From contig JAKCFJ010000001.1 of NCBI GenBank assembly GCA_025041175.1, forward strand, positions 310,001-374,000: a stretch of DNA of 64,000 nt, written 5' to 3'. The notes under the pieces are model-generated. The model was not told the origin of the DNA and did no database searches. It was given only the letters and a program-made list of their open reading frames with translations. Positions within the stretch are counted from its first letter, which is position 1. The number at the start of each line of letters is the position of its first letter. Below are positions 1 to 64,000 of this stretch, one piece after another. Position numbers and translations under genes: made by a program. Source of the stretch: Halobacteriales archaeon YIM A00010 (lineage in GTDB: Archaea > Halobacteriota > Halobacteria > Halobacteriales > Haloarculaceae).

Positions 1-21
1 CCGCTGATCCTCGGACGGTAG

Positions 22-681
22 CTACGCCGGGTGTTCGACTCCTTCGAGGAGCTGGTCGATCTTCTGTCGTTCGTCCAGATCCGTGGGATAGACGGCGATC
101 ACGGTGATGTAATCGTCCTCGTGGGCGAACGACGCAGCGTGGATTGTCACGGGAATCGAGACGCCCTCGACGACCTGTGCGGTCGCGGTGTAGGTAGAGA
201 CCGTGCGCTCGGCTCCGAGCGCCGAGGCGGTGTAGTTGCCGTCGAATTCGGGGGAATCGACGCCGTCGTAGGAATTGAGTAGCCGCTCGATGAGCTGGCT
301 GTTGGACCGGTCTCCGATCGGGTTCATGCTTTCCCCGGCGATCTCCGCTTTCGGCGTCGAAAGCACCACGAACCGGGTAACGGTCACGTCCGCCGCAACG
401 AGATCAGTACTCCGTTCGTACTCGCGCATGTGGCTCGTGGCCTCGACCGAACGTTCCTGATCGGCGACGCTGACCGAGCTGTTGAACGTCGGCGACTCGT
501 TGCGAGCGAGTTCGTAGCCGGTCGAACTCAGCGCGTCGTCGCTCACGTCAATCTGCTCGGCCTCGACCGAGTACGGCTCCTCGCCGGTGAGAACGTCGAG
601 ACAGCCGCTCGTCGAGAGCAGACCGACGAACAGGACGATCGTGAGCGTGGTTTTCGCTGTCGGGATCGAATCTCGTATCAT
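22..681 (-). CDS. DUF6517-like haloarchaeal lipoprotein
   Basis: The 219-residue protein has a hydrophobic N-terminal segment (about residues 11-25) ending in a lipobox-like LSTSGC, so Cys27 is the likely lipidation site and the protein is anchored outside the membrane. The rest is an acidic, strand-rich domain whose pattern resembles the haloarchaeal DUF6517 family; that assignment is from memory of the family. No catalytic motif is visible and the function is unknown. It ends close to the window edge and lies downstream of cysS on the same strand, separated by about 175 bp, so it probably has its own promoter. Confidence 0.8.
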   Translation of the reverse strand: MIRDSIPTAKTTLTIVLFVGLLSTSGCLDVLTGEEPYSVEAEQIDVSDDALSSTGYELARNESPTFNSSVSVADQERSVEATSHMREYERSTDLVAADVTVTRFVVLSTPKAEIAGESMNPIGDRSNSQLIERLLNSYDGVDSPEFDGNYTASALGAERTVSTYTATAQVVEGVSIPVTIHAASFAHEDDYITVIAVYPTDLDERQKIDQLLEGVEHPA

Positions 682-856
682 TGTCGTGAATCGTGTTTCC
701 GGTCACCCCCGACGGCTCTTTGTATCCCATCGCTCTCCGGAACACTCCACGGTACATCCGGAGGGCGAGCGGGGATCAAATCATCGGGCGTGTGAGTGGC
801 ACAGAAATGCTGTCGACCGGGCTAATAGTTTGTGGTCGAGTTCCACTCGGTCGATA

Positions 857-2347
857 CTACCCATCCGGCAATCGATACTCCGGCCCGTCGTCGGTGTCTT
901 CGACCTCGACACCGAGATCCGCGAGCGCATCCCGGAGCGCGTCGGCGCGCTCGTAGTTTCCGTGGGCGCGTTCTTCCTCACGGAGTTCGAGGACGAGTTC
1001 GATCGCTTCCGTAGCGACGTTGACAGTGCCGTCGCTATCGGCGTCGAACGCGAGTCCGAGCACGTCGCCTCCGAGGCGTTCGAACGCCTCGACCGCCGCT
1101 TTGAGACCCACGTAGTCGTACTCGCTGTCCTCGGTGTGGCGGTTGACGGCCGTCGAGACGTCGAGCAGCGCGGTGAGCGCCTCCCGCGTGTTGAAATCGT
1201 CGTCCATCGCCGTCTCGAACGATTCGGTCGCCTCGTCGATGGCGGTCCGGAACTGCTCGTCGGTGACGGTCGCAAGCGCGTTGGGGCTGTCGAGCGCGTC
1301 GACCGCACCGTCGTAGGCCCGTTCGAGGCGGTCCCACCGCTCGGTCGCTTCGTGGAGTGTCGCTTCTGAAAACGTCTGGCGGCTGTTGTAGGCGGTCGAC
1401 AGCAAGAACGTGCGGACGCTGTTCGTACCGACCGATTCGATCGCCTCGCGGACGGTCGAGAAGTTTCCGAGGCTCGAACTCATCTTCTCCTCACCGATAT
1501 CCAACAACCGAACGTGGAGCCAGTAACGCGCGAACCGTTCCCCCGTGGCCGCCTCGCTCTGGGCGATCTCGTTTTCGTGGTGGGGGAACACGAGGTCCTG
1601 TCCACCGATGTGAATGTCGATCGTCTCACCGAGGTGGGCCATCGCCATCGCCGAACACTCGATGTGCCACCCCGGTCGGCCCGCTCCCCAGGGCGAGTCC
1701 CACGTGAGACTGGTTTTGGCCGCCGTTTCGGCGTCGTGTGCATCCTCGTGGCGGTGGGATCGGATCTCTTCGGGCGCGACGCCTCCCGCCTTCCAGAGCG
1801 CGAAGTCGGTCGGATTGCGTTTTTCTGCCCGTTCCTCGTCGGGTCCCTGTGCCTGTAGCTCCTCGATCGACTGGTTCGAGAGCGCTCCGTACGCCTCGAA
1901 CCGCGTGGTGTCGAAATACACCGAGCCGTTCGACACGTAGGCAACCCCGCGCTCGATCAGCGTCTCGATCAACTCGACGATCTCGGGAATGTGCTCGCTC
2001 ACCCGCGGGTACACCTCCGCCCGTTTGAGGTTGAGCGACCGCATCTCCTCGATGGTGCGCTGGGTGTACGTCCGGGCGACTGCTGGCTCGGTCTCGCCCA
2101 GATCGTCCTCACCCACGCGGGCGACAATCTTCTCGTTCACGTCGGTGAAGTTCTCCACGTGGCGCACGTCGTACCCACGGTAGCTCAGCCACCTGTCCAC
2201 CACGTCGGCGTGGACCCACAGCCGCGCGTGTCCGAGGTGAGCGGGATCGGAGGTGGTGAGCCCACAGACGTACAAGAGCACGGTGTCACCGTCCGGCTCG
2301 AACGTCTCATGCTCACCCGTCAGCGTGTTCGACACACGTATCGTCAT
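857..2347 (-). CDS. cysS: cysteinyl-tRNA synthetase
   Basis: This class I aminoacyl-tRNA synthetase charges tRNA-Cys in the cytoplasm. The 496-residue length is normal for the family. The HIGH-type signature is seen as HLGHAR near residue 37, and the second catalytic signature as KMSSSLGNF in the second half. A zinc-site-like stretch (GWHIECSAMA) and the HHENEIAQSEA segment typical of CysRS are also present. The C-terminal part is the helical anticodon-binding domain, rich in Asp and Glu as in haloarchaea. It starts at an ATG. A possible small coding remnant lies 27 bp upstream on the same strand. Confidence 0.97.
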   Translation of the reverse strand: MTIRVSNTLTGEHETFEPDGDTVLLYVCGLTTSDPAHLGHARLWVHADVVDRWLSYRGYDVRHVENFTDVNEKIVARVGEDDLGETEPAVARTYTQRTIEEMRSLNLKRAEVYPRVSEHIPEIVELIETLIERGVAYVSNGSVYFDTTRFEAYGALSNQSIEELQAQGPDEERAEKRNPTDFALWKAGGVAPEEIRSHRHEDAHDAETAAKTSLTWDSPWGAGRPGWHIECSAMAMAHLGETIDIHIGGQDLVFPHHENEIAQSEAATGERFARYWLHVRLLDIGEEKMSSSLGNFSTVREAIESVGTNSVRTFLLSTAYNSRQTFSEATLHEATERWDRLERAYDGAVDALDSPNALATVTDEQFRTAIDEATESFETAMDDDFNTREALTALLDVSTAVNRHTEDSEYDYVGLKAAVEAFERLGGDVLGLAFDADSDGTVNVATEAIELVLELREEERAHGNYERADALRDALADLGVEVEDTDDGPEYRLPDG

Positions 2348-2374
2348 TACATGCCGGTACCACAGGCGACCCTT

Positions 2375-2566
2375 TCAAGCCGTCGGAGCGGTGGGAACGG
2401 CCAGCACCGGAAGTTTGTCAAGGTCGTGAACGCGAGTTCGTATATGGGCAGTGTCTTCGCGGACTTCGACGGCTTCGAGGGAACGAGTGAGACGCTCGAT
2501 CACGATCTGAGCGGTCTCGTTCCGGCTGGCGAAGTGACCTCCGACACACCAATGGAGTAGCGTTCC
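2375..2566 (-). other. possible small coding remnant upstream of cysS
   Basis: One minus-strand frame is open from a TAG at 2567-2569 to the TGA at 2375-2377. It reads like genuine haloarchaeal coding sequence, with mostly G or C third positions and segments such as HWCVGGHFASRNE followed by TAQIVIERLTRSLE. There is no ATG, GTG or TTG before the HWCVGG segment; the first in-frame start is a GTG within IVIERL. It may be the 3' part of a degraded gene, a gene with an unusual start, or a base error nearby. No function is proposed. Confidence 0.35.
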
Positions 2567-2634
2567 CTACGAATGAGATCGTGCCGTGCCGACCAGAACG
2601 AAGGCGATAACCCCAGCGCACTCCTACCCGGAAT

Positions 2635-3546
2635 ATGTCCCGCGCCCGCGCCCAATCTGGCACCGACACCGAACAGGCGTTGGTCATCGTCGCTCATGGC
2701 TCGCACCTGAACCCGGATTCGAGCGCGCCGACGTTCGCCCACGCCGACACCATCCGGGAATCGGGTGCGTTCGACGTGGTTCGGGAGGCGTTCTGGAAGG
2801 AAGAACCCTCCGTACGGGAGGTGCTCCGAACCGTCGACGCGGACGAGGTGTTCGTCGTTCCGTTGTTCATCAGCGAGGGGTATTTCACCGAGCAGGTGAT
2901 CCCGCGCGAGCTTCGACTCGACGGATGGGACGTTTCGGCGTGGGAGTCGGACGGAACCAGTGCCGACCACGCCACCTACGAGGCGACGGACACCGGATCG
3001 ACGGTTCACTACTGCGGTCCCGTCGGAACCCACGACTCGATGGCCGACGTTATCGTCCAGCGCGCCCGGAGCGTGATGGACGATCCGGCTATCGGTCCGG
3101 GCGTCGGGTTGGCTGTGGTCGGCCACGGCACCGAGCGCAACGAGAACAGCGCGAAGGCGATCTACTACCACGCCGATCGCATCCAAGCGCAACACGATTT
3201 CGACGCGGTTCGGGCGCTGTTCATGGACGAATCCCCGGAGGTCGACGAGGTCACCGACCACTTCGACAGCAAGGATGTCGTGGTCGTCCCGCTGTTCGTC
3301 GCCGACGGCTTTCACACCCAGGAGGACATTCCCGAGGACATGGGCCTTCCCACCAGCGGTCCCGGCGAGTACCCCGTGCCGGGAACGGTCGCAGGTACCC
3401 GCATCTGGTACTCCGGCGCTGTGGGGACGGAACCGTTGCTGGCCGACGTGATCCTCGAACGAGCGAACGACGCCGGCGCGGATGTCGGCGACGCGATCGA
3501 ACGGGTGCGTCGATCGACCCGCGACGTCGCGGTCGGACGGGCGTGA
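2635..3546 (+). CDS. cbiX: CbiX-type sirohydrochlorin cobaltochelatase, two-domain
   Basis: The 303-residue protein contains two tandem CbiX/class II chelatase domains. The first opens with VIVAHGSHLNPDS, the second with VVGHGTERNENS near residue 160, each carrying the metal-binding His of the family. Class II chelatases insert Co2+ (or Fe2+) into sirohydrochlorin at the start of anaerobic cobalamin synthesis or siroheme synthesis. The duplicated arrangement matches longer CbiX proteins. The gene is followed at once by a DR2241-type iron-sulfur protein, a usual partner in haloarchaea. No other cobalamin genes are in the window, so the exact metal is inferred from the family. Confidence 0.92.
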   Translation: MSRARAQSGTDTEQALVIVAHGSHLNPDSSAPTFAHADTIRESGAFDVVREAFWKEEPSVREVLRTVDADEVFVVPLFISEGYFTEQVIPRELRLDGWDVSAWESDGTSADHATYEATDTGSTVHYCGPVGTHDSMADVIVQRARSVMDDPAIGPGVGLAVVGHGTERNENSAKAIYYHADRIQAQHDFDAVRALFMDESPEVDEVTDHFDSKDVVVVPLFVADGFHTQEDIPEDMGLPTSGPGEYPVPGTVAGTRIWYSGAVGTEPLLADVILERANDAGADVGDAIERVRRSTRDVAVGRA

Positions 3547-3593
3547 GCCGACCGGATCGTGGCTGTTTACCCCGCTCGGGACGGAGTAAACGC

Positions 3594-3656
3594 ATGGAAC
3601 GACGTCCACAACGACGGCTGCTGTGGCCCGAAGCGACCGGGAGGTGGGTACTGTGA
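3594..3656 (+). CDS. possible 20-residue micro-ORF between cbiX and the DR2241-like gene
   Basis: An ATG at 3594 opens a 20-codon frame whose TGA (3654-3656) overlaps the in-frame GTG at 3653 of the next gene in a GTGA junction, typical of translational coupling. The peptide is rich in Arg and Trp. It is too short to judge by composition, so it may be a leader peptide or chance. Confidence 0.25.
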   Translation: MERRPQRRLLWPEATGRWVL

Positions 3657-4729
3657 CGGTCCCACAGTCTCAGCTCGCGGCGCTCCGTGAAGCGGCCGAG
3701 GACGGCGTCTCGTTCGATGGGTTCGGGGTTTCCGTCGAGGATGGGACGTACACGCTCAGCACGCCCGAGGAACGCCACACCGGACTGGACGACGCCGAAC
3801 TCGCCGTGGTCGCGGCGGCCCACAGCGAGTACGTCACGAACTGGCACTACTGGACGCACGCCGATCGCACGGACAGCGAGCGGGCGTATCTTCGGTGGCT
3901 CGAACACGCCGGCGAGCTGGGCGTTCCCGAGCGCTACGACGCGCTTTCGGAGGGAGGTCTCGTGCGTCAGTGGGGGGAGATCCACGTCACGACGACGCTC
4001 GATGGAGACCAGCGCCGCTACGCCCTGTGTCACGAGAACGACGCCGGCAGCGAAGGGTTGGAGACACACGACGGCCCGCTCGAGGCGCGCGAGATCGCAA
4101 AATACGACGACGATGGGCGCTACCGACCGCTCAAAACCGCTCCGACGCTCCGGTCGGGTTGGGAGTTCACCGGCCTGAGTGGTCGTGAGCTGCTTCGAAC
4201 GGTCGATTTTCTCTATCCAGCAACGGTCCACAACTGGCATCTCGAGCGGCAGGAGGACCTCGACGTTTCCCACTGGCGCGAGACCGCACAGCGACAGACG
4301 GGCATCTACGACCTCATCGAGGAACTAGAGGGTGAGGAACTCGAGTGGCTCACGGAGGCGTGTTGTGTGGATTCACAGTGTCTCAAGCGCCGCCAGTGGG
4401 ACGAATCCGACACCGAACCGATCGATACGCCCCGTGGTGACGGCGTGTTTCCCTGCCGGGAGCCGTGTTCGGTCGTCGTCGCCGCGGCGCGGACGTGGAC
4501 GCTCCTCGAACGCGAAGAGACGCGCGAATACACGTTCGAACTCACGCCGAGCGAGAAAGAACAGCTCGAAGCGCTCATCGACGCGGTCGCGGACGGCCGC
4601 GCCGACGAGATCCGAGAAGCCGACACCGAGGACGGCGCGAACAGATACCGCGCCAGATTCCTCAGGGCCAAACGCTTCGACGAGAACGGACGGCTCTGTG
4701 GGGTTCCCACGGACGACTCGGTGGAGTGA
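3653..4729 (+). CDS. DR2241-family iron-sulfur protein, CbiX partner
   Basis: The protein (358 residues from GTG 3653; a GTG at 3623 would add 10) matches the DR2241 family found beside CbiX in haloarchaea and Deinococcus. The N-terminal two thirds form the DR2241 stabilising-type domain. Near the C-terminus a cysteine cluster, CCVDSQC followed about 33 residues later by FPCREPC, is the presumed 4Fe-4S site. The role is inferred from the neighbour: support of metal insertion by the upstream chelatase. The start is uncertain. I prefer GTG 3653 because it overlaps the stop of a 20-codon upstream frame and leads directly into VTVPQSQ. Confidence 0.85.
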   Translation: MTVPQSQLAALREAAEDGVSFDGFGVSVEDGTYTLSTPEERHTGLDDAELAVVAAAHSEYVTNWHYWTHADRTDSERAYLRWLEHAGELGVPERYDALSEGGLVRQWGEIHVTTTLDGDQRRYALCHENDAGSEGLETHDGPLEAREIAKYDDDGRYRPLKTAPTLRSGWEFTGLSGRELLRTVDFLYPATVHNWHLERQEDLDVSHWRETAQRQTGIYDLIEELEGEELEWLTEACCVDSQCLKRRQWDESDTEPIDTPRGDGVFPCREPCSVVVAAARTWTLLEREETREYTFELTPSEKEQLEALIDAVADGRADEIREADTEDGANRYRARFLRAKRFDENGRLCGVPTDDSVE

Positions 4730-4908
4730 ATCATCTACCATCTCTCACTGTTCTCGTGACGCCCACTGTGATGGGACACACAACACTGCTGATTGGTCCA
4801 TTGACTTGACGCACAAACTGTGTATCGGTTGGAGCACGAATCGATCGCTTCAGTCACCGTAACCGAAGACGATCCCCTCGGTCAGCTACCCGCTCCTCGA
4901 CAAAATCA

Positions 4909-5010
4909 TCATTCGTGCATCACGTTGCCACAGTCGGCGCACATCCAGATGCTCTCTGCGTGCGTTTCCTTCACGAGATTGCTGCCACACTCCGCGCATT
5001 CGTGTATCAT
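4909..5010 (-). CDS. 33-residue zinc-ribbon protein
   Basis: A 33-codon minus-strand frame encodes a protein with two CxxC knuckles, CAECG and CADCG, spaced 16 residues apart. This is the layout of a minimal zinc ribbon, a class common among haloarchaeal micro-proteins. Its ATG overlaps the TGA of the upstream 55-residue gene (ATGA), so the two are probably translated together. The role is unknown; such proteins are often regulatory or nucleic-acid binding. Confidence 0.7.
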   Translation of the reverse strand: MIHECAECGSNLVKETHAESIWMCADCGNVMHE

Positions 5011-5174
5011 TGTTCGTATGGGTGCCGCTTCCGGAGAGGGTGAGGACTCCGAACAGTTTGTCTGAGGAGATTGTACTCCTCCTCTTCGATCTCCGTTAGT
5101 AGTGTTACGTCTCCGGTGTGAACGTGGATAAATAGCCGTTCATCCGGGCCTTGCAGGACCTCGGCTGTCGTCAT
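5007..5174 (-). CDS. 55-residue acidic protein upstream of the zinc ribbon
   Basis: This minus-strand frame starts at an ATG (5172-5174) and ends in a TGA that overlaps the ATG of the 33-residue zinc-ribbon gene. The first half is acidic (VLQGPDERLF, TEIEEEEYNLL) and the tail is basic (SPHPLRKRHP). I do not recognise the family. The overlap with a convincing zinc-ribbon gene is the main reason to believe it. The two-gene arrangement could be a small regulatory pair; toxin-antitoxin or regulator-partner roles are speculation. Confidence 0.5.
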   Translation of the reverse strand: MTTAEVLQGPDERLFIHVHTGDVTLLTEIEEEEYNLLRQTVRSPHPLRKRHPYEQ

Positions 5175-5286
5175 TTCGCACCCTCTCTCGTCGCTTCGTT
5201 GCAGTCGTGTCGTAAGCCGGACTCGCTCCCCATCATTGGTGTCTCGGTCACATCAGTAGTTGGTTAGTTGATATTATCTGTTTTTA

Positions 5287-6032
5287 GGCACTGTCTAGTT
5301 TAGCACCGCTTCGATCGGTGTGTTTCCATCGAGAGCTTGATGGGGTCGCTGGCGGTTGTAGTATTGTACGAACTGTTCAAGCCACTCACGGACGCTTGCC
5401 TGACTGCCCACCCAGGACGTATGGAAGCGGTCGAGTCGCATTGTGAGGGTGTGAAACCATTTTTCGATCAGGTTTCGCTCAGTATAATCGACCTGACCGC
5501 TCAGCCCTAATCGAGAGAGGGCAGTCCGATAGCCGAATTGATCGACAAGAAAGACTGTGTCTGAGAGATCGTACTTCTGCCGGAGTTGGTGCAGAAATGC
5601 AGCCGCCGGATCGGTGCCATGGTGACCAAACAACGCGACGTCAAGGATCAGCTTTGTTTCTATGTCTATTGCAGCGTATACCCAAGACCATTCGCCGTTA
5701 ATCTTGACAGCAGTCTCGTCAACAGCGACCCTTGTCGGCTTCGCCGACGGCGGGTCGCGTCCGCTGTCAGCGAGCCGATGCACCCAGTTCCAGACCGCAC
5801 CGTGAGAGCGTTCAACGCCTAATTCAGCGAGAATTGTTGTTGTCTCTCTCAGTGAACAGCCGGTCAGATGAAGGCGGACGGCGAACGCCCTGACGGGCGT
5901 TGCCGTCCGCTCATTCTCCCAAGACTCTTCTAAATCCACGTCATAGCTTTCATTGAGCAGGTCTGCAAGCATCTTTGGACAAGAAACTTAACGACCTGCT
6001 CACTTCTCAAACTCACTCATCTAGACAGTGCC
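5287..6032 (-). mobile_element. IS6-like insertion sequence, complete, no target duplication
   Basis: The element is bounded by perfect 12-bp inverted repeats, GGCACTGTCTAG at 5287-5298 and its complement at 6021-6032, and carries one transposase. Its length (746 bp) and gene layout fit haloarchaeal IS6-family elements. The 8 bp outside each end (TGTTTTTA left, AGTCGAGG right) do not match, so there is no target-site duplication. In the IS6 family this usually points to a later deletion or recombination next to the element. The right end abuts a truncated cas6. Confidence 0.9.
5295..5972 (-). CDS. IS6-family DDE transposase
   Basis: The 225-residue transposase appears intact. The N-terminal region holds a helix-turn-helix (around residues 30-65). 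The RNase H-like catalytic core shows the three expected acidic residues: Asp in VAVDETAV, Asp in VFLVDQFGY and Glu in RNLIEKWF. The C-terminal YYNRQRPHQALDG segment is typical of this group. It moves the surrounding insertion sequence by replicative transposition. No frameshift or stop is seen, so the element may still be active. Confidence 0.95.
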   Translation of the reverse strand: MLADLLNESYDVDLEESWENERTATPVRAFAVRLHLTGCSLRETTTILAELGVERSHGAVWNWVHRLADSGRDPPSAKPTRVAVDETAVKINGEWSWVYAAIDIETKLILDVALFGHHGTDPAAAFLHQLRQKYDLSDTVFLVDQFGYRTALSRLGLSGQVDYTERNLIEKWFHTLTMRLDRFHTSWVGSQASVREWLEQFVQYYNRQRPHQALDGNTPIEAVLN

Positions 6033-6553
6033 AGTCGAGGTATCGTATTCGTGATCTGGTGTGTGGTGCTTCGGTAGTGGTGTCGTGGGAGCGAGTGGGT
6101 GAACAACGATACACGGTCGAATACACGACGGAGTTCCAGATCACGGCCGAAGAACAGGCGACGGTCGAAACCGGCACGCCGATCGTCGTTCGAATCCCGG
6201 CAGGCCGCTGTGAACAGTACGGGATCGACGCGGAGTACGACGACGTGTACTGGCGGTTCGAGCACCCACGCGAAGCGTTCCGAGAAGAGACCGAGCGGAA
6301 TCTCGCAACGAAATACCAGCAATACTACGACCGCGAACCGCCCGAACGCCCGTACTTTACCGACCTCACACCGAAGAAGGAGGTGGCGGTTCCCTTACAT
6401 TACGAGGACAGCGTGGTACAGACGATCGGAACGACGTGGGAGCTAGAATACGACTGTCATACCCGCGCCGAGCACCGACTGATGGGACTCGCGTACAGCG
6501 CCGGTCTCGGTGAGCTGAACACGACCGGGTTCGGATTCATCAACGACGCGTAA
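6033..6553 (+). pseudogene. cas6: cas6 CRISPR RNA endonuclease, 5'-truncated by the IS
   Basis: The open frame right of the IS encodes about 173 residues that look like the C-terminal two thirds of haloarchaeal Cas6 (normally about 250-280 residues). The segments GTPIVVRIPAGRCEQYGI, VYWRFEH and the glycine-rich C-terminal loop AGLGELNTTGFGF are hallmarks of the family, which cuts pre-crRNA in type I systems. The N-terminal RAMP-fold part, where catalytic residues often lie, is missing: the frame runs back into the IS end. No other cas gene and no CRISPR array are in the window, so this is an isolated remnant. It lies tail to tail with cdcH. Confidence 0.85.
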
Positions 6554-6555
6554 GG

Positions 6556-8775
6556 CTATTGGAACCCGATCCGTTCGCCCTGTTGTTCGATCATGTCCTG
6601 GCCGCCGCGGAACCGGTCTTCGATCTGCTCGTAGTAGCCCCGGATGTCGTCGGTGATCGTCGGGCGCACCGACTCCATCGCCTTGCGGAAGTGGCGCATC
6701 TCGACCTCTTCGGAGTCGGGATCGTCCCGGAGTGCCTCGATGGCGGCCTCCCGGCAGATGCTTTCGATGTCGCTCCCCACGTAGCCGTTCGTGAGTTCTG
6801 CGAGTTCCCGAAGGCTCACGTCGGGGGCGAGCGGCGTGTCGTCGGTGTGGATCTGGAAGATCTGTTTCCGGCCATCGAGCTCGGGTTCGCCGATGTAGAC
6901 GAGGCGATCGAACCGTCCCGAACGGATGAGCGCCGGATCGATCATGTCCGGGCGGTTGGTCGCGGCGATGACCATCACGTCTTCCATCTGTTCGAGTCCA
7001 TCGAGCTCGGTCAGCAGCTGATTGACCACGCGCTCGGAGACGTTGGTGCCGACCTCTCCCCCGCGGTTGGGCGCGAGGCTGTCGAGTTCGTCGAAGAAGA
7101 TGACCGTCGGCGAAACCTGCCGGCCTTTGCGGAACGTCTGGCGGATCGCTTTCTCCGACTCACCGACCCACTTCGAAAGCAGCTGTGGCCCACGGACGCT
7201 GATGAAGTTGGCGTTCGTCTCGTTCGCGACCGCCTTGGCCATGAGCGTCTTGCCCGTTCCGGGCGGACCGTACAGCAAAACCCCCGACGGTGGTGAAATT
7301 CCGAGGCGCTCGAATCGCTCGGGGCTGTTCATCGGCCACTCGATCGATTCTTGGACCTGGCTTTTCGGATCGCTCAGCCCACCGACGTCGTCCCACGTGA
7401 TCTTGGGGAGTTCCACGAGCACCTCCCGCATCGCGCTGGGATCGACCTCGTTGAGCGCGCCCTGGAAATCCCCGCGCTTGATGATCATCCGGTCGATGAG
7501 ACTCGGCGGGATGTCCTCCTCGTCGAGATCGATTTCTGGTAGGTATCGCCGGAGCGCCTTCATCGCGGCTTCCTTGGTGAGCGACTCGATGTCGGCACCG
7601 ACGAAGCCGTGGGTCTCGTCGGCGAGCGTCCCGAGGTTCACGTCGTCCGAAAGCGGCATCCCACGCGTGTGGATCTGTAGGATCTCCTCCCGGCCGGACT
7701 CGTCGGGAACGCCGATCTCGATCTCCCGGTCGAACCGACCGGGGCGGCGCAGTGCCGGATCGACGCTGTCGACGCGGTTGGTCGCGCCGATAACGATGAC
7801 CTGCCCGCGCGATTCCAACCCGTCCATCATCGTCAACAGCTGGGCGACGACGCGCCGTTCGACCTCGCCGGTAACGTCCTCCCGTTTCGGGGCGATCGAG
7901 TCGAGCTCGTCGATGAAGATGATGGCCGGGGACTCCTCGCTCGCGTCCTCGAAGATCTCCCGGAGCTGTTGTTCGGACTCGCCGTAGTACTTCGAGATGA
8001 TCTCCGGTCCCGCGATAGAGAAGAAACTCGCAGAGGTCTCGTTCGCAACGGCTTTGGCGAGCAGCGTCTTGCCCGTTCCGGGCGGCCCGTGCAAGAGCAC
8101 GCCTTGGGGCGGCTCGATGCCGAGCTTTTTGAAGATCTGGGGGTGTTTCATCGGCAGCTCGACCATCTCCCGAACCCGCTGGATCTCGTTCTGTAGGCCG
8201 CCAATGTCCTCGTAGGTGATGCCGGCACCGCGGCTTTCGAACCCCGAAATCGGCTCCTCGCGGAGTTCGACGTCCGTGTCCTCCGTGATGAGCACGACGC
8301 CCTCGGGCTCCGTTTCGACGGCGATCAATGGGATCGCCTGGCCCGGCGAGCGCATGAACGGGTGGTTTGTGCTCGACATCACGGGCACGATGTCGCGCTG
8401 AGCGACCGGTCGCTTCATGATCTGGCGCTTGACCATTCCGGCCGCGTCGCTGCCGAACTGCACGCTCGCTTCCTCCGGCGGCGCGAGCACGAGCGTCTCG
8501 GCCTTGGTCGCTTCTGCCTTCCGGATCTTCACCCGTTCTCCGATCCCGACATCCGCGTTCTGTCGGGTGAAGCCGTCGATGCGCACCGTGTCGGTGTTCC
8601 AATCCTGCCGGTCTGCCCGCCACACCTTGGCGGCGGTCGTGTCGCTGCCCTCTATTTCGATGATGTCGCCCGGGCTTAGCTTCAAGTGAAGCAGTGTGTC
8701 CGGGTCGAGACGAGCGATCCCACGTCCCGAGTCGTTCGGGTACGCCTTTGCCACCTCCAGTTGGACTTCATTCAT
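6556..8775 (-). CDS. cdcH: VAT/Cdc48-type AAA+ ATPase CdcH
   Basis: The 739-residue protein has the full Cdc48/VAT architecture: an N-terminal substrate-binding domain (about residues 1-185) and two AAA+ domains. Each has Walker A GPPGTGKT and a Walker B motif ([12 protein letters not shown] and [12 protein letters not shown]), plus arginine-finger regions ([18 protein letters not shown]). It is a hexameric unfoldase acting with the proteasome and in protein quality control. It is divergent from larC, so 8776-8951 holds both promoters. The start is the ATG at 8775, giving the usual [13 protein letters not shown]-terminus. Confidence 0.97.
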
Positions 8776-8951
8776 GGTACTGCGCGGTTAGTAGAAATCG
8801 GCCCCCCTGAGTGATAGCCCTTTTGCTCGCGGTACGGACACGAATCGGATTGATATCACGTTCGAACGGCACGAATCCCGCCACACGAGCACCCCATCAG
8901 GGATCGTGGGGTGATCACACGGCTTTTCGCGCCGGATCACGATCGACCCGT

Positions 8952-10262
8952 ATGCAGACAGTTGCGTTCGACGGTCGAATGGGTGCGAGCGGGGATATGA
9001 TCCTCGGTGCGCTGCTGGGGGTAGGTGCCGACCGCGATCTGCTCGCGCGCGTCGAACACGCGCTCGAGATCGAATACGACGTGGATGCCACGACGAAAAA
9101 CGGGATTCGATCGACGCGCGTCGTCGTCCGACGGACGGACGAACAGACACACGATCACGAAGCGGGCGACCACGCTGAGCACGAGCGCGATCACGCTGAC
9201 CACGAGCACGCTGGGCATGCTCACAGCCACGATCACGCTGACCACGAGCACGCGGAGGGGAGCGGCCCGCTCCGGACGTACCCGGAAGTGATCGAGATCG
9301 TCGAGTCGATGGGGCTTTCGTCGTCGGTCGAGGCGACGGCAACGGGCATCTTCCGGCGGCTTGGGGAGGCAGAGGCGTCGGTTCACGGCACTTCCCTCGA
9401 GAGCACGCATTTTCACGAGGTCGGTGCCGACGACGCGATCGCTGACGTGGTGGGGGCGGCGCTCCTGTTGGACGATCTCGGCGTCGAGCGCGTCGTAACG
9501 ACGCCGCTTGCGACCGGCGGGGGCGAGGTGTCGATGAGCCACGGCACGTATCCCGTCCCCACGCCGGCGGTCGTCAACGTCGCCAGGGAGGCTGACTGGG
9601 AACTGCGTGGAGGACCGGTCGGCAGCGAACTGCTCACACCCACGGGCGCGGCCATCCTCGCGGAGATCGCTGTGGGCGTCGAGACGCTCCCGACGCTCGA
9701 TGTCGAGCACTCGGGGTACGGCGCTGGGAGCCACGAATTTCCCGAGCATCCGAACGTGCTCCGGGCGCTCGTCGGTCGCTCGCGGGGTGGGCTGGTACGC
9801 GACGACATCCGTGTGCTCGAAACGAACGTCGACGACGCCTCGCCAGAACTGCTCGGCGGGCTACAGGACGCGCTGATGGACGCCGGTGCGCGGGACGTCT
9901 CGATCCTCCCAGCGACGATGAAGAAATCCCGGCCCGGACATCTCGTGAAGGTCGTCGTCAAACCCGAGGACACGGCCCGCGTTGCCCGGCGGCTAGCGGT
10001 CGAAACGGGAACACTCGGCGTTCGAGAGACCGGCGTCGAACACCGATTCATCGCGGAACGGACGCTTGAAACGGCCACAGTGGAGATCGAGGGCACAGCG
10101 TACGATGTGTCGGTCAAGATCGCGCGCGACAGCGACGGAACGGTGTACGACGTGAGCGCGGAGTACGACGACGCGGCGGCGATAGCGAACGAGACGGGAC
10201 TATCGACGCGAGAGATCATCAGGCGGGCCGAGAACGCGATCGGCGTCGATTCGACTGTCTGA
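8952..10262 (+). CDS. larC: LarC nickel-insertion protein with histidine-rich insert
   Basis: LarC installs nickel into the pyridinium bis-thiocarboxylate pincer cofactor (nickel-pincer nucleotide) in the LarB-LarE-LarC pathway. The 436-residue protein begins MQTVAFDGRMGASGDM, the family signature, and contains the conserved STHFHEVGA and STREIIRRAENA segments. A striking His/Asp/Glu-rich stretch at about residues 60-100 (repeats of DHADHEHA type) is a likely metal reservoir; such inserts are known in LarC but vary in length. The ATG at 8952 was chosen over the longer frame because it gives the conserved start. larA, larB and larE are not in the window. Confidence 0.93.
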   Translation: MQTVAFDGRMGASGDMILGALLGVGADRDLLARVEHALEIEYDVDATTKNGIRSTRVVVRRTDEQTHDHEAGDHAEHERDHADHEHAGHAHSHDHADHEHAEGSGPLRTYPEVIEIVESMGLSSSVEATATGIFRRLGEAEASVHGTSLESTHFHEVGADDAIADVVGAALLLDDLGVERVVTTPLATGGGEVSMSHGTYPVPTPAVVNVAREADWELRGGPVGSELLTPTGAAILAEIAVGVETLPTLDVEHSGYGAGSHEFPEHPNVLRALVGRSRGGLVRDDIRVLETNVDDASPELLGGLQDALMDAGARDVSILPATMKKSRPGHLVKVVVKPEDTARVARRLAVETGTLGVRETGVEHRFIAERTLETATVEIEGTAYDVSVKIARDSDGTVYDVSAEYDDAAAIANETGLSTREIIRRAENAIGVDSTV

Positions 10263-10270
10263 CGCGTCCG

Positions 10271-10996
10271 TCACTCTCGATGTTCTTCGAGCGCTTCCTC
10301 GACGCTCAGTTCCCCGAGCGCGACCCGTCGGGCGAGGGCCTCGTCGATGGTTCGGTCCCCGCCGCTCTGTTCGCGCGAGCGCTGCTTGATCGCTTGCAGC
10401 TCGCCCGTCGTCGGTTCGATCTCGCGGCTGTGGATCGATTCGCCCTCGATCCGGGCGATGTTGGTGGCCGCCAGCACGTCGCCCATCCCCCGTGCACCGG
10501 TGCCTAGGGAGGGCGTTGTGCCCGTCTCATCGACCAGCTCGACCGGCACGTCCGGCAGTTCGTCGATGATCCGCGCGCCCTTCAATCGCGCGCCGTCGCC
10601 GATGCGAACCAGCGGATCGACCGCGTCCTCGATCTCCGCGGAGACCGTCTCTGCCGCGTCGGCGATGGGAACGTGAAACGCAGCCACGATCATCGATCCC
10701 GAGAACACGGCGATGCCCGGCCGGTTGCCGGGATCGATGCCGATGATCGTCCGGCCATCCCCCCGGAGCAGGGCGAGCGCGCGCTCGACGGCCGCCCGCG
10801 GCTCCGCAGCGTCGGCCCGGACGGCGTCGACGACGAGATCCGAGGACCACTCGTCTTCCGTGCCGGTGATGAGTAGCTCCGCCGTGTCCGGAATACGGTC
10901 GTCGGGTTCTCGCGTGGTGAACTGCACACCCCGATCCCGGAGCTCGTTCACCACTCCGTGATACACCTCGAAATCCGCTGTGGCGACGACGATCAC
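10271..10996 (-). CDS. RuvC/RNase H-like haloarchaeal protein downstream of radB
   Basis: The protein (241 residues from GTG 10996; a GTG at 11056 would add 20) contains IIGIDPGNRPGIAVFS, resembling the first strand and acidic residue of the RuvC/RNase H fold. Strand-rich sequence with conserved Asp follows, then a helical C-terminal tail (DRTIDEALARRVALGE). The function is unknown; a nuclease or nucleic-acid role is inferred from the fold and from lying just downstream of radB. The GTG at 10996 is preferred because a TATA-like AATTTATC sits about 27 nt upstream, giving a leaderless start at VIVVATADF. Read-through from radB is also possible. Confidence 0.7.
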   Translation of the reverse strand: MIVVATADFEVYHGVVNELRDRGVQFTTREPDDRIPDTAELLITGTEDEWSSDLVVDAVRADAAEPRAAVERALALLRGDGRTIIGIDPGNRPGIAVFSGSMIVAAFHVPIADAAETVSAEIEDAVDPLVRIGDGARLKGARIIDELPDVPVELVDETGTTPSLGTGARGMGDVLAATNIARIEGESIHSREIEPTTGELQAIKQRSREQSGGDRTIDEALARRVALGELSVEEALEEHRE

Positions 10997-11018
10997 ACGT
11001 CCAGTAGACCTCCCAGCC

Positions 11019-11026
11019 GATAAATT
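11019..11026 (-). promoter_or_regulatory. TATA box for the RuvC-like gene
   Basis: AATTTATC on the minus strand is centred about 27 nt before the GTG at 10996, the standard distance for an archaeal leaderless promoter. It supports an internal promoter between radB and the downstream gene and decides the start. Confidence 0.55.
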
Positions 11027-11074
11027 GTTACTGGCGTCCGATCCCCGTGAATCCACGTCGATCGTGGGGCGCGT

Positions 11075-11803
11075 TCACGGCGATTCGACGGCTGTCAGCC
11101 CCGTTTCGGTGATCCGGAACCGTATGTGTTCCCCAGTGGGTTTCGATCGGTGTTTTTCGAGCGTTGCCCGCCGGTTTCCGCCCCGAAACCGTTCGAGACG
11201 GAGCACGGTGCCAGACCAGTGCATGAGGGTGTGCCCGCCGAGGGGCTGTGCCTGTTCCGTATCGGGATCGGTGAACACTTGATTGGTGATGAGAACAGCG
11301 AGATCGTACCGGCGGGCGAGCGACAACAAGTGTGTGACCTGCCGGGCAACCGCGCGAAGCGCCTCGCCTTCCTCGCGCTCGTCGCGTTCGAGCCGGTAGA
11401 AGCCGGTGGCGCTGTCGAGCACGATGAGATCAACGGTTTTTGCGACCTCCGCGGCGTCCTTGACGGCCTCCTCCTGGTCTTGAAACCCGAGCGCTTCGCT
11501 GATGATCACTCGGGCTGCGAGATCATCGACGCTGCCGGCCGTTTCCGTCGTCAGATCGGAATCCGGATCGGATCCGTCTAACCGTGCCTCTGCCAGCTGT
11601 TCGAACCGGTCGGCCGAGAGATCCTCGGTGTCGATGTACAGGACGCGTTCCCCCATCGCCGCCGTTTCGACCGCCGCCGCGAGCGCGAGGTTCGTCTTCC
11701 CCGAAGCAGGGGGACCGTACAGCTGTGTGATCGCGCCGCGGTCGAAGCCGCCGCCGAGCAGGTCGTCGACGGACGAGCAGCCGGTCGTGATGGGGGGATT
11801 CAC
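11075..11803 (-). CDS. radB: RadB recombinase paralog
   Basis: RadB is the archaeal RecA/RadA paralog that assists homologous recombination by helping RadA. The 242-residue length is typical and there is no N-terminal HhH domain, which separates it from RadA. Walker A is GPPASGKTNLAL near residue 30, and the Walker B region is DLIVLDSATGFYRL. The C-terminal part has the core-domain pattern (QPLGGHTLMHWSGTVLRLE). It is divergent from the XRE regulator at 11890. Confidence 0.96.
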   Translation of the reverse strand: MNPPITTGCSSVDDLLGGGFDRGAITQLYGPPASGKTNLALAAAVETAAMGERVLYIDTEDLSADRFEQLAEARLDGSDPDSDLTTETAGSVDDLAARVIISEALGFQDQEEAVKDAAEVAKTVDLIVLDSATGFYRLERDEREEGEALRAVARQVTHLLSLARRYDLAVLITNQVFTDPDTEQAQPLGGHTLMHWSGTVLRLERFRGGNRRATLEKHRSKPTGEHIRFRITETGLTAVESP

Positions 11804-11889
11804 ACACCGTGTAGGTACGGACGGCTGAAAACGCCCACGGTCCGTCTATCGGTCGTCATCCTTTTGCCCGCTCGTTGTCCCGATTCACC

Positions 11890-12594
11890 ATGACCGATTC
11901 GCGCGAGGATCTGGCCCGGCGAATGGCTGGGGAAGTCGTCCTGAGCGACGATCCCGGGACCACGCTCCGCAAGTGGCGCGACGATTTCGGCGTCTCACAA
12001 ACCGCGCTCGCACAACAGCTCGACGTCTCGCCCTCCGTCGTGTCGGATTACGAGAGCGGCCGGCGACAGAGCCCCGGCATCGCGGTCGTTCGACGCATCA
12101 TCGAGGCGTTGCTCGACATCGACGAGACGAACGGCGGCGAGCACATCCACCGGTACACGCGCGTGCTCTCGGCCGGATTCGAAAGCGAGGTGGTCCACGA
12201 CCTGCGCGAGTATCCGACGCCGACTGGGATTGAGGGGTTTCACGACACCATCGAGGCCGAGGAGCTGGTCGAGGGCAACACAACGACGATCGCCGGTCAC
12301 ACTGTCATCAACTCCATCAAAGCCATCACGCGCCTCTCTAGCGAAGGATTCTACCGCCTGTACGGGAAATCGACCAACCGCGCGCTCGTGTTCACCAACG
12401 TCACACGGGGCGAATCGCCGCTGGTCGCGCTCCGAGTCGTCTCACCGACGCCGACCGCCGTCGTCCTCCACGGACTCACGCCCGATGAGCTGTGGGACCA
12501 CGCGCCCACGTTGGCCGCTGTCGATGGCTACTCGCTCGCGGTCACCGCGCTCGAACTGGACGAAATGCTCGAACGACTCCGAACGTCGCCGTGA
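11890..12594 (+). CDS. XRE-family helix-turn-helix regulator
   Basis: The 234-residue protein carries a Cro/C1-type HTH at about residues 24-78, with FGVSQTALAQQLDVSPSVVSDYESGRR as the recognisable part (two overlapping segments, both visible). A C-terminal domain of about 140 residues (LYGKSTNRALVFTNVT, VVSPTPTAVVLHGL) is conserved in archaeal XRE-type regulators of this length but has no known ligand that I can name. ATG 11890 was preferred over an in-frame TTG at 11875. It is divergent from radB across about 85 bp, so it could regulate itself and radB; that is inference. Confidence 0.88.
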   Translation: MTDSREDLARRMAGEVVLSDDPGTTLRKWRDDFGVSQTALAQQLDVSPSVVSDYESGRRQSPGIAVVRRIIEALLDIDETNGGEHIHRYTRVLSAGFESEVVHDLREYPTPTGIEGFHDTIEAEELVEGNTTTIAGHTVINSIKAITRLSSEGFYRLYGKSTNRALVFTNVTRGESPLVALRVVSPTPTAVVLHGLTPDELWDHAPTLAAVDGYSLAVTALELDEMLERLRTSP

Positions 12595-12726
12595 CTGAGA
12601 ACTATAACTACACAAACGATATATAATATAACGGTGGCTGGTTCCCACACTCAGTACAATATATCTGAATGATGAAATATGCTGGACAGTTCTCCGTGTG
12701 GTCGCAGTGGTCGGACAGTGAATGGA

Positions 12727-12734
12727 TTTAATAT
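12727..12734 (+). promoter_or_regulatory. TATA box for the DUF6293 gene
   Basis: TTTAATAT preceded by GGA is centred 26-27 nt before the ATG at 12757, in an otherwise AT-rich upstream stretch. This predicts a leaderless mRNA and supports the choice of start. Confidence 0.65.
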
Positions 12735-12756
12735 CACGTGTTGTTTCACTCACAGC

Positions 12757-13497
12757 ATGAACACTATCGATGAGGTACATATTGCGCCGTTGGGGTACGA
12801 GTACGATCGGGTTCTCGGGCCTGCGCGTCGGTACGACATCGATGTCGTCTATCTACTCGAACACGACGAGCCGGTAGCGGCCAAGCCGGACTACCACGAG
12901 GAGCTAAAGGAGGCGCTCACCGATGGGGGTGTCGAGACCCGTTCACGCACGGTCGATCTCATGGACGTTTACGACGTGTTGGGTGAGGTCACCACGCTGG
13001 TTTCGGCACACGCAGACGACATCGTTCGTGTGAACGTCTCCAGCGGATCGAAGCTTTCGGCGGTCGGTGCGACCATTGCGTGTATGGCAACCGAGGCGAC
13101 GGCGTACTACGTCTATCCGGAGGGGTATGCTCACGCCGATCGTGCCGACCGCCAGAGCTACGGATACGTCGACGACGAAGTGCTCCCGACCTATCCGATC
13201 GAGTCGCCGACCACCGATCAGGTTGCCGCTATGGACTTTCTCGACTCGGAAACGACCGAAATGTACACCCCCAAGAAGAAGGACATCATCGAATACGCCG
13301 AGAAACACGGCCTTTCGTTCATTGCCGAAAACCAGCCCGCCAACGATAAAGCGAAGTTTGCGCTGCTCAACGCGAACATCGTCGATCCGCTCGAAGGAAA
13401 CGGCTACATCGAGGTGAACTCGGTCGGACGGCAAAAACAGGTGACCCTCACCGAAACCGGCCGGAACGCGCTGCACGCCTTCCGACACAAGGTGTGA
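12757..13497 (+). CDS. DUF6293/HFX_2341-family regulator, CARF-like domain plus winged helix
   Basis: The 246-residue protein matches the haloarchaeal HFX_2341 (DUF6293) family. The N-terminal half looks like a Rossmann-type CARF-like domain: HIAPLGYEYDR at the start, then VRVNVSSGSKLSAVGA, which resembles the glycine/serine loop of CARF proteins such as Csa3. The C-terminal 80 residues (TPKKKDIIEYAEKHG, AKFALLNANIVDPLEGNGYI) form a winged helix. Family members are annotated as transcriptional regulators. The CARF relation is a reading of the motif, not a search result. The start follows from the TATA box. Confidence 0.85.
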   Translation: MNTIDEVHIAPLGYEYDRVLGPARRYDIDVVYLLEHDEPVAAKPDYHEELKEALTDGGVETRSRTVDLMDVYDVLGEVTTLVSAHADDIVRVNVSSGSKLSAVGATIACMATEATAYYVYPEGYAHADRADRQSYGYVDDEVLPTYPIESPTTDQVAAMDFLDSETTEMYTPKKKDIIEYAEKHGLSFIAENQPANDKAKFALLNANIVDPLEGNGYIEVNSVGRQKQVTLTETGRNALHAFRHKV

Positions 13498-13970
13498 TGG
13501 GTTCGATGTCCGAATGCTAATCCCGAGGTTTTCGAACGTCAATCACTGTTGGATGTCAGCTACAGCCAAGATAGTATGGATAGTGTCCATTCTACCAATA
13601 CTATCTATAGGCCGGACAGCAATTTGTGTCACACGATAGAATTGAACTCCTGCTGGAAACATTATTCAGTTGATGGTGCCTCAGTCGACCACCGAATCGA
13701 GCGGGCCAGCAACGCTGGTTCCCGACGCGGTTCGTGGTTTTGCAAGCATCCGTGCGATTGGATCGGTTCCGATCCCCGCACTCTCGCTTTGGCCTTCCAT
13801 TCGACTAAGCCCGATCCGTCGTGCTCGGATTGTGGCTGGGGCAGCATCGTCTACCGAGCGGTCCCACATCCGTGGGACAAGGAGCGTGTGAGCAACCGGG
13901 TAGACAGCGTGCGCCGCCCTACGCGTCGATTCGCCCAGTACGCTGATTTTTGTCGTGTCGCGGATGGTGG
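13498..13970. other. 473-bp intergenic region with two hairpins, no gene supported
   Basis: Between the DUF6293 gene and ccdA I see no convincing gene. The stretch holds an imperfect inverted repeat at 13569-13606 (9-bp arms AGATAGTAT and ATACTATCT) and a short perfect hairpin at 13861-13878 (GTCCCAC, 4-nt loop, GTGGGAC). Open frames on both strands lack any recognisable motif. The region may hold remains of a mobile element. Confidence 0.5.
13569..13606. repeat. inverted repeat, 9-bp arms
   Basis: AGATAGTAT at 13569-13577 is the exact complement of ATACTATCT at 13598-13606, with a further GG/CC pair inside. It lies about 70 bp after the DUF6293 stop and could be a transcript-end hairpin or a relic of an insertion. 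Confidence 0.55.
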
Positions 13971-14660
13971 TCAGCGCGGGACGAGGAGTGCGAGGCTGAT
14001 GACGTCGAGAACGACCACCGAGAGATACAGCTGCCCGATGCCGGCGAGGATCATCGCTGCGGCGGCGATGGTTTGGAACTGTTCGGTGTAGTGGCCGATC
14101 TGTCGCCACACGTCGGTCCCGACTGCGGCCAGCAGCGTTACGCCCACGAGCGGGAGAGCGACGGCGAGCGCGTAGGAGCCGAAGATGATGGCGGCCTGGA
14201 TCGGTGGGAACGCCAGCGACTGGGTGAGGACGCCGAGGAAGACCGGGACGACACACCCCGCAGCGGCGGCGGCGTACGCCGCGCCGAACAGCCCGAACCC
14301 GAGCACGGAGTCGGATCGTTCGGGCAGCGAAATCCGGAGCTCGGGCGCGTGACCGCTGAGCAAGAGCACCCCGAACGCGACGAGCGCGGCTCCGACGACC
14401 GGTTCGAGCAGCGGCAAGTGTTGGAGAACCGTTCGTCCCAGTGCGAAGCCGACAGCCCCGACGAGCGCGAGAACGGCGAGCGCGCTCCCCGCAGCGAGAG
14501 CGGCGGGGAGGGCGACCCCCGACCGTTCGGCGTCGTCGTGGTGAAGGAAATAACCGACGTACCCCGGTAGGAGCGGAAACGCACACGGAGCGAAGAAGGT
14601 GGCGAGACCGCCGGTCACAGCGAACGCGACCGCGCCGGTAAAGCCCGCTGAATCGATCAT
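13971..14660 (-). CDS. ccdA: CcdA-type thiol-disulfide membrane transporter
   Basis: The 229-residue polytopic protein has about six membrane helices. It carries the two conserved CcdA cysteines, in FFAPCAFPLLPGYVG (first helix) and AAGCVVPVF (fourth helix). CcdA carries reducing equivalents from cytoplasmic thioredoxin to extracytoplasmic thiol proteins such as TlpA/ResA and SCO. It is the last gene of a run SCO1 - TlpA - CcdA with gaps of 7 and 15 bp, which points to one transcript and one pathway: reduction of thiols in cytochrome oxidase or cytochrome c assembly. Confidence 0.93.
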   Translation of the reverse strand: MIDSAGFTGAVAFAVTGGLATFFAPCAFPLLPGYVGYFLHHDDAERSGVALPAALAAGSALAVLALVGAVGFALGRTVLQHLPLLEPVVGAALVAFGVLLLSGHAPELRISLPERSDSVLGFGLFGAAYAAAAAGCVVPVFLGVLTQSLAFPPIQAAIIFGSYALAVALPLVGVTLLAAVGTDVWRQIGHYTEQFQTIAAAAMILAGIGQLYLSVVVLDVISLALLVPR

Positions 14661-14675
14661 CTCACCACTCCCCGC

Positions 14676-15236
14676 TCATCGTTTTCCGGTGGCCGTCTCG
14701 ACGTTCGACCGGAGCGTCTCCGCTGTCGTGACCCCGCTGTGTCGCCACGTGATCGTTCCGTCGGCATCGCTAACGGCGATGTACGGCAGCCCACCGGCGT
14801 TGAGGGCTGCCATGAGATCGCTGTCGGGATCGAGTCCGAGCGTCCAGTTACCGTCGTGTCGTCGCCACCACTGGCGGATGTCTTCGCGGGTGAGCGTCTC
14901 GCCGGTGCGCTCGTTGGTCACGGAGACGAACGTGACGCCACCGTCGTCGCTGTACTCCCCGGCGACCGCTGTTAGCGCCTCCATCTGCTCGATACACGGG
15001 GTACACCACGTTGCGAACAGATCGATCACCATCACGGTATCGGACGTCGGTATCCGAGTCGTTCCAGGTTCGGAGCCACGGGCGTCTATCGTCTCGACCT
15101 CGACCGGCAGCCCCGACTCGTCGGTGTCGGACCAATCCCTCGTTCCGACCCACGCGCTGGCGCCGAGGATCCCCACACCGCCGATCCCGGCCAACAGCTG
15201 CCGGCGACTCACAGGCACGTTCGAGTCCGATCCCAT
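14676..15236 (-). CDS. TlpA/ResA-like thioredoxin, membrane-anchored
   Basis: The 186-residue protein begins with SRRQLLAGIGG, a twin-arginine-type N-terminus followed by a hydrophobic stretch, so it is exported or anchored. A thioredoxin fold follows with the active site ATWCTPCIEQM and the cis-proline region GGLPYIAV. It is likely to pass electrons received from CcdA to partner proteins. The gene sits between SCO1 (8 bp upstream) and ccdA (15 bp downstream). Confidence 0.92.
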   Translation of the reverse strand: MGSDSNVPVSRRQLLAGIGGVGILGASAWVGTRDWSDTDESGLPVEVETIDARGSEPGTTRIPTSDTVMVIDLFATWCTPCIEQMEALTAVAGEYSDDGGVTFVSVTNERTGETLTREDIRQWWRRHDGNWTLGLDPDSDLMAALNAGGLPYIAVSDADGTITWRHSGVTTAETLRSNVETATGKR

Positions 15237-15243
15237 CTCTCGT

Positions 15244-15912
15244 TCACCGTACTTCTTTCAGGTCCTCGATGATCGGTTCGGGGTTCGGCGATTTCCCCTT
15301 GTACGCCCGCTCAACGTAGCCGTCGGCGTTTGCGAGCACGATCAACGGGTAGTGTGCGAACATGTATCCGTCGTCGTTCTCGTTGGGTTGTTTCTCGAAC
15401 ATCACACCGAACTTTTCCTGGATGACCGCTTTGGCGCGCTGTTTGGATTCGGGCCGGAGGAAGTGCCAGTTGTCCGGGTCGGTGGCGATGTTCATCTCGT
15501 CGGTGTACGCTTTCAGGCGCTCACCGTCGTCGCGCGCCGGATCGAACGTCATCGGCAGGAACGTGACCGAATCGGCGTACCCGTTGTCGATCGAGTCCAT
15601 CTGCACATTCTGAAGCGCGCCGACGAGCACCGGACAGACGGTTCGGCAGTGGCTGAAAAAGAACGTCATGAGGACCGGTGTGTCGATCTCCCGTATCGAC
15701 ACGGAGCGGTCCTCGGTCGGTGCCGGAACCGTCACGTCCGGGAGGCGATCGTTCCAGCTCCGGTATGGGTAGCCGTTATCGGGATACTCCTCGGGCTGAT
15801 CGAGCGTTACGTTCGGGTTGGGATCCAACGCCCCGCCCAGACAGCCAGCGAGTGCTCCGAGTGTCGCCGTTCCGGTGGCCGCGAGCGTTGTGAGAACCGT
15901 CCGCCGCTTCAT
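15244..15912 (-). CDS. SCO1/SenC copper-chaperone lipoprotein
   Basis: SCO proteins bind copper and help build the CuA centre of haem-copper oxidases. This 222-residue protein has a lipobox (LGALAGC, Cys about residue 23), the copper-binding CRTVC (CxxxC) motif after MTFFFSH, and the distal conserved His in MFAHYPLI. It heads the SCO1-TlpA-CcdA run. No oxidase subunit gene is in the window. The MKRRTVLTTL start has a double arginine, so Tat export before lipidation is possible. Confidence 0.94.
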   Translation of the reverse strand: MKRRTVLTTLAATGTATLGALAGCLGGALDPNPNVTLDQPEEYPDNGYPYRSWNDRLPDVTVPAPTEDRSVSIREIDTPVLMTFFFSHCRTVCPVLVGALQNVQMDSIDNGYADSVTFLPMTFDPARDDGERLKAYTDEMNIATDPDNWHFLRPESKQRAKAVIQEKFGVMFEKQPNENDDGYMFAHYPLIVLANADGYVERAYKGKSPNPEPIIEDLKEVR

Positions 15913-16045
15913 ACCTCACTAGGTGAGACCGAGGAATAAGGCCTGTTTGGTTCGATTCACGAACGAAGCGGGGGAACCGCTCGTTCGATGATCGTGCCAG
16001 AACGGTTACGGTAGCCCCACGAGAATCACCGGCTGTTCAGCACAC

Positions 16046-16654
16046 ATGACGAGCCGTGAAATACAGCGCGAGAGGAGTCGACGCAGCGTTCTCAAAACGG
16101 GCCTCGGTGTTGCGGTGGGGAGCATCACGCTCCCGCTGGTGAGCCGGCGCGCAGCAGCGCACTTTCCGGATGAGCTGGCCATCGACATCAAGCCGGGGAG
16201 CGATCGAAACCCCATCGCTCGGAACTGTCGGGGCGTCGTTCCGGTGGCCGTGTGTTACACGACGTTCGAAAGCGAGGGGGAGACGACCGTTTTCGACCCG
16301 ACCGACCGGGCTGTGCGCTACCGGTTCGGTGCGCCCGAAACCGTCGAAAACGGCGGCGGCGCGCGACCGGTCCACGATGGACACACCGAGGATAGCGAGG
16401 AACAACGTTCCTCGGGCAGTCGGGCAGAGAGGGACGATGTCCCTCTAGCAGCCGGACGCAGTCCGGCGACACAGCCCGACGACAACCGGGCGCAGTCCGG
16501 TGATAGCGACGGACACGACGATCTCGTGCTTCACTTCCCGGTCGAAGGAACGGGGTTCGATGACGATTCGTCAATCGGCAAGCTCCTGTGGGAACGCGAT
16601 GAGAGCGGTGAACACGGGTATGCCGGCACGGATCAGGTGACGATCATCGGCTGA
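16046..16654 (+). CDS. Tat-exported protein with a DIKPGS domain and acidic linker
   Basis: The 202-residue protein starts with RSRRSVLKTGLG and a hydrophobic stretch ending at RRAAAHF, a clear twin-arginine signal. The mature part opens with LAIDIKPGSDRNPI followed by CRGVVPVAV, resembling the IDIKPGS(x)NPIN...KGVIPVAI domain found in many exported proteins, split here by a long Asp/Ser/Arg-rich linker (about residues 105-160). The C-terminal VLHFPVEGTGF may complete the domain. The function is unknown; an extracellular or surface role is inferred from the signal. Confidence 0.8.
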   Translation: MTSREIQRERSRRSVLKTGLGVAVGSITLPLVSRRAAAHFPDELAIDIKPGSDRNPIARNCRGVVPVAVCYTTFESEGETTVFDPTDRAVRYRFGAPETVENGGGARPVHDGHTEDSEEQRSSGSRAERDDVPLAAGRSPATQPDDNRAQSGDSDGHDDLVLHFPVEGTGFDDDSSIGKLLWERDESGEHGYAGTDQVTIIG

Positions 16655-16693
16655 GCCGGTATCGCGGATCGTGGACACGCTGCGGCCGACCGA

Positions 16694-17041
16694 TTACCGG
16701 TACGCCAGGTTCATGATCCACTGTGAGAAGGCGTCGCTGTTCGATTCCACCTCGTCGTCCGCGACGAACGGCGAGAGCATATCGCCCGCCATGAGCAACG
16801 AGAAATTCAGATCGCGTGTTGCGGGCGTGAGATAATAGGTGTTGTGTCCGTTGTAGACCGCGTCTTCGCGCTGTATGAATTCCTGTTCGGCCAGCGATTC
16901 GACGATTCGGCTGCCGGTTCGAGAAGAAACGTCGAGTTCTTTCCAAAAATCGCTCTGGTGGATTCCGCCCGTCTCGCGGATGAGCGCAAGACCTGCGCGT
17001 TCGTCATCCGAAAGGTCGTCCTCGTCGGCTGTAACGCTCAT
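16694..17041 (-). CDS. winged-helix transcriptional regulator
   Basis: The 115-residue protein has a MarR/Lrs14-like winged helix (about residues 14-75): ETGGIHQSDFWKELDVSS, then SRIVESLAEQEFIQRED, then a wing ending YYLTP. The C-terminal 40 residues may aid dimerisation. ATG 17041 was chosen because a TATA-like GTTAAAC lies about 27 nt upstream; an ATG at 17050 is also in frame. A 6-bp-arm palindrome covers that TATA, suggesting autoregulation. It is convergent with the Tat-exported protein gene, 40 bp apart. Confidence 0.82.
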   Translation of the reverse strand: MSVTADEDDLSDDERAGLALIRETGGIHQSDFWKELDVSSRTGSRIVESLAEQEFIQREDAVYNGHNTYYLTPATRDLNFSLLMAGDMLSPFVADDEVESNSDAFSQWIMNLAYR

Positions 17042-17061
17042 GGTGTACATTCGAGGGGTGG

Positions 17062-17074
17062 ACGGTTTAACCGT
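17062..17074 (-). promoter_or_regulatory. palindrome over the wHTH promoter, likely operator
   Basis: ACGGTT-T-AACCGT is a perfect palindrome with 6-bp arms around one central base. It contains the TATA-like core of the promoter of the wHTH gene (centre about 27 nt before ATG 17041). A symmetric site on a regulator's own TATA box is the typical place for an autorepressor operator. Confidence 0.5.
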
Positions 17075-17089
17075 TTTGCGAATTTCACT

Positions 17090-17160
17090 CCCACCTTTTT
17101 TGCGTTCGGGTGAGCGAAGCTCACCGCTCACGCAAAAAACGTGGGCGAAAAAAAGCCGCT
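17090..17160 (+). repeat. structured T/A-tract repeat, divergent copy
   Basis: This is a diverged copy of the 72-bp repeat at 56552-56623 and 57903-57974. It keeps CCCACC-T6, a central hairpin, an A6 run and an A7 run. Its hairpin is GGTGAGC-GAA-GCTCACC, whereas the others have GGGTGCGC-GGA-GCGCACCC, so the stem is kept while the bases differ. It lies on the 3' side of zinc-finger module copy 1, and the T runs on both strands suggest a bidirectional terminator. Confidence 0.65.
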
Positions 17161-17309
17161 CACTCGGCGAGACGGTCGCTCACTGCGTTCGCGCTGCGAC
17201 TCGCTTGCTCCCACTCGCTCCGCTCGCGGGAACTCCGTTCGCGGTGCAGCAGGGGCGTTTCCGCCGATCGCTCCGCTACTGCACCGCGACCGCACGCTTT
17301 GGTTTCTTG

Positions 17310-17861
17310 TCAGTTGTCGGTAGTCGGTGCGGCAGCCTCACCGACGATGCGCGCCAGCTCGGGGTGGCGCTGGCGCAAGCCAGCGAGATCGCCGCGCTGG
17401 CGATACTGGCAGTACGTCGCCAGCGTTGTGACCAGACAGGCCGGGGCGCTCTCGGCGTCGGGTTGTTCCGTGATCTCAGCCGGCTCGCGCGAATCGTCCG
17501 GTGTGAACACCGACTGGATCACCGTGCCGTCGCGCTGTTCGTGGAAGCGAACGCGTCCACCGTTGTCGAACCAACATTCGACGACCATCTCGCCGGTGGC
17601 GTCGTAGCGCGTGAGCCGGGCGATGCCCGGCAACTCGTCGTAGCCGCCCGTTGTGGTCGCAAGCCCGGCGGTCGCTAACACCTGCTCGATCTGGGTGGCG
17701 TGCGCGCACCCGGTAGATTGACAGGGCCTGCACCACACTCCTTCCGCTACGTCGATGCTGTGGTACAGTTCCGCTTTCGACACCACGTCCCGATCCTCGA
17801 CGGCCGAGAGATTGAGCACTTCACCCGTCCGATCACGGAACTGGAACAGCGGCAACGTCAT
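17310..17861 (-). CDS. SWIM-like zinc-motif protein, module copy 1
   Basis: The 183-residue protein starts MTLPLFQFRDRTGEV at an ATG overlapping the TGA of the upstream 48-residue zinc-finger gene. Around residue 45-55 it carries WCRPCQSTGCAH, a CxxC-x4-CxH arrangement similar to but not identical with the SWIM finger (CxC-xn-CxH). Then come ELPGIARLTRY, a strand-rich core (VECWFDNGGRVRFHE) and a helical C-terminus (ATYCQYRQRGDLAGLRQRHPEL). Several other Cys are shared with copy 2. I do not recognise a named family. A regulatory or DNA-linked role is inferred only from the metal motif and partner. Confidence 0.75.
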   Translation of the reverse strand: MTLPLFQFRDRTGEVLNLSAVEDRDVVSKAELYHSIDVAEGVWCRPCQSTGCAHATQIEQVLATAGLATTTGGYDELPGIARLTRYDATGEMVVECWFDNGGRVRFHEQRDGTVIQSVFTPDDSREPAEITEQPDAESAPACLVTTLATYCQYRQRGDLAGLRQRHPELARIVGEAAAPTTDN

Positions 17862-18004
17862 CGCCACCACCGCCCCAACGGACACCCCATCCGGTGTTCG
17901 AGACGCGTACGAACCGGCCGACCACACACCGGACACCGCTGGCGCTGTTCGTTTTTCTGATACGATGCGACACCGTTACATGTCTCTGATTCGTTCCCCT
18001 TCAT
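17858..18004 (-). CDS. 48-residue CPVCG zinc-finger protein, module copy 1
   Basis: The small protein has a zinc-binding signature, CPVCGRPVRTRLEHRMGC (Cys, Cys, His, Cys), flanked by a polar N-terminus with one more Cys and a C-terminal GRWWR. The TGA overlaps the ATG of the next gene in an ATGA junction, so the two are co-translated. The same protein and junction recur at 57278-57424 with about 85% identity by eye. It would be missed by gene finders with a length cut-off. Confidence 0.75.
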   Translation of the reverse strand: MKGNESETCNGVASYQKNEQRQRCPVCGRPVRTRLEHRMGCPLGRWWR

Positions 18005-18142
18005 GGGTTTCTCGTGCGGATAGAGGACCCAGCGTCGGGTGGGATCAACACCCGGCGCGTTTCAACGAACGCGCACGCGCTCCCGCGCTGCTGGCGTCCT
18101 CGTTTATCGTTCCTTGCCCCATCACACATAAAGGTACTGATG
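18005..18142 (-). promoter_or_regulatory. conserved leader and promoter of zinc-finger module copy 1
   Basis: About 138 bp upstream of the zinc-finger start can be aligned by eye with 57425-57560 upstream of copy 2. The start-distal end holds CTTTATGTGTGAT (minus strand), a probable TATA box near 18130. In the middle a hairpin with arms GCGCCGGGTG and CACCCGACGC is kept in both copies while its loop differs. The reading frame through this stretch is not conserved, so it acts as RNA or DNA rather than a peptide. Confidence 0.55.
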
Positions 18143-18222
18143 GAATTGGTGTAGTTCCTTGTAAATGATAGATAACTAACTCTTCACAACATCGAACAGG
18201 GAGCGGCCCCGGCCGCTCGGGA

Positions 18223-18370
18223 TCACAGCCGTCGATGGTCGCAGCACACCGCCAGCGTCTCGTTGTTCTCGACCCCTGTGGGATCGACCTGCTTCCCTGC
18301 TGATCCCGGAACAGAAACACCAGTGCCATTGATCTTCCACCACAGACACCAATCACTGGTTCCGACGTTC
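18223..18370 (-). other. possible 3' fragment of a lost gene
   Basis: A minus-strand frame ending at TGA 18223-18225 reads NVGTSDWCLWWKINGTG, then VSVPGSAGKQVDPTGVENNE, then TLAVCCDHRRL. It looks like protein sequence, but there is no start, and the frame is interrupted by the MITE-like element at 18371. Joining across the element gives a stop a few codons upstream. I read it as a gene fragment of unknown origin. Confidence 0.25.
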
Positions 18371-18470
18371 ATACTGTCGGTCAGAAGTATTCAAGGATCA
18401 ATCCCAACGAATCGCTGGATGGCAGTCGAACAAGTCGAATCGATGGTCAATTGGTTTCTGACGACAGTAT
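18371..18470. mobile_element. MITE-like element with ATACTGTCG ends
   Basis: This 100-bp non-coding stretch begins ATACTGTCGGTCAGAA and ends TTCTGACGACAGTAT, terminal inverted repeats differing by one extra base. If the outermost A/T is counted in the target, TCA flanks TACTG...CAGTA on both sides, a 3-bp TNA duplication. The ends match the pair of elements at 32847 and 33667, though the interior differs. Confidence 0.6.
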
Positions 18471-18706
18471 CAATTGGATCTTTCAACGAACTCGCATAGA
18501 TCGCTTGTTGACGTTCGCTATCACCGTTGGCTGCTCGATCTAGTGTGCTTTTATCTCTCCGTGGATGCAAGGAAGTAGCTTCATGATATGGGAGCGTTTC
18601 GCCCGCGTATGGCACCGACACCTATCAGTACAAGATACAGAGTTGGGCAACGAGACGGCATCGAACGCACTATATCCATCGGAAACTCCAACGCTGGTGG
18701 ATCGTT

Positions 18707-19645
18707 GTGAGGGGCGAACTCGATCCCCAGGTGGACGTGCTGCTGGGTCTCCTGAACGACCACGACATCACATTGTCGGGCGACGACGTTTCCGAAGCCC
18801 GCCAGCAGCTCGAAGCGATGGTCGATCTCGCTGGCGACGACCCGATTCCAGTGGACGACGTTTCCGATTTCAGCATTGACGCCGAGGACCGGGAGCTGCC
18901 GGCCCGGGCGTACGTCCCCGAGGGCGACGGTCCGTTCCCGGTGGTCGCCTTTTTCCACGGTGGGGGGTTCGTTCTGGGAAGCATCGACGCCTACGACAAT
19001 CTGTGTCGCCTGTTGGCCGAACAGTCGGAGTGTCTCGTGGTTTCGGTCGGCTACCGGCTCGCGCCGGAACACCCGTGGCCGGCGGCGCTCGAGGACTGTT
19101 ACGACGCGACGCTGTGGCTCTCGCGCAACGCCGGGGATCTCGGTGGGGATCCCGATCGGCTCGCGGTCGCCGGCGATAGCGCCGGCGGGAATCTCTCGGC
19201 CACCGTCTCACTGCTCGCCCGCGAGCGCGGGATGCCCGATATCGACCGCCAGATCCTCCTGTATCCGGCGACCGCCTACCTCGAATCGATGGCCTCGCGC
19301 GCTGAGAACGCCTCGGGATATTTCCTCACTGCCCAGGATCTCGTCTGGTTCGTCGACCACTACGTCGAGGACACGCTCGACGCGCACAACCCGCTCGCGT
19401 TCCCGCTCCAGACGCGCGACCTCTCGGACCTGCCGCCGGCGTTCGTCCTCACCTGTGGATTCGATCCCCTGCGCGACGAAGGCATCGAGTACGCCGACCG
19501 GCTTCGGGACGCCGGCGTCGACGTCGAGTACACCAACTACGAGTCGATGATCCACGGCTTTCTCAACATGGAGGGGATCGTCGATCGCACACACGATGGC
19601 GTCGAAGAGATCGCTGCCTACCTCCGGCGCGAGCTTTGGCAGTGA
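18707..19645 (+). CDS. HSL-family alpha/beta hydrolase (esterase)
   Basis: The 312-residue enzyme shows every landmark of the hormone-sensitive-lipase esterase family: the oxyanion-hole HGGGFVLGS, the nucleophile elbow GDSAGGN, the catalytic Asp in GFDPLRDEG and the His in SMIHGFLN. It should cleave short-chain carboxyl esters in the cytoplasm (no signal peptide). The start is a GTG at 18707, giving an N-terminal helix of ordinary length. It is monocistronic and convergent with the NRDE gene. The region 18471-18706 upstream holds no other gene that I can see. Confidence 0.93.
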   Translation: MRGELDPQVDVLLGLLNDHDITLSGDDVSEARQQLEAMVDLAGDDPIPVDDVSDFSIDAEDRELPARAYVPEGDGPFPVVAFFHGGGFVLGSIDAYDNLCRLLAEQSECLVVSVGYRLAPEHPWPAALEDCYDATLWLSRNAGDLGGDPDRLAVAGDSAGGNLSATVSLLARERGMPDIDRQILLYPATAYLESMASRAENASGYFLTAQDLVWFVDHYVEDTLDAHNPLAFPLQTRDLSDLPPAFVLTCGFDPLRDEGIEYADRLRDAGVDVEYTNYESMIHGFLNMEGIVDRTHDGVEEIAAYLRRELWQ

Positions 19646-19692
19646 TCCTGTGAACCGATGAATAGTCTCGAAGAACCCGCGTTCAGCCCCCC

Positions 19693-20484
19693 CTACACGA
19701 GGTGTTCGTCGATCCGCTCGTAATCGCTCCGGCACGGCGGTCCGTCCGCGAACTCGTACCGTCCGTTCCCGTCGCTGTCACCGGCCTGCGGCCGGTTGCT
19801 TGAGGCGCTACGCGCCTCTCTGTCGATCCGGATGAGCGAGGACGACCGGGTGCCAAAGCCATCGCCGTGGATGCAGACGCCGAACTCGTGGTCGGAGAGC
19901 GCGGTTGCGTCGCGTTCGTGCCACTCCTCGGCCGATTCGCCGGGTCGTGGTTGGAGGTGCTCGTAGAGGCGGCGTCCGTTTTCGGCCTGCCGTCGGCTCG
20001 CGTCGGGCCGAACGGAGGGGATCGTGTAATGGGTGTCGTAGCCGACGTTCATCACGACGTGGACGCCCGGCGACAGCGTGTGGATTGTCGGGCCGCCGTC
20101 GTACTCGATGAGGATGGCCCCGTTCTCGTCGGCCACGAGGAGGTTGAACGCGTCGTACTCCCCGGCGTCGAGCGCGCGCTCGACGGTGCGACAAGCGTCC
20201 GTGGCGTTCGGTCGATCGAGCGCGTCGCGGACGAGCAGCCCCCGGGACCGCTCCCCTGCGAGGTCGGCGTCGACCCAGCGGTTCGTGATGGCAGCCACCA
20301 CTCTGTCCTCGTTGTAGCCGATCCACGTGCCACCGGCTTCCTCGTCGGTCGGAGCGAGGATCTGCCGCTCGCTTTCGATGACCCGCGGTGGGTGTGCGGG
20401 TCGGTCGTACAGTTCATCCCGGTTCGCTCCGACGAGGATCGGGACCTTCTCGAAGGCCTGCCACGCGATGGTGAGGGTGCACAC
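19693..20484 (-). CDS. NRDE/TANGO2-family protein
   Basis: The 263-residue protein belongs to the NRDE (TANGO2) family, named for the ANRDE motif seen here as VGANRDELYDRP. It starts MCTLTIAWQ, with Cys at position 2 as in Ntn-hydrolase-like members. Further family blocks are GGTWIGYNEDRVVAAITNR and GVHVVMNVGYD. The exact reaction is unsettled. A GTG start at 20484 is required to give the conserved MCT N-terminus. It follows menE by 25 bp on the same strand and could be the last gene of that transcript. Confidence 0.93.
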   Translation of the reverse strand: MCTLTIAWQAFEKVPILVGANRDELYDRPAHPPRVIESERQILAPTDEEAGGTWIGYNEDRVVAAITNRWVDADLAGERSRGLLVRDALDRPNATDACRTVERALDAGEYDAFNLLVADENGAILIEYDGGPTIHTLSPGVHVVMNVGYDTHYTIPSVRPDASRRQAENGRRLYEHLQPRPGESAEEWHERDATALSDHEFGVCIHGDGFGTRSSSLIRIDREARSASSNRPQAGDSDGNGRYEFADGPPCRSDYERIDEHLV

Positions 20485-20509
20485 GAGTGGAAAGAGGGAC
20501 GCACCGGAG

Positions 20510-21973
20510 TTAAGTTGTGCGCGCCTCCGCCACGCGTTCGCGGACGGTCTCGCGGTCGACGGTGCCCGACGCAGTCCGCGGGATCGGCCCGAACGCGATG
20601 CTCCGGGGCAGTTTGTGGCTCGACAGCCGCGACCGACAGTATGTTTCGATGGCCCGCCTGTCGACAGAGTCCGATCGTTCGATCAGTGCCCCGACGCGCT
20701 CGCCCCACTCCTCGTCGGGAACGCCGACGACCGCCGCGTCGGCAACGGCCGGGTGCGCACGGAGCATACGGGCGACCTCGTTCGGATCGACGGTTTCGCC
20801 GCCGGTGACGATGCGATCGCTCACCCGCCCGTCGACCCACAGCCGGTGATCCGCGTCGAGATAGCCGATGTCACCGGTTCGGAAGCCGAACTCACAGAAC
20901 GCCGCCGCCGTTGCTTTCCGATTCTCGTGGTAGCCCGGCGTGACCGTCGGGCCGGAGACGACGATCTCTCCCCGTTCGCCGGCTGGAACCGGGCGACCGC
21001 TGGAGTCAACGACGGTGACGGTCGTCAGAAACAGCGGCCGGCCGACGGTTCCGGGGGCCGCCGTCGCCGCGGCCGGCCGGGCGGTGGCGATCTGGGAGGC
21101 GGCTTCGGTCATCCCGTACGTCGGACAGACCGGGACGCCCCGGTCACCACACTGTTCGATCAGTTCTTTGGAGGCCGGCGCGCCCCCGAGCAGGACGCTC
21201 CGGAGCGAGTCGGGGAGCGTTCCCGCGTCGAGCAGCCGATCGAGCAGAACGGGAACGAGCGAGACACCGGTCGCTTCGTAGTTCCGAAGCGACTCCAGCA
21301 GCGGTTTCGTCTCAGTGGGGGCAAGCAGGAGACAGGTCCCATCGATCACTGCCCGGTAGACGGGCGCGAGCCCGCCCATGTTGTGCAGTCCGAGCGGTGA
21401 ACACCACCGATCCGTCGGCAGCGCACCCAACCGGTCGGCCGACGCGACGGCGCTCGTGAAGACGTTTCTCGCCGTTAGCACGACGAGCTTGGGGTGGCCG
21501 GTCGTCCCCGAGGTGAACAACATGGCGAGCGGATCGTCGGGACTCCACTCGGGGGCGTCGACCGGCGCTCGTGGCTCCTCGGCGAGCGCCCGAACGTGCC
21601 CACTGTCGACCGACCGAACCGGAATCCCCGGATCGACGGCGGTAACGAGCTGCTCGGTTGCTTGCTCACAGACGAGACAATCGGGATCAGCGTGCTCGAT
21701 CCGCTCCGTGAGCTCCGGTTCGGTGCCGTCGGGGGAGAACGGAACCACGACGGCACCGACGCGCATCGCCGCGTGGACGATCCGGACCGCTGCCGGTCGG
21801 TTCCGGAGCACGATCCCCACCCGGTCCGCGGCGCCCAGCGCTGCCAGCCGGGCGGCCAGCCCGTCGACGCTCGCATCGAGCGCCGCGTACGTCTCGCTCG
21901 AATCGGTCGCTGACGCGGTGAGCGCCGTCGCATCGGGCGACACGACGGCCCGGTGGGAGAGCCAATCACGCAT
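20510..21973 (-). CDS. menE: 2-succinylbenzoate-CoA ligase
   Basis: MenE activates o-succinylbenzoate as its CoA thioester in menaquinone synthesis. The 487-residue protein is an ANL-superfamily adenylating enzyme: P-loop LFTSGTTGHPKLVV, YGMTEAASQ, the TGDIGYLD loop and the GRVSDRIVTGGE hinge. The C-terminal A10 motif reads IPRTASGTVDR, with Thr where nearly all members have the catalytic Lys (GKxxR). ATG 21973 overlaps the 3' end of menC by 8 bp. Context leaves little doubt about the pathway. Confidence 0.93.
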   Translation of the reverse strand: MRDWLSHRAVVSPDATALTASATDSSETYAALDASVDGLAARLAALGAADRVGIVLRNRPAAVRIVHAAMRVGAVVVPFSPDGTEPELTERIEHADPDCLVCEQATEQLVTAVDPGIPVRSVDSGHVRALAEEPRAPVDAPEWSPDDPLAMLFTSGTTGHPKLVVLTARNVFTSAVASADRLGALPTDRWCSPLGLHNMGGLAPVYRAVIDGTCLLLAPTETKPLLESLRNYEATGVSLVPVLLDRLLDAGTLPDSLRSVLLGGAPASKELIEQCGDRGVPVCPTYGMTEAASQIATARPAAATAAPGTVGRPLFLTTVTVVDSSGRPVPAGERGEIVVSGPTVTPGYHENRKATAAAFCEFGFRTGDIGYLDADHRLWVDGRVSDRIVTGGETVDPNEVARMLRAHPAVADAAVVGVPDEEWGERVGALIERSDSVDRRAIETYCRSRLSSHKLPRSIAFGPIPRTASGTVDRETVRERVAEARTT

Positions 21974-23081
21974 CAGTTGTAGTTGAACGCTCGGCGGAGT
22001 TGCCGGTTGTGGTTTCGTCGGACTCGGCACCGACGCCCGTACCAACCGCCTGTGGCACGGCGACCCGTCCCTCAGCGACTGATGGACCAACGGCGAGATC
22101 GTCGGCCAACAGCCCGCCGGTTGCGAGCCCACACGCGGCCACGCTTGGGATGGCTGCCCCGACGTGGACAGCCCCGGTGCGGGCGTACGCGGCGTCGATG
22201 GTGGTCGTCACGACGGGTTCGACGTGGCTGCTCGCCGCTCGCACCAGCCGTGCCGCGGCGTGCGCCCGGTCGACGCCGCCGAGCACCATCGGCTTTATCA
22301 CGATCACGTCGGCTGCGCGGGCAGAAAGCGCGCGCTCGACAGTCGTGGTTCTCAGGCTTTCATCGAGCGCCACGCCGATCCCGGTCGTGGCGCGCAGGGC
22401 GGCGTGGCCATCGATGTCGTTGGGGGCTAGCGGCTGCTCGACGTAACTGACACCAACGTCCTCGAACGCCTCGAACGCGCGGGCGGCTTGTTCGTGGCTC
22501 CACGCCCCGTTTGCATCCCCGCGAAGCTCGACCTCCGGACCCACGGCCGAGTGGACGGCGCGCAACCGGGCCACATCCCCCGCGACCGGCCGCGCGCCGA
22601 CCTTGCATTTCAGACACGAGAATCCCCGGCTAACTGCGTTTTCGGCGGCTGTAACGGTCTCCGCTACCGAACCGTCTCCGATCGTCGCGTTCACGGGCAC
22701 CGACTCGACGCGGTCTGACCCGCCGAGATACCGGTAGAGGGGCAGTCGTGCCCGCTTCGCCCGGAGATCCAGACACGCGAGCGTGAGACCGTGACGCGCC
22801 GCCGGAGCCGACACCAGTACGCTCCCGAATGCCGCGTCGACAGCCCGACCTGACGGACACGCATCGAACGCCCAGTCGTCCGCGACCCGTTCGAGCGCCG
22901 CCCGGCATTCGGCCATCGATTCGGTCCATCCATCGAGCGGTGTTGCTTCCCCGATCCCGCTTCGTTTCTCCGTCTCGATCCGGACGAGAAACCCCTCTCG
23001 GCGGGTAATCGTCGTGCTCGCGGTCGTGAGTGGATCGGACAGCGCCGCCTCGAACCGTTCGAACCGCAGTTCACACGCCAT
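21966..23081 (-). CDS. menC: o-succinylbenzoate synthase
   Basis: MenC dehydrates SHCHC to o-succinylbenzoate. The 371-residue protein is an enolase-superfamily enzyme with the barrel residues in order: the Lys pair in SCLKCKVG, Asp in RGDANGAW, Glu in VEQPLAP, Asp/Glu in VALDESLR and Lys in VIVIKPM. The start ATG 23081 gives MACELRFERF; the frame is open upstream but enters menA. It lies 5 bp after menA and overlaps menE, so the genes are one transcript. Confidence 0.94.
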   Translation of the reverse strand: MACELRFERFEAALSDPLTTASTTITRREGFLVRIETEKRSGIGEATPLDGWTESMAECRAALERVADDWAFDACPSGRAVDAAFGSVLVSAPAARHGLTLACLDLRAKRARLPLYRYLGGSDRVESVPVNATIGDGSVAETVTAAENAVSRGFSCLKCKVGARPVAGDVARLRAVHSAVGPEVELRGDANGAWSHEQAARAFEAFEDVGVSYVEQPLAPNDIDGHAALRATTGIGVALDESLRTTTVERALSARAADVIVIKPMVLGGVDRAHAAARLVRAASSHVEPVVTTTIDAAYARTGAVHVGAAIPSVAACGLATGGLLADDLAVGPSVAEGRVAVPQAVGTGVGAESDETTTGNSAERSTTTDA

Positions 23082-23086
23082 AGCTA

Positions 23087-24016
23087 TCACGCGAGCGCGA
23101 GCCCGAGGGCGAACAGCACCGAATGCCCCGCGAGCAGCTTCCCCGTCGTTTCCAGCGCCCGATTGAGCGCAGCTCCACTCGTTTCGGTGAGCACCGTCCG
23201 CGAGAGCGACGCCGCGAGCGGGAGCGTGAGCAGCGGCAACAACACCGAAAGACCGTAGTCCGCGAGCACGAACCCGACCGGAACGACGTAGGCCACCCCC
23301 GCCAACGCCAGAAACTCCACCCGGCTCCACCGATAGCCGAGCATGACTGCCAGCGTTCGCTTTCCGGTGGGGGCGTCGGTCTCCAGATCCCGGATGTTGT
23401 TCACAACGAGGATGGTCGTGGACAGCCCCGCCGCGGGGAGACTCGCGGCCACTGCTGCTGCTGGAACGGTGTTCGGTGGCAGCCCGACAGGGAACGGTGA
23501 GGCGAGCGTCGCGGCGGCCTGGACGTAGTACGTGCCGGTGACAGCCACCAGTCCGAAGAAGACGAACACGAAGAGATCCCCCAACCCGCGGTAGCCGTAC
23601 GGATACGGGCCACCGGTGTAGAGGATTCCGGCCACGATCGAGGACAGCCCCACCACGACGATCGCAACCCCACCGACGTAGACGAGATACACGCCCGCGA
23701 GGATTGCGGCGACGAACGTGAGATACATCGCGCGCTTGACCGACGCCGGTTCGATGAGTCCGGACTGGGTGACTCGCGTGAACCCCTCGCGGTCGTCGGT
23801 GTCGGCTCCCTTCACCGCGTCGTAGTAGTCGTTCGCAAAGTTCGTTCCGACCTGGATGAGCAACGCCCCGAGAAGCGCTATGACCGCCGGGAGCGGGCTG
23901 AACACGTCCTGCTGGAGCGCCAGACCCGTCCCCACGATCACGGGCGAGGCACCCGCGGGAAGCGTCTGGGGGCGGGCGGCCATCAGCCACGCCTTCGTGC
24001 TCGACACCTCTGTCAT
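23087..24016 (-). CDS. menA: 1,4-dihydroxy-2-naphthoate polyprenyltransferase
   Basis: MenA is a UbiA-family integral membrane prenyltransferase that attaches the isoprenoid tail to DHNA. The 309-residue protein has about eight or nine membrane helices and both Asp-rich Mg-prenyl-diphosphate sites, NDYYDAVKGADTDDREG and NNIRDLETDAPTGKRT. It begins 1 bp after the menB stop. ATG 24016 was chosen to give the typical short N-terminus KAWLMAARPQTLPA. Confidence 0.96.
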   Translation of the reverse strand: MTEVSSTKAWLMAARPQTLPAGASPVIVGTGLALQQDVFSPLPAVIALLGALLIQVGTNFANDYYDAVKGADTDDREGFTRVTQSGLIEPASVKRAMYLTFVAAILAGVYLVYVGGVAIVVVGLSSIVAGILYTGGPYPYGYRGLGDLFVFVFFGLVAVTGTYYVQAAATLASPFPVGLPPNTVPAAAVAASLPAAGLSTTILVVNNIRDLETDAPTGKRTLAVMLGYRWSRVEFLALAGVAYVVPVGFVLADYGLSVLLPLLTLPLAASLSRTVLTETSGAALNRALETTGKLLAGHSVLFALGLALA

Positions 24017-24017
24017 A

Positions 24018-24908
24018 CTAGTAGTGCCACGGTACGTCCGAAAAGTCCGGTGCGCGCCCCTCAACGAACGCATCACGCCCCTCCTGTGCTTCATCCGTCA
24101 TGTAGGCCAGCCGGGTCGCCTCGCCCGCAAACACCTGCTGGCCGACCATTCCGTCGGTGTCGAGGTTGAACGCGTATTTCAGCATCCGGATCGCCGTCGG
24201 TGATTTGCCGTTGATCGTGTTGGCCCACTCGAGCGCCGTGTCTTCGAGGTCCTCGTGGGCGACCACCTCGTTGACCATCCCCATCTCGGCGGCTTCCTGT
24301 GCGGAGTAGTCTTTTCCGAGGAAGAAGATCTCGCGGGCTTTCTTGTGGCCGACCTGGTGGGCGAGATATGCAGAACCGAACCCACCGTCGAAGCTCGCCA
24401 CGTCGGGATCGGTCTGCTTGAACTGGGCGTGTTCCTCGCTCGCGATCGTCATGTCACAGACCACGTGGAGGCTGTGGCCGCCCCCGACCGCCCACCCCGG
24501 AACGACGGCGATCACCGGCTTTGGAACGTGGCGGATGAGCCGCTGGACCTCGAGGATGTGGAGCCGCCCCGTCGACTGCTCGTCAGGCGCTTCGTCATCC
24601 TTGTACTGGTAGCCGTCCGCTCCCCGGATGGCCTGATCACCTCCGGAACAGAACGCCCAGCCGCCGTCTTTGGGCGACGGGCCGTTGCCCGTGAGCAACA
24701 CACAGCCCACGTCTGTCTGGCGCTTTGCGTGATCGAGCGCCGTGTACAGTTCATCCACCGTCCCCGGACGGAACGCGTTGCGGACCGCCGGCCGGTCGAA
24801 CGCGATGCGCACCGTCCCCTGATCGAGCGCGCGGTGGTACGTGATATCTCGGAAATCAAAGGCGGTGATCTCCTCCCACGCCCCCGGATCGAACAGCTCC
24901 GAAACCAT
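24018..24908 (-). CDS. menB: 1,4-dihydroxy-2-naphthoyl-CoA synthase
   Basis: MenB is a crotonase-fold enzyme that cyclises OSB-CoA. The 296-residue protein has the MenB blocks GGWAFCSGGDQAIRG, VVPGWAVGGGHSLHVVCD and TDPDVASFDGGFGS, the last typical of MenB rather than other crotonases, and ends DFSDVPWHY. ATG 24908 is preceded by its own intergenic region shared with a divergent small membrane-protein gene. It is the first of four contiguous genes B-A-C-E. Confidence 0.96.
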   Translation of the reverse strand: MVSELFDPGAWEEITAFDFRDITYHRALDQGTVRIAFDRPAVRNAFRPGTVDELYTALDHAKRQTDVGCVLLTGNGPSPKDGGWAFCSGGDQAIRGADGYQYKDDEAPDEQSTGRLHILEVQRLIRHVPKPVIAVVPGWAVGGGHSLHVVCDMTIASEEHAQFKQTDPDVASFDGGFGSAYLAHQVGHKKAREIFFLGKDYSAQEAAEMGMVNEVVAHEDLEDTALEWANTINGKSPTAIRMLKYAFNLDTDGMVGQQVFAGEATRLAYMTDEAQEGRDAFVEGRAPDFSDVPWHY

Positions 24909-25070
24909 GCTGGATCTGGGAACGGACCGCGCAAAAAGATTCCTCGTTGTATCCGGACGAAGATGGGAACTGCCAACCACGACCGACGGACGCCTCCGAA
25001 GAACAGCCATAGCTCGGAAGCGAACTGGTCCTCGAACAACAATTGTTTATTTGCTAACTCCTATTGGTTG

Positions 25071-25313
25071 ATGAGTTCGATGAAAGACAAATCGCTTTGG
25101 ATCGGAGTGATCGCTGGAATCGTTATATTCGTCCTTGGGATGGCCATTATACAAATATTACCGGGGATTTTTGCCGCCACGATTCCGATAGCCGCCATTG
25201 GACTTCTGTATCTCGCATGGCGGTTGGTACGGGCCGCTGAGCGGATCGCGGATGCGCTCGAACGACAGCAGATAGCCGAGCACCGATCGGAGTCGTCCTC
25301 CGAAGAGGCCTAG
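25071..25313 (+). CDS. 80-residue membrane protein inside the men cluster
   Basis: The protein has a hydrophobic hairpin of two helices (LWIGVIAGIVIFVLGMAII and IPIAAIGLLYLAW) and a basic, then acidic, C-terminal tail (RIADALERQQIAEHRSE). It is transcribed against the men genes, between menB and menD. The ATG at 25071 (or 25080) lies about 22 nt after a TTTATTT box, consistent with a leaderless mRNA. No family is recognised. Confidence 0.7.
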   Translation: MSSMKDKSLWIGVIAGIVIFVLGMAIIQILPGIFAATIPIAAIGLLYLAWRLVRAAERIADALERQQIAEHRSESSSEEA

Positions 25314-25340
25314 TAATCCCCTTCGTGAGATCTCCGTTTA

Positions 25341-27080
25341 TCATTCCTCGATCTGTTCTTTCACGCGTTCGTGGAGCGTCTCGCGGTGGCGGTGGCTCTC
25401 CTCGCCGTCCACGAGGACTTCGATCACCTGCGTACCGTTGCTCTCCAGCGATTTCTGATACTCCTCTCGGAACGCCGTGCGCGAGTCGACGCGTTCGAAC
25501 TCTAGTGAGTATAGCTCGCCGGTGGGTTCGAAGTCCAGCCCGTGGGGCGTGTTGAATAACTCTGTGAACGGCGGATCGTACTCCTCGATCGGGAGGCGGT
25601 GGAAGATGCCGCCGCCGTCGTTGTTCACGAGCACGATCGTCGCGTCCACCCCACACCGGGCGACCGCGAGCAGGCCGTTCATGTCGTGGTAGTACGCGAG
25701 ATCGCCGGTGACGAGTACGAGCGGATCGCTCCCGACGCTTCCCGCTCCCAGTGCACTGCTCGTGATCCCGTCGATCCCGCTCGCACCCCGGTTTCCGAGC
25801 GCCGTGATCGCCGCCGGCCGTGGTTTCCCGAACCGATCGAGATCCCGAACCGGCATGCTGTTCGAGACGAACAGCGTGCTCGGATCGGGCGCGAGCGCTG
25901 TAACGTCGTACAGCACGCCGCCCTCGAAGTCGGTCGTCTCCGCCTCGATGCACGACCAGTAGCGCGCTTCGGCCCGGCAGAATCGGTCGCGCCACGCCTG
26001 TTCCGTCTCCGTCCGGCTGATCCGGTCGGTGATCGCTTCGACGAAGCGCTCGGGATCGGCGGTGAGGAGATCATTCGCGGTGAACGACGCCTCCGGCCAT
26101 CCCCCTGCCGGATCCACGACGATCTGTCTGGCGGGCGCGGCTTGCAGATACTGGCGCAGCGTTTTCGACGTGGGCGAGAACCCGAACCGAACCACCACGT
26201 CGGGGTGAGTCTCGAACGCGTCGAGATAGGAGTCGTACCCGCCACAGACCGAGACGCGATCGACGTGTTCACCGAACCGGTGTCCCGACAGTGGATCGGC
26301 GAGCACGGGAAAGCCGGTCGTTTCGGAGAGGTTGACCATCGTCTCGCCCGAGAGGTCACTCTCCGGCCCGGCGATGATGAGACCGCGCTGGGCGGTCTCA
26401 ATCGCGTCCGCGAGCGCGCGTCCGTTCCGGGCATCGGGCGCGGGTGTGGCGCTGGTCACGTCCACGAACGGTCCCTCCCGTCCGAACACCGCGAGCGGAT
26501 GGTCCGCGACGAATTCGTCCGAAACGTCGTCGGTGGGAACGGGTTCGAGCGGTTTCTCGAACGGAACGTTCAGGTGTACTGGTCCCGGGTTCGTTCCCGT
26601 CGCGGTGGCGACAGCCCGCGCGATGGCCGTCCGGAGCGATCTGAGCTTGCGGCCGTCCGCAGCCGGCTCCGGAAGCGTTCGGTAGGCGCGCACCGCATCG
26701 CCGTACAACCGTTCCTGATCGACAGTCTGGTTCGCGCCGCTGTCGTGGAGCACCCGCGGCCGATCGGCCGTGAGCACCACCATCGGGACACGGGCCTCGT
26801 CGGCCTCGATCACCGCGGGGTGGAAGTTCGCCGCTGCCGTACCCGAGGTGCAAACCACCGGAGACGGGATCCCGGTGTGTTTCGCCCGACCGAGCGCGAA
26901 AAAGGCCGCTGAGCGCTCGTCGAGGTGTGAGTACGGCTCGAGCCCCTCGTGGTCGGCGAACGCGACGGTGAGCGGCGTACATCGGCTTCCCGGCGCGAGC
27001 GAAACGGCTCGAACGCCGGTCTTCTCGAGTTCGTCCGCGATGACTGACCCCCACAGCGTGTTACGGTTCGCAAAGCGCAT
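25341..27080 (-). CDS. menD: SEPHCHC synthase
   Basis: MenD is the thiamine-diphosphate enzyme that joins isochorismate and 2-oxoglutarate. The 579-residue length is normal. The N-terminal ThDP pyrimidine-binding part includes RSAAFFALG, and the C-terminal ThDP/Mg site is VTGDLAYYHDMNGLL...VNNDGGGIFHRLP. It follows menF by 9 bp and is probably co-transcribed with it. Confidence 0.97.
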   Translation of the reverse strand: MRFANRNTLWGSVIADELEKTGVRAVSLAPGSRCTPLTVAFADHEGLEPYSHLDERSAAFFALGRAKHTGIPSPVVCTSGTAAANFHPAVIEADEARVPMVVLTADRPRVLHDSGANQTVDQERLYGDAVRAYRTLPEPAADGRKLRSLRTAIARAVATATGTNPGPVHLNVPFEKPLEPVPTDDVSDEFVADHPLAVFGREGPFVDVTSATPAPDARNGRALADAIETAQRGLIIAGPESDLSGETMVNLSETTGFPVLADPLSGHRFGEHVDRVSVCGGYDSYLDAFETHPDVVVRFGFSPTSKTLRQYLQAAPARQIVVDPAGGWPEASFTANDLLTADPERFVEAITDRISRTETEQAWRDRFCRAEARYWSCIEAETTDFEGGVLYDVTALAPDPSTLFVSNSMPVRDLDRFGKPRPAAITALGNRGASGIDGITSSALGAGSVGSDPLVLVTGDLAYYHDMNGLLAVARCGVDATIVLVNNDGGGIFHRLPIEEYDPPFTELFNTPHGLDFEPTGELYSLEFERVDSRTAFREEYQKSLESNGTQVIEVLVDGEESHRHRETLHERVKEQIEE

Positions 27081-27089
27081 ACTAGACCA

Positions 27090-28463
27090 TCATTCCAGCG
27101 CGTCGAGCACCGGTCGGTATTTCAGCTGGACCTCGTCCCACTCGTCGTCGGGATCGCTGTCCGAAACGATGCCAACCCCCGCAAACAGCGTCGCCACGTC
27201 CCGGGTGGTGACGGTCGAACGAAGCGCCACCGCGAACGACCCGTTGCCGTCGGCGTCGAACCATCCGACTGGAGCCGCGTACCACCCCCGATCGAACGGT
27301 TCGGTCGCGCGGATGGTGGCGAGCGCCCGATCGGGGGGAAGCCCACCGACGGCCGGCGTCGGATGCAGCGCCTCCACGAGCGACAGCACGTGTTCCTCGC
27401 GCGCGAGCTCGGCCGACAGGGGAGTTTCGAGGTGTTGGACCGTCGCAAGCCGTCGGATCCGTCGATCGCCCGTCGTGATCGCCGTCGTGAACGGATCGAG
27501 CTGCTCTCGAATGGTGTTCACGACGAGATCGTGCTCGTGGTTGTTCTTCTCGCTCTCCCGTAACTCGCGGGCCAACCGGTCGTCCTCCTCGGAGGTCTCA
27601 CCCCGCCCGGTCGTTCCGGCGAGCGCGCCGGTCTGGATGGTCCGTCCGTGGAGCGAGACGAGCCGTTCCGGAGTGGCCCCGAGAAAGTACTGCCCTTCGG
27701 TGGCGTCCACGAGAAACCCGAAACAGCCGGGATACGACCCCCGAAGCCGGGAGAGCACGTCGGCGACCGACAGCTCGCCATCGAGGGTAGCCCGGAGTGC
27801 TTGGGCGAGGACGACTTTCCGGAGCTCTCCGGCGCGAATCCGATCGACCGACGCAGTAACCGCCGTCCGCCACGCCGCCCGGTCGGTCAACCGCTTGCGG
27901 CGGCGAATCCCCGGCGGCTCGGTTATCGGTCCGGCCTCGGGGAGCGCCGTCACCCACTGGTGTGCCTGTTCGAGCCGATCCTCTATCGCTGATGGAGGAT
28001 CACTGACCGCGTTGGTGGTGAGCCACGCGGTGTCGTCGCCCCACGTGACCTGAAGCCGCGGAAGAACGAACTGTGCGCCCGCAAACCCGGTCCACGGCGG
28101 GGTGGGATCGTGATCGTCGTGGAACGCAAAGCCCCCGAACAGCCGCGGACGAGCCACTTCCGGGGTGTCCGTTTCGGCGTTGGCGACCAACGCGTCCGCC
28201 TGTTTGCGGATCCGCTCGAACCGGTCCGGCCCGTTGGCGCGCAGAACCGCAGCCGCACCGCTCCCGACGATCGTCGGTCCGCCCACAGTGGGCTTCCCAC
28301 TGGCGTCGGAATCGGAACCGGCGTCGGGTGCGGCCCACACCGTTCGTGGCGCAACCGCCGCTTGGAGCACGGACCGAAACGACGGCGGATCGATCGGTAT
28401 CGAGCGGCTCACTAGAGATCCTTCGAACGAAGCCACCGACTCTTCACCACGGAGTCGACTCAT
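27090..28463 (-). CDS. menF: isochorismate synthase
   Basis: MenF converts chorismate to isochorismate. The 457-residue protein is a chorismate-binding enzyme with family blocks GELRKVVLAQALRA, SYPGCFGFLVD, FLGATPERLVSLHG, the Mg-site Glu in TSEEDDRLARELRESEKNNHEHDLVV (read in pieces), HPTPAVGGLPPDRAL and WYAAPVGWFD. It is the first gene of the F-D pair. The first ATG was kept; an internal start would lose conserved N-terminal sequence. Confidence 0.95.
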   Translation of the reverse strand: MSRLRGEESVASFEGSLVSRSIPIDPPSFRSVLQAAVAPRTVWAAPDAGSDSDASGKPTVGGPTIVGSGAAAVLRANGPDRFERIRKQADALVANAETDTPEVARPRLFGGFAFHDDHDPTPPWTGFAGAQFVLPRLQVTWGDDTAWLTTNAVSDPPSAIEDRLEQAHQWVTALPEAGPITEPPGIRRRKRLTDRAAWRTAVTASVDRIRAGELRKVVLAQALRATLDGELSVADVLSRLRGSYPGCFGFLVDATEGQYFLGATPERLVSLHGRTIQTGALAGTTGRGETSEEDDRLARELRESEKNNHEHDLVVNTIREQLDPFTTAITTGDRRIRRLATVQHLETPLSAELAREEHVLSLVEALHPTPAVGGLPPDRALATIRATEPFDRGWYAAPVGWFDADGNGSFAVALRSTVTTRDVATLFAGVGIVSDSDPDDEWDEVQLKYRPVLDALE

Positions 28464-28511
28464 TACGCGAAATATTGCCTCCGGAACAGTAACTGTACCG
28501 TTGTCGGCTCC

Positions 28512-29108
28512 CTAGCTGTACCGGTCCTCGCGCCACGGGTTTGCGGCGTCCGAATACCCTCGTTTCTCCCAGTAGCCGCGCTCGTGTTCGGTCCGAAACT
28601 CGATCCCAGTCACCCATTTCGCGCCTTTGTACGCGTATTTGTGTGGCGTCACCACCCGCAGCGGCCCGCCGTGCTCGTCAGGGAGTGGCTCGCCGTCGAG
28701 CGCCCACGCAAACAGCACGTCCTCGCGCAAACAGTCAGACAGCGGTAGCGACGTGGTGTACCCATCGAGTGCGGAGAACGTGACCGACTCGACAGCGTCG
28801 GCAACGCCAACCCGTTCGACGATTGTCGGAAATCGAACCCCAGTAAACTCACAGCCGAGCCGACTCCACCCGGTCACACAGTGGAAATCCTGGCGCTGGG
28901 TCTCGTGAGGAAGCGACCGAAACTCCGAGAGAGAAAGCGACAGTTCGCGCTCGACGGCTCCCCGAACGCGAAACCGCCACGATGCCGGCTCCCACGAGGG
29001 AACACCGTCTTTCGAGAGCACCGGAAACGCCTCGGTCTCTCGCTGGCCCGGCGGTACTCGATCACCACCGAACTCTTTATGGACCTCCGTCATATCCGTA
29101 CTCTCCAT
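28512..29108 (-). CDS. molybdopterin-dependent oxidoreductase, sulfite-oxidase/YedY-like
   Basis: The 198-residue protein is a single sulfite-oxidase-type molybdopterin domain. FHCVTGWS holds the Mo-ligand Cys, followed by the family blocks YTTSLPLSDC, LPDEHGGPLRVVTPHKYAYKGAKWV and GYWEKRGY. It lacks a signal peptide, unlike MsrP/YedY, and resembles the small archaeal members of unknown substrate. The start is ATG 29108 or 29093 (MTEVHKEF). Confidence 0.88.
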   Translation of the reverse strand: MESTDMTEVHKEFGGDRVPPGQRETEAFPVLSKDGVPSWEPASWRFRVRGAVERELSLSLSEFRSLPHETQRQDFHCVTGWSRLGCEFTGVRFPTIVERVGVADAVESVTFSALDGYTTSLPLSDCLREDVLFAWALDGEPLPDEHGGPLRVVTPHKYAYKGAKWVTGIEFRTEHERGYWEKRGYSDAANPWREDRYS

Positions 29109-29275
29109 ACCACCGATACGCCTCGAAAACGGGTAGCTGTACCGACTCTACCCCACATCTGGATAAAATATCCTCAAGTTATTATTATTTAATAAAATTA
29201 TGAGCAAATAATAAAAATATATTTTTTCGAACTGCGGATGAATTTTTGCAGTAGGCGGAAGATTCCCCGTCAGAG

Positions 29276-29282
29276 TTATATA
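29276..29282 (+). promoter_or_regulatory. TATA box for the ribbon-helix-helix gene
   Basis: TTATATA is centred 30 nt before ATG 29309 in an unusually AT-rich stretch, and is followed directly by a 12-bp palindrome (29280-29291). Confidence 0.6.
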
Positions 29283-29291
29283 GTCGACTAT
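29280..29291 (+). promoter_or_regulatory. 12-bp perfect palindrome, likely RHH operator
   Basis: ATAGTCGACTAT is a perfect palindrome between the TATA box and the start of a gene for a ribbon-helix-helix protein. RHH dimers bind short palindromes of this kind, so autorepression is a natural reading. Confidence 0.5.
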
Positions 29292-29308
29292 CAAACCGTC
29301 GAATATCT

Positions 29309-29521
29309 ATGCCAAAGATGGAGATCACGATACCGGAACATCTCGAAATGCAGATTACGCAGATGGTCGATCAGGGCGAGTTCATCAACCGCGAGGAGGC
29401 GATAGAGGATCTGTTGGCGGCAGGGGTGCGGGCGTACAAGACGAGCGGTCCGATGGACGACGAAGACCCTGGATACGAGGAAGACGGGATGATGGGACAC
29501 GACGACGAGTACGTGTTCTGA
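29309..29521 (+). CDS. ribbon-helix-helix (CopG-like) regulator
   Basis: The 70-residue protein has the RHH pattern: strand KMEITIPEHLE, helix QITQMVDQGEFI, turn and helix NREEAIEDLLAAGVRAYK. It ends in a very acidic, Met-rich tail (DDEDPGYEEDGMMGHDDE). It matches haloarchaeal RHH proteins (DUF7120-type, from memory). Its promoter carries a palindrome suited to autorepression. No toxin-like partner is adjacent: the next gene, UPF0058, is 163 bp away. Confidence 0.85.
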   Translation: MPKMEITIPEHLEMQITQMVDQGEFINREEAIEDLLAAGVRAYKTSGPMDDEDPGYEEDGMMGHDDEYVF

Positions 29522-29684
29522 CACGCACCGGTAACCCCGCAACCACCTCCGGGGCAAGGGATGGAAAATTGAAGATTTTTGGTCGTTCGCCGGACGCAGC
29601 CAGCGAACGCGCTTTGCAGGCCCACGGTGACCCGGAGAATCATCCGTGGTAAAGTTTAAACCCACGACGCCAGTTATTTCATCC

Positions 29685-29963
29685 ATGCATAAGGACGAGC
29701 TTCTCGAACTACATCAGCAGATGGTGATTATCATGGAGTATTTCCGTGGGCAGGAGGGCATCAACAGCGCTCTGTTCGATCCGTACGACGAGCTCGAGGT
29801 CACGCCCGACGACGTGCACAAATCGAAAAGCGAGCACAAACACGCCGTGTTCGTGCTCGGGAACGCGCTTGCGACCGCGATGAGCGAAGACGAATTTTCG
29901 AGCGCGGGACGGATCGGAAAACGGATGAAAGAGCTGGCGGACGACGCCGAACGGAAGCTGTGA
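29685..29963 (+). CDS. UPF0058 family protein
   Basis: The 92-residue, mainly helical protein matches UPF0058: MHKDELLELHQQMVIIMEYF, then the F..Y..L core, then HKSKSEHKHAVFVLGNALA, with a helical tail. The function is unknown; the family is common and often single-copy or duplicated in haloarchaea. ATG 29685 was chosen over a longer in-frame GTG at 29646, because family members start MHK/MRK. Confidence 0.9.
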   Translation: MHKDELLELHQQMVIIMEYFRGQEGINSALFDPYDELEVTPDDVHKSKSEHKHAVFVLGNALATAMSEDEFSSAGRIGKRMKELADDAERKL

Positions 29964-30000
29964 GCTTCGATTTTGGTTCGTGACCGAGATGTCGGCATGT

Positions 30001-30007
30001 TTTATTA
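30001..30007 (+). promoter_or_regulatory. TATA box for the gene at 30030
   Basis: TTTATTA is centred 26 nt before ATG 30030, pointing to a leaderless transcript and supporting that start. Confidence 0.5.
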
Positions 30008-30029
30008 CTTCGATATATATTCTAACCCG

Positions 30030-30722
30030 ATGTACCGTCGAAACGAGTCAACAGGGTATCAAGTGATCGACCAGTGGGACGGCGGCGTCGGGTGGTTGGC
30101 CCATCCCGACGAGGGAGGTCAGCGAGCGAGCCACGCGATCGTCGGGGACGACGGCGGCGTGTGGGTGATCGATCCGCTCGACGCGCCGGGGGTGGACGAG
30201 CTGCTCGCCGAATTCGGGACGGTCGCGGGCGTGGCGGTGCTGTCGAACTACCACGCCCGCGACGCCGGCACCGTCGCCGCTCGCCACGACGTGCCCGTCT
30301 ATCTCCCCCACTGGATGGGCCGGGTCGCAGACCGTGTCGAGGCTCCCATCGAACGCTACGTGCAGGAGCTGGGACCGTCTGGTCTGTCCGTCCATCAGTG
30401 CAGTCCCTTGCCGGGGTGGCAGGAGGGGATCGCCTACCGTCAGTCCGACCGGACGCTGTACGCGCCCGACGTGCTGGGGACCGTGTCGGACTGGACGGTT
30501 GGAGAGGAACGGATCGCGCTCTTTCTTCTCGCCCGGCTGTTCCCGCCCGCCGTGTTGGGCGAGTTCTCTCCCGAACGGATTCTCGTCGGCCACGGCGACG
30601 GGGTCTTCGAGGACGCGTCGACGGCGCTGGAGGAGGCGCTCGCCGGCGCACGCCGGCGTTTCCCCGCGGCCGCCCGGTCGTCGGGTCTCGAACAGCTCCG
30701 CGCGCTGGTTGGTGCGTGGTGA
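30030..30722 (+). CDS. conserved haloarchaeal protein, metallo-beta-lactamase-like fold
   Basis: The 230-residue protein has the alternating strand pattern of a metallo-beta-lactamase-like protein (HAIVGDDGGVWVIDPLDAPG, VAVLSNYHARDAG, LFVGHG-like ILVGHGDGVFE). It lacks the canonical HxHxDH metal site: SNYHARDAG stands in its place. It may be a metal-free or altered relative; I cannot name a substrate. ATG 30030 fits the TATA at 30001. Downstream genes follow in the same direction. Confidence 0.65.
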   Translation: MYRRNESTGYQVIDQWDGGVGWLAHPDEGGQRASHAIVGDDGGVWVIDPLDAPGVDELLAEFGTVAGVAVLSNYHARDAGTVAARHDVPVYLPHWMGRVADRVEAPIERYVQELGPSGLSVHQCSPLPGWQEGIAYRQSDRTLYAPDVLGTVSDWTVGEERIALFLLARLFPPAVLGEFSPERILVGHGDGVFEDASTALEEALAGARRRFPAAARSSGLEQLRALVGAW

Positions 30723-30774
30723 TATCCGATGGTTTGAGTGGTCCGAGCGAGTAGCTCCGCCGAGAAACTACTTC

Positions 30775-31179
30775 ATGGTCACAGAGCGCGTTACGGACGG
30801 ACGGCGGATCGCGGAGCTGCTGGCGAGCGAGCTGACCGCCCGCACTGACGGCCAGCTGTCGGATCTCGGTGTGGCCGATGCTGATAGCGACGCGGAGGCG
30901 AGCGCGGCGGGGACGTTCGCGTACGCGGTCACCGTCGATGGCGACGAACCGATCCGGCTCGCGGAGGCGTTCGTCCACCCCGACCGGCTCCGGCTCGAAT
31001 TCCGAGCCGAACTCGAGACTGTCTCATCGGCAGCGGCGGCGGCTGACCTGCGCGTGCGACCGAAAGACGGGCCGCTGGTGCTCGTGTTCGTGTCGGACGG
31101 GGCCGGGATCAAGCGCGCCCTGCCGGTGATCGCCGCGGCCGCGTCGGCACTCGCTCCCACCGAAGACGGAAAGCCCTAA
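30775..31179 (+). CDS. haloarchaeal hypothetical protein upstream of pyrF
   Basis: The 134-residue acidic protein starts MVTERVTDGRRIAELLASEL. It has a mixed core (FAYAVTVDGDEPIRLAEAFV, RLRLEFRAEL) and an Ala-rich tail. It lies 53 bp after the preceding gene and 23 bp before pyrF and is probably co-transcribed with it. I recognise no domain. Confidence 0.7.
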   Translation: MVTERVTDGRRIAELLASELTARTDGQLSDLGVADADSDAEASAAGTFAYAVTVDGDEPIRLAEAFVHPDRLRLEFRAELETVSSAAAAADLRVRPKDGPLVLVFVSDGAGIKRALPVIAAAASALAPTEDGKP

Positions 31180-31202
31180 TCTCCGCCCGCGAAAGCCGGT
31201 GT

Positions 31203-31991
31203 ATGTTCTTCGACCGGCTCCGAGAGCGCACCGACGCGGTCGACAGCATCGTCTGTGTCGGACTCGATCCCGATCCGGATCGGCTTCCCGACCACCTGCG
31301 CGACCACGAGCTGCCCCGGTGGGCGTTCAACCGGCGGATCATCGACGCAACCCACGAGCACGCGGCCGCGTACAAGCCGAATGCAGCCTTCTACGAGGAT
31401 CCGGACGGGTGGCGTGCGCTCACCGAAACGATCGCGTACGCCCACGGAAAGAACGTTCCTGTCGTGCTCGACGCCAAACGGGCGGACATCGGCAACACCG
31501 CGCGCCAGTACGCCGGGCTGCTCGACCGCGCCGACGCCATCACCGCGAACCCCTACATGGGACGGGACTCCCTCGAGCCGTTCCTCTCCCGGACCGACAA
31601 GGGAGTGTTCCTCCTCTGTCGCACGTCCAACACGGGCGGCGCGGACCTCCAGTCGCTGGAGCTGGCGAGCGGCGAGACGGTGTACGAGCGCGTGGCGGAC
31701 CTCGCAGGCGAGTGGAACGAGCACGGTAACGTCGGGTTGGTCGTTGGGGCGACGGCTCCCGAGGAACTCGAACAGGTGCGCGAGCGCGTTCCGGAGCTTC
31801 CGTTTCTCGTTCCCGGCGTCGGCGCTCAGGGCGGCGACGCGGAGGCCGCTGTCGAGTTCGGGCTGGCAGACGGGATCGGTCTCGTCAACTCCTCGCGGGG
31901 CATCATCTTCGCCGGCGACGGCGAGCAGTTCGCGGACGCCGCCGGAAGCGCCGCAAAACAGCTCAAGCGGCGGTTGAACCGGTTCCGGTGA
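31203..31991 (+). CDS. pyrF: orotidine 5'-phosphate decarboxylase
   Basis: PyrF makes UMP in the last step of pyrimidine synthesis. The 262-residue protein is the longer (type 2) form. The catalytic Asp-Lys-Asp set is DAKRADIGNTARQYA, and the phosphate-binding regions are VGATAPEELEQVR and VPGVGAQGGD. The start MFFDRLRERTDAV is typical of type 2. Confidence 0.97.
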   Translation: MFFDRLRERTDAVDSIVCVGLDPDPDRLPDHLRDHELPRWAFNRRIIDATHEHAAAYKPNAAFYEDPDGWRALTETIAYAHGKNVPVVLDAKRADIGNTARQYAGLLDRADAITANPYMGRDSLEPFLSRTDKGVFLLCRTSNTGGADLQSLELASGETVYERVADLAGEWNEHGNVGLVVGATAPEELEQVRERVPELPFLVPGVGAQGGDAEAAVEFGLADGIGLVNSSRGIIFAGDGEQFADAAGSAAKQLKRRLNRFR

Positions 31992-32002
31992 GACAACGCC
32001 GG

Positions 32003-32197
32003 TCACTCGACCCGGTACGTATCGACGCCGTCGGGCCGGCGTCGGTCCTCTCCGGTCGGATCGACTTCCTCGAGACAGTCCGTACAGAGACCCGTCGCCT
32101 CGTCGTAGTGGCGTTCACAGACGAGCCGACCACACCGATCACAGCCGTCGACGATCTCGTTTTGGGTGCACAGCTCACACAGTCCGGAGACGCTCAT
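32003..32197 (-). CDS. 64-residue multi-CxxC zinc-finger protein
   Basis: The small protein has four cysteine pairs or Cys-His pairs in order: CELC, CDRC, CERHY and CTDC. This pattern can bind two zinc ions and resembles haloarchaeal HVO-type zinc-finger micro-proteins and the zf-HIT/B-box spacing. The function is unknown. It is convergent with pyrF, 11 bp from its end, and divergent from the J-domain gene. Confidence 0.85.
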   Translation of the reverse strand: MSVSGLCELCTQNEIVDGCDRCGRLVCERHYDEATGLCTDCLEEVDPTGEDRRRPDGVDTYRVE

Positions 32198-32316
32198 GTC
32201 ACTAGATAGCAGCCAGCACGATAAGTACCCACTGGCGCTGTCGTTCGTACGCGCGTAGATCCCGAACGCTGCTGCAACCGAAAGGAGGAACGGTCGCCAG
32301 TGAATACTGGGGGGTA

Positions 32317-32847
32317 GTGGAGCGCAATCGGCTCGTTATGGTGCTTGCGGCCGTGTTCGCGTGGTTAGCCGTGGTGGTGACGCTGACTGCGTTCATGTTC
32401 GAGCCGTTCCTCCTCACCCTCGCGTTGCTGTTCGGCGTTGTCGCATACTTCATGTGGTATCAGGCGTCCGGGCGGCTCGCACAGAGGGTTTACCGGGCGG
32501 TCGAGAACCAGGCGCGCCACGACGAGGGGCGCACGGAACGCGGCGGTTTCGGCGCGGGTCCCAGAGAAACCCGGGGCGAGCGGGCGCGCCGCGGCGGCTT
32601 CAGCGGCCGGCGACGGAGAAGAAACACCCGTCAGCAACGCGAACGGACGAGAGGCGGCGTCGTGAACCAGTCAACTGTGACGCCGACCCAAGCCTACGAC
32701 ATCCTCGATATCGAGCCGGGCGTCGAGGAGCCGGCGATCAAACGGGCCTACCGCGAGAAGGTCAAAGACGTTCATCCCGACACCGAGACCGGGAGCGAGG
32801 AGGCGTTCAAACAGGTGAACGAAGCGTACGAACGCCTCACCAACTGA
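32317..32847 (+). CDS. membrane-anchored J-domain protein
   Basis: The 176-residue protein has two N-terminal membrane helices (about residues 7-48), an Arg/Gly-rich linker (about 65-115) and a C-terminal J domain. The last shows AYDILDIEPGVEEPAIKRAYRE and the HPD motif in KDVHPDTETG. J domains stimulate Hsp70 (DnaK). With the J domain on the cytoplasmic side it may bring DnaK to the membrane. It starts at GTG 32317, with an ATG seven codons in as the alternative. The stop TGA is also the left end of a MITE-like element. Confidence 0.9.
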   Translation: MERNRLVMVLAAVFAWLAVVVTLTAFMFEPFLLTLALLFGVVAYFMWYQASGRLAQRVYRAVENQARHDEGRTERGGFGAGPRETRGERARRGGFSGRRRRRNTRQQRERTRGGVVNQSTVTPTQAYDILDIEPGVEEPAIKRAYREKVKDVHPDTETGSEEAFKQVNEAYERLTN

Positions 32848-32943
32848 TACTGTCGGACAAGGGTGATCGCGTATCGGTTGCTGGTGACTCGCCAGACAGC
32901 AGCTGGCTAGTCCGTCTCACTCCGTCCGCAGCTCCGACAATAT
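32847..32943. mobile_element. MITE-like element, copy A
   Basis: The 97-bp element begins ATACTGTCGGAC and ends CTCCGACAATAT (10 of 12 bases complementary), with TGA on each side if the core is read as TACTG...AATA. It is similar along its whole length to copy B at 33667-33761, in the same orientation. It begins in the stop codon of the J-domain gene, so the pair may also serve as transcript ends. Confidence 0.65.
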
Positions 32944-32995
32944 GAACGTTTTCCCCTATCAACGTTTTCTTCGCCGTCTGATTGCTACGCCGGAT

Positions 32996-33667
32996 ATGCA
33001 GCCACTCGCAGTCGATATCGACGGCACGCTAACCCGCGGTGACGGTTCGCTCGATCCGCGGGTGATCGATCCGCTTCGTGGGTGGCCCGAGCCGGTCGTT
33101 GTTGCGACCGGGAAGGCCCTCCCCTACCCGGTCAGTCTGTGTGGGTTTGTGGGCGTTCCGACCCGTGTGATCGCGGAAAACGGGGGTGCGGTGTATCTCG
33201 CTGACGACGACCGACTCACGTTCACCGGCGACCGCGAGCGCGCCCAACGGGTGATCGAACGGTACACAGACGCGGGCCACTCGCTGGGGTGGGAATCGGA
33301 GGATTTCGTCAACCGGTGGCGGGAAACCGAGCTCGCGGTGAACATCGATCGGCCCCTCGAACCGCTGCGCGAGATCGCCCACAGCGAGGGAATGCAGGTG
33401 TTCGACACCGGCTACGCCTACCACGTTACCGCTCCCAACGTCGATAAAGGCGCGGGCTTACGCACCGTTGCCACGCGGCTGGGTGTCGATCCCTCCTCGT
33501 TTGCGGTGATCGGCGATTCGGAGAACGACGCCGCCATGTTCGAGATTGCCGGAGCGTCGTACGCCGTGGCGAACGCCGACGACACGGCCCGAGCGGCGGC
33601 GGATCACATCACTACCGACGCGTACGCCGACGGCATGCTCGAAGCGCTCGAAGCACTTCGAGAGTGA
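32996..33667 (+). CDS. phosphoglycolate phosphatase, archaeal HAD type
   Basis: The 223-residue protein is a HAD phosphatase with a Cof-type (C2) cap, as in archaeal phosphoglycolate phosphatases of the TA0175 type. Motif I is AVDIDGTLTRGD, motif II lies near VVATGKALP, and motifs III/IV are DKGAGLRTVA and IGDSENDAAMF. ATG 32996 gives the conserved MQPLAVDIDGT start. The gene sits exactly between two similar MITE-like elements. Confidence 0.92.
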   Translation: MQPLAVDIDGTLTRGDGSLDPRVIDPLRGWPEPVVVATGKALPYPVSLCGFVGVPTRVIAENGGAVYLADDDRLTFTGDRERAQRVIERYTDAGHSLGWESEDFVNRWRETELAVNIDRPLEPLREIAHSEGMQVFDTGYAYHVTAPNVDKGAGLRTVATRLGVDPSSFAVIGDSENDAAMFEIAGASYAVANADDTARAAADHITTDAYADGMLEALEALRE

Positions 33668-33761
33668 TACTGTCGGACAGCGGTGATTGATACTGTCGGC
33701 TGTTGGTGACCCGCCAAGCAGCTGGCTATTCCGTCGCAATCCTCCGCAGGTCCGACAGTAT
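33667..33761. mobile_element. MITE-like element, copy B
   Basis: The 95-bp element starts ATACTGTCGGACA in the TGA stop of the phosphatase gene and ends GTCCGACAGTAT followed by GA, giving TGA/TGA flanks. It is a direct repeat of the element at 32847, sharing the inner block around GGTGAC-CGCCA-AGCAGCTGGCTA. A second partial ATACTGTCGG occurs inside it. Confidence 0.65.
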
Positions 33762-33829
33762 GAGGCGTGTGTTTTCTCGTGGCACATCCTCGGGAAACCT
33801 TTTATTCGATCGACCGTTAGCAGCTATCA

Positions 33830-35431
33830 ATGACCCCCGACCGGGTCGCGCTCGAACGAGCACTCGAGCGCGGAGAGCAGGAGGGCGGCAGCATCGAGTT
33901 CAAAGAGCGGCTCACACGAGAGGTACATCTCGCTGACGGACGGCTCGAAAGCCTCGTCGCACAACTGCGCCACCGCGTCCTTTCCGGGGACGGAGAGGCG
34001 ACGTACGTGGTCGGTGCGACCGACGATGGGGGTCTCGCTGGCATCGCTCCCGAAACGTTTTCCGAATCGATGGACGTGCTCTCGTTGCTCGCCGAGGAGG
34101 CCGGGGCGCACATCGAGGACGTACAGACGTGGGGCGTCGGCGAGGAGGGGCGCGTCGGCGTCGCGACCGTTCGTGAGGGGGCGATGCTCAACACCGACGA
34201 CGAGCACATCGTGGTCGGCACCGCGGGCCACGTCGACCACGGAAAGAGCACGCTCGTCGGCTCGCTCGTCACGGGACGGCCCGACGACGGCGACGGCGAT
34301 ACGCGGAGCTTTCTGGACGTCCAACCCCACGAGGTCGAACGCGGCCTGTCGGCCGATCTGTCGTATGGGGTGTACGGGTTCGACGAGAACGGACCGATCC
34401 GGACGGACAATCCCCACAGGAAACAGGACCGCGCGCAGGTCGTCGGGACCGCGGATCGGTTGGTGTCGTTCGTCGACACCGTGGGCCACGAACCGTGGCT
34501 TCGGACGACGATCCGCGGACTCGTGGGACAGAAGCTCGATTACGGGCTGTTGACGATCGCGGCCGACGACGGCCCGACGAAAACCACGCGCGAGCACCTC
34601 GGCATCCTGCTCGCAACCGAGCTGCCGACGATCGTCGCCATCACGAAGGCCGACATCGCGTCCGACGACCGCGTTCGAGAGGTCGAGCGAGCGGTCGAGA
34701 GGCTGTTGCGGGACGCCGATCGGTCGCCGCTGTCGGTCGAGCGCCACGGCGTCGAGGCCGCGATCGAGGAGATATCCGAAACCGTGGTGCCGATCGTCAC
34801 GACGAGCGCCGTCACGATGGACGGGCTGTCCGTGCTCGACGAGCTGTTCGAGCGGCTGCCCAAAACCGCCGATGGGTCCGGCGAGTTTTCGATGTACATC
34901 GATCGCACGTACAAGGTGACGGGCGTCGGTGCTGTCGCGTCCGGAACGATCCGGTCGGGAACCGTCGCCGCGGGCGACGACCTCCAGATCGGCCCGATGG
35001 CCGACGGCTCGTTCAGGAACATCGAAGTCCGATCGATCGAGATGCATTACCACCCTGTCGATGAGGCCCAAGCGGGTCGCATCGTCGGGATCGCGCTCAA
35101 AGGCATCGACGAGAGCGAGGTCGAACGCGGAATGGTGTTGCTGCCACGAACCGTCGATCCGACGCCTGTTAGGGAGTTCGAGGCCGAGGTGATGGTGCTG
35201 AACCACCCAACGCGCATCAACGACGGCTACGAACCCGTCGTCCACGTCGAAACGGTGAGCGAGGCGGCCGCCTTCTACCCCACGGATTCCCAGCTGCTGC
35301 CGGGAGACACCGGCCAAACGCGCGTGCGGTTCAAATTCAGACCGTACGTGATCGAGGAGGGCCAACGGTTCGTGTTCCGTGAAGGACGGAGCAAAGGCGT
35401 GGGAACGATCACGAACGTATCCGAACGCTGA
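33830..35431 (+). CDS. GTPBP1/2-like translational GTPase
   Basis: The 533-residue protein is a GTPBP1-type translation-factor GTPase. After an N-terminal domain of about 125 residues come G1 GHVDHGKSTL, G3 DTVGHEPWLRTT and G4 ITKADI. An EF-Tu-like domain 2 (FSMYIDRTYKVTGVGAVASG) and domain 3 (VRFKFRPYVIEEGQRFVFRE) follow. The family is widespread in archaea; in eukaryotes GTPBP1/2 act in ribosome rescue and mRNA turnover, and the archaeal role is not settled. Confidence 0.93.
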   Translation: MTPDRVALERALERGEQEGGSIEFKERLTREVHLADGRLESLVAQLRHRVLSGDGEATYVVGATDDGGLAGIAPETFSESMDVLSLLAEEAGAHIEDVQTWGVGEEGRVGVATVREGAMLNTDDEHIVVGTAGHVDHGKSTLVGSLVTGRPDDGDGDTRSFLDVQPHEVERGLSADLSYGVYGFDENGPIRTDNPHRKQDRAQVVGTADRLVSFVDTVGHEPWLRTTIRGLVGQKLDYGLLTIAADDGPTKTTREHLGILLATELPTIVAITKADIASDDRVREVERAVERLLRDADRSPLSVERHGVEAAIEEISETVVPIVTTSAVTMDGLSVLDELFERLPKTADGSGEFSMYIDRTYKVTGVGAVASGTIRSGTVAAGDDLQIGPMADGSFRNIEVRSIEMHYHPVDEAQAGRIVGIALKGIDESEVERGMVLLPRTVDPTPVREFEAEVMVLNHPTRINDGYEPVVHVETVSEAAAFYPTDSQLLPGDTGQTRVRFKFRPYVIEEGQRFVFREGRSKGVGTITNVSER

Positions 35432-35712
35432 TCGCGTCGCGTTTTCCCCGCAAGCGGTGGCCGAGTGGTGTTCACGATCGCCCGCTGTTAGGCCGGATTC
35501 CCAGTTGTATCGGGCTGAAACGGCCGTATATGGAGATTTGATAGAGTGGTGAGAACTGTTATTCGGCTACAGCCACACTGACTAACACGGACCACGATCC
35601 GAATGCAGTGTCCCACGACGCGAGCGTCGTGGGATCGGCGTACGGTGCGATGTGACTGCCTTGGGGATCAAGTCGTGTGTAACGCGTTCGGACGACCGAC
35701 ACACCCACTATC
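35432..35712. other. 281-bp intergenic region with a 24-bp hairpin
   Basis: No gene is supported here. At 35611-35634 there is a perfect hairpin, TCCCACGACGC-GA-GCGTCGTGGGA, and the sequence before it is somewhat AT-rich. The hairpin could be a relic of an IS200/IS605-type end or a regulatory structure upstream of the Bat-like gene. Confidence 0.4.
35611..35634. repeat. perfect hairpin, 11-bp arms
   Basis: The arms TCCCACGACGC and GCGTCGTGGGA are exact complements around GA. The CCCAC/GTGGG ends recall subterminal hairpins of haloarchaeal IS200/IS605-type elements; no transposase is near. Confidence 0.5.
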
Positions 35713-36543
35713 ATGAATCAGAGACACCAGCACGACGACGCGCCGTCGAATGTACCGTCCAAAGAGCGCGCGACGCTCGTCACAACGCATCTTTCGGCCG
35801 AGGAGTTCGCGCTTCACGAAACGTTTTCAGCCGTTCCGGATCTCACGCTCGAGTGTACGCAGCTTGTCGCGTCGGGAGAGCAGACTGTGTTGCCGTTGTT
35901 GTGGATGACAACGGACGATCATTCGGAGCTCCGATCCGCCTTGGCGGCCGATCCGAGCGTGAACGCCGCGGAGGAACTGCTCGAAGCCGACGGTCGGCGG
36001 CTCTACCGACTCGACTGGAGCGACGACGTGCGCTTGATCTTTCGCGTGATTCTCGACGCGGAGACGGTGCTTCTCGGCGGGTTCGGAGCCGAGGACCGCT
36101 GGACGTTCGAACTCCTGTTTCCGACGCGGGAGGCGCTCGGGCGCGTCTGCGATCGCTGCCAGCTGTACGAGGTCGACTACTCGATCGACCGCATCAGGGG
36201 ATTCGATAACCACAACGGAGACGATACCCCCCGATCAACCCGCCTCGGTCTCACTCCCGAACAGTACGAAGCGATCGCAACAGCCTACAAACACGGTTAT
36301 TTCACGGTTCCGCGAGAGATCACGCTCGACGAGCTTGCCACCTCTCTCGACATCTCACACCAAGCGCTGTCGGAACGACTCCGACGGGCACACGACACAC
36401 TCGTCGGTGAATGTCTCAGAAATCCCTGTCTCGGCTTTGGTCTCATGCCAAACGCTACCACAACTCCCTCCAAATCGGAGTTCGATCATGATTCCACGTC
36501 TGATCGCTCTAGGACAGATTCGACGGTATCGGATCTCTCCTGA
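35713..36543 (+). CDS. Bat-like HTH-10 transcriptional regulator
   Basis: The 276-residue protein has the bacterio-opsin-activator layout. An N-terminal GAF/HTH-associated domain (HLSAEEFALHETFSAVPDL, RLDWSDDVRLIFRVI) is followed by a C-terminal HTH_10 domain: LTPEQYEAIATAYKHGYFTVPREI, then LDELATSLDISHQALSERLRRAH. Such regulators are numerous in haloarchaea and respond to light, oxygen or metabolites; the signal here is unknown. The last 40 residues are polar and probably disordered. Confidence 0.92.
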   Translation: MNQRHQHDDAPSNVPSKERATLVTTHLSAEEFALHETFSAVPDLTLECTQLVASGEQTVLPLLWMTTDDHSELRSALAADPSVNAAEELLEADGRRLYRLDWSDDVRLIFRVILDAETVLLGGFGAEDRWTFELLFPTREALGRVCDRCQLYEVDYSIDRIRGFDNHNGDDTPRSTRLGLTPEQYEAIATAYKHGYFTVPREITLDELATSLDISHQALSERLRRAHDTLVGECLRNPCLGFGLMPNATTTPSKSEFDHDSTSDRSRTDSTVSDLS

Positions 36544-36657
36544 CCGTAGCCGGTCGTTCCCTGTTCGGGCCAACCGAGGCGCTCGCACGATTCGTTTTGA
36601 TAAACGAAAATGGCATACCTTTTCGTTTTAGCCGGGTATATACCGGCAGTGACGTAG

Positions 36658-38700
36658 ATGGTGAATATGGATTCCACGCCCGATTGGCTTGCGGCGGAAC
36701 AAGAGTACACTGACGAGGTTATCGGTGAGAACACTATTTCACAGCTGTTTGCGGAAAGCGCATCGCGCCACGCCGATCGAATCGCCCAACAGTACAAGGG
36801 GGGGATCTACGATCGGTCTCTTTGTGCTTCTGGCGTCATCGATGCTGCCCCATCGGGGGAATACGACGAACTGACGTACCAGAAAATGCACTCGATCGTG
36901 ATGAATCTCGCGGGAGGATTCCGTGATATCGGCGTCGAGCGGGACGACCGGGTTGCGATCCTTGCGAACACGCGCATGGAGTGGGCACACGCCGATTTCG
37001 CGCTGTTGGCAGCCGGTGCGGTTGTGACGACGGTGTACACGGAATCCTCATCGTCACAGGTGGAGTATCTGCTCGATGACCCCGGTGCGTCGGGCGTCGT
37101 CGTCGAAAACGAGCAGCTGCTCGAGCTGGTGCTCGAAGTCGAAGACGAGCTGGACCTGGAGTTCATCGTCGTCATGGACACGGTTTCGGAGCACGACGAC
37201 CGGGACGACATCGTCACGCTCGGCGCGCTCCACGAGCAGGGCATCGAAAACGGTGTCGAGGGCGATTACGAGGCGTGGATCATCGGTCGTAAGCCCGAGG
37301 ATCTCGCTAGCCTCATCTACACCTCCGGAACGACCAGCAAGCCCAAGGGGGTGAAGCTCACCCACCGGAACTTCCGGGCGAACATCAACCAGATCAGAAA
37401 GCGGCTGGGTCCGCGTCCGGACCGTGATCCCGACGCTCCGACGATCGATTCCTCGACCACCGCGTTGTCCTTTCTCCCGCTCGCACACGTGTTCGAGCGG
37501 ACCACCGGCCACTTCGCAATCTTTGCTGTGGGGGGCACCGTTGCCTACGCCGAGTCGCCCGACACTGTGACAGAGGACCTGTCGCTCGTTGAACCGTCGT
37601 CCATAACCAGCGTCCCACGGGTGTACGAGCGCGTGTACGACACCATGCGCGCGGAGGTCCGCGGCTCGAAGATCAAAGAACGCCTGTTCGACTGGGCGCT
37701 CGACGTCGCTCGGGAGTACTCCCAGACGGACGATCCCGGCAAACGCCTCCGGACGAAGCGCAAACTCGCCGATACGGCGGTGTTCAGCGACGTAAAAGAG
37801 CAGCTGGGCGGCAACCTCGAGCTGTTGATCAGCGGTGGGGGAAGCCTCTCGAAGGAGCTCTGTGAGATGTTCCTGGGGATGGACCTCACGATCGTCGAGG
37901 GGTACGGACTCACCGAGACGGCTCCCGTGGTGTCCGTGAACCGTCCGGAGGACATCCGCCCCGGAACGCTCGGCCCGCCGTTGGCTGGTCTCGACGTGAC
38001 GCTCGATGAAGCGGTGATCGGTCCCGACCAGCGCGAAAAAGCCACCGGCGACGTCGGCGAGTTGCTCGTCCGGGGACCGAACGTTACCGATGGCTATTGG
38101 AACAACGAGGAAGCGACCGACGACGCGTTCACGACGCTCGACAGCGCCGACAGCGAATCCGAAGCAGACGCCGACGCGGAGTCGGAGTCGGAGTCGGAGT
38201 CCGACGATGAGAAGTGGTTCCGGACCGGCGACATCGTCGAGCAGACGGCCGCTGGGAGTCTCGTCTACCACGACCGTCTCAAGCAGTTGCTCGTGCTCGA
38301 CACGGGCAAGAACGTCGCGCCGGGACCGATCGAGGAGTCGTTTGCCACCAGCAACCGCATCGAGCAGGTGATGGTGCTCGGAGACGACCGGAAATTCATC
38401 TCGGCGCTCGTGGTTCCGAACTTCGAAGCCATCGACCACTGGGCCGAGAAGAACGGCGTCGATCTCCCCGACGATCCCGAGGCGATCAACACCGACGACC
38501 AGGTGCGGGAGTGGATGCGCGAGGAGATCGATCGCGTGAACGAGAACTTCGCCAAACACGAGCGGATCAAGGAGTTCGAACTGGTGCCCTTAGAATGGAC
38601 GCCGGAAAACGACATGCTCACCTCCTCGATGAAGCTCAAACGCCGGAACATCACCGACCGGTTCGACGACCGGATCGAACGGATTTACGACGAAGAGTAA
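36658..38700 (+). CDS. long-chain acyl-CoA synthetase
   Basis: The 680-residue ANL enzyme resembles FadD15-type long-chain acyl-CoA ligases: P-loop IYTSGTTSKPKGVKLTH, LPLAHVFERT, YGLTETAPVVS, FRTGDIVE and a C-terminal MLTSSMKLKRR with the catalytic Lys. It activates fatty acids for lipid turnover or beta-oxidation. A Ser/Glu/Asp repeat (about residues 495-520, from tandem GAGTCG units) is inserted just before the TGD loop. Its 3' end overlaps the convergent gene at 38685 by 16 bp. Confidence 0.93.
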   Translation: MVNMDSTPDWLAAEQEYTDEVIGENTISQLFAESASRHADRIAQQYKGGIYDRSLCASGVIDAAPSGEYDELTYQKMHSIVMNLAGGFRDIGVERDDRVAILANTRMEWAHADFALLAAGAVVTTVYTESSSSQVEYLLDDPGASGVVVENEQLLELVLEVEDELDLEFIVVMDTVSEHDDRDDIVTLGALHEQGIENGVEGDYEAWIIGRKPEDLASLIYTSGTTSKPKGVKLTHRNFRANINQIRKRLGPRPDRDPDAPTIDSSTTALSFLPLAHVFERTTGHFAIFAVGGTVAYAESPDTVTEDLSLVEPSSITSVPRVYERVYDTMRAEVRGSKIKERLFDWALDVAREYSQTDDPGKRLRTKRKLADTAVFSDVKEQLGGNLELLISGGGSLSKELCEMFLGMDLTIVEGYGLTETAPVVSVNRPEDIRPGTLGPPLAGLDVTLDEAVIGPDQREKATGDVGELLVRGPNVTDGYWNNEEATDDAFTTLDSADSESEADADAESESESESDDEKWFRTGDIVEQTAAGSLVYHDRLKQLLVLDTGKNVAPGPIEESFATSNRIEQVMVLGDDRKFISALVVPNFEAIDHWAEKNGVDLPDDPEAINTDDQVREWMREEIDRVNENFAKHERIKEFELVPLEWTPENDMLTSSMKLKRRNITDRFDDRIERIYDEE

Positions 38701-39164
38701 CGCGTTCCGTCGGCTCGCTCGATCAGCTCGAACGTCACTGCCCACTCTAGCAGCTGCTCGACGCGTTCTCGCCACACTGCTTCCCAGTCCTGGCGGCGGT
38801 TGCGCTCCCATTGGGGAATCTCAGCACGCACGCGTTCGAACACGTCCGGCGCTGTGAGCGGCTGCTCGGCGTCTTCGACCACTCTCACCACCGTCTCGGC
38901 GGCGTACACGCGCTCCCGGAAGGCGGCCGCGAGATCCGTCGATGGGTCCTGTCGCTGGTGGTATTTCCCGTTGGATTCGGCGACCTGCCCGAGCGCGCGC
39001 AGGAACGTGATCCACTCGCGGGCCGCGTCGCGGCTGTCGACATCGGTGTCGACCACGAGCAGCCCACAGCAGTCGTCCTCGCTGCTCGGGACCAGCGGAA
39101 GCGTCTGCCGTGCGGTCTCGACGAACGAGCGCGGCCGTGGCTCGGGGACGACTTTGAACTTCAC
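38685..39164 (-). CDS. conserved haloarchaeal protein coupled to mch
   Basis: The 159-residue protein starts at a GTG that overlaps the TGA of mch (GTGA), so translation is coupled. It opens KFKVVPEPRPRSFVETARQTLPLVPSS, then DDCCGLLVVDTD, with helical segments (WITFLRALGQVAESN, WEAVWRERVEQLLEWAV) toward the C-terminus. The last 70 residues could be a winged helix. I recognise no named domain. Confidence 0.75.
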   Translation of the reverse strand: MKFKVVPEPRPRSFVETARQTLPLVPSSEDDCCGLLVVDTDVDSRDAAREWITFLRALGQVAESNGKYHQRQDPSTDLAAAFRERVYAAETVVRVVEDAEQPLTAPDVFERVRAEIPQWERNRRQDWEAVWRERVEQLLEWAVTFELIERADGTRYSSS

Positions 39165-40138
39165 AGTCCGAACGACTCCACCAGGATCTCCTCGTTCACG
39201 CTGCCGAACGACCGGGTCGGCCCGCCGACCACGTCGACGGTCACCTGCGCGGGAGCGAACACCTCGGTCGGTAGCTCCGCGAGGTCCCAGTCGACGGAGT
39301 CGAACACCGCCTCGAAGGGCGTGCCGTACTCTTCGGGCGCGCTCGATACCAGATCTGCGAACAGATCTGCGGCGTCGGACTCGACGGTGAGATGCACCCG
39401 TCCACCGTAGGCGAGCGCGTCGTTCGTCCGGGCGATGGCTTGCTCCTCGCTCTCTGCGACGGGCGCGACCGGCGCGCGCGCCGACACCGAGAGAATGTCC
39501 AGCGGATCGTACCCCAGCTCGAACGCGCGGAACGTTGCGAGTTCCCCCGCCCGCGCGGCCATCGTCACGCTTCCCGCGATGCTCGCGGCCGATGCCGTCG
39601 GGAGAAAGACCTGCCCCGCCTCCGTGTCGCACATTGTGGCGACGTGGGCCACGACCGCTTCGGTCGGAAGCGTGTCGGATTCGATCGCCAACACCGCGAA
39701 ATCGAACGCGTCGGCGTACCCCAACTGGCGAAACTCCTCCTCGGTGGCGACGAGCGCGCGAGCGGGACCGCTCCCTAGCCCCTCGTAGACGGCGTCTCGA
39801 TCCTCCGGCGCGCCGTCACCGTCCTGCTCTCCGCCGATCGATAGCTCCCACCCCGCCTTCTGGGAACAGAGCAACGAGAACGCGGGGTGATCGGTCGAGA
39901 GATCCACCACGGGACGAGGCGTCCCGCCGATCTCGCCCATCGACGAACTCACGGTCGCCAGTCCGGCGGTTTGGATCTCTGCGAGCAACAGCCCGGCTTC
40001 GGTCCCGCCGACCGCATCGACACCGAAATCGAGCACTGTCGCTCCCGATTCGAGTTCGTACGCGTCGATCGCAAGCTCATCGGTGAACTCGAGGGCCTCG
40101 TCCACCAGTTCGGTCGCCATCCGGTTGAGACTCTCCAT
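39161..40138 (-). CDS. mch: methenyltetrahydromethanopterin cyclohydrolase
   Basis: Mch interconverts methenyl- and formyl-tetrahydromethanopterin. In non-methanogenic haloarchaea it serves C1 metabolism on a folate-type carrier. The 325-residue length is usual. Conserved blocks are YELESGATVLDFGVDAVGG, SSMGEIGGTPRPVVDLSTDHP, LCSQKAGWEL and GPARALVATEEEF. An in-frame GTG at 40186 would add 16 residues, but a TTTATC box (40160-40165) lies 24-25 nt before ATG 40138, favouring the shorter, leaderless start. Confidence 0.94.
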   Translation of the reverse strand: MESLNRMATELVDEALEFTDELAIDAYELESGATVLDFGVDAVGGTEAGLLLAEIQTAGLATVSSSMGEIGGTPRPVVDLSTDHPAFSLLCSQKAGWELSIGGEQDGDGAPEDRDAVYEGLGSGPARALVATEEEFRQLGYADAFDFAVLAIESDTLPTEAVVAHVATMCDTEAGQVFLPTASAASIAGSVTMAARAGELATFRAFELGYDPLDILSVSARAPVAPVAESEEQAIARTNDALAYGGRVHLTVESDAADLFADLVSSAPEEYGTPFEAVFDSVDWDLAELPTEVFAPAQVTVDVVGGPTRSFGSVNEEILVESFGL

Positions 40139-40159
40139 ACCCACAGCTTCGGCGGGAGC

Positions 40160-40165
40160 GATAAA
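40160..40165 (-). promoter_or_regulatory. TATA box for mch
   Basis: TTTATC on the minus strand, centred 24-25 nt before ATG 40138, supports a leaderless mch transcript and the shorter start. Confidence 0.5.
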
Positions 40166-40186
40166 CCGGTTGTTGGTCTCGATCAC

Positions 40187-40498
40187 CTACCGCTCGCTCG
40201 TTGCTTCCCGTCCCAGGTGGCGCTCGACGCTTTCGACCTTCTCGCTGGCCGACTGGTCGAGCGTCCGCTTGTCGTCGATCTTCAACACTGTGCTCACGCG
40301 ATCACCGTCCACTGTCGTGTGGGCGGCCTCGACCGCCTCGAACAGCTCGCTCACCTCATCCGCCTCAATCACGGTCCCCATCGGGTTCGTCTCGTAGGAC
40401 ACGTCGAACCCCTCCAGCGCCTCGATGGCGGTGGCTACCTCCTCGCTCATGCTCCCCTCCCGGACCGGAGCGACGCTCAACAGCGCGATCACGGACAT
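40187..40498 (-). CDS. MTH1187-family thiamine-binding protein
   Basis: The 103-residue protein matches the MTH1187/YkoF-like family of small ferredoxin-like-fold proteins that bind thiamine or related ligands: MSVIALLSVAPVREGSMSEEV, then YETNPMGTVIEAD and VEAAHTTVDGDRVSTVLKIDDKR. It lies just upstream of mch on the same strand. ATG 40498 gives the conserved N-terminus. Confidence 0.9.
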   Translation of the reverse strand: MSVIALLSVAPVREGSMSEEVATAIEALEGFDVSYETNPMGTVIEADEVSELFEAVEAAHTTVDGDRVSTVLKIDDKRTLDQSASEKVESVERHLGREATSER

Positions 40499-40695
40499 AC
40501 CACGGGATACTCCCCCAACGGCCGTAAGCGTGCCGCGTCGTAACAATCGATTGTCTGTTCACTGCTGTGCTGGCTTCTGTTCCCGATTGGATCTGGCTGC
40601 GGCTGCAGCCTCGAACGGAGTGGGGCACGTGATCATTAACCATAAAACACTTGTATTACTGTTATTTCATACATATCGAGTGGTTATTGGTACGA

Positions 40696-41547
40696 ATGGT
40701 AGTACGTAAGCGACTTGTGATCGTTTGTGTGGTGGTACTCGTCGTGCTGGCCGGCTGTTCGGCCAGCGATCTCGCGAGTAGGGACGGTGACGCTGGCGAT
40801 TCGCAACCCGAGCGAGGAGCCGCGCCCGAAGCCGAACAGGACCAATCGTCGGACAGCTCGGACGCGCCGGCCCAGCGGGTTGTGATCCGGAACGGCACCG
40901 TCCACAGCCGTGTCTCCGATTTCGATGCTGCACGAGAGAATCTCACGGAGATGGTTCGGGATCGGGGCGGCTACGTGACCGATTCGAACGAGTACACGAG
41001 CGGCTCGAACGAGACTCGACACACCAGCGGTCGGCTCGTGTACCGCGTTCCAGCGGAGAACTTCACGTCGACGTTCGAAGAGATCAAACGGGAGGGACGG
41101 GTGACGCGATCGCACACGAACACGACGGACGTGACCGATCAGATCGCTGATCTCGACGCCCGGTTGAAGAACCTGCGCGCCCAGCGCGACCGGCTCCGAA
41201 CGCTGTACGAGCAGGCCAACGAGACGGAGGACGTGCTGGCGGTCGGTGAACGTCTCTCGTCCGTTCAAGGGGAGATCGAACGGCTCGAAGCCCGGCGTCA
41301 GGCGCTCGACAACCGAGTCAGCTACGCGACCATCACCGTCGAGCTCACGGAGCCGACGCCGACCAAAGATGCACCGAGCGCGTGGTACGAAACGGGCGTT
41401 CTGGCTGCGTTTCTCGAATCGGTGAGCGGCGTCGTGGTCGTGGCGCGCGCCGTCGTCGTCGGCACGGCGTACGTCTTGCCGTATCTCGTTGTGTTCGGCC
41501 TCCCGCTGGTCGGTCTCGGCGTCCTGTTCCGGCGGTGGCGGGACTAG
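40696..41547 (+). CDS. DUF4349 lipoprotein
   Basis: The 283-residue protein has a lipobox (VVLAGCSAS, Cys about residue 21), a disordered acidic stretch, then the DUF4349 domain: VHSRVSDFDAARENLTEMV, GRLVYRVPAENF, and a coiled coil (IADLDARLKNLRAQRDRL, VQGEIERLEARRQALDNRV). One C-terminal membrane helix (about residues 240-275) ends in an Arg-rich tail. The function of the family is unknown. It would sit outside the membrane with both ends anchored. Confidence 0.92.
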   Translation: MVVRKRLVIVCVVVLVVLAGCSASDLASRDGDAGDSQPERGAAPEAEQDQSSDSSDAPAQRVVIRNGTVHSRVSDFDAARENLTEMVRDRGGYVTDSNEYTSGSNETRHTSGRLVYRVPAENFTSTFEEIKREGRVTRSHTNTTDVTDQIADLDARLKNLRAQRDRLRTLYEQANETEDVLAVGERLSSVQGEIERLEARRQALDNRVSYATITVELTEPTPTKDAPSAWYETGVLAAFLESVSGVVVVARAVVVGTAYVLPYLVVFGLPLVGLGVLFRRWRD

Positions 41548-41912
41548 CTCCGTACTCGGATCTCCGGGACGGAATCCGACACTGCGACGCCAACGACGAG
41601 CCCGACGAGCAACACACCGTACCCGATGAAATGTACGGGGCTGATCGGATCGTACACACGCTCGATCAGCCACATCCCGACGAGATACGCGATACCACCG
41701 CCCGAAACGAACGTCGTCAGCCTGATATCGGTTATCGCCCCGAAGACTGTCCCCAAAAGAAAGGAGAGAAACAGCAATAGGGCTATTAGTAAGATGTCCC
41801 CGTCGCCGCCGAATATCACACCCCAGTAGACGTTTCGCGGCGGCCACAGCGCGTATCCAGCGACGAACGCGAACACCCCGCCGATCACGACCTCGACTAT
41901 CCTATTTGACAC
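41544..41912 (-). CDS. four-helix membrane protein, unknown
   Basis: From GTG 41912 the protein is 122 residues with about four hydrophobic segments (VVIGGVFAFVAGYALW, ILLIALLLFLSFLLGTVFGAI, FVSGGGIAYLVGMWLI, IGYGVLLVGLVVGVAV). The longer open frame runs upstream into the tRNA region and is not credible. An AT-rich stretch with a TATA-like ATATAATAG about 20 nt upstream supports this start. No family is recognised. It ends 4 bp inside the DUF4349 gene on the other strand. Confidence 0.65.
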   Translation of the reverse strand: MSNRIVEVVIGGVFAFVAGYALWPPRNVYWGVIFGGDGDILLIALLLFLSFLLGTVFGAITDIRLTTFVSGGGIAYLVGMWLIERVYDPISPVHFIGYGVLLVGLVVGVAVSDSVPEIRVRS

Positions 41913-42045
41913 ACATTCAATTCGTACTATTATATGATGAATATTGTGAATGCATGGGTGCAGACCCACAAGCATTGGATCCGTCGATCCGGAACGTGAA
42001 AACCGCCATCGATCCGCGCACGGAACAGCGTGAAAACGACACCCA

Positions 42046-42116
42046 TGCGCTGGCTGGGATTTGAACCCAGGTTGTGACCATGGCAAGGTCACGTGATACC
42101 ACTACACTACCAGCGC
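42046..42116 (-). tRNA. tRNA-Gly (anticodon GCC)
   Basis: On the minus strand the 71-nt sequence folds as a cloverleaf: acceptor arms GCGCTGG and CCAGCGC, discriminator A, D arm with TAGTGTAGTGGTA, anticodon arm GTGACC-TTGCCAT-GGTCAC with anticodon GCC, and T arm CTGGG-TTCAAAT-CCCAG. CCA is not encoded. There is no sign of an intron. Confidence 0.96.
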
Positions 42117-42146
42117 CCGTCGACACTCTAACTCAGAACGGTCACC

Positions 42147-42154
42147 AATAAAAA
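42147..42154 (-). promoter_or_regulatory. TATA box for tRNA-Gly
   Basis: TTTTTATT on the minus strand lies about 34 nt before the tRNA 5' end, the expected place for its promoter with a short 5' leader. Confidence 0.5.
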
Positions 42155-42315
42155 CGTACCGGACCGCGGTCGTCGTGTCACCGACTATCGATGACAGGGT
42201 AACGCGCCGTACGGGCGTGCGTCGGTGTCTCAGCCCTGCGTCGAAGCGCTATCCTTTTATGAGCGTATCCAGAACCTTGGGCACAGTCTAGTGGACAGCG
42301 AGGAAGTGAACCGGC

Positions 42316-43233
42316 ATGACAGTAACTGTACTCGTGCCGTCATCGCTGGTCCGGGAATCCCGAGACAAGCGGGAGGCGACCCGCAAGCTCGGGTACGTCG
42401 CCCGCGCGGCGACGGTGTTCCGGGTCGACCGCCTGGTCGTCTACCCCGATTCGGAGGGGGAACGCAGGTGGGGTGGCGGGTTCGTTCGCACCGTCTTGGC
42501 CTACGCGGCTACACCGCCGTACCTCCGAAAGGAGGTGTGGGGGCGGCGCGACGAACTGGAGTACGTTGGTGTGTTGCCGCCGCTCCGCGCTGTTACACAG
42601 ACCGGCTCCGGATCGAACGGTTCGGGGTCGTTAAGACAGGGAATCGTGACCGAGGTCGGATCTGACGGGCGCGTCCGGGTCAATTGCGGCCTGCAACACC
42701 CGATCTCCCTTCCCGTCCCGTCGTCGATGACGGTCGAGGAGGGAGAGCGCGTTACCATCAGGATCTCTTCGAGACGGCCACTCCGCGCGCGCATCGTCGA
42801 CGACGTGTCCGCCGGAGTGAGTGTCGAACAAGCGGCGTTAGACGCAGTCCTCACACGGCCCGACAGCGGGCTCCGTATCGCGTCGTCGCGGTACGGCGAG
42901 GTGCTCACGCTCTCGTTGCTCGGTGATCTTCGCCAGCGACTGGCTGGTACCGAGACCGAGACCGAGACCGAGAGCGTCACAGACGACGCCGATCGCAGCG
43001 CGGGAGAGTGGACGTACACCGTCGCGTTCGGTGCGCCCGAGCGTGGCCTTCCGGAGATCTGTGACATCGACCCATCAGTGGTCGGACAGCGAGACGATAC
43101 GTCGGACGACGAATCACGACCGGACAGGTCCCGGTTCGACCTCTGGCTCAATACGGTTCCGAATCAGGGCAGCGAGACGGTGCGAACGGAAGAAGCGATG
43201 TTCGCGACGCTCGCTTGTCTCAATCTGGAGTGA
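42316..43233 (+). CDS. SPOUT-class RNA methyltransferase (DUF171), first gene of the S10 cluster
   Basis: The 305-residue protein is the archaeal DUF171/SPOUT protein usually found just before rpl3; relatives are predicted RNA uridine N3-methyltransferases. The N-terminus (VLVPSSLVRESRDKREATRKLGYVARAA) and the C-terminal knot region (PNQGSETVRTEEAMFATLACLNL) are typical. The middle domain is OB/S1-like. A TETETETES tract from tandem GACCGA repeats sits before the knot. A TATA-like TTTTAT at 42255-42260 implies a leader of about 30 nt. The gap to uL3 is 13 bp. Confidence 0.9.
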   Translation: MTVTVLVPSSLVRESRDKREATRKLGYVARAATVFRVDRLVVYPDSEGERRWGGGFVRTVLAYAATPPYLRKEVWGRRDELEYVGVLPPLRAVTQTGSGSNGSGSLRQGIVTEVGSDGRVRVNCGLQHPISLPVPSSMTVEEGERVTIRISSRRPLRARIVDDVSAGVSVEQAALDAVLTRPDSGLRIASSRYGEVLTLSLLGDLRQRLAGTETETETESVTDDADRSAGEWTYTVAFGAPERGLPEICDIDPSVVGQRDDTSDDESRPDRSRFDLWLNTVPNQGSETVRTEEAMFATLACLNLE

Positions 43234-43246
43234 GTGTTGAAAACCT

Positions 43247-44263
43247 ATGCCAACGCCAAGCAGACCACGAAAAGGCTCGATGGGCTTTAGCCCGCGCGTC
43301 CGTGCGTCGAGCGAGGTGCCACGAATCAGCACCTGGCCCGACGACGACGGACAGGTCGGGGTACAGGGGTTTGCCGGTTACAAGGCCGGTATGTCCCACG
43401 TCGTGATGATCAACGACGAGCCCGATTCCCCACAGGAGGGGATGGAAGAGACCGTCCCGGTGACGGTCGTCGAGACCCCGCCGATGCGCGCGGTCGCCCT
43501 TCGGGCCTACGAGACGACGCCGTACGGCCAGCGCCCGCTCACGGAGATCTGGACCGGCGAGGTCCACGAGGACCTCGACCGCGCGGTCGATCTTCCCGAA
43601 GAGCGCGGCGACGGCCAACAGCGAGAACAGACCATTCGGGACGCGCTCGAATCGGGCGATCTCGGTGGCGTGCGCCTCATCACGCACACGCTACCGGGCG
43701 CCCTTTCGAGCGTTCCGAAACGAAAACCGGACGTGATGGAGACGCGTGTCGGAGGAAGCAGCCTCGAAGAACGCCTCGAGTTCGGCTTGGAACTGCTCGA
43801 TGATGGCGGCGAACACACCGTTTCGGACGTGTTCCGGGCGGGAGAGTACGCCGACACCGCGGGCGTCACCAAGGGGCAAGGGACCCAGGGTCCCGTCAAG
43901 CGCTGGGGAGTCCAAAAGCGCAAGGGCAAACACGCCCGGCAGGGATGGAAACGACGGATCGGCAACCTCGGTCCGTGGAATCCATCGCGCGTGCGCTCGA
44001 CGGTTCCACAGCAGGGCCAAATGGGCTACCACCAGCGGACCGAACTGAACAAGCGCATCATCTCCATCGGTGACGAGGACGTGACGCCCGAAGGCGGATT
44101 CATCAACTACGGAGAAGTCGACGGTGAGTACGTCCTCATCAAGGGATCGGTTCCCGGTCCGAAACAGCGCCTCACCCGGTTCCGACCCGCGGTGCGGCCC
44201 AACGACCAGCCGCGTCTCGATCCGGAGGTCCGGTACGTCTCTACGGAGAGTGACCAAGGATGA
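43247..44263 (+). CDS. rpl3: ribosomal protein uL3
   Basis: Early-assembling large-subunit protein that reaches toward the peptidyl-transferase centre. The 338-residue length and start MPTPSRPRKGSMGFSPR are typical of haloarchaeal L3. The internal loop region GTQGPVKRWGVQKRKGKH and HPW-type basic stretches are present. It opens the ribosomal run. Its TGA overlaps the ATG of uL4. Confidence 0.98.
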   Translation: MPTPSRPRKGSMGFSPRVRASSEVPRISTWPDDDGQVGVQGFAGYKAGMSHVVMINDEPDSPQEGMEETVPVTVVETPPMRAVALRAYETTPYGQRPLTEIWTGEVHEDLDRAVDLPEERGDGQQREQTIRDALESGDLGGVRLITHTLPGALSSVPKRKPDVMETRVGGSSLEERLEFGLELLDDGGEHTVSDVFRAGEYADTAGVTKGQGTQGPVKRWGVQKRKGKHARQGWKRRIGNLGPWNPSRVRSTVPQQGQMGYHQRTELNKRIISIGDEDVTPEGGFINYGEVDGEYVLIKGSVPGPKQRLTRFRPAVRPNDQPRLDPEVRYVSTESDQG

Positions 44264-45003
44264 ACGCAACAGTACGCGATCTCGACGGCAACGAAACGGG
44301 GACGGTCGAACTCCCCGGTGTGTTCGAGACGACACACCGCCCTGATCTCATCGGGCGAGCGGTGCGGGCCGCCCGGGCCAACCGGTCCCAGGACTACGGT
44401 GCAGACGAGTACGCCGGCATGCGGACGCCGGCCGAATCGTTCGGCAGCGGCCGGGGCATGGCTCACGTTCCGCGCCAGAACAGCGAGGGTCGGCGCGTCC
44501 CACAGACCGTGGGCGGGCGACGAGCACACCCCCCGAAAACCGAAACGGATCGTGGCGAGAAGATCAACGACAAGGAACGACAGCTCGCGGTCGAAAGCGC
44601 GCTCGCGGCGACGACCGATCCCGAGATCGTGGCCGAGCGGGGCCACCAGTTCGAGGACGCCGACGTTCCGGTGGTCCTCAGCGACGAGTTCGAGGATCTC
44701 GTCAAAACCAAGGCGGTCGTCGAGCTGCTCGAAACGCTCGGTCTCCACGCCGACATCGAGCGCGCAGAAGACGGAAAGAGCGTTCGCGCCGGCCGTGGGA
44801 CGACCCGCGGACGGAAGTACAAGCGCCCCAAATCGATCCTCTTCGTGACAAGCGAAGAGCCATCGAAAGCAGCGCGCAATCTCGCGGGCGCTGACGTGGC
44901 GACCGCACGCGAGGTCAACGCCGAGGATCTCGCACCCGGCGGGCACGCCGGACGCCTCACCGTCTTCACCGAAAGCGCGATCGAAGAGGTGGCAGATCGA
45001 TGA
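44260..45003 (+). CDS. rpl4: ribosomal protein uL4
   Basis: Large-subunit protein that lines the exit tunnel through its long basic loop, seen here as GRGMAHVPRQNSEGRRVPQTVGGRRAHPPK (read in two parts). At 247 residues it is the archaeal/eukaryotic-type length. It overlaps uL3 and uL23 by 4 bp each, so the three are translationally coupled. Confidence 0.98.
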   Translation: MNATVRDLDGNETGTVELPGVFETTHRPDLIGRAVRAARANRSQDYGADEYAGMRTPAESFGSGRGMAHVPRQNSEGRRVPQTVGGRRAHPPKTETDRGEKINDKERQLAVESALAATTDPEIVAERGHQFEDADVPVVLSDEFEDLVKTKAVVELLETLGLHADIERAEDGKSVRAGRGTTRGRKYKRPKSILFVTSEEPSKAARNLAGADVATAREVNAEDLAPGGHAGRLTVFTESAIEEVADR

Positions 45004-45263
45004 CAGCGAACACGAACATCATTCGGCATCCGAACGTGACCGAGAAGGCGATGGACAAGATGGACTTCGAGAACAAGCTGGAGTTCGTCGTCGCGCTCGA
45101 CGCCTCGAAACCCGAGATCAAGGCGGCGCTCGCGGAGCAGTTCGACATCGCCGTCGAGGACGTTACGACGCAGGTAACGCCCGAGGGAACGAAAAAGGCC
45201 ACTGTGCGCCTCTCCGCTGACGACGACGCACAGGAGGTCGCTTCACGGATCGGGGTGTTCTGA
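45000..45263 (+). CDS. rpl23: ribosomal protein uL23
   Basis: Exit-tunnel-rim protein that docks SRP and other nascent-chain factors. The 87-residue sequence has the L23 start NIIRHPNVTEKAMDKM and ends with the strand VRLSADDDAQEVASRIGVF. ATGA overlap with uL4. Confidence 0.97.
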   Translation: MTANTNIIRHPNVTEKAMDKMDFENKLEFVVALDASKPEIKAALAEQFDIAVEDVTTQVTPEGTKKATVRLSADDDAQEVASRIGVF

Positions 45264-45265
45264 GA

Positions 45266-45997
45266 ATGGGACGACGCATTCTCGGCCAGCGGCGTGGTCG
45301 CGGGACACCGACATTCCGAGCGCCCTCACACCGGTACAAGGCGGATCTCTCCCACCGTAGCAGCGAAGAGACCGATGAAGACGTTGTTTCGGGAACGGTC
45401 GTCGACATTGAGCACGATCCGGCGCGCTCTGCGCCGGTTGCAGCCGTGGAGTTCGAAGACGGAGACCAGCGGCTCGTGCTCGCCCCCGAAGGCATCGCCG
45501 TCGGCGAAGAGATCCAGATCGGCATCAGCGCTGAGATCGCGCCGGGGAACACGCTCCCGCTCCGGGAGATCCCGGAAGGCGTTCCGGTGTGCAACGTCGA
45601 GCGCCAGCCCGGCGATGGCGGGAAGTTCGCCCGCGCGTCGGGGGTTGGTGCGACGCTGCTCACCCACGACCGCAGTGCTGCCGTCGTGGAGCTTCCCAGC
45701 GGCGAGGTCCGTCGGCTCTCACCGGACTGTCGCGCCACGATCGGCGTGGTCGCGGGCGGTGGCCGGACGGAGAAACCGTTCGTGAAAGCCGGGAACAAAC
45801 ACCACAAGATGCGCGCTCGTGGCACGAAGTGGCCGCGCGTGCGCGGTGTGGCGATGAACGCGGTCGACCACCCGTTCGGTGGCGGTGGCCGCCAGCACCC
45901 CGGCCGGCCAAAAAGCGTCTCTCGGAACGCGCCACCGGGGCGCAAGGTCGGTGACATCGCGTCCCGGCGCACCGGCAAGACCGGACAAGGGAGGTAA
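45266..45997 (+). CDS. rpl2: ribosomal protein uL2
   Basis: Essential 23S rRNA-binding protein near the peptidyl-transferase centre and the intersubunit bridge. The 243-residue protein has [13 protein letters not shown], the SH3-like core, and the conserved C-terminal [24 protein letters not shown] (quoted in part) with the key His. It starts 2 bp after uL23. Confidence 0.98.
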
Positions 45998-46002
45998 CAA
46001 CA

Positions 46003-46434
46003 ATGTCGAATTCGGATTACCAGATCGGCCGCGACTCCGACGAGGAGTTCACCTATCGTGGCCACACGCTGTCTGAACTCCGTGGGATGGAGCTCATGGA
46101 GTTCGCGGAACTGCTTCCCGCACGCAAGCGGCGAACCATCGAACGCGGCCTGACCACCGAACAGCAGAAGCTGTTCGAGAAGGCCACGGAGCGCGGCCCC
46201 GATGAGTCGGCGAACCGACCGCTCCGGACGCACTTGCGGGACATGCCGATCCTGCCGGAGTTCGTCGAGAAGACGTTCGCGGTGTACGACGGGCAGGAGT
46301 TCGAGCGGGTGTACGTCGAGCCGGAGATGCTCGGCCACTACCTGGGCGAGTTCGTGCTGACCCGACAGTCCGTCGAGCACGGTCAGGCCGGCATCGGCGC
46401 GACGCGTTCCTCGAAGTTCGTGCCACTCAAATAA
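46003..46434 (+). CDS. rps19: ribosomal protein uS19
   Basis: Small-subunit head protein paired with uS13. The 143-residue archaeal form has an N-terminal extension ([23 protein letters not shown]) before the RNA-binding core ([20 protein letters not shown]), ending [12 protein letters not shown]. It is spaced 5 bp from uL2. Confidence 0.97.
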
Positions 46435-46435
46435 T

Positions 46436-46897
46436 ATGGGAATCAGCTACAGTGTCGACGCGGACCCGGACACCACGGCGAAAGCGATGCTTCGGGAGCG
46501 TCACATGAGTCACAAGCACAGCAAGGAGATCGCCCGCGCGATCAAAGGGATGACTGCCGACGAGGCAACGGAGTATCTCGAAGCCGTCATCGCTGGCGAG
46601 CAGTCCGTCCCGTTCAAGTCCCACAACAGCGGCGTCGGACACCGAAGCGACATCGACGGCTGGGACGCCGGGCGCTACCCCGAAAAGGCGACCAATGCGT
46701 TTCTCGATCTGCTGGAAAACGGCGTTTCGAACGCCGATCACCAGGGATTCAACGGCGAGTCGATGGAAATCGACCACGTCGCGGCGCACAAGGTGGGCGA
46801 AAGCCCCGGCCGCCAGCCCCGGGCGTTCGGTCGCGCGACCGAATGGAACACGCCCCAGGTCGACGTCGAACTCGTGTTGAGCGAGGTGAGCGACTAA
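46436..46897 (+). CDS. rpl22: ribosomal protein uL22
   Basis: Exit-tunnel protein with a long beta-hairpin. The 153-residue form starts MGISYSVDADPDTTAKAMLRER as in other haloarchaea and contains SHKHSKEIARAIKGMT. Its TAA overlaps the ATG of uS3 (TAATG). Confidence 0.97.
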   Translation: MGISYSVDADPDTTAKAMLRERHMSHKHSKEIARAIKGMTADEATEYLEAVIAGEQSVPFKSHNSGVGHRSDIDGWDAGRYPEKATNAFLDLLENGVSNADHQGFNGESMEIDHVAAHKVGESPGRQPRAFGRATEWNTPQVDVELVLSEVSD

Positions 46898-47802
46898 TGG
46901 CCGACGAACAGCAGTTCATCGAGAACGGCATCCAGCGGACCCAGATCAACGAGTTCTTCCAGGAAGAACTCGACCGGGCAGGGTACGGCGGCATGGAGGT
47001 CGCCCAGACCCCGATGGGGACACAGATCGTCCTGAAAGCCGAAAAGCCGGGAATGGTGATCGGAAAGGGCGGGAAGAACATACGGAAGATCACGTCGGAA
47101 CTCGAAGAGCGGTTCGATCTCGACGATCCACAGATCGACGTTCAGGAGGTCGACGAACCGGATCTGAACGCTCAGATCGTTGCCGATCGGCTTGCGAACG
47201 CGCTCGAACGCGGGTGGTACTTCCGGAAAGCGGGCCACACCACGATCGACCGGATCATGGACTCGGGCGCGCTGGGCGCGGAAATCGTGCTCTCTGGGAA
47301 AGTCACGGGCGCGCGATCGCGCGTGGAGAAGTTCAACCGTGGCTACATCAAGCACAACGGTCAGCCGGCCGACGCCATCGTGGACGACGGCCAGAGCGTT
47401 GCGGTGATGAAACTCGGTACGATCGGCGTGACCGTGAAGATCATCCCGCCAAACGCCGAGCTGCCCGACGACTTCCAGGTCCACGAGGACGTCGACGTGT
47501 CCGAATACGTCGTCGAACCCGAAGAGGAAGGCGTCGAGGAACTGCTCGCCGGCGAGGAAGAAACAGCCGCCGAGGCCCAAGCCGCCGAAGATGCCGAGGT
47601 CACCGAAGCGTCGACGGCAGAAACAGACACGGAACTGTCGGAGGGTCCCGAAGAGGTCCCCGAGGAGGAAATCCCCGAGGAGGAGGTCCAAGCGGCCGAA
47701 TCCGACGCGGAGATCGAAGAGGAACTCGACGAGGACGTCGAAACCGAGGCCGAGGAGCTGCTCACCGAGATGGAAGACGAGGATGAGGAGGTGCAAGGGT
47801 AG
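46897..47802 (+). CDS. rps3: ribosomal protein uS3 with long acidic tail
   Basis: Small-subunit protein at the mRNA entry site. The 301-residue protein has a KH type II domain with the GMVIGKGGKNIRKI loop, then the S3 C-terminal domain (GWYFRKAGHTTIDRIMDSGALGAEI), then an acidic, low-complexity tail of about 90 residues (many Glu-Glu and Asp). Such tails are known for haloarchaeal S3 but vary in length. ATG 46897 is fixed by the overlap with uL22. Confidence 0.97.
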   Translation: MADEQQFIENGIQRTQINEFFQEELDRAGYGGMEVAQTPMGTQIVLKAEKPGMVIGKGGKNIRKITSELEERFDLDDPQIDVQEVDEPDLNAQIVADRLANALERGWYFRKAGHTTIDRIMDSGALGAEIVLSGKVTGARSRVEKFNRGYIKHNGQPADAIVDDGQSVAVMKLGTIGVTVKIIPPNAELPDDFQVHEDVDVSEYVVEPEEEGVEELLAGEEETAAEAQAAEDAEVTEASTAETDTELSEGPEEVPEEEIPEEEVQAAESDAEIEEELDEDVETEAEELLTEMEDEDEEVQG

Positions 47803-48018
47803 ATGGCGATCTACCGCGCTGCGGAGCTGCGGGACATGACGCCGGCAGAGCGCCAATCCGCGTTGGACGATCTCGAAACGGAACTGCTCAACGACCGTGC
47901 CGTCCAGGCGACGGGCGGAGCGCCCGACAACCCGGGCCGAATCAAGGAGCTTCGCCGGACGATCGCGCGGATCAAGACGATCCAGCGAGAGGAAGGCGAC
48001 AACGAAACGGACGAATAA
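47803..48018 (+). CDS. rpl29: ribosomal protein uL29
   Basis: Small helical protein near the tunnel exit. It is 71 residues, with the helical hairpin [22 protein letters not shown] and [19 protein letters not shown]. It starts directly after the uS3 stop. Confidence 0.96.
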
Positions 48019-48024
48019 ACGACA

Positions 48025-48309
48025 ATGCTGACTACCGAGACCCTACCGCGACACGAACTCATCGGCCTGCGCGTGCGGGTCGTCGAGTCGTCCGATCCGA
48101 CACTGGTCGGGTTGGAGGGGACGATCGTCATGGAGACGACGAACACCCTCCGCGTTACGGACGGGTCTCGGACGCGACAGGTGCCCAAGGCGGTCGTGAC
48201 GCTCGAGTTCGCGCTGCCGGACGGTGAGTACGTCACCGTCGACGGCGAGCGCTTGCTCGCGCGACCGGCCCGGCGCACCGGACGCACTGGAGGTTCACAA
48301 TGGCAATAG
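48025..48309 (+). CDS. rnp1: ribonuclease P protein component 1 (Rpp29/Pop4)
   Basis: Protein subunit of archaeal RNase P, which trims tRNA 5' ends. The 94-residue Sm-like barrel shows HELIGLRVRVVESSDPTLVGLEG and TLRVTDGSRTRQVPKAVVTLEF. Its place between uL29 and uS17 is the archaeal norm. The 3' end overlaps uS17 by 10 bp. Confidence 0.95.
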   Translation: MLTTETLPRHELIGLRVRVVESSDPTLVGLEGTIVMETTNTLRVTDGSRTRQVPKAVVTLEFALPDGEYVTVDGERLLARPARRTGRTGGSQWQ

Positions 48310-48650
48310 GACTCGACGTAGCACAACCACCGGAGCCCGACAATCCGGAGGACTACGACTACGAGACGTGCCCGTTCTACGGGAACTTGTCCGTTCGCGG
48401 ACAAGTGATCGAAGGGCGGGTCGTCTCGACGGAGATGCAACGCACCGTCATCGTCGAGCGGGAGTACGAGGTGAACGTACCGAAGTACGACCGCCATATG
48501 AAGCGGCGATCGCGCATCCCGGCCCACGTGCCGGAGGTGCTCGAACCGCTCTCGACCGGCGATGTCGTGAGAATAGCCGAAACGCGACCCCTCTCGAAGA
48601 CGAAATCCCACGTGGTCGTCGAGATCACGGACGAGGGAGGTGAGGACTGA
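48300..48650 (+). CDS. rps17: ribosomal protein uS17
   Basis: 16S rRNA-binding OB-fold protein. The 116-residue archaeal form includes [19 protein letters not shown] and [23 protein letters not shown] (partly quoted). It overlaps uL14 by 1 bp (TGATG). Confidence 0.96.
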
Positions 48651-49048
48651 TGCGCGCGCTCAACGCGGACGTCACCCAAGGCCTCGAAAAGGGATCGCTG
48701 GTGACCTGTGCTGACAACACGGGCGCACGCGAGCTGAAGATCACCAGCGTCGACGGCTACGGTAGCACGAAAAACCGCCATCCGAAGGCCGGACTCGGCG
48801 ATCTCGTCACCGTCTCGGTCACCAAGGGGACCCCGGAGATGCGCCGTCAGGTGCTCAAAGCGGTCGTCATTCGCCAAAGAAAGGCGATCAGACGGCCCGA
48901 CGGGACCCGCGTGAAGTTCGAGGACAACGCGGGGGTCATCGTGGACGAGAATCACGATCCCCGCGGCACCGAGATCAAGGGTCCGATCGCACGAGAGGTC
49001 GCAGAACGGTTCGGCAGCGTCGCCAGCACGGCGACCATGATCGTGTAG
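48650..49048 (+). CDS. rpl14: ribosomal protein uL14
   Basis: Large-subunit barrel protein at the intersubunit face. The 132-residue sequence has [42 protein letters not shown] and [21 protein letters not shown], all strongly conserved. Confidence 0.97.
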
Positions 49049-49054
49049 AAAAGC

Positions 49055-49414
49055 ATGACTCGACAACCACACAAACAACGACAAAACCAACGGCGCGCAC
49101 CGTTGCACGAGCGCCACAAGCAGGTTCGTGCACCCCTCACCGAGGAGTTGCGCGAGGAGTACGGACAGCGGAGCGTTCGCGTCAATGCGGGCGACACCGT
49201 CGAGGTGTTGCGCGGCGATTTCGCGGGCGAAGATGGCGAGGTCGTCGGCGTGGATCTGCGGGAGGCGACCATTACGGTCGAAGAGATCACGCTCGAGACG
49301 GCCGACGGCGAGGAGGTCGCTCGGCCGTTGGACGCGAGCAACGTCCGCGTGACCGATCTCGATCTCTCCGACGACGTGCGGGAGGCGCGCCTCACGGAGG
49401 ACAACGATGAGTAA
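49055..49414 (+). CDS. rpl24: ribosomal protein uL24
   Basis: Assembly-initiator protein with a KOW motif ([21 protein letters not shown]). The 119-residue archaeal form has a basic start ([21 protein letters not shown]). It overlaps eS4 by 8 bp. Confidence 0.96.
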
Positions 49415-50138
49415 GCATCAAAAGCGACTCTCGGTACCGAAGACGTGGCCGATCGCCCGCAAGGAGCAACAGTACACCGTCAAAGCGGACGCAGGTCCCC
49501 ACGGCGAGGCGGGGGTTCCCCTGCTGATCGTGCTTCGGGACGTGCTCGGCTACGCCGACTCGAAAAAGGAAGCGATGTACGCGCTCGATCAGGGAAGCGT
49601 GCTCGTCAACGGGGGCACTCCCGCAGACGTGCGCCGACCGGTCGGGATGTTCGACATCGTCTCCTTCACCGAGCGCGAGGAGTACTACCGCGTTTTCCCC
49701 GACGAGGGCGGACGGCTCGCGCTGACGCCGATCGAGGCAGCAGACACCGACGGCAAGCTCGGCAAAGTCACGAACAAACACCACGTTTCGGGCGGGCGGA
49801 TTCAGTTCGGACTCCACGACGGCCAGACGCTGTTGTCCGAGGATTCCTCGATCAGCCCGAACGATTCCATCGTCGTCGCCACCGAGGACGAGGAGATCCT
49901 CGCCCACTTCCCCTACGAGGAAGGCGCGCTGGTCACGGCCGTCAAAGGCCAACACGCCGGCGAAATCGGCACGATCGAGACGATTTCGGTGTCCCCCGGC
50001 AGCTCGCCCAACGGCGTCACTGTCGACCAGGACGACGGCAGCTTCGAAACCGTCGAGGAGTACGTCGTCGTCATCGACGAGAACTTCCTCGACGAGGAGA
50101 CCGACGCCGGTGGAGAAACGGAGGTGAGTGAGTCGTGA
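49407..50138 (+). CDS. rps4e: ribosomal protein eS4
   Basis: Archaeal/eukaryotic small-subunit protein. The 243-residue protein has an S4-like RNA-binding part ([21 protein letters not shown]), a central domain and a KOW motif ([18 protein letters not shown]). It begins [19 protein letters not shown]. It overlaps uL24 and uL5. Confidence 0.97.
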
Positions 50139-50665
50139 GCAGTGAATCCGACGCTGCAAGCGAGTTCCACGAGATGCGCACGCCGGTCGTCGAGAAGATC
50201 GTCGCCCACATGGGTGTGGGCACAGGCGGCCAACAGCTCGCAGACGCGGAGGAGATCTTGGCGGAGATCACCGACCAGGAGCCGGTTCGGACGGTCGCAG
50301 AGCGAACCGTCCCGGATTTCAACATCCGTGAGGGCGACCCAATCGGCGCGAAGGTGACCCTTCGGAGCGACAGTGCCGAGGAGTTTCTGGAGACGACGCT
50401 AACCTTCGTGGACATCGAACGGACGCAGTTCGACGAGACGGGGAACTTCAGCTTCGGCATCGAAGAGCACACGAACTTCGAGGGCCAGGAGTACGACCCG
50501 AACGTTGGGATTCACGGACTGGATGTGACGGTGAACCTCGTCCGGCCCGGCTATCGGGTGAGAAAGCGCGACAAGGTCAACCGACCGATCCCTTCGAATC
50601 ACCAGCTCACCGTCGAGGACGCCATCGCGTTCCTCGAAGAGCGGTTCGACGTGGAGGTACAGTAA
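50135..50665 (+). CDS. rpl5: ribosomal protein uL5
   Basis: 5S rRNA-binding protein of the central protuberance. The 176 residues include [23 protein letters not shown] and [27 protein letters not shown] (partly quoted). ATGA-type overlap with eS4. Confidence 0.97.
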
Positions 50666-50667
50666 GC

Positions 50668-50856
50668 ATGAGCGAAAGTGAACAACAGGAGAAGAACCCG
50701 GAAACGGGCGAACACGGCACAAAGCGCACAGACCAGATTCAGGAGTGCCAGCGCTGCGGTCGCAAGCAGGGGCTGGTCGGAAAGTACGACATTTGGCTCT
50801 GTCGCCAGTGTTTCCGCGAGATCGCCCGCGAAATGGGATTCAAAAAGTACAGCTAA
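50668..50856 (+). CDS. rps14: ribosomal protein uS14, zinc-binding
   Basis: Small-subunit head protein. It is 62 residues. Two CxxC pairs, CQRCGRK and CRQC, form the zinc site, and the end [13 protein letters not shown] is conserved. The N-terminus carries a polar haloarchaeal extension of about 25 residues before the zinc site. Confidence 0.96.
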
Positions 50857-50859
50857 ATT

Positions 50860-51252
50860 ATGGCGGACAACGATCCACTCAGCAGTGCGCTCTCGGGCAT
50901 CGACAACGCCGAGAGCGTGGGGCATCTCAGCCACACAGTATCGCCCGCCTCGAACATCATCGGCAGCGTGCTCGAGGTCTTTTACGACTTCGGGTACATC
51001 GACAGCTTCCAGTACGTCGATAACGGCAAAGCCGGACGGTTCGAGGTCGATCTGAAAGGTGCAATCAACGAGTGCGGTCCCGTAACGCCGCGGTACGCCG
51101 CGGGCGTCGACGAGTTCGAGACGTGGGAAAAGCGGTATCTCCCCGCGCGCGATTACGGGACGCTCGTCGTGACCACCAGCAGCGGCATCATGAGCCACTA
51201 CGAGGCCCGCGAACAGGGCGTCGGTGGCCAAGTAATCGCATACGTTTACTGA
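50860..51252 (+). CDS. rps8: ribosomal protein uS8
   Basis: Primary 16S rRNA-binding protein. At 130 residues it shows the archaeal S8 ending RDYGTLVVTTSSGIMSHYEAREQGVGGQVIAYVY (quoted in overlapping parts) with the conserved SSSG-type loop as TTSSGIMSH. Its TGA overlaps the ATG of uL6. Confidence 0.97.
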   Translation: MADNDPLSSALSGIDNAESVGHLSHTVSPASNIIGSVLEVFYDFGYIDSFQYVDNGKAGRFEVDLKGAINECGPVTPRYAAGVDEFETWEKRYLPARDYGTLVVTTSSGIMSHYEAREQGVGGQVIAYVY

Positions 51253-51797
51253 TGGACATGACTGTTGCAACCGAAATCGAACTACCGGACGACGTTACCG
51301 GGTCTGTGGACCATCTGGATCTCACGATCGATGGCCCAGAGGGCACGGTGACACGACGGTTGTGGTATCCCGACGTCCGTGTCGCCGTCGAGAACGGCGC
51401 GATACGGATCGAAAGCGACGCAGTCGACGCGAAAACGCAATCGACCGTCGGCACGTTCGAGAGCCACATCCGGAACATGATCCACGGCGTGACCGAGGGA
51501 TGGACCTACGAGATGGAAGTGCTCTACTCGCACTTCCCGATGCAAGTGAGCGTCGACGGCGACGACGTCGTCATCTCGAACTTCCTCGGTGAACGGTCCG
51601 ACCGACGGACGCCGATCCACGGCGACACCGACGTCGCCGTCGACGGCGAGGAGGTAACCCTCTCGGGGTCCGACATCGAGGCCGTCGGCCAGACCGCCGC
51701 GGACATAGAACAGCTGACGCGCGTGACCGACAAGGATCCCCGCGTCTTCCAGGATGGGGTGTACATCACCCACAAACCCGATCGAGGTGAAGCCTGA
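51252..51797 (+). CDS. rpl6: ribosomal protein uL6
   Basis: Large-subunit protein near the factor-binding site. It is 181 residues: two L6 repeats ([35 protein letters not shown]-like second repeat) and the end [18 protein letters not shown] 51252 overlaps the uS8 stop; ATG 51258 is the alternative. Confidence 0.96.
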
Positions 51798-52522
51798 TGG
51801 CCGAAAACCAGGAAGAAACGGACGAACCGGACGACCGGACGCTGACCGACGTGAGCGGCATCGGTGAGAGCAAAGCCGAGTCGCTGCGAGATGTAGGGTA
51901 CGAGTCGGTCGACGATATCCGTCGAGCCGACCAGTCCGATCTGTCGGAGGTCGACGGCATCGGCAACGCGCTGGCCGCGCGCATCAAAGCCGACATCGGT
52001 GATCTGGAAATCGAAGCGGATACCACCGCCGAGATCGAAGAGGAGGGCGAACCCGCCGAGACGGAAGAACCCGCCGAGACGGAGCTTCAACCGCGGGGTC
52101 ACGCCGACAAAACGCCCGAGCTCGACGATGAAACCGAACGGCTGCTCACACAACGAGCGAGCGAAGGCTCGCCCGATTTCAATCGCCAGGATCATCACAT
52201 GAAAAAGCGGACGCCCGCGTCGTGGCGGCGCCCCCGTGGGAGCCTCTCGAAGCAGCGCCGGGGTGTGAAAGGCAAGGGCCAGACGGTCGAAGCCGGCTAC
52301 CGCACGCCGACAGCGGTGCGCGGTCGCCACCCGAGCGGCTTCGAGGAGGTTCGGGTGTTCAACACCGACGATTTGGAGGGCGTCGACGGCGACACCCACG
52401 CCGTTCGCATCGCTTCCTCGGTCGGCGCACGGAAACGAGAGCACATCGAAGAGGAAGCCGAAGACGCCGGCATCCGCGTGCTCAATCCGACGTACGTGGA
52501 GGTGACTGTCAACGATGAGTGA
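51797..52522 (+). CDS. rpl32e: ribosomal protein eL32 with N-terminal HhH extension
   Basis: The C-terminal 130 residues are eL32 ([24 protein letters not shown], then [14 protein letters not shown]). The N-terminal ~100 residues contain a helix-hairpin-helix pair ([36 protein letters not shown]) and an acidic linker, an extension also known in other haloarchaea. Its 3' end overlaps eL19 by 8 bp. Confidence 0.96.
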
Positions 52523-52958
52523 TCTGAAAAACCAGAAACGACTCGCAGCTGACGAGTTGGGCGTCGGGAAAAACCGCGTCTGGCTCGATCCCGAGGCACA
52601 GGGCGAGATCGCCGACGCGATCACCCGCGAGGACATCCGCGATCTGATCGACCGCGATGTCATCCAACAACAGCGTGAGGAGCGGTCGAACTCGCGAGGG
52701 CGTGCGCGCGAACGCAACGAGAAACGCGCGTACGGCCACCGGAAGGGACACGGCTCCCGGAAGGGGAAAGCGGGCGCACGGCAGAATCGAAAGGACGACT
52801 GGAAAGATCGCATCCGCGCACAACGCAACCGACTGCGCGAGCTCAGGGATGCGGGGGAGATCTCCCAATCCCAGCACCGCAAACTGTACGACAAGGCCAG
52901 CGGTGGCACGTTCGACAGCGTGGGCGATCTCGAACGATACATGGAGGAACAAACATAA
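52515..52958 (+). CDS. rpl19e: ribosomal protein eL19
   Basis: Archaeal/eukaryotic large-subunit protein that makes an intersubunit bridge. It is 147 residues, with [20 protein letters not shown] at the start, a long basic helix ([24 protein letters not shown] in part) and the helical end [18 protein letters not shown]. Confidence 0.97.
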
Positions 52959-52960
52959 CT

Positions 52961-53515
52961 ATGGCAACCGGACCACGATACAACGTGCCGATGCGGCGTC
53001 GCCGCGAGGCACGCACGAACTACCATCAGCGGTTGCGCCTGTTGAAATCCGGCAAGCCACGCCTCGTTGCTCGCAAGAGCAACAAGCACATCAGGGCGCA
53101 GCTGGTGAGCACAGGCCCAGAGGGGGATCGAACGGTGGCGAGCGCACACTCGTCCGATCTGGACGAGTTCGGCTGGGAGGCACCAACGGGGAACCTTCCG
53201 GCAGCGTATCTGACGGGGCTTCTCGCCGGCAAGCGCGCGCTTGTGGCGGGGTTCGACAGCGCAGTGCTCGACATCGGACTCAACACCGCAACGCCCGGAA
53301 ACAAGGTGTTTGCGATCCAAGAGGGCGCGATCGATGCCGGGCTCGAGGTTCCACACAGCGAATCGGTGTTCGCAGAGTGGGACCGGACGCGCGGCGAACA
53401 CATCGCGGAGTACGCCGAATCCCGCGAGGACCCGCTGTACAGCGGTGATTTCGATGCAACGACGCTTCCCGAACACTTCGATGACGTACGCGAACGACTG
53501 GAGGATGAACTATGA
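52961..53515 (+). CDS. rpl18: ribosomal protein uL18
   Basis: 5S rRNA-binding partner of uL5. The 184-residue archaeal form begins [21 protein letters not shown] and contains [19 protein letters not shown]. It overlaps uS5 by 4 bp. Confidence 0.97.
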
Positions 53516-54138
53516 GTAACGGCTGGGAACCACAGACCCGGCTCGGAAAGCAGGTCGCCGAGGGCGACATCACGTCGATGGATCAGGCGCTTGCGACGGG
53601 ACTGCCGTTGAAAGAGCCGGAGCTCGTCGATCAGCTCCTGCCGGATCTCGAAGACGACGTGCTCGACATCAACATGGTTCAGCGGATGACCGACTCGGGT
53701 CGCCGGGTCAAGTTCCGCTGTGCCGTCGTCGTCGGCAATCGGAACGGATATGTGGGGTATGCCGAGGGCCGTGACGATCAGGTCGGTGGCGCGATTCAGA
53801 AGGCGATCGAGATTGCCAAGCTGAACATCATCAACGTCGAGCGCGGCAGTGGCTCGTGGGAGGACCGCGCGGGCGGCACCCACTCGTTGGCCCGGAAGAC
53901 CTCCGGCAAGGCTGGCAGCGTCACCGTCGAGCTCGTGCCCGCCCCGCTGGGGCTGGGACGTGCGGCCAGCGAGACCGTCGGTAGCGTGCTCGAGCTCGCG
54001 GGCGTCGAGGACGCGTGGACCAAGAGCCACGGCAACACCCGGACGACGATCAACCTCTCGAAGGCGACGTACAACGCGCTGAAGAACTCGGCCCAGGCGC
54101 GTCGCTCGCGGACGAAGCAACTGGAGGTGGCCGAGTAA
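53512..54138 (+). CDS. rps5: ribosomal protein uS5
   Basis: Small-subunit decoding-fidelity protein. The 208 residues have the dsRNA-binding-like domain ([23 protein letters not shown]) and the C-terminal domain ([23 protein letters not shown]). It overlaps uL30 by 1 bp (TAATG). Confidence 0.97.
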
Positions 54139-54599
54139 TGCAAGCGCTCGTGCAACTCCGCGGTGAGGTGGACATGAGCGAGGGTGTGCAAGACACCATC
54201 TCGATGCTCAACCTCGGGCGCGTCAATCACTGCACGTTCATTCCCGAGACCGACACCTACCGTGGGATGGTGACGAAGGTGAACGACTGGGTCGCCCACG
54301 GCCAGCCCAGCGCCGACACCGTCGGATCCGTGTTGGAAACACGCGGCGAGTCGGAAGACGGCGACGCGATCGACGAGGAGTGGGTCACCGACCACACCGA
54401 GTACGACAGTATGGAGTCGCTGGCGGAGGCCCTCGTGGCCGAGGAAACGACGCTTCGTAAGCAGGGGATCTCGCCGACGGTTCGGCTCCATCCCCCGCGT
54501 GGCGGCCACGACGGTCTCAAACACCCGACGAAGGAGGGTGGCCAGCTCGGAAAACACACGACCGAGGAGATCGACAGCCTCCTCACAACGATGCGATGA
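54138..54599 (+). CDS. rpl30: ribosomal protein uL30
   Basis: Large-subunit protein. The 153-residue archaeal form starts [20 protein letters not shown], contains LNLGRVNHCTFIPETDTYRGM, and ends with a basic-to-acidic tail including LHPPRGGHDGLKHP. The start is set by the overlap with uS5. Confidence 0.97.
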   Translation: MQALVQLRGEVDMSEGVQDTISMLNLGRVNHCTFIPETDTYRGMVTKVNDWVAHGQPSADTVGSVLETRGESEDGDAIDEEWVTDHTEYDSMESLAEALVAEETTLRKQGISPTVRLHPPRGGHDGLKHPTKEGGQLGKHTTEEIDSLLTTMR

Positions 54600-55090
54600 C
54601 TAGCAAAAAGAAACGACAGCGCGGCTCTCGCACCCACGGCGGCGGAACGCACAAGAACCGTCGCGGTGCCGGCCATCGCGGTGGCCGCGGGCGTGCGGGC
54701 CGCTCCAAACACGAGTCTCAAAACTACGAATCGGTCGGCAAACACGGCTTCAAGCGGCCACAGAAGGTACAAGAGACCGTCGAAACGATCGACGTTCGAA
54801 CGCTCGATGAGGACGCCTCGTTGTACGCCGCTGAGGGTGTGGCCGAAGAAACGGACGATGGCTACGCGATCGACGTTCGGGACATCGTCGATACGAGCAC
54901 GGACGTGGACGTGGTGAAGGTGCTCGGTGGTGGGGAGGTTCGAACCCCCCTCGAAGTGACCGCCGACGCCTTCTCCGACAGCGCGGCCGAACTCATCGAA
55001 GAAGAGGGTGGAAGCGCGATTCTTACCGAACGCGGTGAAAAACGACGGTCCCAAGCGGAGGCACAGCACGAGGACGAGGACGAAGAATAA
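54596..55090 (+). CDS. rpl15: ribosomal protein uL15
   Basis: Large-subunit protein. It is 164 residues, with the Gly/Arg-rich N-terminus (KKKRQRGSRTHGGGTHKNRRG) and the later GFKRPQKVQETVETIDV. The acidic C-terminal tail (EAQHEDEDEE) is haloarchaeal in style. It overlaps both neighbours. Confidence 0.96.
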   Translation: MTSKKKRQRGSRTHGGGTHKNRRGAGHRGGRGRAGRSKHESQNYESVGKHGFKRPQKVQETVETIDVRTLDEDASLYAAEGVAEETDDGYAIDVRDIVDTSTDVDVVKVLGGGEVRTPLEVTADAFSDSAAELIEEEGGSAILTERGEKRRSQAEAQHEDEDEE

Positions 55091-56544
55091 TGAGTTGGAA
55101 GGAGACCGCCGCCCCAGTCCTCACCCGGATGCCGACCGTTGCTCGTCCAGAGGGTCACATCCCGTTCCGCCGCAAGCTGGGGTGGACGGCTGGCGTGCTC
55201 GTGCTGTATTTCTTCCTCACGAACGTCATCATATTCGGGGCCAACACCCAGGGTGACCTCTACGGGCAGTTCCGGTCGATCCTCGCGGGCGGACAGGGAA
55301 CTGTCTTGCATCTGGGTATCGGGCCGATCGTGACCGCGAGCATCGTGTTGCAGCTGTTGGGCGGGGCGAATCTCCTCGGATTAGACACCTCGAACCCCCG
55401 AGATCAGGCGCTCTACCAGGGGTTACAGAAGCTGCTCGTGGTCGTGATGATCTGCCTGACCGGCATCCCGATGGTGTTCATGGGCGGGCTGATTCAGCCG
55501 GATGCACAGGTCGGCGCGCAGTTGGGCGTCGGGGCGTTCGGTGTCCAGTGGCTGATCTTCGCTCAGCTGTTCGTCGGCGGTCTCCTCATCCTGTTTATGG
55601 ATGAAGTTATCAGCAAGTGGGGTGTCGGAAGCGGTATCGGACTGTTCATTATCGCCGGTGTCAGCCAGCGACTCGTCGGCGGACTGATCCAGTGGGGGGG
55701 ACTCGGACAAGGCAGTCAGGAGGGATTTTTCATCGCGTGGTTCAACATCCTGACCGGACAGATCGACATCGGTCCACCGCTCTCCCAGCAGGGGCTTGAA
55801 TCCATCTTTTTCGGACCCGGACAGATTATCGCGCTGTGTACGACAGTGTTGATCTTTGTGATCGTCGTGTACGCCGAAAGCGTCCGCGTTGAGATTCCCC
55901 TGAGCCACGCGAAGGTGCGGGGAGCACGCGGTCGCTTCCCAGTAAAACTCATCTACGCGAGCGTGCTGCCGATGATCCTCGTGCGAGCGCTACAGGCCAA
56001 TATACAGTTCCTCGGCCGCCTTCTCAATGGGCAGCTGGCACAGATGCCCGCATGGCTTGGCACGTACAACCAGCAGGGACAACCAATTGAGGGGCTGTTT
56101 TACTATTTCAATCCGATTCGGTCCCAGAACTGGATGGGGACGCTGTCCACCCAGCCCATAGACATCCTGCTCCGGATCGGGGTCGATCTCACGTTCATGG
56201 TGCTCGGCGGGGCGCTGTTCGCCATGTTCTGGGTGGAGACAACGGACATGGGTCCGGAAGCCACCGCCAAGCAGATCCAGGATTCGGGGATGCAGATCCC
56301 CGGCTTCCGGCGCAACCCGGGCGTGATGGAGAAGGTGCTCGAACGGTACATCCCCCAAGTGACGGTGATCGGCGGGGCGCTGGTCGGCCTGCTGGCCGTC
56401 GGCGCGAACATGCTCGGAACGATTGGGGGCGTTTCGGGGACCGGGCTGCTCCTGACGGTCTCGATCACCTACAAGCTGTACGAGGAGATTGCGGAAGAAC
56501 AGATGATGGAAATGCACCCCGTGATGCGGGACATGTTCGGGTAA
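55090..56544 (+). CDS. secY: protein translocase subunit SecY
   Basis: Pore-forming subunit of the SecYEG/Sec61 translocon. The 484-residue protein has about ten membrane helices, the plug/start region RKLGWTAGVLVLYFFLTNVIIFG, SKWGVGSGIGLFI, and the cytoplasmic loop RVEIPLSHAKVRGARGRFPVKL. It closes the ribosomal run. Its stop lies 7 bp before a T6-containing repeat that should terminate transcription. Confidence 0.98.
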   Translation: MSWKETAAPVLTRMPTVARPEGHIPFRRKLGWTAGVLVLYFFLTNVIIFGANTQGDLYGQFRSILAGGQGTVLHLGIGPIVTASIVLQLLGGANLLGLDTSNPRDQALYQGLQKLLVVVMICLTGIPMVFMGGLIQPDAQVGAQLGVGAFGVQWLIFAQLFVGGLLILFMDEVISKWGVGSGIGLFIIAGVSQRLVGGLIQWGGLGQGSQEGFFIAWFNILTGQIDIGPPLSQQGLESIFFGPGQIIALCTTVLIFVIVVYAESVRVEIPLSHAKVRGARGRFPVKLIYASVLPMILVRALQANIQFLGRLLNGQLAQMPAWLGTYNQQGQPIEGLFYYFNPIRSQNWMGTLSTQPIDILLRIGVDLTFMVLGGALFAMFWVETTDMGPEATAKQIQDSGMQIPGFRRNPGVMEKVLERYIPQVTVIGGALVGLLAVGANMLGTIGGVSGTGLLLTVSITYKLYEEIAEEQMMEMHPVMRDMFG

Positions 56545-56551
56545 CTCCTCA

Positions 56552-56623
56552 CCCCACCTTTTTTCCGCTCGGGTGCGCGGAGCGCACCCTCACGCAAAAA
56601 ATCTGGACCAAAAAAAGCCGCTC
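56552..56623 (+). repeat. 72-bp inverted repeat, left arm; likely bidirectional terminator
   Basis: These 72 bp are repeated exactly, in reverse, at 57903-57974. Read 5'-3' they contain CCCCACC-T6, a perfect hairpin GGGTGCGC-GGA-GCGCACCC, an A6 run and an A7 run. The T runs on both strands fit archaeal termination after secY and after the zinc-finger module, which converge here. A diverged copy is at 17090-17160. Confidence 0.8.
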
Positions 56624-56725
56624 GCTTGTTCCCACTCGCTTCGCTCGGGGGAACTGCGCTCGCGGTGAGCGTACTCACCGCACCACTCCGCTACCGCCTC
56701 CGCCACTGCTCGCTGTGGCTCTCTG

Positions 56726-57281
56726 TCAGTTGTCGGTGGTGGGTGCGTCGGCTCCACCGACGACGCGCGCCAGCTCGGGATGACGCTGGCGCAAGCCAGC
56801 GAGATCGCCGCGCTGGCGGTACTGGCAGTAGGTCACCAACGTGTCGACCAGACAGGCGGGCGCGCTCTCGGTATCTGGCTTGTCCGTGATCTCGGCGAGT
56901 TCACGTGCGTTGTCGGGCGTGAACACGGACTGCATCACGTCACCATCGCGCTGTTCGTGGAATCGGACACACGCGCCGTTGTCGAACCAGCATTCGATGA
57001 TCGTCTCACCCACAGCACAGTAGCGCGTGAACCGCGCAATGCCGGGTAATTCGTCGTACCCGCCCGTTCGGGACGTTCCCAGACCGGCAGTGGCTAATAC
57101 CTGCTCGATCTGCATAGCATGCGCGCACCCGGTGGATTGACACGGTCTACACCACAACCCCTCGGCCACGTCGATGCTGTGGTACAGTTCGGCCTTCGAC
57201 ACTACCTCTCGATCCTCGACCGCCGAGAGGTTCACCACCTCGCCCCGCCCGGTCGCGGAACTGGAACAACGGCAACGTCAT
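56726..57281 (-). pseudogene. SWIM-like zinc-motif protein, module copy 2, frameshifted
   Basis: The sequence aligns along its whole length with 17310-17861. From ATG 57281 it reads MTLPLFQFRDRAG, then an extra G in a GGGG run (copy 1 has one base fewer) shifts the frame. The proper frame resumes as VNLSAVEDREVVSKAELYHS and runs to the stop at 56726, with WCRPCQSTGCAH, CWFDNG and YCQYRQ all kept. A downstream start (GTG near 57238) could give a shorter protein. It is either a recent pseudogene, a sequence error or a switchable tract. Confidence 0.75.
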
Positions 57282-57424
57282 CGCCACCACCGCCCCAGCG
57301 GGCAGCCCATCCGGTGGTTGAGCCGCGTGCGGACCGGCCGACCACACACCGGACACCGCGTGCGCTGGTTGTCATTCTGATACGATGCGACACCGTTACA
57401 TGTCTCTGCTTCGTTCCCTGTCAT
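57278..57424 (-). CDS. 48-residue CPVCG zinc-finger protein, module copy 2
   Basis: The protein repeats the zinc-finger protein at 17858-18004: TCNGVASYQNDNQ, CPVCGRPVRTRLNHRMGC, GRWWR end. Its TGA overlaps the ATG of the frameshifted partner gene exactly as in copy 1. An in-frame ATG at 57517 would extend it, but the matching frame is not kept in copy 1, so ATG 57424 is preferred. Confidence 0.75.
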   Translation of the reverse strand: MTGNEAETCNGVASYQNDNQRTRCPVCGRPVRTRLNHRMGCPLGRWWR

Positions 57425-57560
57425 GGGTGTTCTTTCCGCTGAGAACCCCAGCGTCGGGTGTCCTAGCACCCGGCGCGTTTCAGTGAACGCGCGGCCGAGG
57501 CACGCTAGCGTTCTCATTTACTGTTCGCTTCCCCATCACACATAAAGGTACTGATGGAAC
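57425..57560 (-). promoter_or_regulatory. conserved leader and promoter of zinc-finger module copy 2
   Basis: This stretch aligns with 18005-18142. It keeps the CTTTATGTGTGAT box (near 57545) and the hairpin GCGCCGGGTG...CACCCGACGC, with a different loop (CTAGGA). Preservation in a partly decayed copy suggests either recent duplication or a function of the leader. Confidence 0.55.
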
Positions 57561-57612
57561 GAATAATGTTATATTATACTAACAGCTCATTACTCCGGCG
57601 GTTGCTCGGAGG

Positions 57613-57822
57613 ATGCCAACGAACCACCGAGATCGGGCGTTGCTGGCCGAGATTGTACCGGTAGCGGTGGATTTCTGTCCGGCAGTCACGTCAGTGCTGT
57701 CACTGTCGAACGATCCGAACGGACCCGCACCGCACGCTGTGGTTCTCCACGTAGAACAGCGGCCGGTCCGTCAAAGCGGTGTGGAGTGTGAGGCCACTCC
57801 CCGCGAGCAGGTCGCTCTCTGA
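57613..57822 (+). CDS. possible 69-residue protein between the module and the repeat
   Basis: The open frame begins at an ATG preceded by CGGAGG, and a TATA-like TTATATTATAC lies about 38 nt upstream. The residues are AEIVPVAVDFCPAVTSVLS and so on, with no recognisable motif. Third positions are only moderately G/C-rich. It may be real or chance; it has no counterpart beside copy 1. Confidence 0.3.
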   Translation: MPTNHRDRALLAEIVPVAVDFCPAVTSVLSLSNDPNGPAPHAVVLHVEQRPVRQSGVECEATPREQVAL

Positions 57823-57902
57823 CGATTCTTTGATCAACATGCGGTAGCGGGACGGAGCGGTGGCGGTGCGGTAGATGGAAGTACGCTCACCGCGAACGCA
57901 GT

Positions 57903-57974
57903 GAGCGGCTTTTTTTGGTCCAGATTTTTTGCGTGAGGGTGCGCTCCGCGCACCCGAGCGGAAAAAAGGTGGGG
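57903..57974 (-). repeat. 72-bp inverted repeat, right arm; likely terminator of carA
   Basis: This is the exact reverse complement of 56552-56623. It starts one base after the carA stop, so CCCCACC-T6 follows carA just as it follows secY. Looser similarity continues inward to about 57880 (AGTACGCTCACCGCGAACGC), also found in inverted form near the left arm. Confidence 0.8.
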
Positions 57975-57975
57975 T

Positions 57976-59040
57976 CTAATCAGCCGAGACGGCCGGTTTC
58001 GATTCGACCATCGCCAGCACATCGTCGAAGAAGTCGAGCGTGTCGTGTGGGCCGGGGTTGGCCTCGGGGTGGTACTGGCGGGTGATAATGTCGAGTTCGT
58101 CGCTGTCCAGCCCTTCGGGCGTGTCGTCGTTGACGTTGACCTGCGTAACGTCGAGTTCGCCGGGATCGGAGACGGTGTAGCCGTGATTCTGGGTCGTCAT
58201 GACGACCGTGTCCGTCTGGAGGTCGCGCACCGGCTGGTTGACGCCCCGGTGGCCGAAGGCCATCTTCTCGGTGTCACCGCCCAGCGCGTCCGCGATGACC
58301 TGCTGGCCGAGACAGATCCCCGCAAGCGGAATCTCGCCCGCGTACGTCTCGACGAGATCACCGGCCGCCTCGAAGTTCTTCGGATCGCCGGGACCGTTCG
58401 AGACGAAGAGAATGTCCGGGGAGAGCTCCTCGATCTCCGCTTCGGTCGTGTCGTACGGAAGCACGTGAACCGTGGCCCCCCGGTCGATCAGCGATGTGAC
58501 GATCGAATCCTTCGCGCCACAGTCGACGAGTGCGACCGACGGTCCCGTGCCGTCGCGGTTGTACGCCACCGGCCCGTCGACCGACACCTGCGCCCCGATG
58601 TCGGTGTGATCACTCATTCCCTCACACTGCGCCAACTCCTCGAGCGCGTCGTCAGGTGTGACACCCTCCCCAGCGGCGATGCCACACCGCATCGCGCCCT
58701 CCTCGCGGATGCCGATCACCAGCTCGCGCGTGTCGAGGTGGTCGACGGCGGGAACGTCCTCCTCAGCCGCCCACGACGCCACGTCCTCGGTGAGCTCACG
58801 AGCCACCACGGCACGGGGATGAATCCGGTCCGATTCGAATCGCTCGGACCGGACGCCGTAGTTCCCGATGAGCGGGTACGAGAACGTGAGCACCTGCTCC
58901 TCGTAAGAGGGATCGGTGAGACTCTCCTCGTATCCGGTGTAGGCTGTCGTGAACACTAGTTCGCCGCGCGTACGGCCAGGAGCGCGGGCGCGTGCAGAAA
59001 CGACGCGCTCACCCTCCAGCGCCACGTAGGCGTCCGTCAT
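57976..59040 (-). CDS. carA: carbamoyl-phosphate synthase small (glutaminase) subunit
   Basis: CarA releases ammonia from glutamine for CarB, supplying carbamoyl phosphate for arginine and pyrimidines. The 354-residue protein has the N-terminal CarA domain (ARAPGRTRGELVFTTAYTGYEESLTDPSY, in parts) and a class I amidotransferase domain: nucleophile Cys in LAGICLGQQVI, then NHGYTVSD and RQYHPEANPGP with the His-Glu pair. carB is not in the window. It is divergent from an Lrp-type regulator. Confidence 0.97.
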   Translation of the reverse strand: MTDAYVALEGERVVSARARAPGRTRGELVFTTAYTGYEESLTDPSYEEQVLTFSYPLIGNYGVRSERFESDRIHPRAVVARELTEDVASWAAEEDVPAVDHLDTRELVIGIREEGAMRCGIAAGEGVTPDDALEELAQCEGMSDHTDIGAQVSVDGPVAYNRDGTGPSVALVDCGAKDSIVTSLIDRGATVHVLPYDTTEAEIEELSPDILFVSNGPGDPKNFEAAGDLVETYAGEIPLAGICLGQQVIADALGGDTEKMAFGHRGVNQPVRDLQTDTVVMTTQNHGYTVSDPGELDVTQVNVNDDTPEGLDSDELDIITRQYHPEANPGPHDTLDFFDDVLAMVESKPAVSAD

Positions 59041-59142
59041 TACGAAGAACGTATTCGACCAGCGCCTTAACCATTGTCATTCGAAGTTAGGTTACGATTT
59101 TCGCAATCTCCAAGTGGGTGGGAACGATAGACACGATCTTCA

Positions 59143-59565
59143 ATGGAAATGGACAGTCTCGACCGGGAGATCCTCAACATCCTCCGGCGCGATGCCCGGA
59201 CGCCGTACACGGAGATCGCGGCAGCGGTCGACACCTCCGAGGGAACGGTTCGCAACCGCGTCGATCGGTTGGAAGACACCGGCGTGATCGAGCGGTTCAC
59301 CGTCTCGACGCGGACAGGAAACGTAAAAGCGATGGTCGAGATCAGCGTCGCGGTCGACGTGGATACGACCGCGGTGTCGGAGTGTATGGCCGAGTGGAAC
59401 GAGGTCGATTTCGTCTGGCAGGTCAGCGGTGAAGAGGATATGGTGCTCGTCGTCGACGCCGCGGACACCAGACGCGTTAACGATCTCATCACGAAAGCCC
59501 GCGGCTTAGAGGAGGTCAAAAGCACGAAAACCCGCCTGATTCTCGACGAACGGCTCGGACGATAA
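59143..59565 (+). CDS. Lrp/AsnC-family regulator
   Basis: The 140-residue protein has an N-terminal HTH (LDREILNILRRDARTPYTEIA, TSEGTVRNRVDRLEDTGVI) and a C-terminal RAM ligand-sensing domain (VDVDTTAVSECMAEW, GEEDMVLVVDAADTRRVND). Divergence from carA across about 100 bp suggests that it controls carA; this is inference. The start is ATG 59143 or 59149. Confidence 0.94.
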   Translation: MEMDSLDREILNILRRDARTPYTEIAAAVDTSEGTVRNRVDRLEDTGVIERFTVSTRTGNVKAMVEISVAVDVDTTAVSECMAEWNEVDFVWQVSGEEDMVLVVDAADTRRVNDLITKARGLEEVKSTKTRLILDERLGR

Positions 59566-59636
59566 CCGACACCACCCGGCTGCGGAGCCAAACGACGAGT
59601 CGAAGAGTCCTTATGAACCACCACCGAGGACTCAGT

Positions 59637-60212
59637 ATGCACACCGATGATCTATCCCCCGGCGGGGACGCCTCTACGCACGAGAACGCAGCGCAGGAAG
59701 TCGTCGCTGTCGACGGCGACGACAACGAGCAGGAGATCGTCAATCGGTTGGTGGCCCACACCGGTGATGGGGTTCGCCACCGGGCGTTCACTGTGCTCGT
59801 GTTCGACGGCGACGGCCACATCCTGCTCGCCCAACGCAGCCCCGACAAACGCCTGTGGGATACGCATTGGGACGGCACCGTCGCCTCCCACCCCGAACAG
59901 GGACAGACACAGATCGAAGCGACCGAACAGCGACTCGAAGAGGAGCTCGGGATCTCACCCACCCAGTACGAAGATCTCCGCGTGACGGACAAGTTCGAAT
60001 ACAAGCGCTACTACCTCACTGACGGCGTCGAGTACGAGGTGTGTACCGTCCTGAAATGCACGCTCGATGCGGCCACCCTCGATCCCGATCCCGAGGAGGT
60101 CGGGGGCTATCTGTGGGTGCCCTACGACCACCTCCACGACAACCCCCGACTGTACCGACAGCTCCGGCTCTGCCCGTGGTTCGAGATCGCAATGCGTCGG
60201 GATCTCGACTGA
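59637..60212 (+). CDS. idi: isopentenyl-diphosphate delta-isomerase, type 1
   Basis: Idi interconverts IPP and DMAPP for the archaeal lipid and carotenoid pathways. The 191-residue protein is a Nudix-fold type 1 enzyme: HRAFTVLVFDGDGHILLAQRS, the active-site Cys replaced context WDTHWDGTVASHPEQGQ, the Nudix-like EATEQRLEEELGI and ending LYRQLRLCPWFEI. Bacterial/eukaryal type 1 has a Cys in TCCSHP-type sequence; here the matching segment is TVASHP, as in several haloarchaea. ATG 59637 lies about 23 nt after a TTATGAA box. Confidence 0.92.
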   Translation: MHTDDLSPGGDASTHENAAQEVVAVDGDDNEQEIVNRLVAHTGDGVRHRAFTVLVFDGDGHILLAQRSPDKRLWDTHWDGTVASHPEQGQTQIEATEQRLEEELGISPTQYEDLRVTDKFEYKRYYLTDGVEYEVCTVLKCTLDAATLDPDPEEVGGYLWVPYDHLHDNPRLYRQLRLCPWFEIAMRRDLD

Positions 60213-60271
60213 CCATCACGTCGTTTCCAGTCGAATCCGTTCCGTTTTTGTCTGAGAAATCAATCCAATGA

Positions 60272-60278
60272 TTTATCA
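60272..60278 (+). promoter_or_regulatory. TATA box for the Yip1-domain gene
   Basis: TTTATCA is centred 27 nt before ATG 60302, a textbook spacing for a leaderless haloarchaeal gene. Confidence 0.65.
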
Positions 60279-60301
60279 CTTCAATACATATTGGTAACAG
60301 T

Positions 60302-60961
60302 ATGGGTATCAGCGACGTCCTCACCGATCCAGATTCGTTTTTCGAACGGAGGGCCGAGGACCCCTCGTGGCTCGTTCCGATAGTGCTCGTTCTGTTGACG
60401 GCCCTACTAGCAGCGATCGCTGCGTCGCCCGAGGCGGAACTGGCCGGGGAGGCTACATCGATGGTTATCGAGAACCAGGGCCAGGAAGCCAACCAAACCC
60501 TCCAGAACGTCATTTCGACGGGAACGAAGGTCGTGGGAGTCGGATGGGCGTTCGTCGAAACGTTCGGCGGGTGGTTGTTGTACGGCCTCGTCTTCTACGT
60601 GATCGCTCGTTTCGGGTTCGAGGGAACCGGCTCGTTCGGTAATACCCTCGCGCTAACCGGCTGGGGCTACGTTCCGGCGGTGATCAACCAGGCGATCTCC
60701 GTGGCGGCCGCGTACGCGGTGTTCGGTGGCGCTTCCCTCCCGGAGAGTTCGATGGCGGCCCAGGAGACGCTCGCCGAACTCCGGTCGGACCCCATTCTCC
60801 TCGCTGCCAGCGTCGTCGGTCTCGCGCTATTGGTGTGGAGCGGCGTCATCTGGACGTACGCGATGTCCCACCTCCACGATCTGTCCCGGCGCGACGCCGC
60901 CATCACCGTCGGGATCCCCGTCGCGCTCGTCCTGATCATGCGGATCAATGGGATCGTGTAG
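60302..60961 (+). CDS. Yip1-domain membrane protein
   Basis: The 219-residue protein starts GISDVLTDPDSFFERRAEDPSW, the typical opening of archaeal Yip1-family proteins, followed by about five membrane helices (LVPIVLVLLTALLAAIAAS; GGWLLYGLVFYVIARFGF; LALTGWGYVPAVINQAISVA; ILLAASVVGLALLVWSGVI; ITVGIPVALVLIM). The function in archaea is unknown; it lies in the cell membrane. It has its own promoter. Confidence 0.88.
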   Translation: MGISDVLTDPDSFFERRAEDPSWLVPIVLVLLTALLAAIAASPEAELAGEATSMVIENQGQEANQTLQNVISTGTKVVGVGWAFVETFGGWLLYGLVFYVIARFGFEGTGSFGNTLALTGWGYVPAVINQAISVAAAYAVFGGASLPESSMAAQETLAELRSDPILLAASVVGLALLVWSGVIWTYAMSHLHDLSRRDAAITVGIPVALVLIMRINGIV

Positions 60962-61108
60962 GGCCTCTGCTCCGGTTCAGTTTCCACTGGATCGAGCCGG
61001 ATCATACCATATGATTACACTTCCCGGCCGGTTTCGCTCGTAGTAAGCTGAATAACCGCTTGTCGGCAGTAGAAATATATGGATTGAATCACAACGAGAA
61101 GTAATACC

Positions 61109-61597
61109 ATGGTTGTAATCACCAATCTAGCGAGCACCGTTCTGATGGGGGTGGTCCTGGTGGCGGTCGTCGGCGCGTTCGTTCGTCTTCGAGCCAGTCC
61201 TAGCGAGACCACGAGGGGCGAACGGTCCACGGCGTCGGACCTGCCACGAATCGCCGGGGACGCCCCCCGTTCGACCACCGATTCCGGTCCCGACATCGGT
61301 TCGTCCGCGACGCCGATCGCGTGGGTCGTCGGATTTCTGGCGCTGGTGGTGGTGGCTGGTGGCGGGGCGATCGCTTTCATCGCCGGGAACGCGCTGCCTC
61401 AGATCGGAACGCAGGCCGCAGGGACCGTGCTGGCGGTCATCCTCGGCGGGTTGCTCTGTGGCTATCTCCTCTCGGGAGTCTACCTTTCGCTGCGGAGCCA
61501 CGGCCGCAAGAGCGCGGAGGCGACCGGCGTCGCCCTGTGGCTGCTCGGGCTGGTTGTCGTCGGCGTGATCGCCGCACAGCTCGTTTTCCTCGCGTAA
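61109..61597 (+). CDS. 162-residue four-helix membrane protein
   Basis: A first helix (LASTVLMGVVLVAVVGAFVRL) is followed by a Ser/Arg-rich cytoplasmic or external loop of about 45 residues and three more helices (WVVGFLALVVVAGGGAIAFI, GTVLAVILGGLLCGYLLSGVY, GVALWLLGLVVVGVIAAQLV). I recognise no family. The next gene starts 4 bp downstream, so they are probably one operon. Confidence 0.75.
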   Translation: MVVITNLASTVLMGVVLVAVVGAFVRLRASPSETTRGERSTASDLPRIAGDAPRSTTDSGPDIGSSATPIAWVVGFLALVVVAGGGAIAFIAGNALPQIGTQAAGTVLAVILGGLLCGYLLSGVYLSLRSHGRKSAEATGVALWLLGLVVVGVIAAQLVFLA

Positions 61598-61601
61598 CCC
61601 G

Positions 61602-63014
61602 ATGGGGAGCAACCGCGTGATCCGGTCGAGCAGTAGTGTCGGCGTGGCCGTTATCCGTGTGCTCGTGGGGCTGTGTGGCGTGTGGCTGCTCACCGATCCC
61701 GCTGTGGCCCACGCCGGCTCGTTGCGCCTGTCGGACGACCCGGTGACAGTGCCCCAGTGGCTGGTGGTGTCCACGGGCGGCGGCGTCGTCGGGGCGTCGT
61801 TTCTCATCACCTCGTTCGTCACGGACCACGAGACGATCCGGTCGGTCACCGACCAGTGGGTGTCGATGCCCGCGTGGTTGGCGAACCGGTCGGTGAGCAG
61901 CGCCGCCGGGTTGGCGAGCGTCGTGGTGCTCGTCGTGGTCGTGGCCAGCGGGCTGGTCGGAACCCAGTCCGAACTCTCCAACTTCGCCATTCTGTTCGTG
62001 TGGGTCGGCTGGTGGGCGGGGTATACGATCTCCGTCTATCTTCTCGGCAACACGTGGCCGACGCTCAATCCGTGGCGAACGCTCGCTTCGGTCGTGGCCA
62101 ACTGGGTCCCCACCGAGCGTTCGGTTCCACAGTGGCTGGGTGTGTGGCCCGGCGTCGGTGGACTGCTCGGGTTGGTGTGGCTGGAAGTGATCAGCCCGGT
62201 CGCAACGTCGCCGCGGCTGCTCGCGTCCGTGATCCTCGTGTACTCGCTGCTCACGGTCGCCGGTGGGGCGGTGTACGGAGCGGAGTGGTTCCGGCGCGTC
62301 GATCCGGTTTCTCGCATCTTTCGGGCGTACGGACGCGTGGCTCCGTTCCAACGCGTGGCTTCACGGATCGGACTCACAGTGCCCGGAAGCGCGCTCACCG
62401 GCGGGAACGTCGAGCGAGGCGAGCCCGTTTTCATCGTCGCGGTGCTGTGGGTCACCACCTACGACGGACTCGTCTCGACGCCGGTGTGGCGCGACGCGGC
62501 GCAGTGGATCGTCGCCACGGCTCCGATCCCGCCCGTGGTGGTGTACGCTGTCGTGATGTGCGGTGGCTTCGTGGCGTTTCTGCTGGTCTACCGGACTGGA
62601 GCGCGCTATGCCCGACGAACCGGACGGACGTACGTCGATTCTCAGGTCATCGAGCAGAGGTTCGCCCGCTCGCTGCTCCCAATCGCTGCGAGCTACCACT
62701 TCGCGCATTATCTGGGATACTTTCTCGGACTGTTGCCGGCGCTCGCGGTCGCCGTTACACAGCCCTTTGGCGGGCCGGTCACCCCACAACGGTTGTTGCT
62801 GCCGTCGTGGTTCGGGCAGTTACAGCTGGTGTTCATCCTCTGTGGGCATCTGCTCGCCGTCTGGGTGGCCCACACCACCGCGTTCGACCTCTTTACCGGC
62901 AGGCTCCAATCGATACGCAGTCAGTACCCCTTTGTCCTCATCATGATCGCCTACACCGTGACGAGCATGTGGATCGTCATGCAACCGTACACACAGCCGC
63001 CGTTCGTCTCATAG
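61602..63014 (+). CDS. 470-residue polytopic membrane protein
   Basis: The protein has about ten to twelve predicted membrane helices. After the first helix it reads VAHAGSLRLSDDPVTVPQW, then a chain of helices with conserved-looking aromatic and Gly motifs (FVWVGWWAGYTISVYLLGN) and a His-rich helix pair (ASYHFAHYLGYFLGLL, CGHLLAVWVAHTTAFD) whose His residues could bind haem or metal. I cannot assign a family. It stands between two other membrane-protein genes in a tight run (gaps 4 and 7 bp). Confidence 0.75.
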   Translation: MGSNRVIRSSSSVGVAVIRVLVGLCGVWLLTDPAVAHAGSLRLSDDPVTVPQWLVVSTGGGVVGASFLITSFVTDHETIRSVTDQWVSMPAWLANRSVSSAAGLASVVVLVVVVASGLVGTQSELSNFAILFVWVGWWAGYTISVYLLGNTWPTLNPWRTLASVVANWVPTERSVPQWLGVWPGVGGLLGLVWLEVISPVATSPRLLASVILVYSLLTVAGGAVYGAEWFRRVDPVSRIFRAYGRVAPFQRVASRIGLTVPGSALTGGNVERGEPVFIVAVLWVTTYDGLVSTPVWRDAAQWIVATAPIPPVVVYAVVMCGGFVAFLLVYRTGARYARRTGRTYVDSQVIEQRFARSLLPIAASYHFAHYLGYFLGLLPALAVAVTQPFGGPVTPQRLLLPSWFGQLQLVFILCGHLLAVWVAHTTAFDLFTGRLQSIRSQYPFVLIMIAYTVTSMWIVMQPYTQPPFVS

Positions 63015-63021
63015 TAACAGC

Positions 63022-63378
63022 ATGTCACAGAAACCGATTCCGAACGGATCGACCGAGACCGACCGATCGACCGAGACCCGGGCGCGCGATCAGCGAGCGA
63101 ACGACGGGGCAAACGAGCGAGTAGCGACCGTGGTCCCTCCGGACGCGTCACCAGCCCGCTGCCCGTACTGTGGGCGTCCCTTCCCCACCGAGCAGCTGTG
63201 TACCCTCCACCTCGGTGAACGCCACCGGTCCGAATGGACCGAGGAGGAACGAGAGCGGTATGAAAGCGCGTACGACACCGAGACCAACGAGCTGTTCATC
63301 TTCCACCTGAAAGTGATCGGGGCACTCGTGGTCACCTTCTTCTCGTTTACCTACACCTACGTGTTCGTCTGGAGCTGA
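63022..63378 (+). CDS. C2H2-like zinc finger with C-terminal membrane helix (DUF7410-like)
   Basis: The 118-residue protein has a polar N-terminus, a zinc-finger CPYCGRPFPTEQLCTLHLGERH (Cys-Cys-His-His), an acidic helix (TEEERERYESAYDTETNE) and one C-terminal membrane helix (VIGALVVTFFSFTYTYVFVW). It resembles haloarchaeal DUF7410 proteins (from memory). It follows the 470-residue membrane protein by 7 bp and may be its partner. Confidence 0.82.
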   Translation: MSQKPIPNGSTETDRSTETRARDQRANDGANERVATVVPPDASPARCPYCGRPFPTEQLCTLHLGERHRSEWTEEERERYESAYDTETNELFIFHLKVIGALVVTFFSFTYTYVFVWS

Positions 63379-63389
63379 GTGCGGTGTCG

Positions 63390-64000
63390 TTACCACAGAA
63401 CGATCGGCCAGACGAACTGGAACAGCGCCCAGATGAGACCGGTGAGGACGATAGTCATGAGGAGGTTGAGGACGATCCCGGCTCGCATCATGTGCCGTTG
63501 TTCGAGGTAGCCACTCCCGAAGACGATGGCGTTGGGCGGTGTGGCAACCGGGAGGGCAAAGGCGTAGCTCGCGGCGACAGCGCCGCTGACAGCGAGGAAG
63601 ATCCCAGCAGCCAGTTGTGAAAGCCCGAGCGTGGTGGCGAAGGCCCCGCCGATGCTGATGAGCAGGGGAATGATGATGGTCGCTGTCGCGGTGTTCGATG
63701 TCATTTCCGTGAGGAAGATGATCAACAACACGACTGCGCCCACCACAACGACGATCGGCGCGCCGGTCAACTCCTCGAACACCGTTTCTGCGATCCACTG
63801 CGTCGCGCCACTGTCCGCGAGCCCGTTCGCGAGCGCGATCCCCCCACCGAACAGCAAGATCACACCCCAGTCGATGTCGACGAGTTCCTCCCACTCCATC
63901 GTGTCCGCAAGAACGAGGGCAGGGATGGCGTACAGCCCGACCATCACGTAGTAGAGGAGTCCTTGATGGCCGCTGACGCCGAGGACACTCATCCCCTCAC
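63390..64000 (-). CDS. DASS/SLC13-type anion symporter, C-terminal part
   Basis: The open frame runs off the right edge of the window. The visible ~200 residues contain DIDWGVILLFGGGIALANGL, LTEMTSNTATATIIIPLL and ALPVATPPNAIVFGSGYL, the helix-pin motifs (SNT and TPPN types) of divalent-anion:sodium symporters. These import dicarboxylates, sulfate or phosphate. The ATG near 63992 is internal to the family's usual length (about 450-600), so the N-terminal part lies outside. It is convergent with the zinc-finger gene, 11 bp apart. Confidence 0.92.
   Translation of the reverse strand, partial: EGMSVLGVSGHQGLLYYVMVGLYAIPALVLADTMEWEELVDIDWGVILLFGGGIALANGLADSGATQWIAETVFEELTGAPIVVVVGAVVLLIIFLTEMTSNTATATIIIPLLISIGGAFATTLGLSQLAAGIFLAVSGAVAASYAFALPVATPPNAIVFGSGYLEQRHMMRAGIVLNLLMTIVLTGLIWALFQFVWPIVLW

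Follow-up and report, generated by a model that had tools for sequence, protein, structure and literature searches.

A two-gene unit encoding a pair of zinc-type proteins occurs about 32 times in this genome (G000; 5.97 Mb, seven contigs), always on the 2.86-Mb main contig (C1), and is headed by a cloverleaf leader RNA in which a nearly uniform body presents a loop of 6-7 nt that differs from copy to copy. We know of no RNA family that combines a near-uniform body with a near-random loop in each copy. In our reading, to which we assign a probability of roughly 0.4, the leader RNA would be bound by the zinc proteins it encodes and the loop would serve as a copy-specific address. Two copies lie in the window (the whole 64,000-nt stretch of DNA that was analysed), both on the minus strand and both with the small and large ORFs and their ATGA overlap, at the places where the original prediction had put them:

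18005..18145, minus strand: promoter and 5' leader of unit copy 1 (alignment of 31 copies)
18023..18101, minus strand: cloverleaf leader RNA of copy 1 (covariance model R2, 74.7 bits, E 1.3e-19; covariation)
18042..18048, minus strand: copy-specific P4 loop of copy 1, TTGATCC, between GGGTG and CACCC
17858..18004, minus strand: 48-aa small protein of copy 1, CCHC zinc-finger type (C-x2-C-x10-H-x4-C)
17310..17861, minus strand: 183-aa large protein of copy 1, with invariant C44-x2-C47-x4-C52-x-H54 and ATGA overlap with the small gene
57441..57515, minus strand: cloverleaf leader RNA of copy 2 (covariance model R2, 74.9 bits, E 1.2e-19)
57461..57466, minus strand: copy-specific P4 loop of copy 2, CTAGGA
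57278..57424, minus strand: 48-aa small protein of copy 2
56726..57281, minus strand: large gene of copy 2, with a +1 frameshift after residue 12

The unit thus runs from the 5' leader through the 48-aa CCHC zinc protein and the ATGA overlap to the ~183-aa CxxC-x4-CxH protein, and a TATA-like CTTTATG is kept in the promoter of most of the 31 aligned copies. The proposed duplication is real, the two window copies sharing 80% DNA identity over 952 bp (E = 0.0), but the number grows from two to 31 protein-coding copies plus one locus (L155) that has only the leader and the small gene. Nor is the same intact unit present twice, since one extra base after residue 12 puts the large ORF of copy 2 out of frame. 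Among the ~31 large-gene copies of the genome, 25 have a full-length frame, copy 2 is frameshifted and five are interrupted by a 51-nt element. At the locus orthologous to window copy 2 in the congener G003 (L101), the unit has decayed as well: it contains stops, and no leader can be recognised. The structured repeat that had been assigned to the 3' side of the unit turned out to be a separate palindromic repeat of ~75 bp, variable in place and orientation and lying outside the unit. This T-flanked repeat is found at 17090-17164, 56551-56626 and 57900-57975 of the window, an inverted pair (98.7% identical) bracketing copy 2. Its relatives lie near many unit copies, on either side and in either orientation, and at the small/large junction in L012.

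The leader RNA is a cloverleaf of 72-84 nt between the TATA-like box and the start of the small gene, composed of P1 (6+5 bp), a variable P2, P3 and P4 (CGGGTG-N6/7-CACCCG). In an alignment of 32 leader sequences, 97.0% of cells were paired, compared to 36-52% with slid partners. Changes on both sides were observed at 7 pairs of this alignment and at 17 of 24 pairs among 35 diverse leader sequences. For the latter, the covariation score was 0.508 as against 0.175 with shuffled and at most 0.096 with slid partners, in an alignment fitted to the model, which favours the score. While P1 and P3 covary as RNA and the junction letters are conserved, the P4 stem (GGGTG/CACCC) hardly varies at all, and in alignment A5 no change is seen at five of the six pairs that form it. 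A conserved, covarying structure placed between promoter and start codon suggests that the leader is probably a structured RNA of the cis-regulatory type, and bears out the earlier proposal that the unit has a promoter and leader of its own. No family of Rfam 15 covers the element; the only two matches were weak (E 0.006 and 0.13) and both lay away from it. ARAGORN does not report the leader as a tRNA, its sole call being a tRNA-Gly at 42046-42116, and no description of the RNA was found in the searched open literature. As far as Rfam 15 and this literature show, the RNA is undescribed.

The RNA reaches much further than the protein unit. A first covariance model (R1) found it in 74 of 381 genomes across the class, and the broader model R2 in 155 of 392 genomes and in 54 of the 95 genera of the order. 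Three genomes have 28-32 matches each at E <= 0.001, and G000 itself has 44 at E <= 0.01. Named matches include Halomontanus, Natrinema, Halostagnicola, Natribaculum and Halopiger plasmids, where the element is unannotated. Beyond the units, model R1 matches the leaders of a plasmid-borne AstE/AspA-type gene accompanied by a short ORF, of genes for ~80-aa zinc proteins and of the gene for a SWIM protein. Many of the top-scoring loci that were read directly precede a gene for a small CPRCG..PCGCR protein, and a zinc-type ORF lies within ~650 nt at 17 of 40 RNA loci in three genomes. Other loci have only a short conserved ORF of the MIAYPLPRHKRLAR type, and among the 16 RNA copies of one Natrialbaceae-type genome, nine lack a nearby zinc gene. 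In G348, seven RNA copies (L438, L440, L442 and L445-L448) precede a repeated zinc-ribbon family (CDRCGDP...YCPDC). An orthologous gene for a ~80-aa CPAC...CPLC zinc protein has its own cloverleaf leader in G000 (L159, G000:C1:44586), G003 (L163) and G005 (L164). A viral origin of the RNA was considered and rejected: pattern matches on viral contigs were mostly due to chance, with one weak model match (L271, E 5.5e-4), and a Natrialbaceae-type query gave no match in annotated phages. The element would represent an undescribed class of structured RNA in ~40% of the sampled Halobacteriales genomes, with a body that appears homogenised and a loop that appears randomised.

Both proteins encoded behind the leader keep their metal-type Cys and His residues. 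In 40 aligned large proteins, C44, C47, C52, H54 and 19 other positions are invariant, and the small protein keeps a cluster of the C-x2-C, H-x4-C type in all subfamilies, including that of the single-copy genome G002. The prediction of a self-contained functional cassette is well founded in this respect: leader, small gene and large gene stay together in nearly all copies, in every species read, the large gene nearly always has the small one next to it, and the ATGA (or GTGA) junction is usually kept. Repeats are inserted exactly at this junction in L012 and L019 and inside the small gene in several G003 copies, in each case with the large gene intact. For the large gene, the median pairwise dN/dS was 0.14 in G000 (25 copies; mean dS 0.75), 0.13 in G003 and 0.10 in G005, and 0.05 and 0.07 in two subfamilies common to G001 and G004. 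The large protein is under purifying selection, and most copies are old and constrained.

Neither protein could be placed in a named family, as had been anticipated for the pair. The large protein gave nothing significant in Pfam, NCBIfam, PHROGs or the PDB, and its AlphaFold model (pLDDT 74.6, pTM 0.60), which consists of strands and three C-terminal helices, had no match below E 0.001 among solved folds. It had been described as SWIM-like, and it does share with SWIM (PF04434) a short Cys/His metal cluster ending in CxH. However, the SWIM pattern is CxC...CxH, whereas the large protein has CxxC-x4-CxH, and it did not match PF04434 at E <= 10 although the same profile library detects SWIM in the protein of L168 (E 1.4e-5). 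Membership in this family is not supported. The small protein resembles other very small zinc-finger proteins of haloarchaea, such as the one-domain CPxCG micro-proteins of Haloferax volcanii (PMC11241148, PMC6562870) and Brz of Halobacterium salinarum, which has a regulatory role (PMC2253796) and is encoded in the small co-transcribed gene pair brz-brb (PMC3184054). With 48 aa and conserved Cys/His, it is a single domain of less than 70 aa with metal-type Cys. Unlike the CPxCG micro-proteins, which have two C(P)xCG motifs, the copies read have one CPxCG plus H-x4-C. A further difference from both these micro-proteins and Brz is that the present protein comes in ~32 copies per genome, with an unrelated partner of ~183 aa and a cloverleaf RNA leader.

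The P4 loop is decoupled from its flanks. Its 6-7 nt were distinct in 31 of 31 G000 copies; for three further genomes, the figures among the copies that were read are 15/16, 16/16 and 8/8. Within genomes, loop identity was 0.41 compared to 0.40 for random pairs, whatever the identity of the arms. Where the left arms of two copies from one genome are at least 95% identical, identity was 0.96 in the P2 region, 0.73 in the spacer and 0.46 in the loop, and pairs with spacers at least 90% identical had a loop identity of 0.40, equal to the random value of 0.40. Three pairs that are 97-99% identical on the left and 100% on the right carry the loops ACTCCAG and TCCATAG (L017/L018), CCACAAA and TTGGCG (two copies in L110) and TTCAAGG and TGCACAC (L089/L090). 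The same was seen in another genus, where nine pairs of G213 copies with flanks at least 95% identical had a loop identity of 0.37, and in the single-copy orthologous leaders L159, L163 and L164, whose arms are 92-96% identical with loop identities of 0.57, 0.29 and 0.14. At orthologous loci, loop identity was 0.48-0.63 between sister species and 0.34-0.42 between distant species, against a background of 0.40. As sister-species orthologs keep moderate loop similarity, loops appear to be inherited but often replaced; conservation by locus was rejected, being absent in distant species and moderate in sister species only.

Seven-nucleotide loops are, at the same time, not free in composition. They follow N-Y-N-A/R-N-R-N, the sixth position being a purine in 51 of 54 and the second a pyrimidine in 45 of 54. 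Certain loops, TCCATAG, TTCAAGG and CTAGGA for example, turn up again in distant families. The idea that copies of one genome strictly avoid having the same loop was discarded, as identical loops are no rarer within genomes (3 of 1246 pairs, 0.24%) than between them (20 of 7400, 0.27%), which lends no support to selection for distinct loops. Complementarity of the loop to the leader it sits in, to the genes or to the flanks was not in excess (of 14 tests, one gave p = 0.015), and a pseudoknot with the rest of the leader gave no signal. Loop-loop kissing within a genome was likewise rejected, since loops of the same genome are not complementary to one another more often than expected.

A regulatory role, one of the functions suggested by the original prediction, is what these results favour most, on the strength of the RNA leader, whose nature was beyond the reach of that prediction. 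We propose that the unit could be a small RNP-type operon. Transcription would start at the conserved promoter and yield first a cloverleaf RNA of ~80 nt and then two translationally coupled zinc proteins. One or both proteins may bind the nearly invariant P4 stem and the junction of their own leader, which could determine how strongly the operon is expressed and/or free the cloverleaf as a small RNA. The loop, which varies, may act as a copy-specific address, a seed or kissing loop for a partner or target RNA of its own; such a role would lead the loops of ~30 otherwise equivalent copies to diversify, while gene conversion would keep the body uniform. Evidence against this reading comes from the search for a loop partner, which found none, from identical loops being no rarer within genomes than between them, from a predicted large-protein fold that has no confident counterpart, and from the RNA copies of the Natrialbaceae-type genome that have no zinc gene nearby. 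The constrained seven-nucleotide loop might be an RNA loop that presents its bases. Recognition loops of this kind, with a YUNR U-turn, are found in the antisense RNAs of plasmid copy control and type I toxin-antitoxin systems (cf. PMC6562991). There, too, a loop of 6-7 nt on top of a conserved stem can determine specificity. These systems differ from the present leader, for which neither an antisense partner nor a loop complement was found and which forms a dispersed chromosomal family with a uniform body.

Alternatively, the cloverleaf could be a riboswitch-like leader that senses zinc or another ligand and controls the zinc-protein genes, with an irrelevant loop that drifts. The nearly invariant P4 stem, the conserved junction letters, the covarying P1 and P3 and the recurrent place before small zinc-protein genes are all in line with this, yet drift leaves unexplained why loops differ where the arms, and even the unconstrained spacer, are identical, and the composition of seven-nucleotide loops is not free; we regard this explanation as unlikely. 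It also seems improbable that the loop is the functionless product of a hypermutable hairpin, in which the perfect GGGTG-N6/7-CACCC palindrome is cut or mis-copied in DNA, for example by hairpin-loop nucleases or template switching, and the loop is redrawn upon duplication or conversion. Loops do resemble independent draws whatever the relatedness of their copies, as in the three orthologous leaders L159, L163 and L164 with their similar arms and dissimilar loops, but the position-specific constraint and the recurrence of the same loops in distant families count against this scenario. Very unlikely, in our view, is site-specific recombination, with GCGCCGGGTG-N6/7-CACCCGACGC as the core site of a recombinase and its 6-7-bp overlap swapped during integration and excision, in the manner of the coupling sequences of Tn916. 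The imperfect 10-bp arms around a variable centre of 6-7 bp and the decoupling of the loop from both arms would suit such a site; against it stand the covariation of P1 and P3 as RNA, the conserved unit sequence on both sides, and the finding that no integrated element or recombinase was seen at the copies.

Returning to the leader as an RNA addressed by its loop and bound by the co-encoded proteins, a class-wide haloarchaeal RNA family with up to ~30-40 copies per genome, its own 6-7-nt address in nearly every copy and co-encoded small zinc proteins could tentatively point to RNA-guided or copy-addressed regulation of a kind not described before, a broader step that we consider doubtful. With some 32 loci that are equivalent except for a single short loop, the genome offers a genetic handle on loop-encoded addresses in archaea, and on the role of the many orphan small zinc proteins of haloarchaea.

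The protein module is a lineage-specific family. Four of six congeneric genomes have 19-25 matches each and the other two one match, and in near-complete relatives the matches are on contig C1, except for one on C3 of G004. No convincing match to the large protein was found in the other 110 relatives, and outside the genus a class-wide sample of hundreds of Halobacteria gave weak partial matches with stops in two genomes only. Its only named relative is in Halocatena pleomorpha (63% identity). Extra 3'-end fragments of the large gene, comprising approximately the last 30-45 codons and the 3' flank, lie beside or near full copies at L021, L030, L033, L034 and L038.

Many G000 copies are flanked by genes that match the neighbours of copies in G003 and G005, with shared loci including L011/L097, L014/L099, L018/L100, L019/L089, L029/L092, L037/L095 and window copy 2/L101, and a few positions are common also to G001 and G004. 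The large proteins of G003 and G005 nevertheless form a supported clade apart from those of G000 (100/100), and G001 and G004 have two separate large-protein families with about ten members each per genome. Since orthologous loci carry genes that group by genome (tree and synteny), the copies appear to undergo concerted evolution, probably through homogenisation by gene conversion. Dispersed copies are similarly kept alike within a genome in the concerted evolution of rRNA operons via gene conversion (e.g., PMC8022953). The units differ in that they form a lineage-specific protein module and that their loop is exempt from homogenisation. The Halocatena-type module seems to show clearly that dispersed protein-coding loci of an archaeon can evolve in concert. 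Some copies also sit at rearrangement breakpoints, as G003 copies join flanks of different G000 copies: L098 has the left flank of one and the right flank of another (L015 and L017), and L086/L088 likewise join G000 flanks (L016).

A transposon with a sharp left end was also considered. The apparent edge reflected that copy 1 lacks the usual upstream block; most unit copies share further sequence upstream of this edge, and neither a transposase nor consistent termini were found at the copies. The suggestion of a small mobile or defence unit is not supported, and the weakest of all alternatives, a selfish element multiplying across the chromosome, is highly improbable despite its ~32 copies and the lineage-restricted protein family, given the lack of transposase and consistent ends, the orthologous loci in different species, some common across the genus, and the old copies (within-genome dS ~0.75) under purifying selection.

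The five interrupted large genes (L033 at G000:C1:1734976, L034 at 2058548, L035 at 2632521, L036 at 930657 and L037 at 23001) all have the 51-nt double-hairpin element inserted at one and the same codon (W-C-R), and it brings TAA and TGA into the reading frame. The insert is identical in three of these five genes, and hairpin 2 of L037 has compensatory changes. Downstream, the frame is mostly intact (pN/pS 0.25), with a later stop in one of the five, and L063 of G005 has a similar insert at the same place. An archaeal BHB intron was rejected because, in place of a bulge-helix-bulge, the insert has two local hairpins, and because other genes contain this element too. There it lies in frame and without stops, in TnpB genes at the same site in two species and in an ArsC-like gene (L082, G000:C1:2672290; L073, G004:C1:814342; L076, G004:C2:145345), and in these genes it resembles the Rickettsia palindromic elements.
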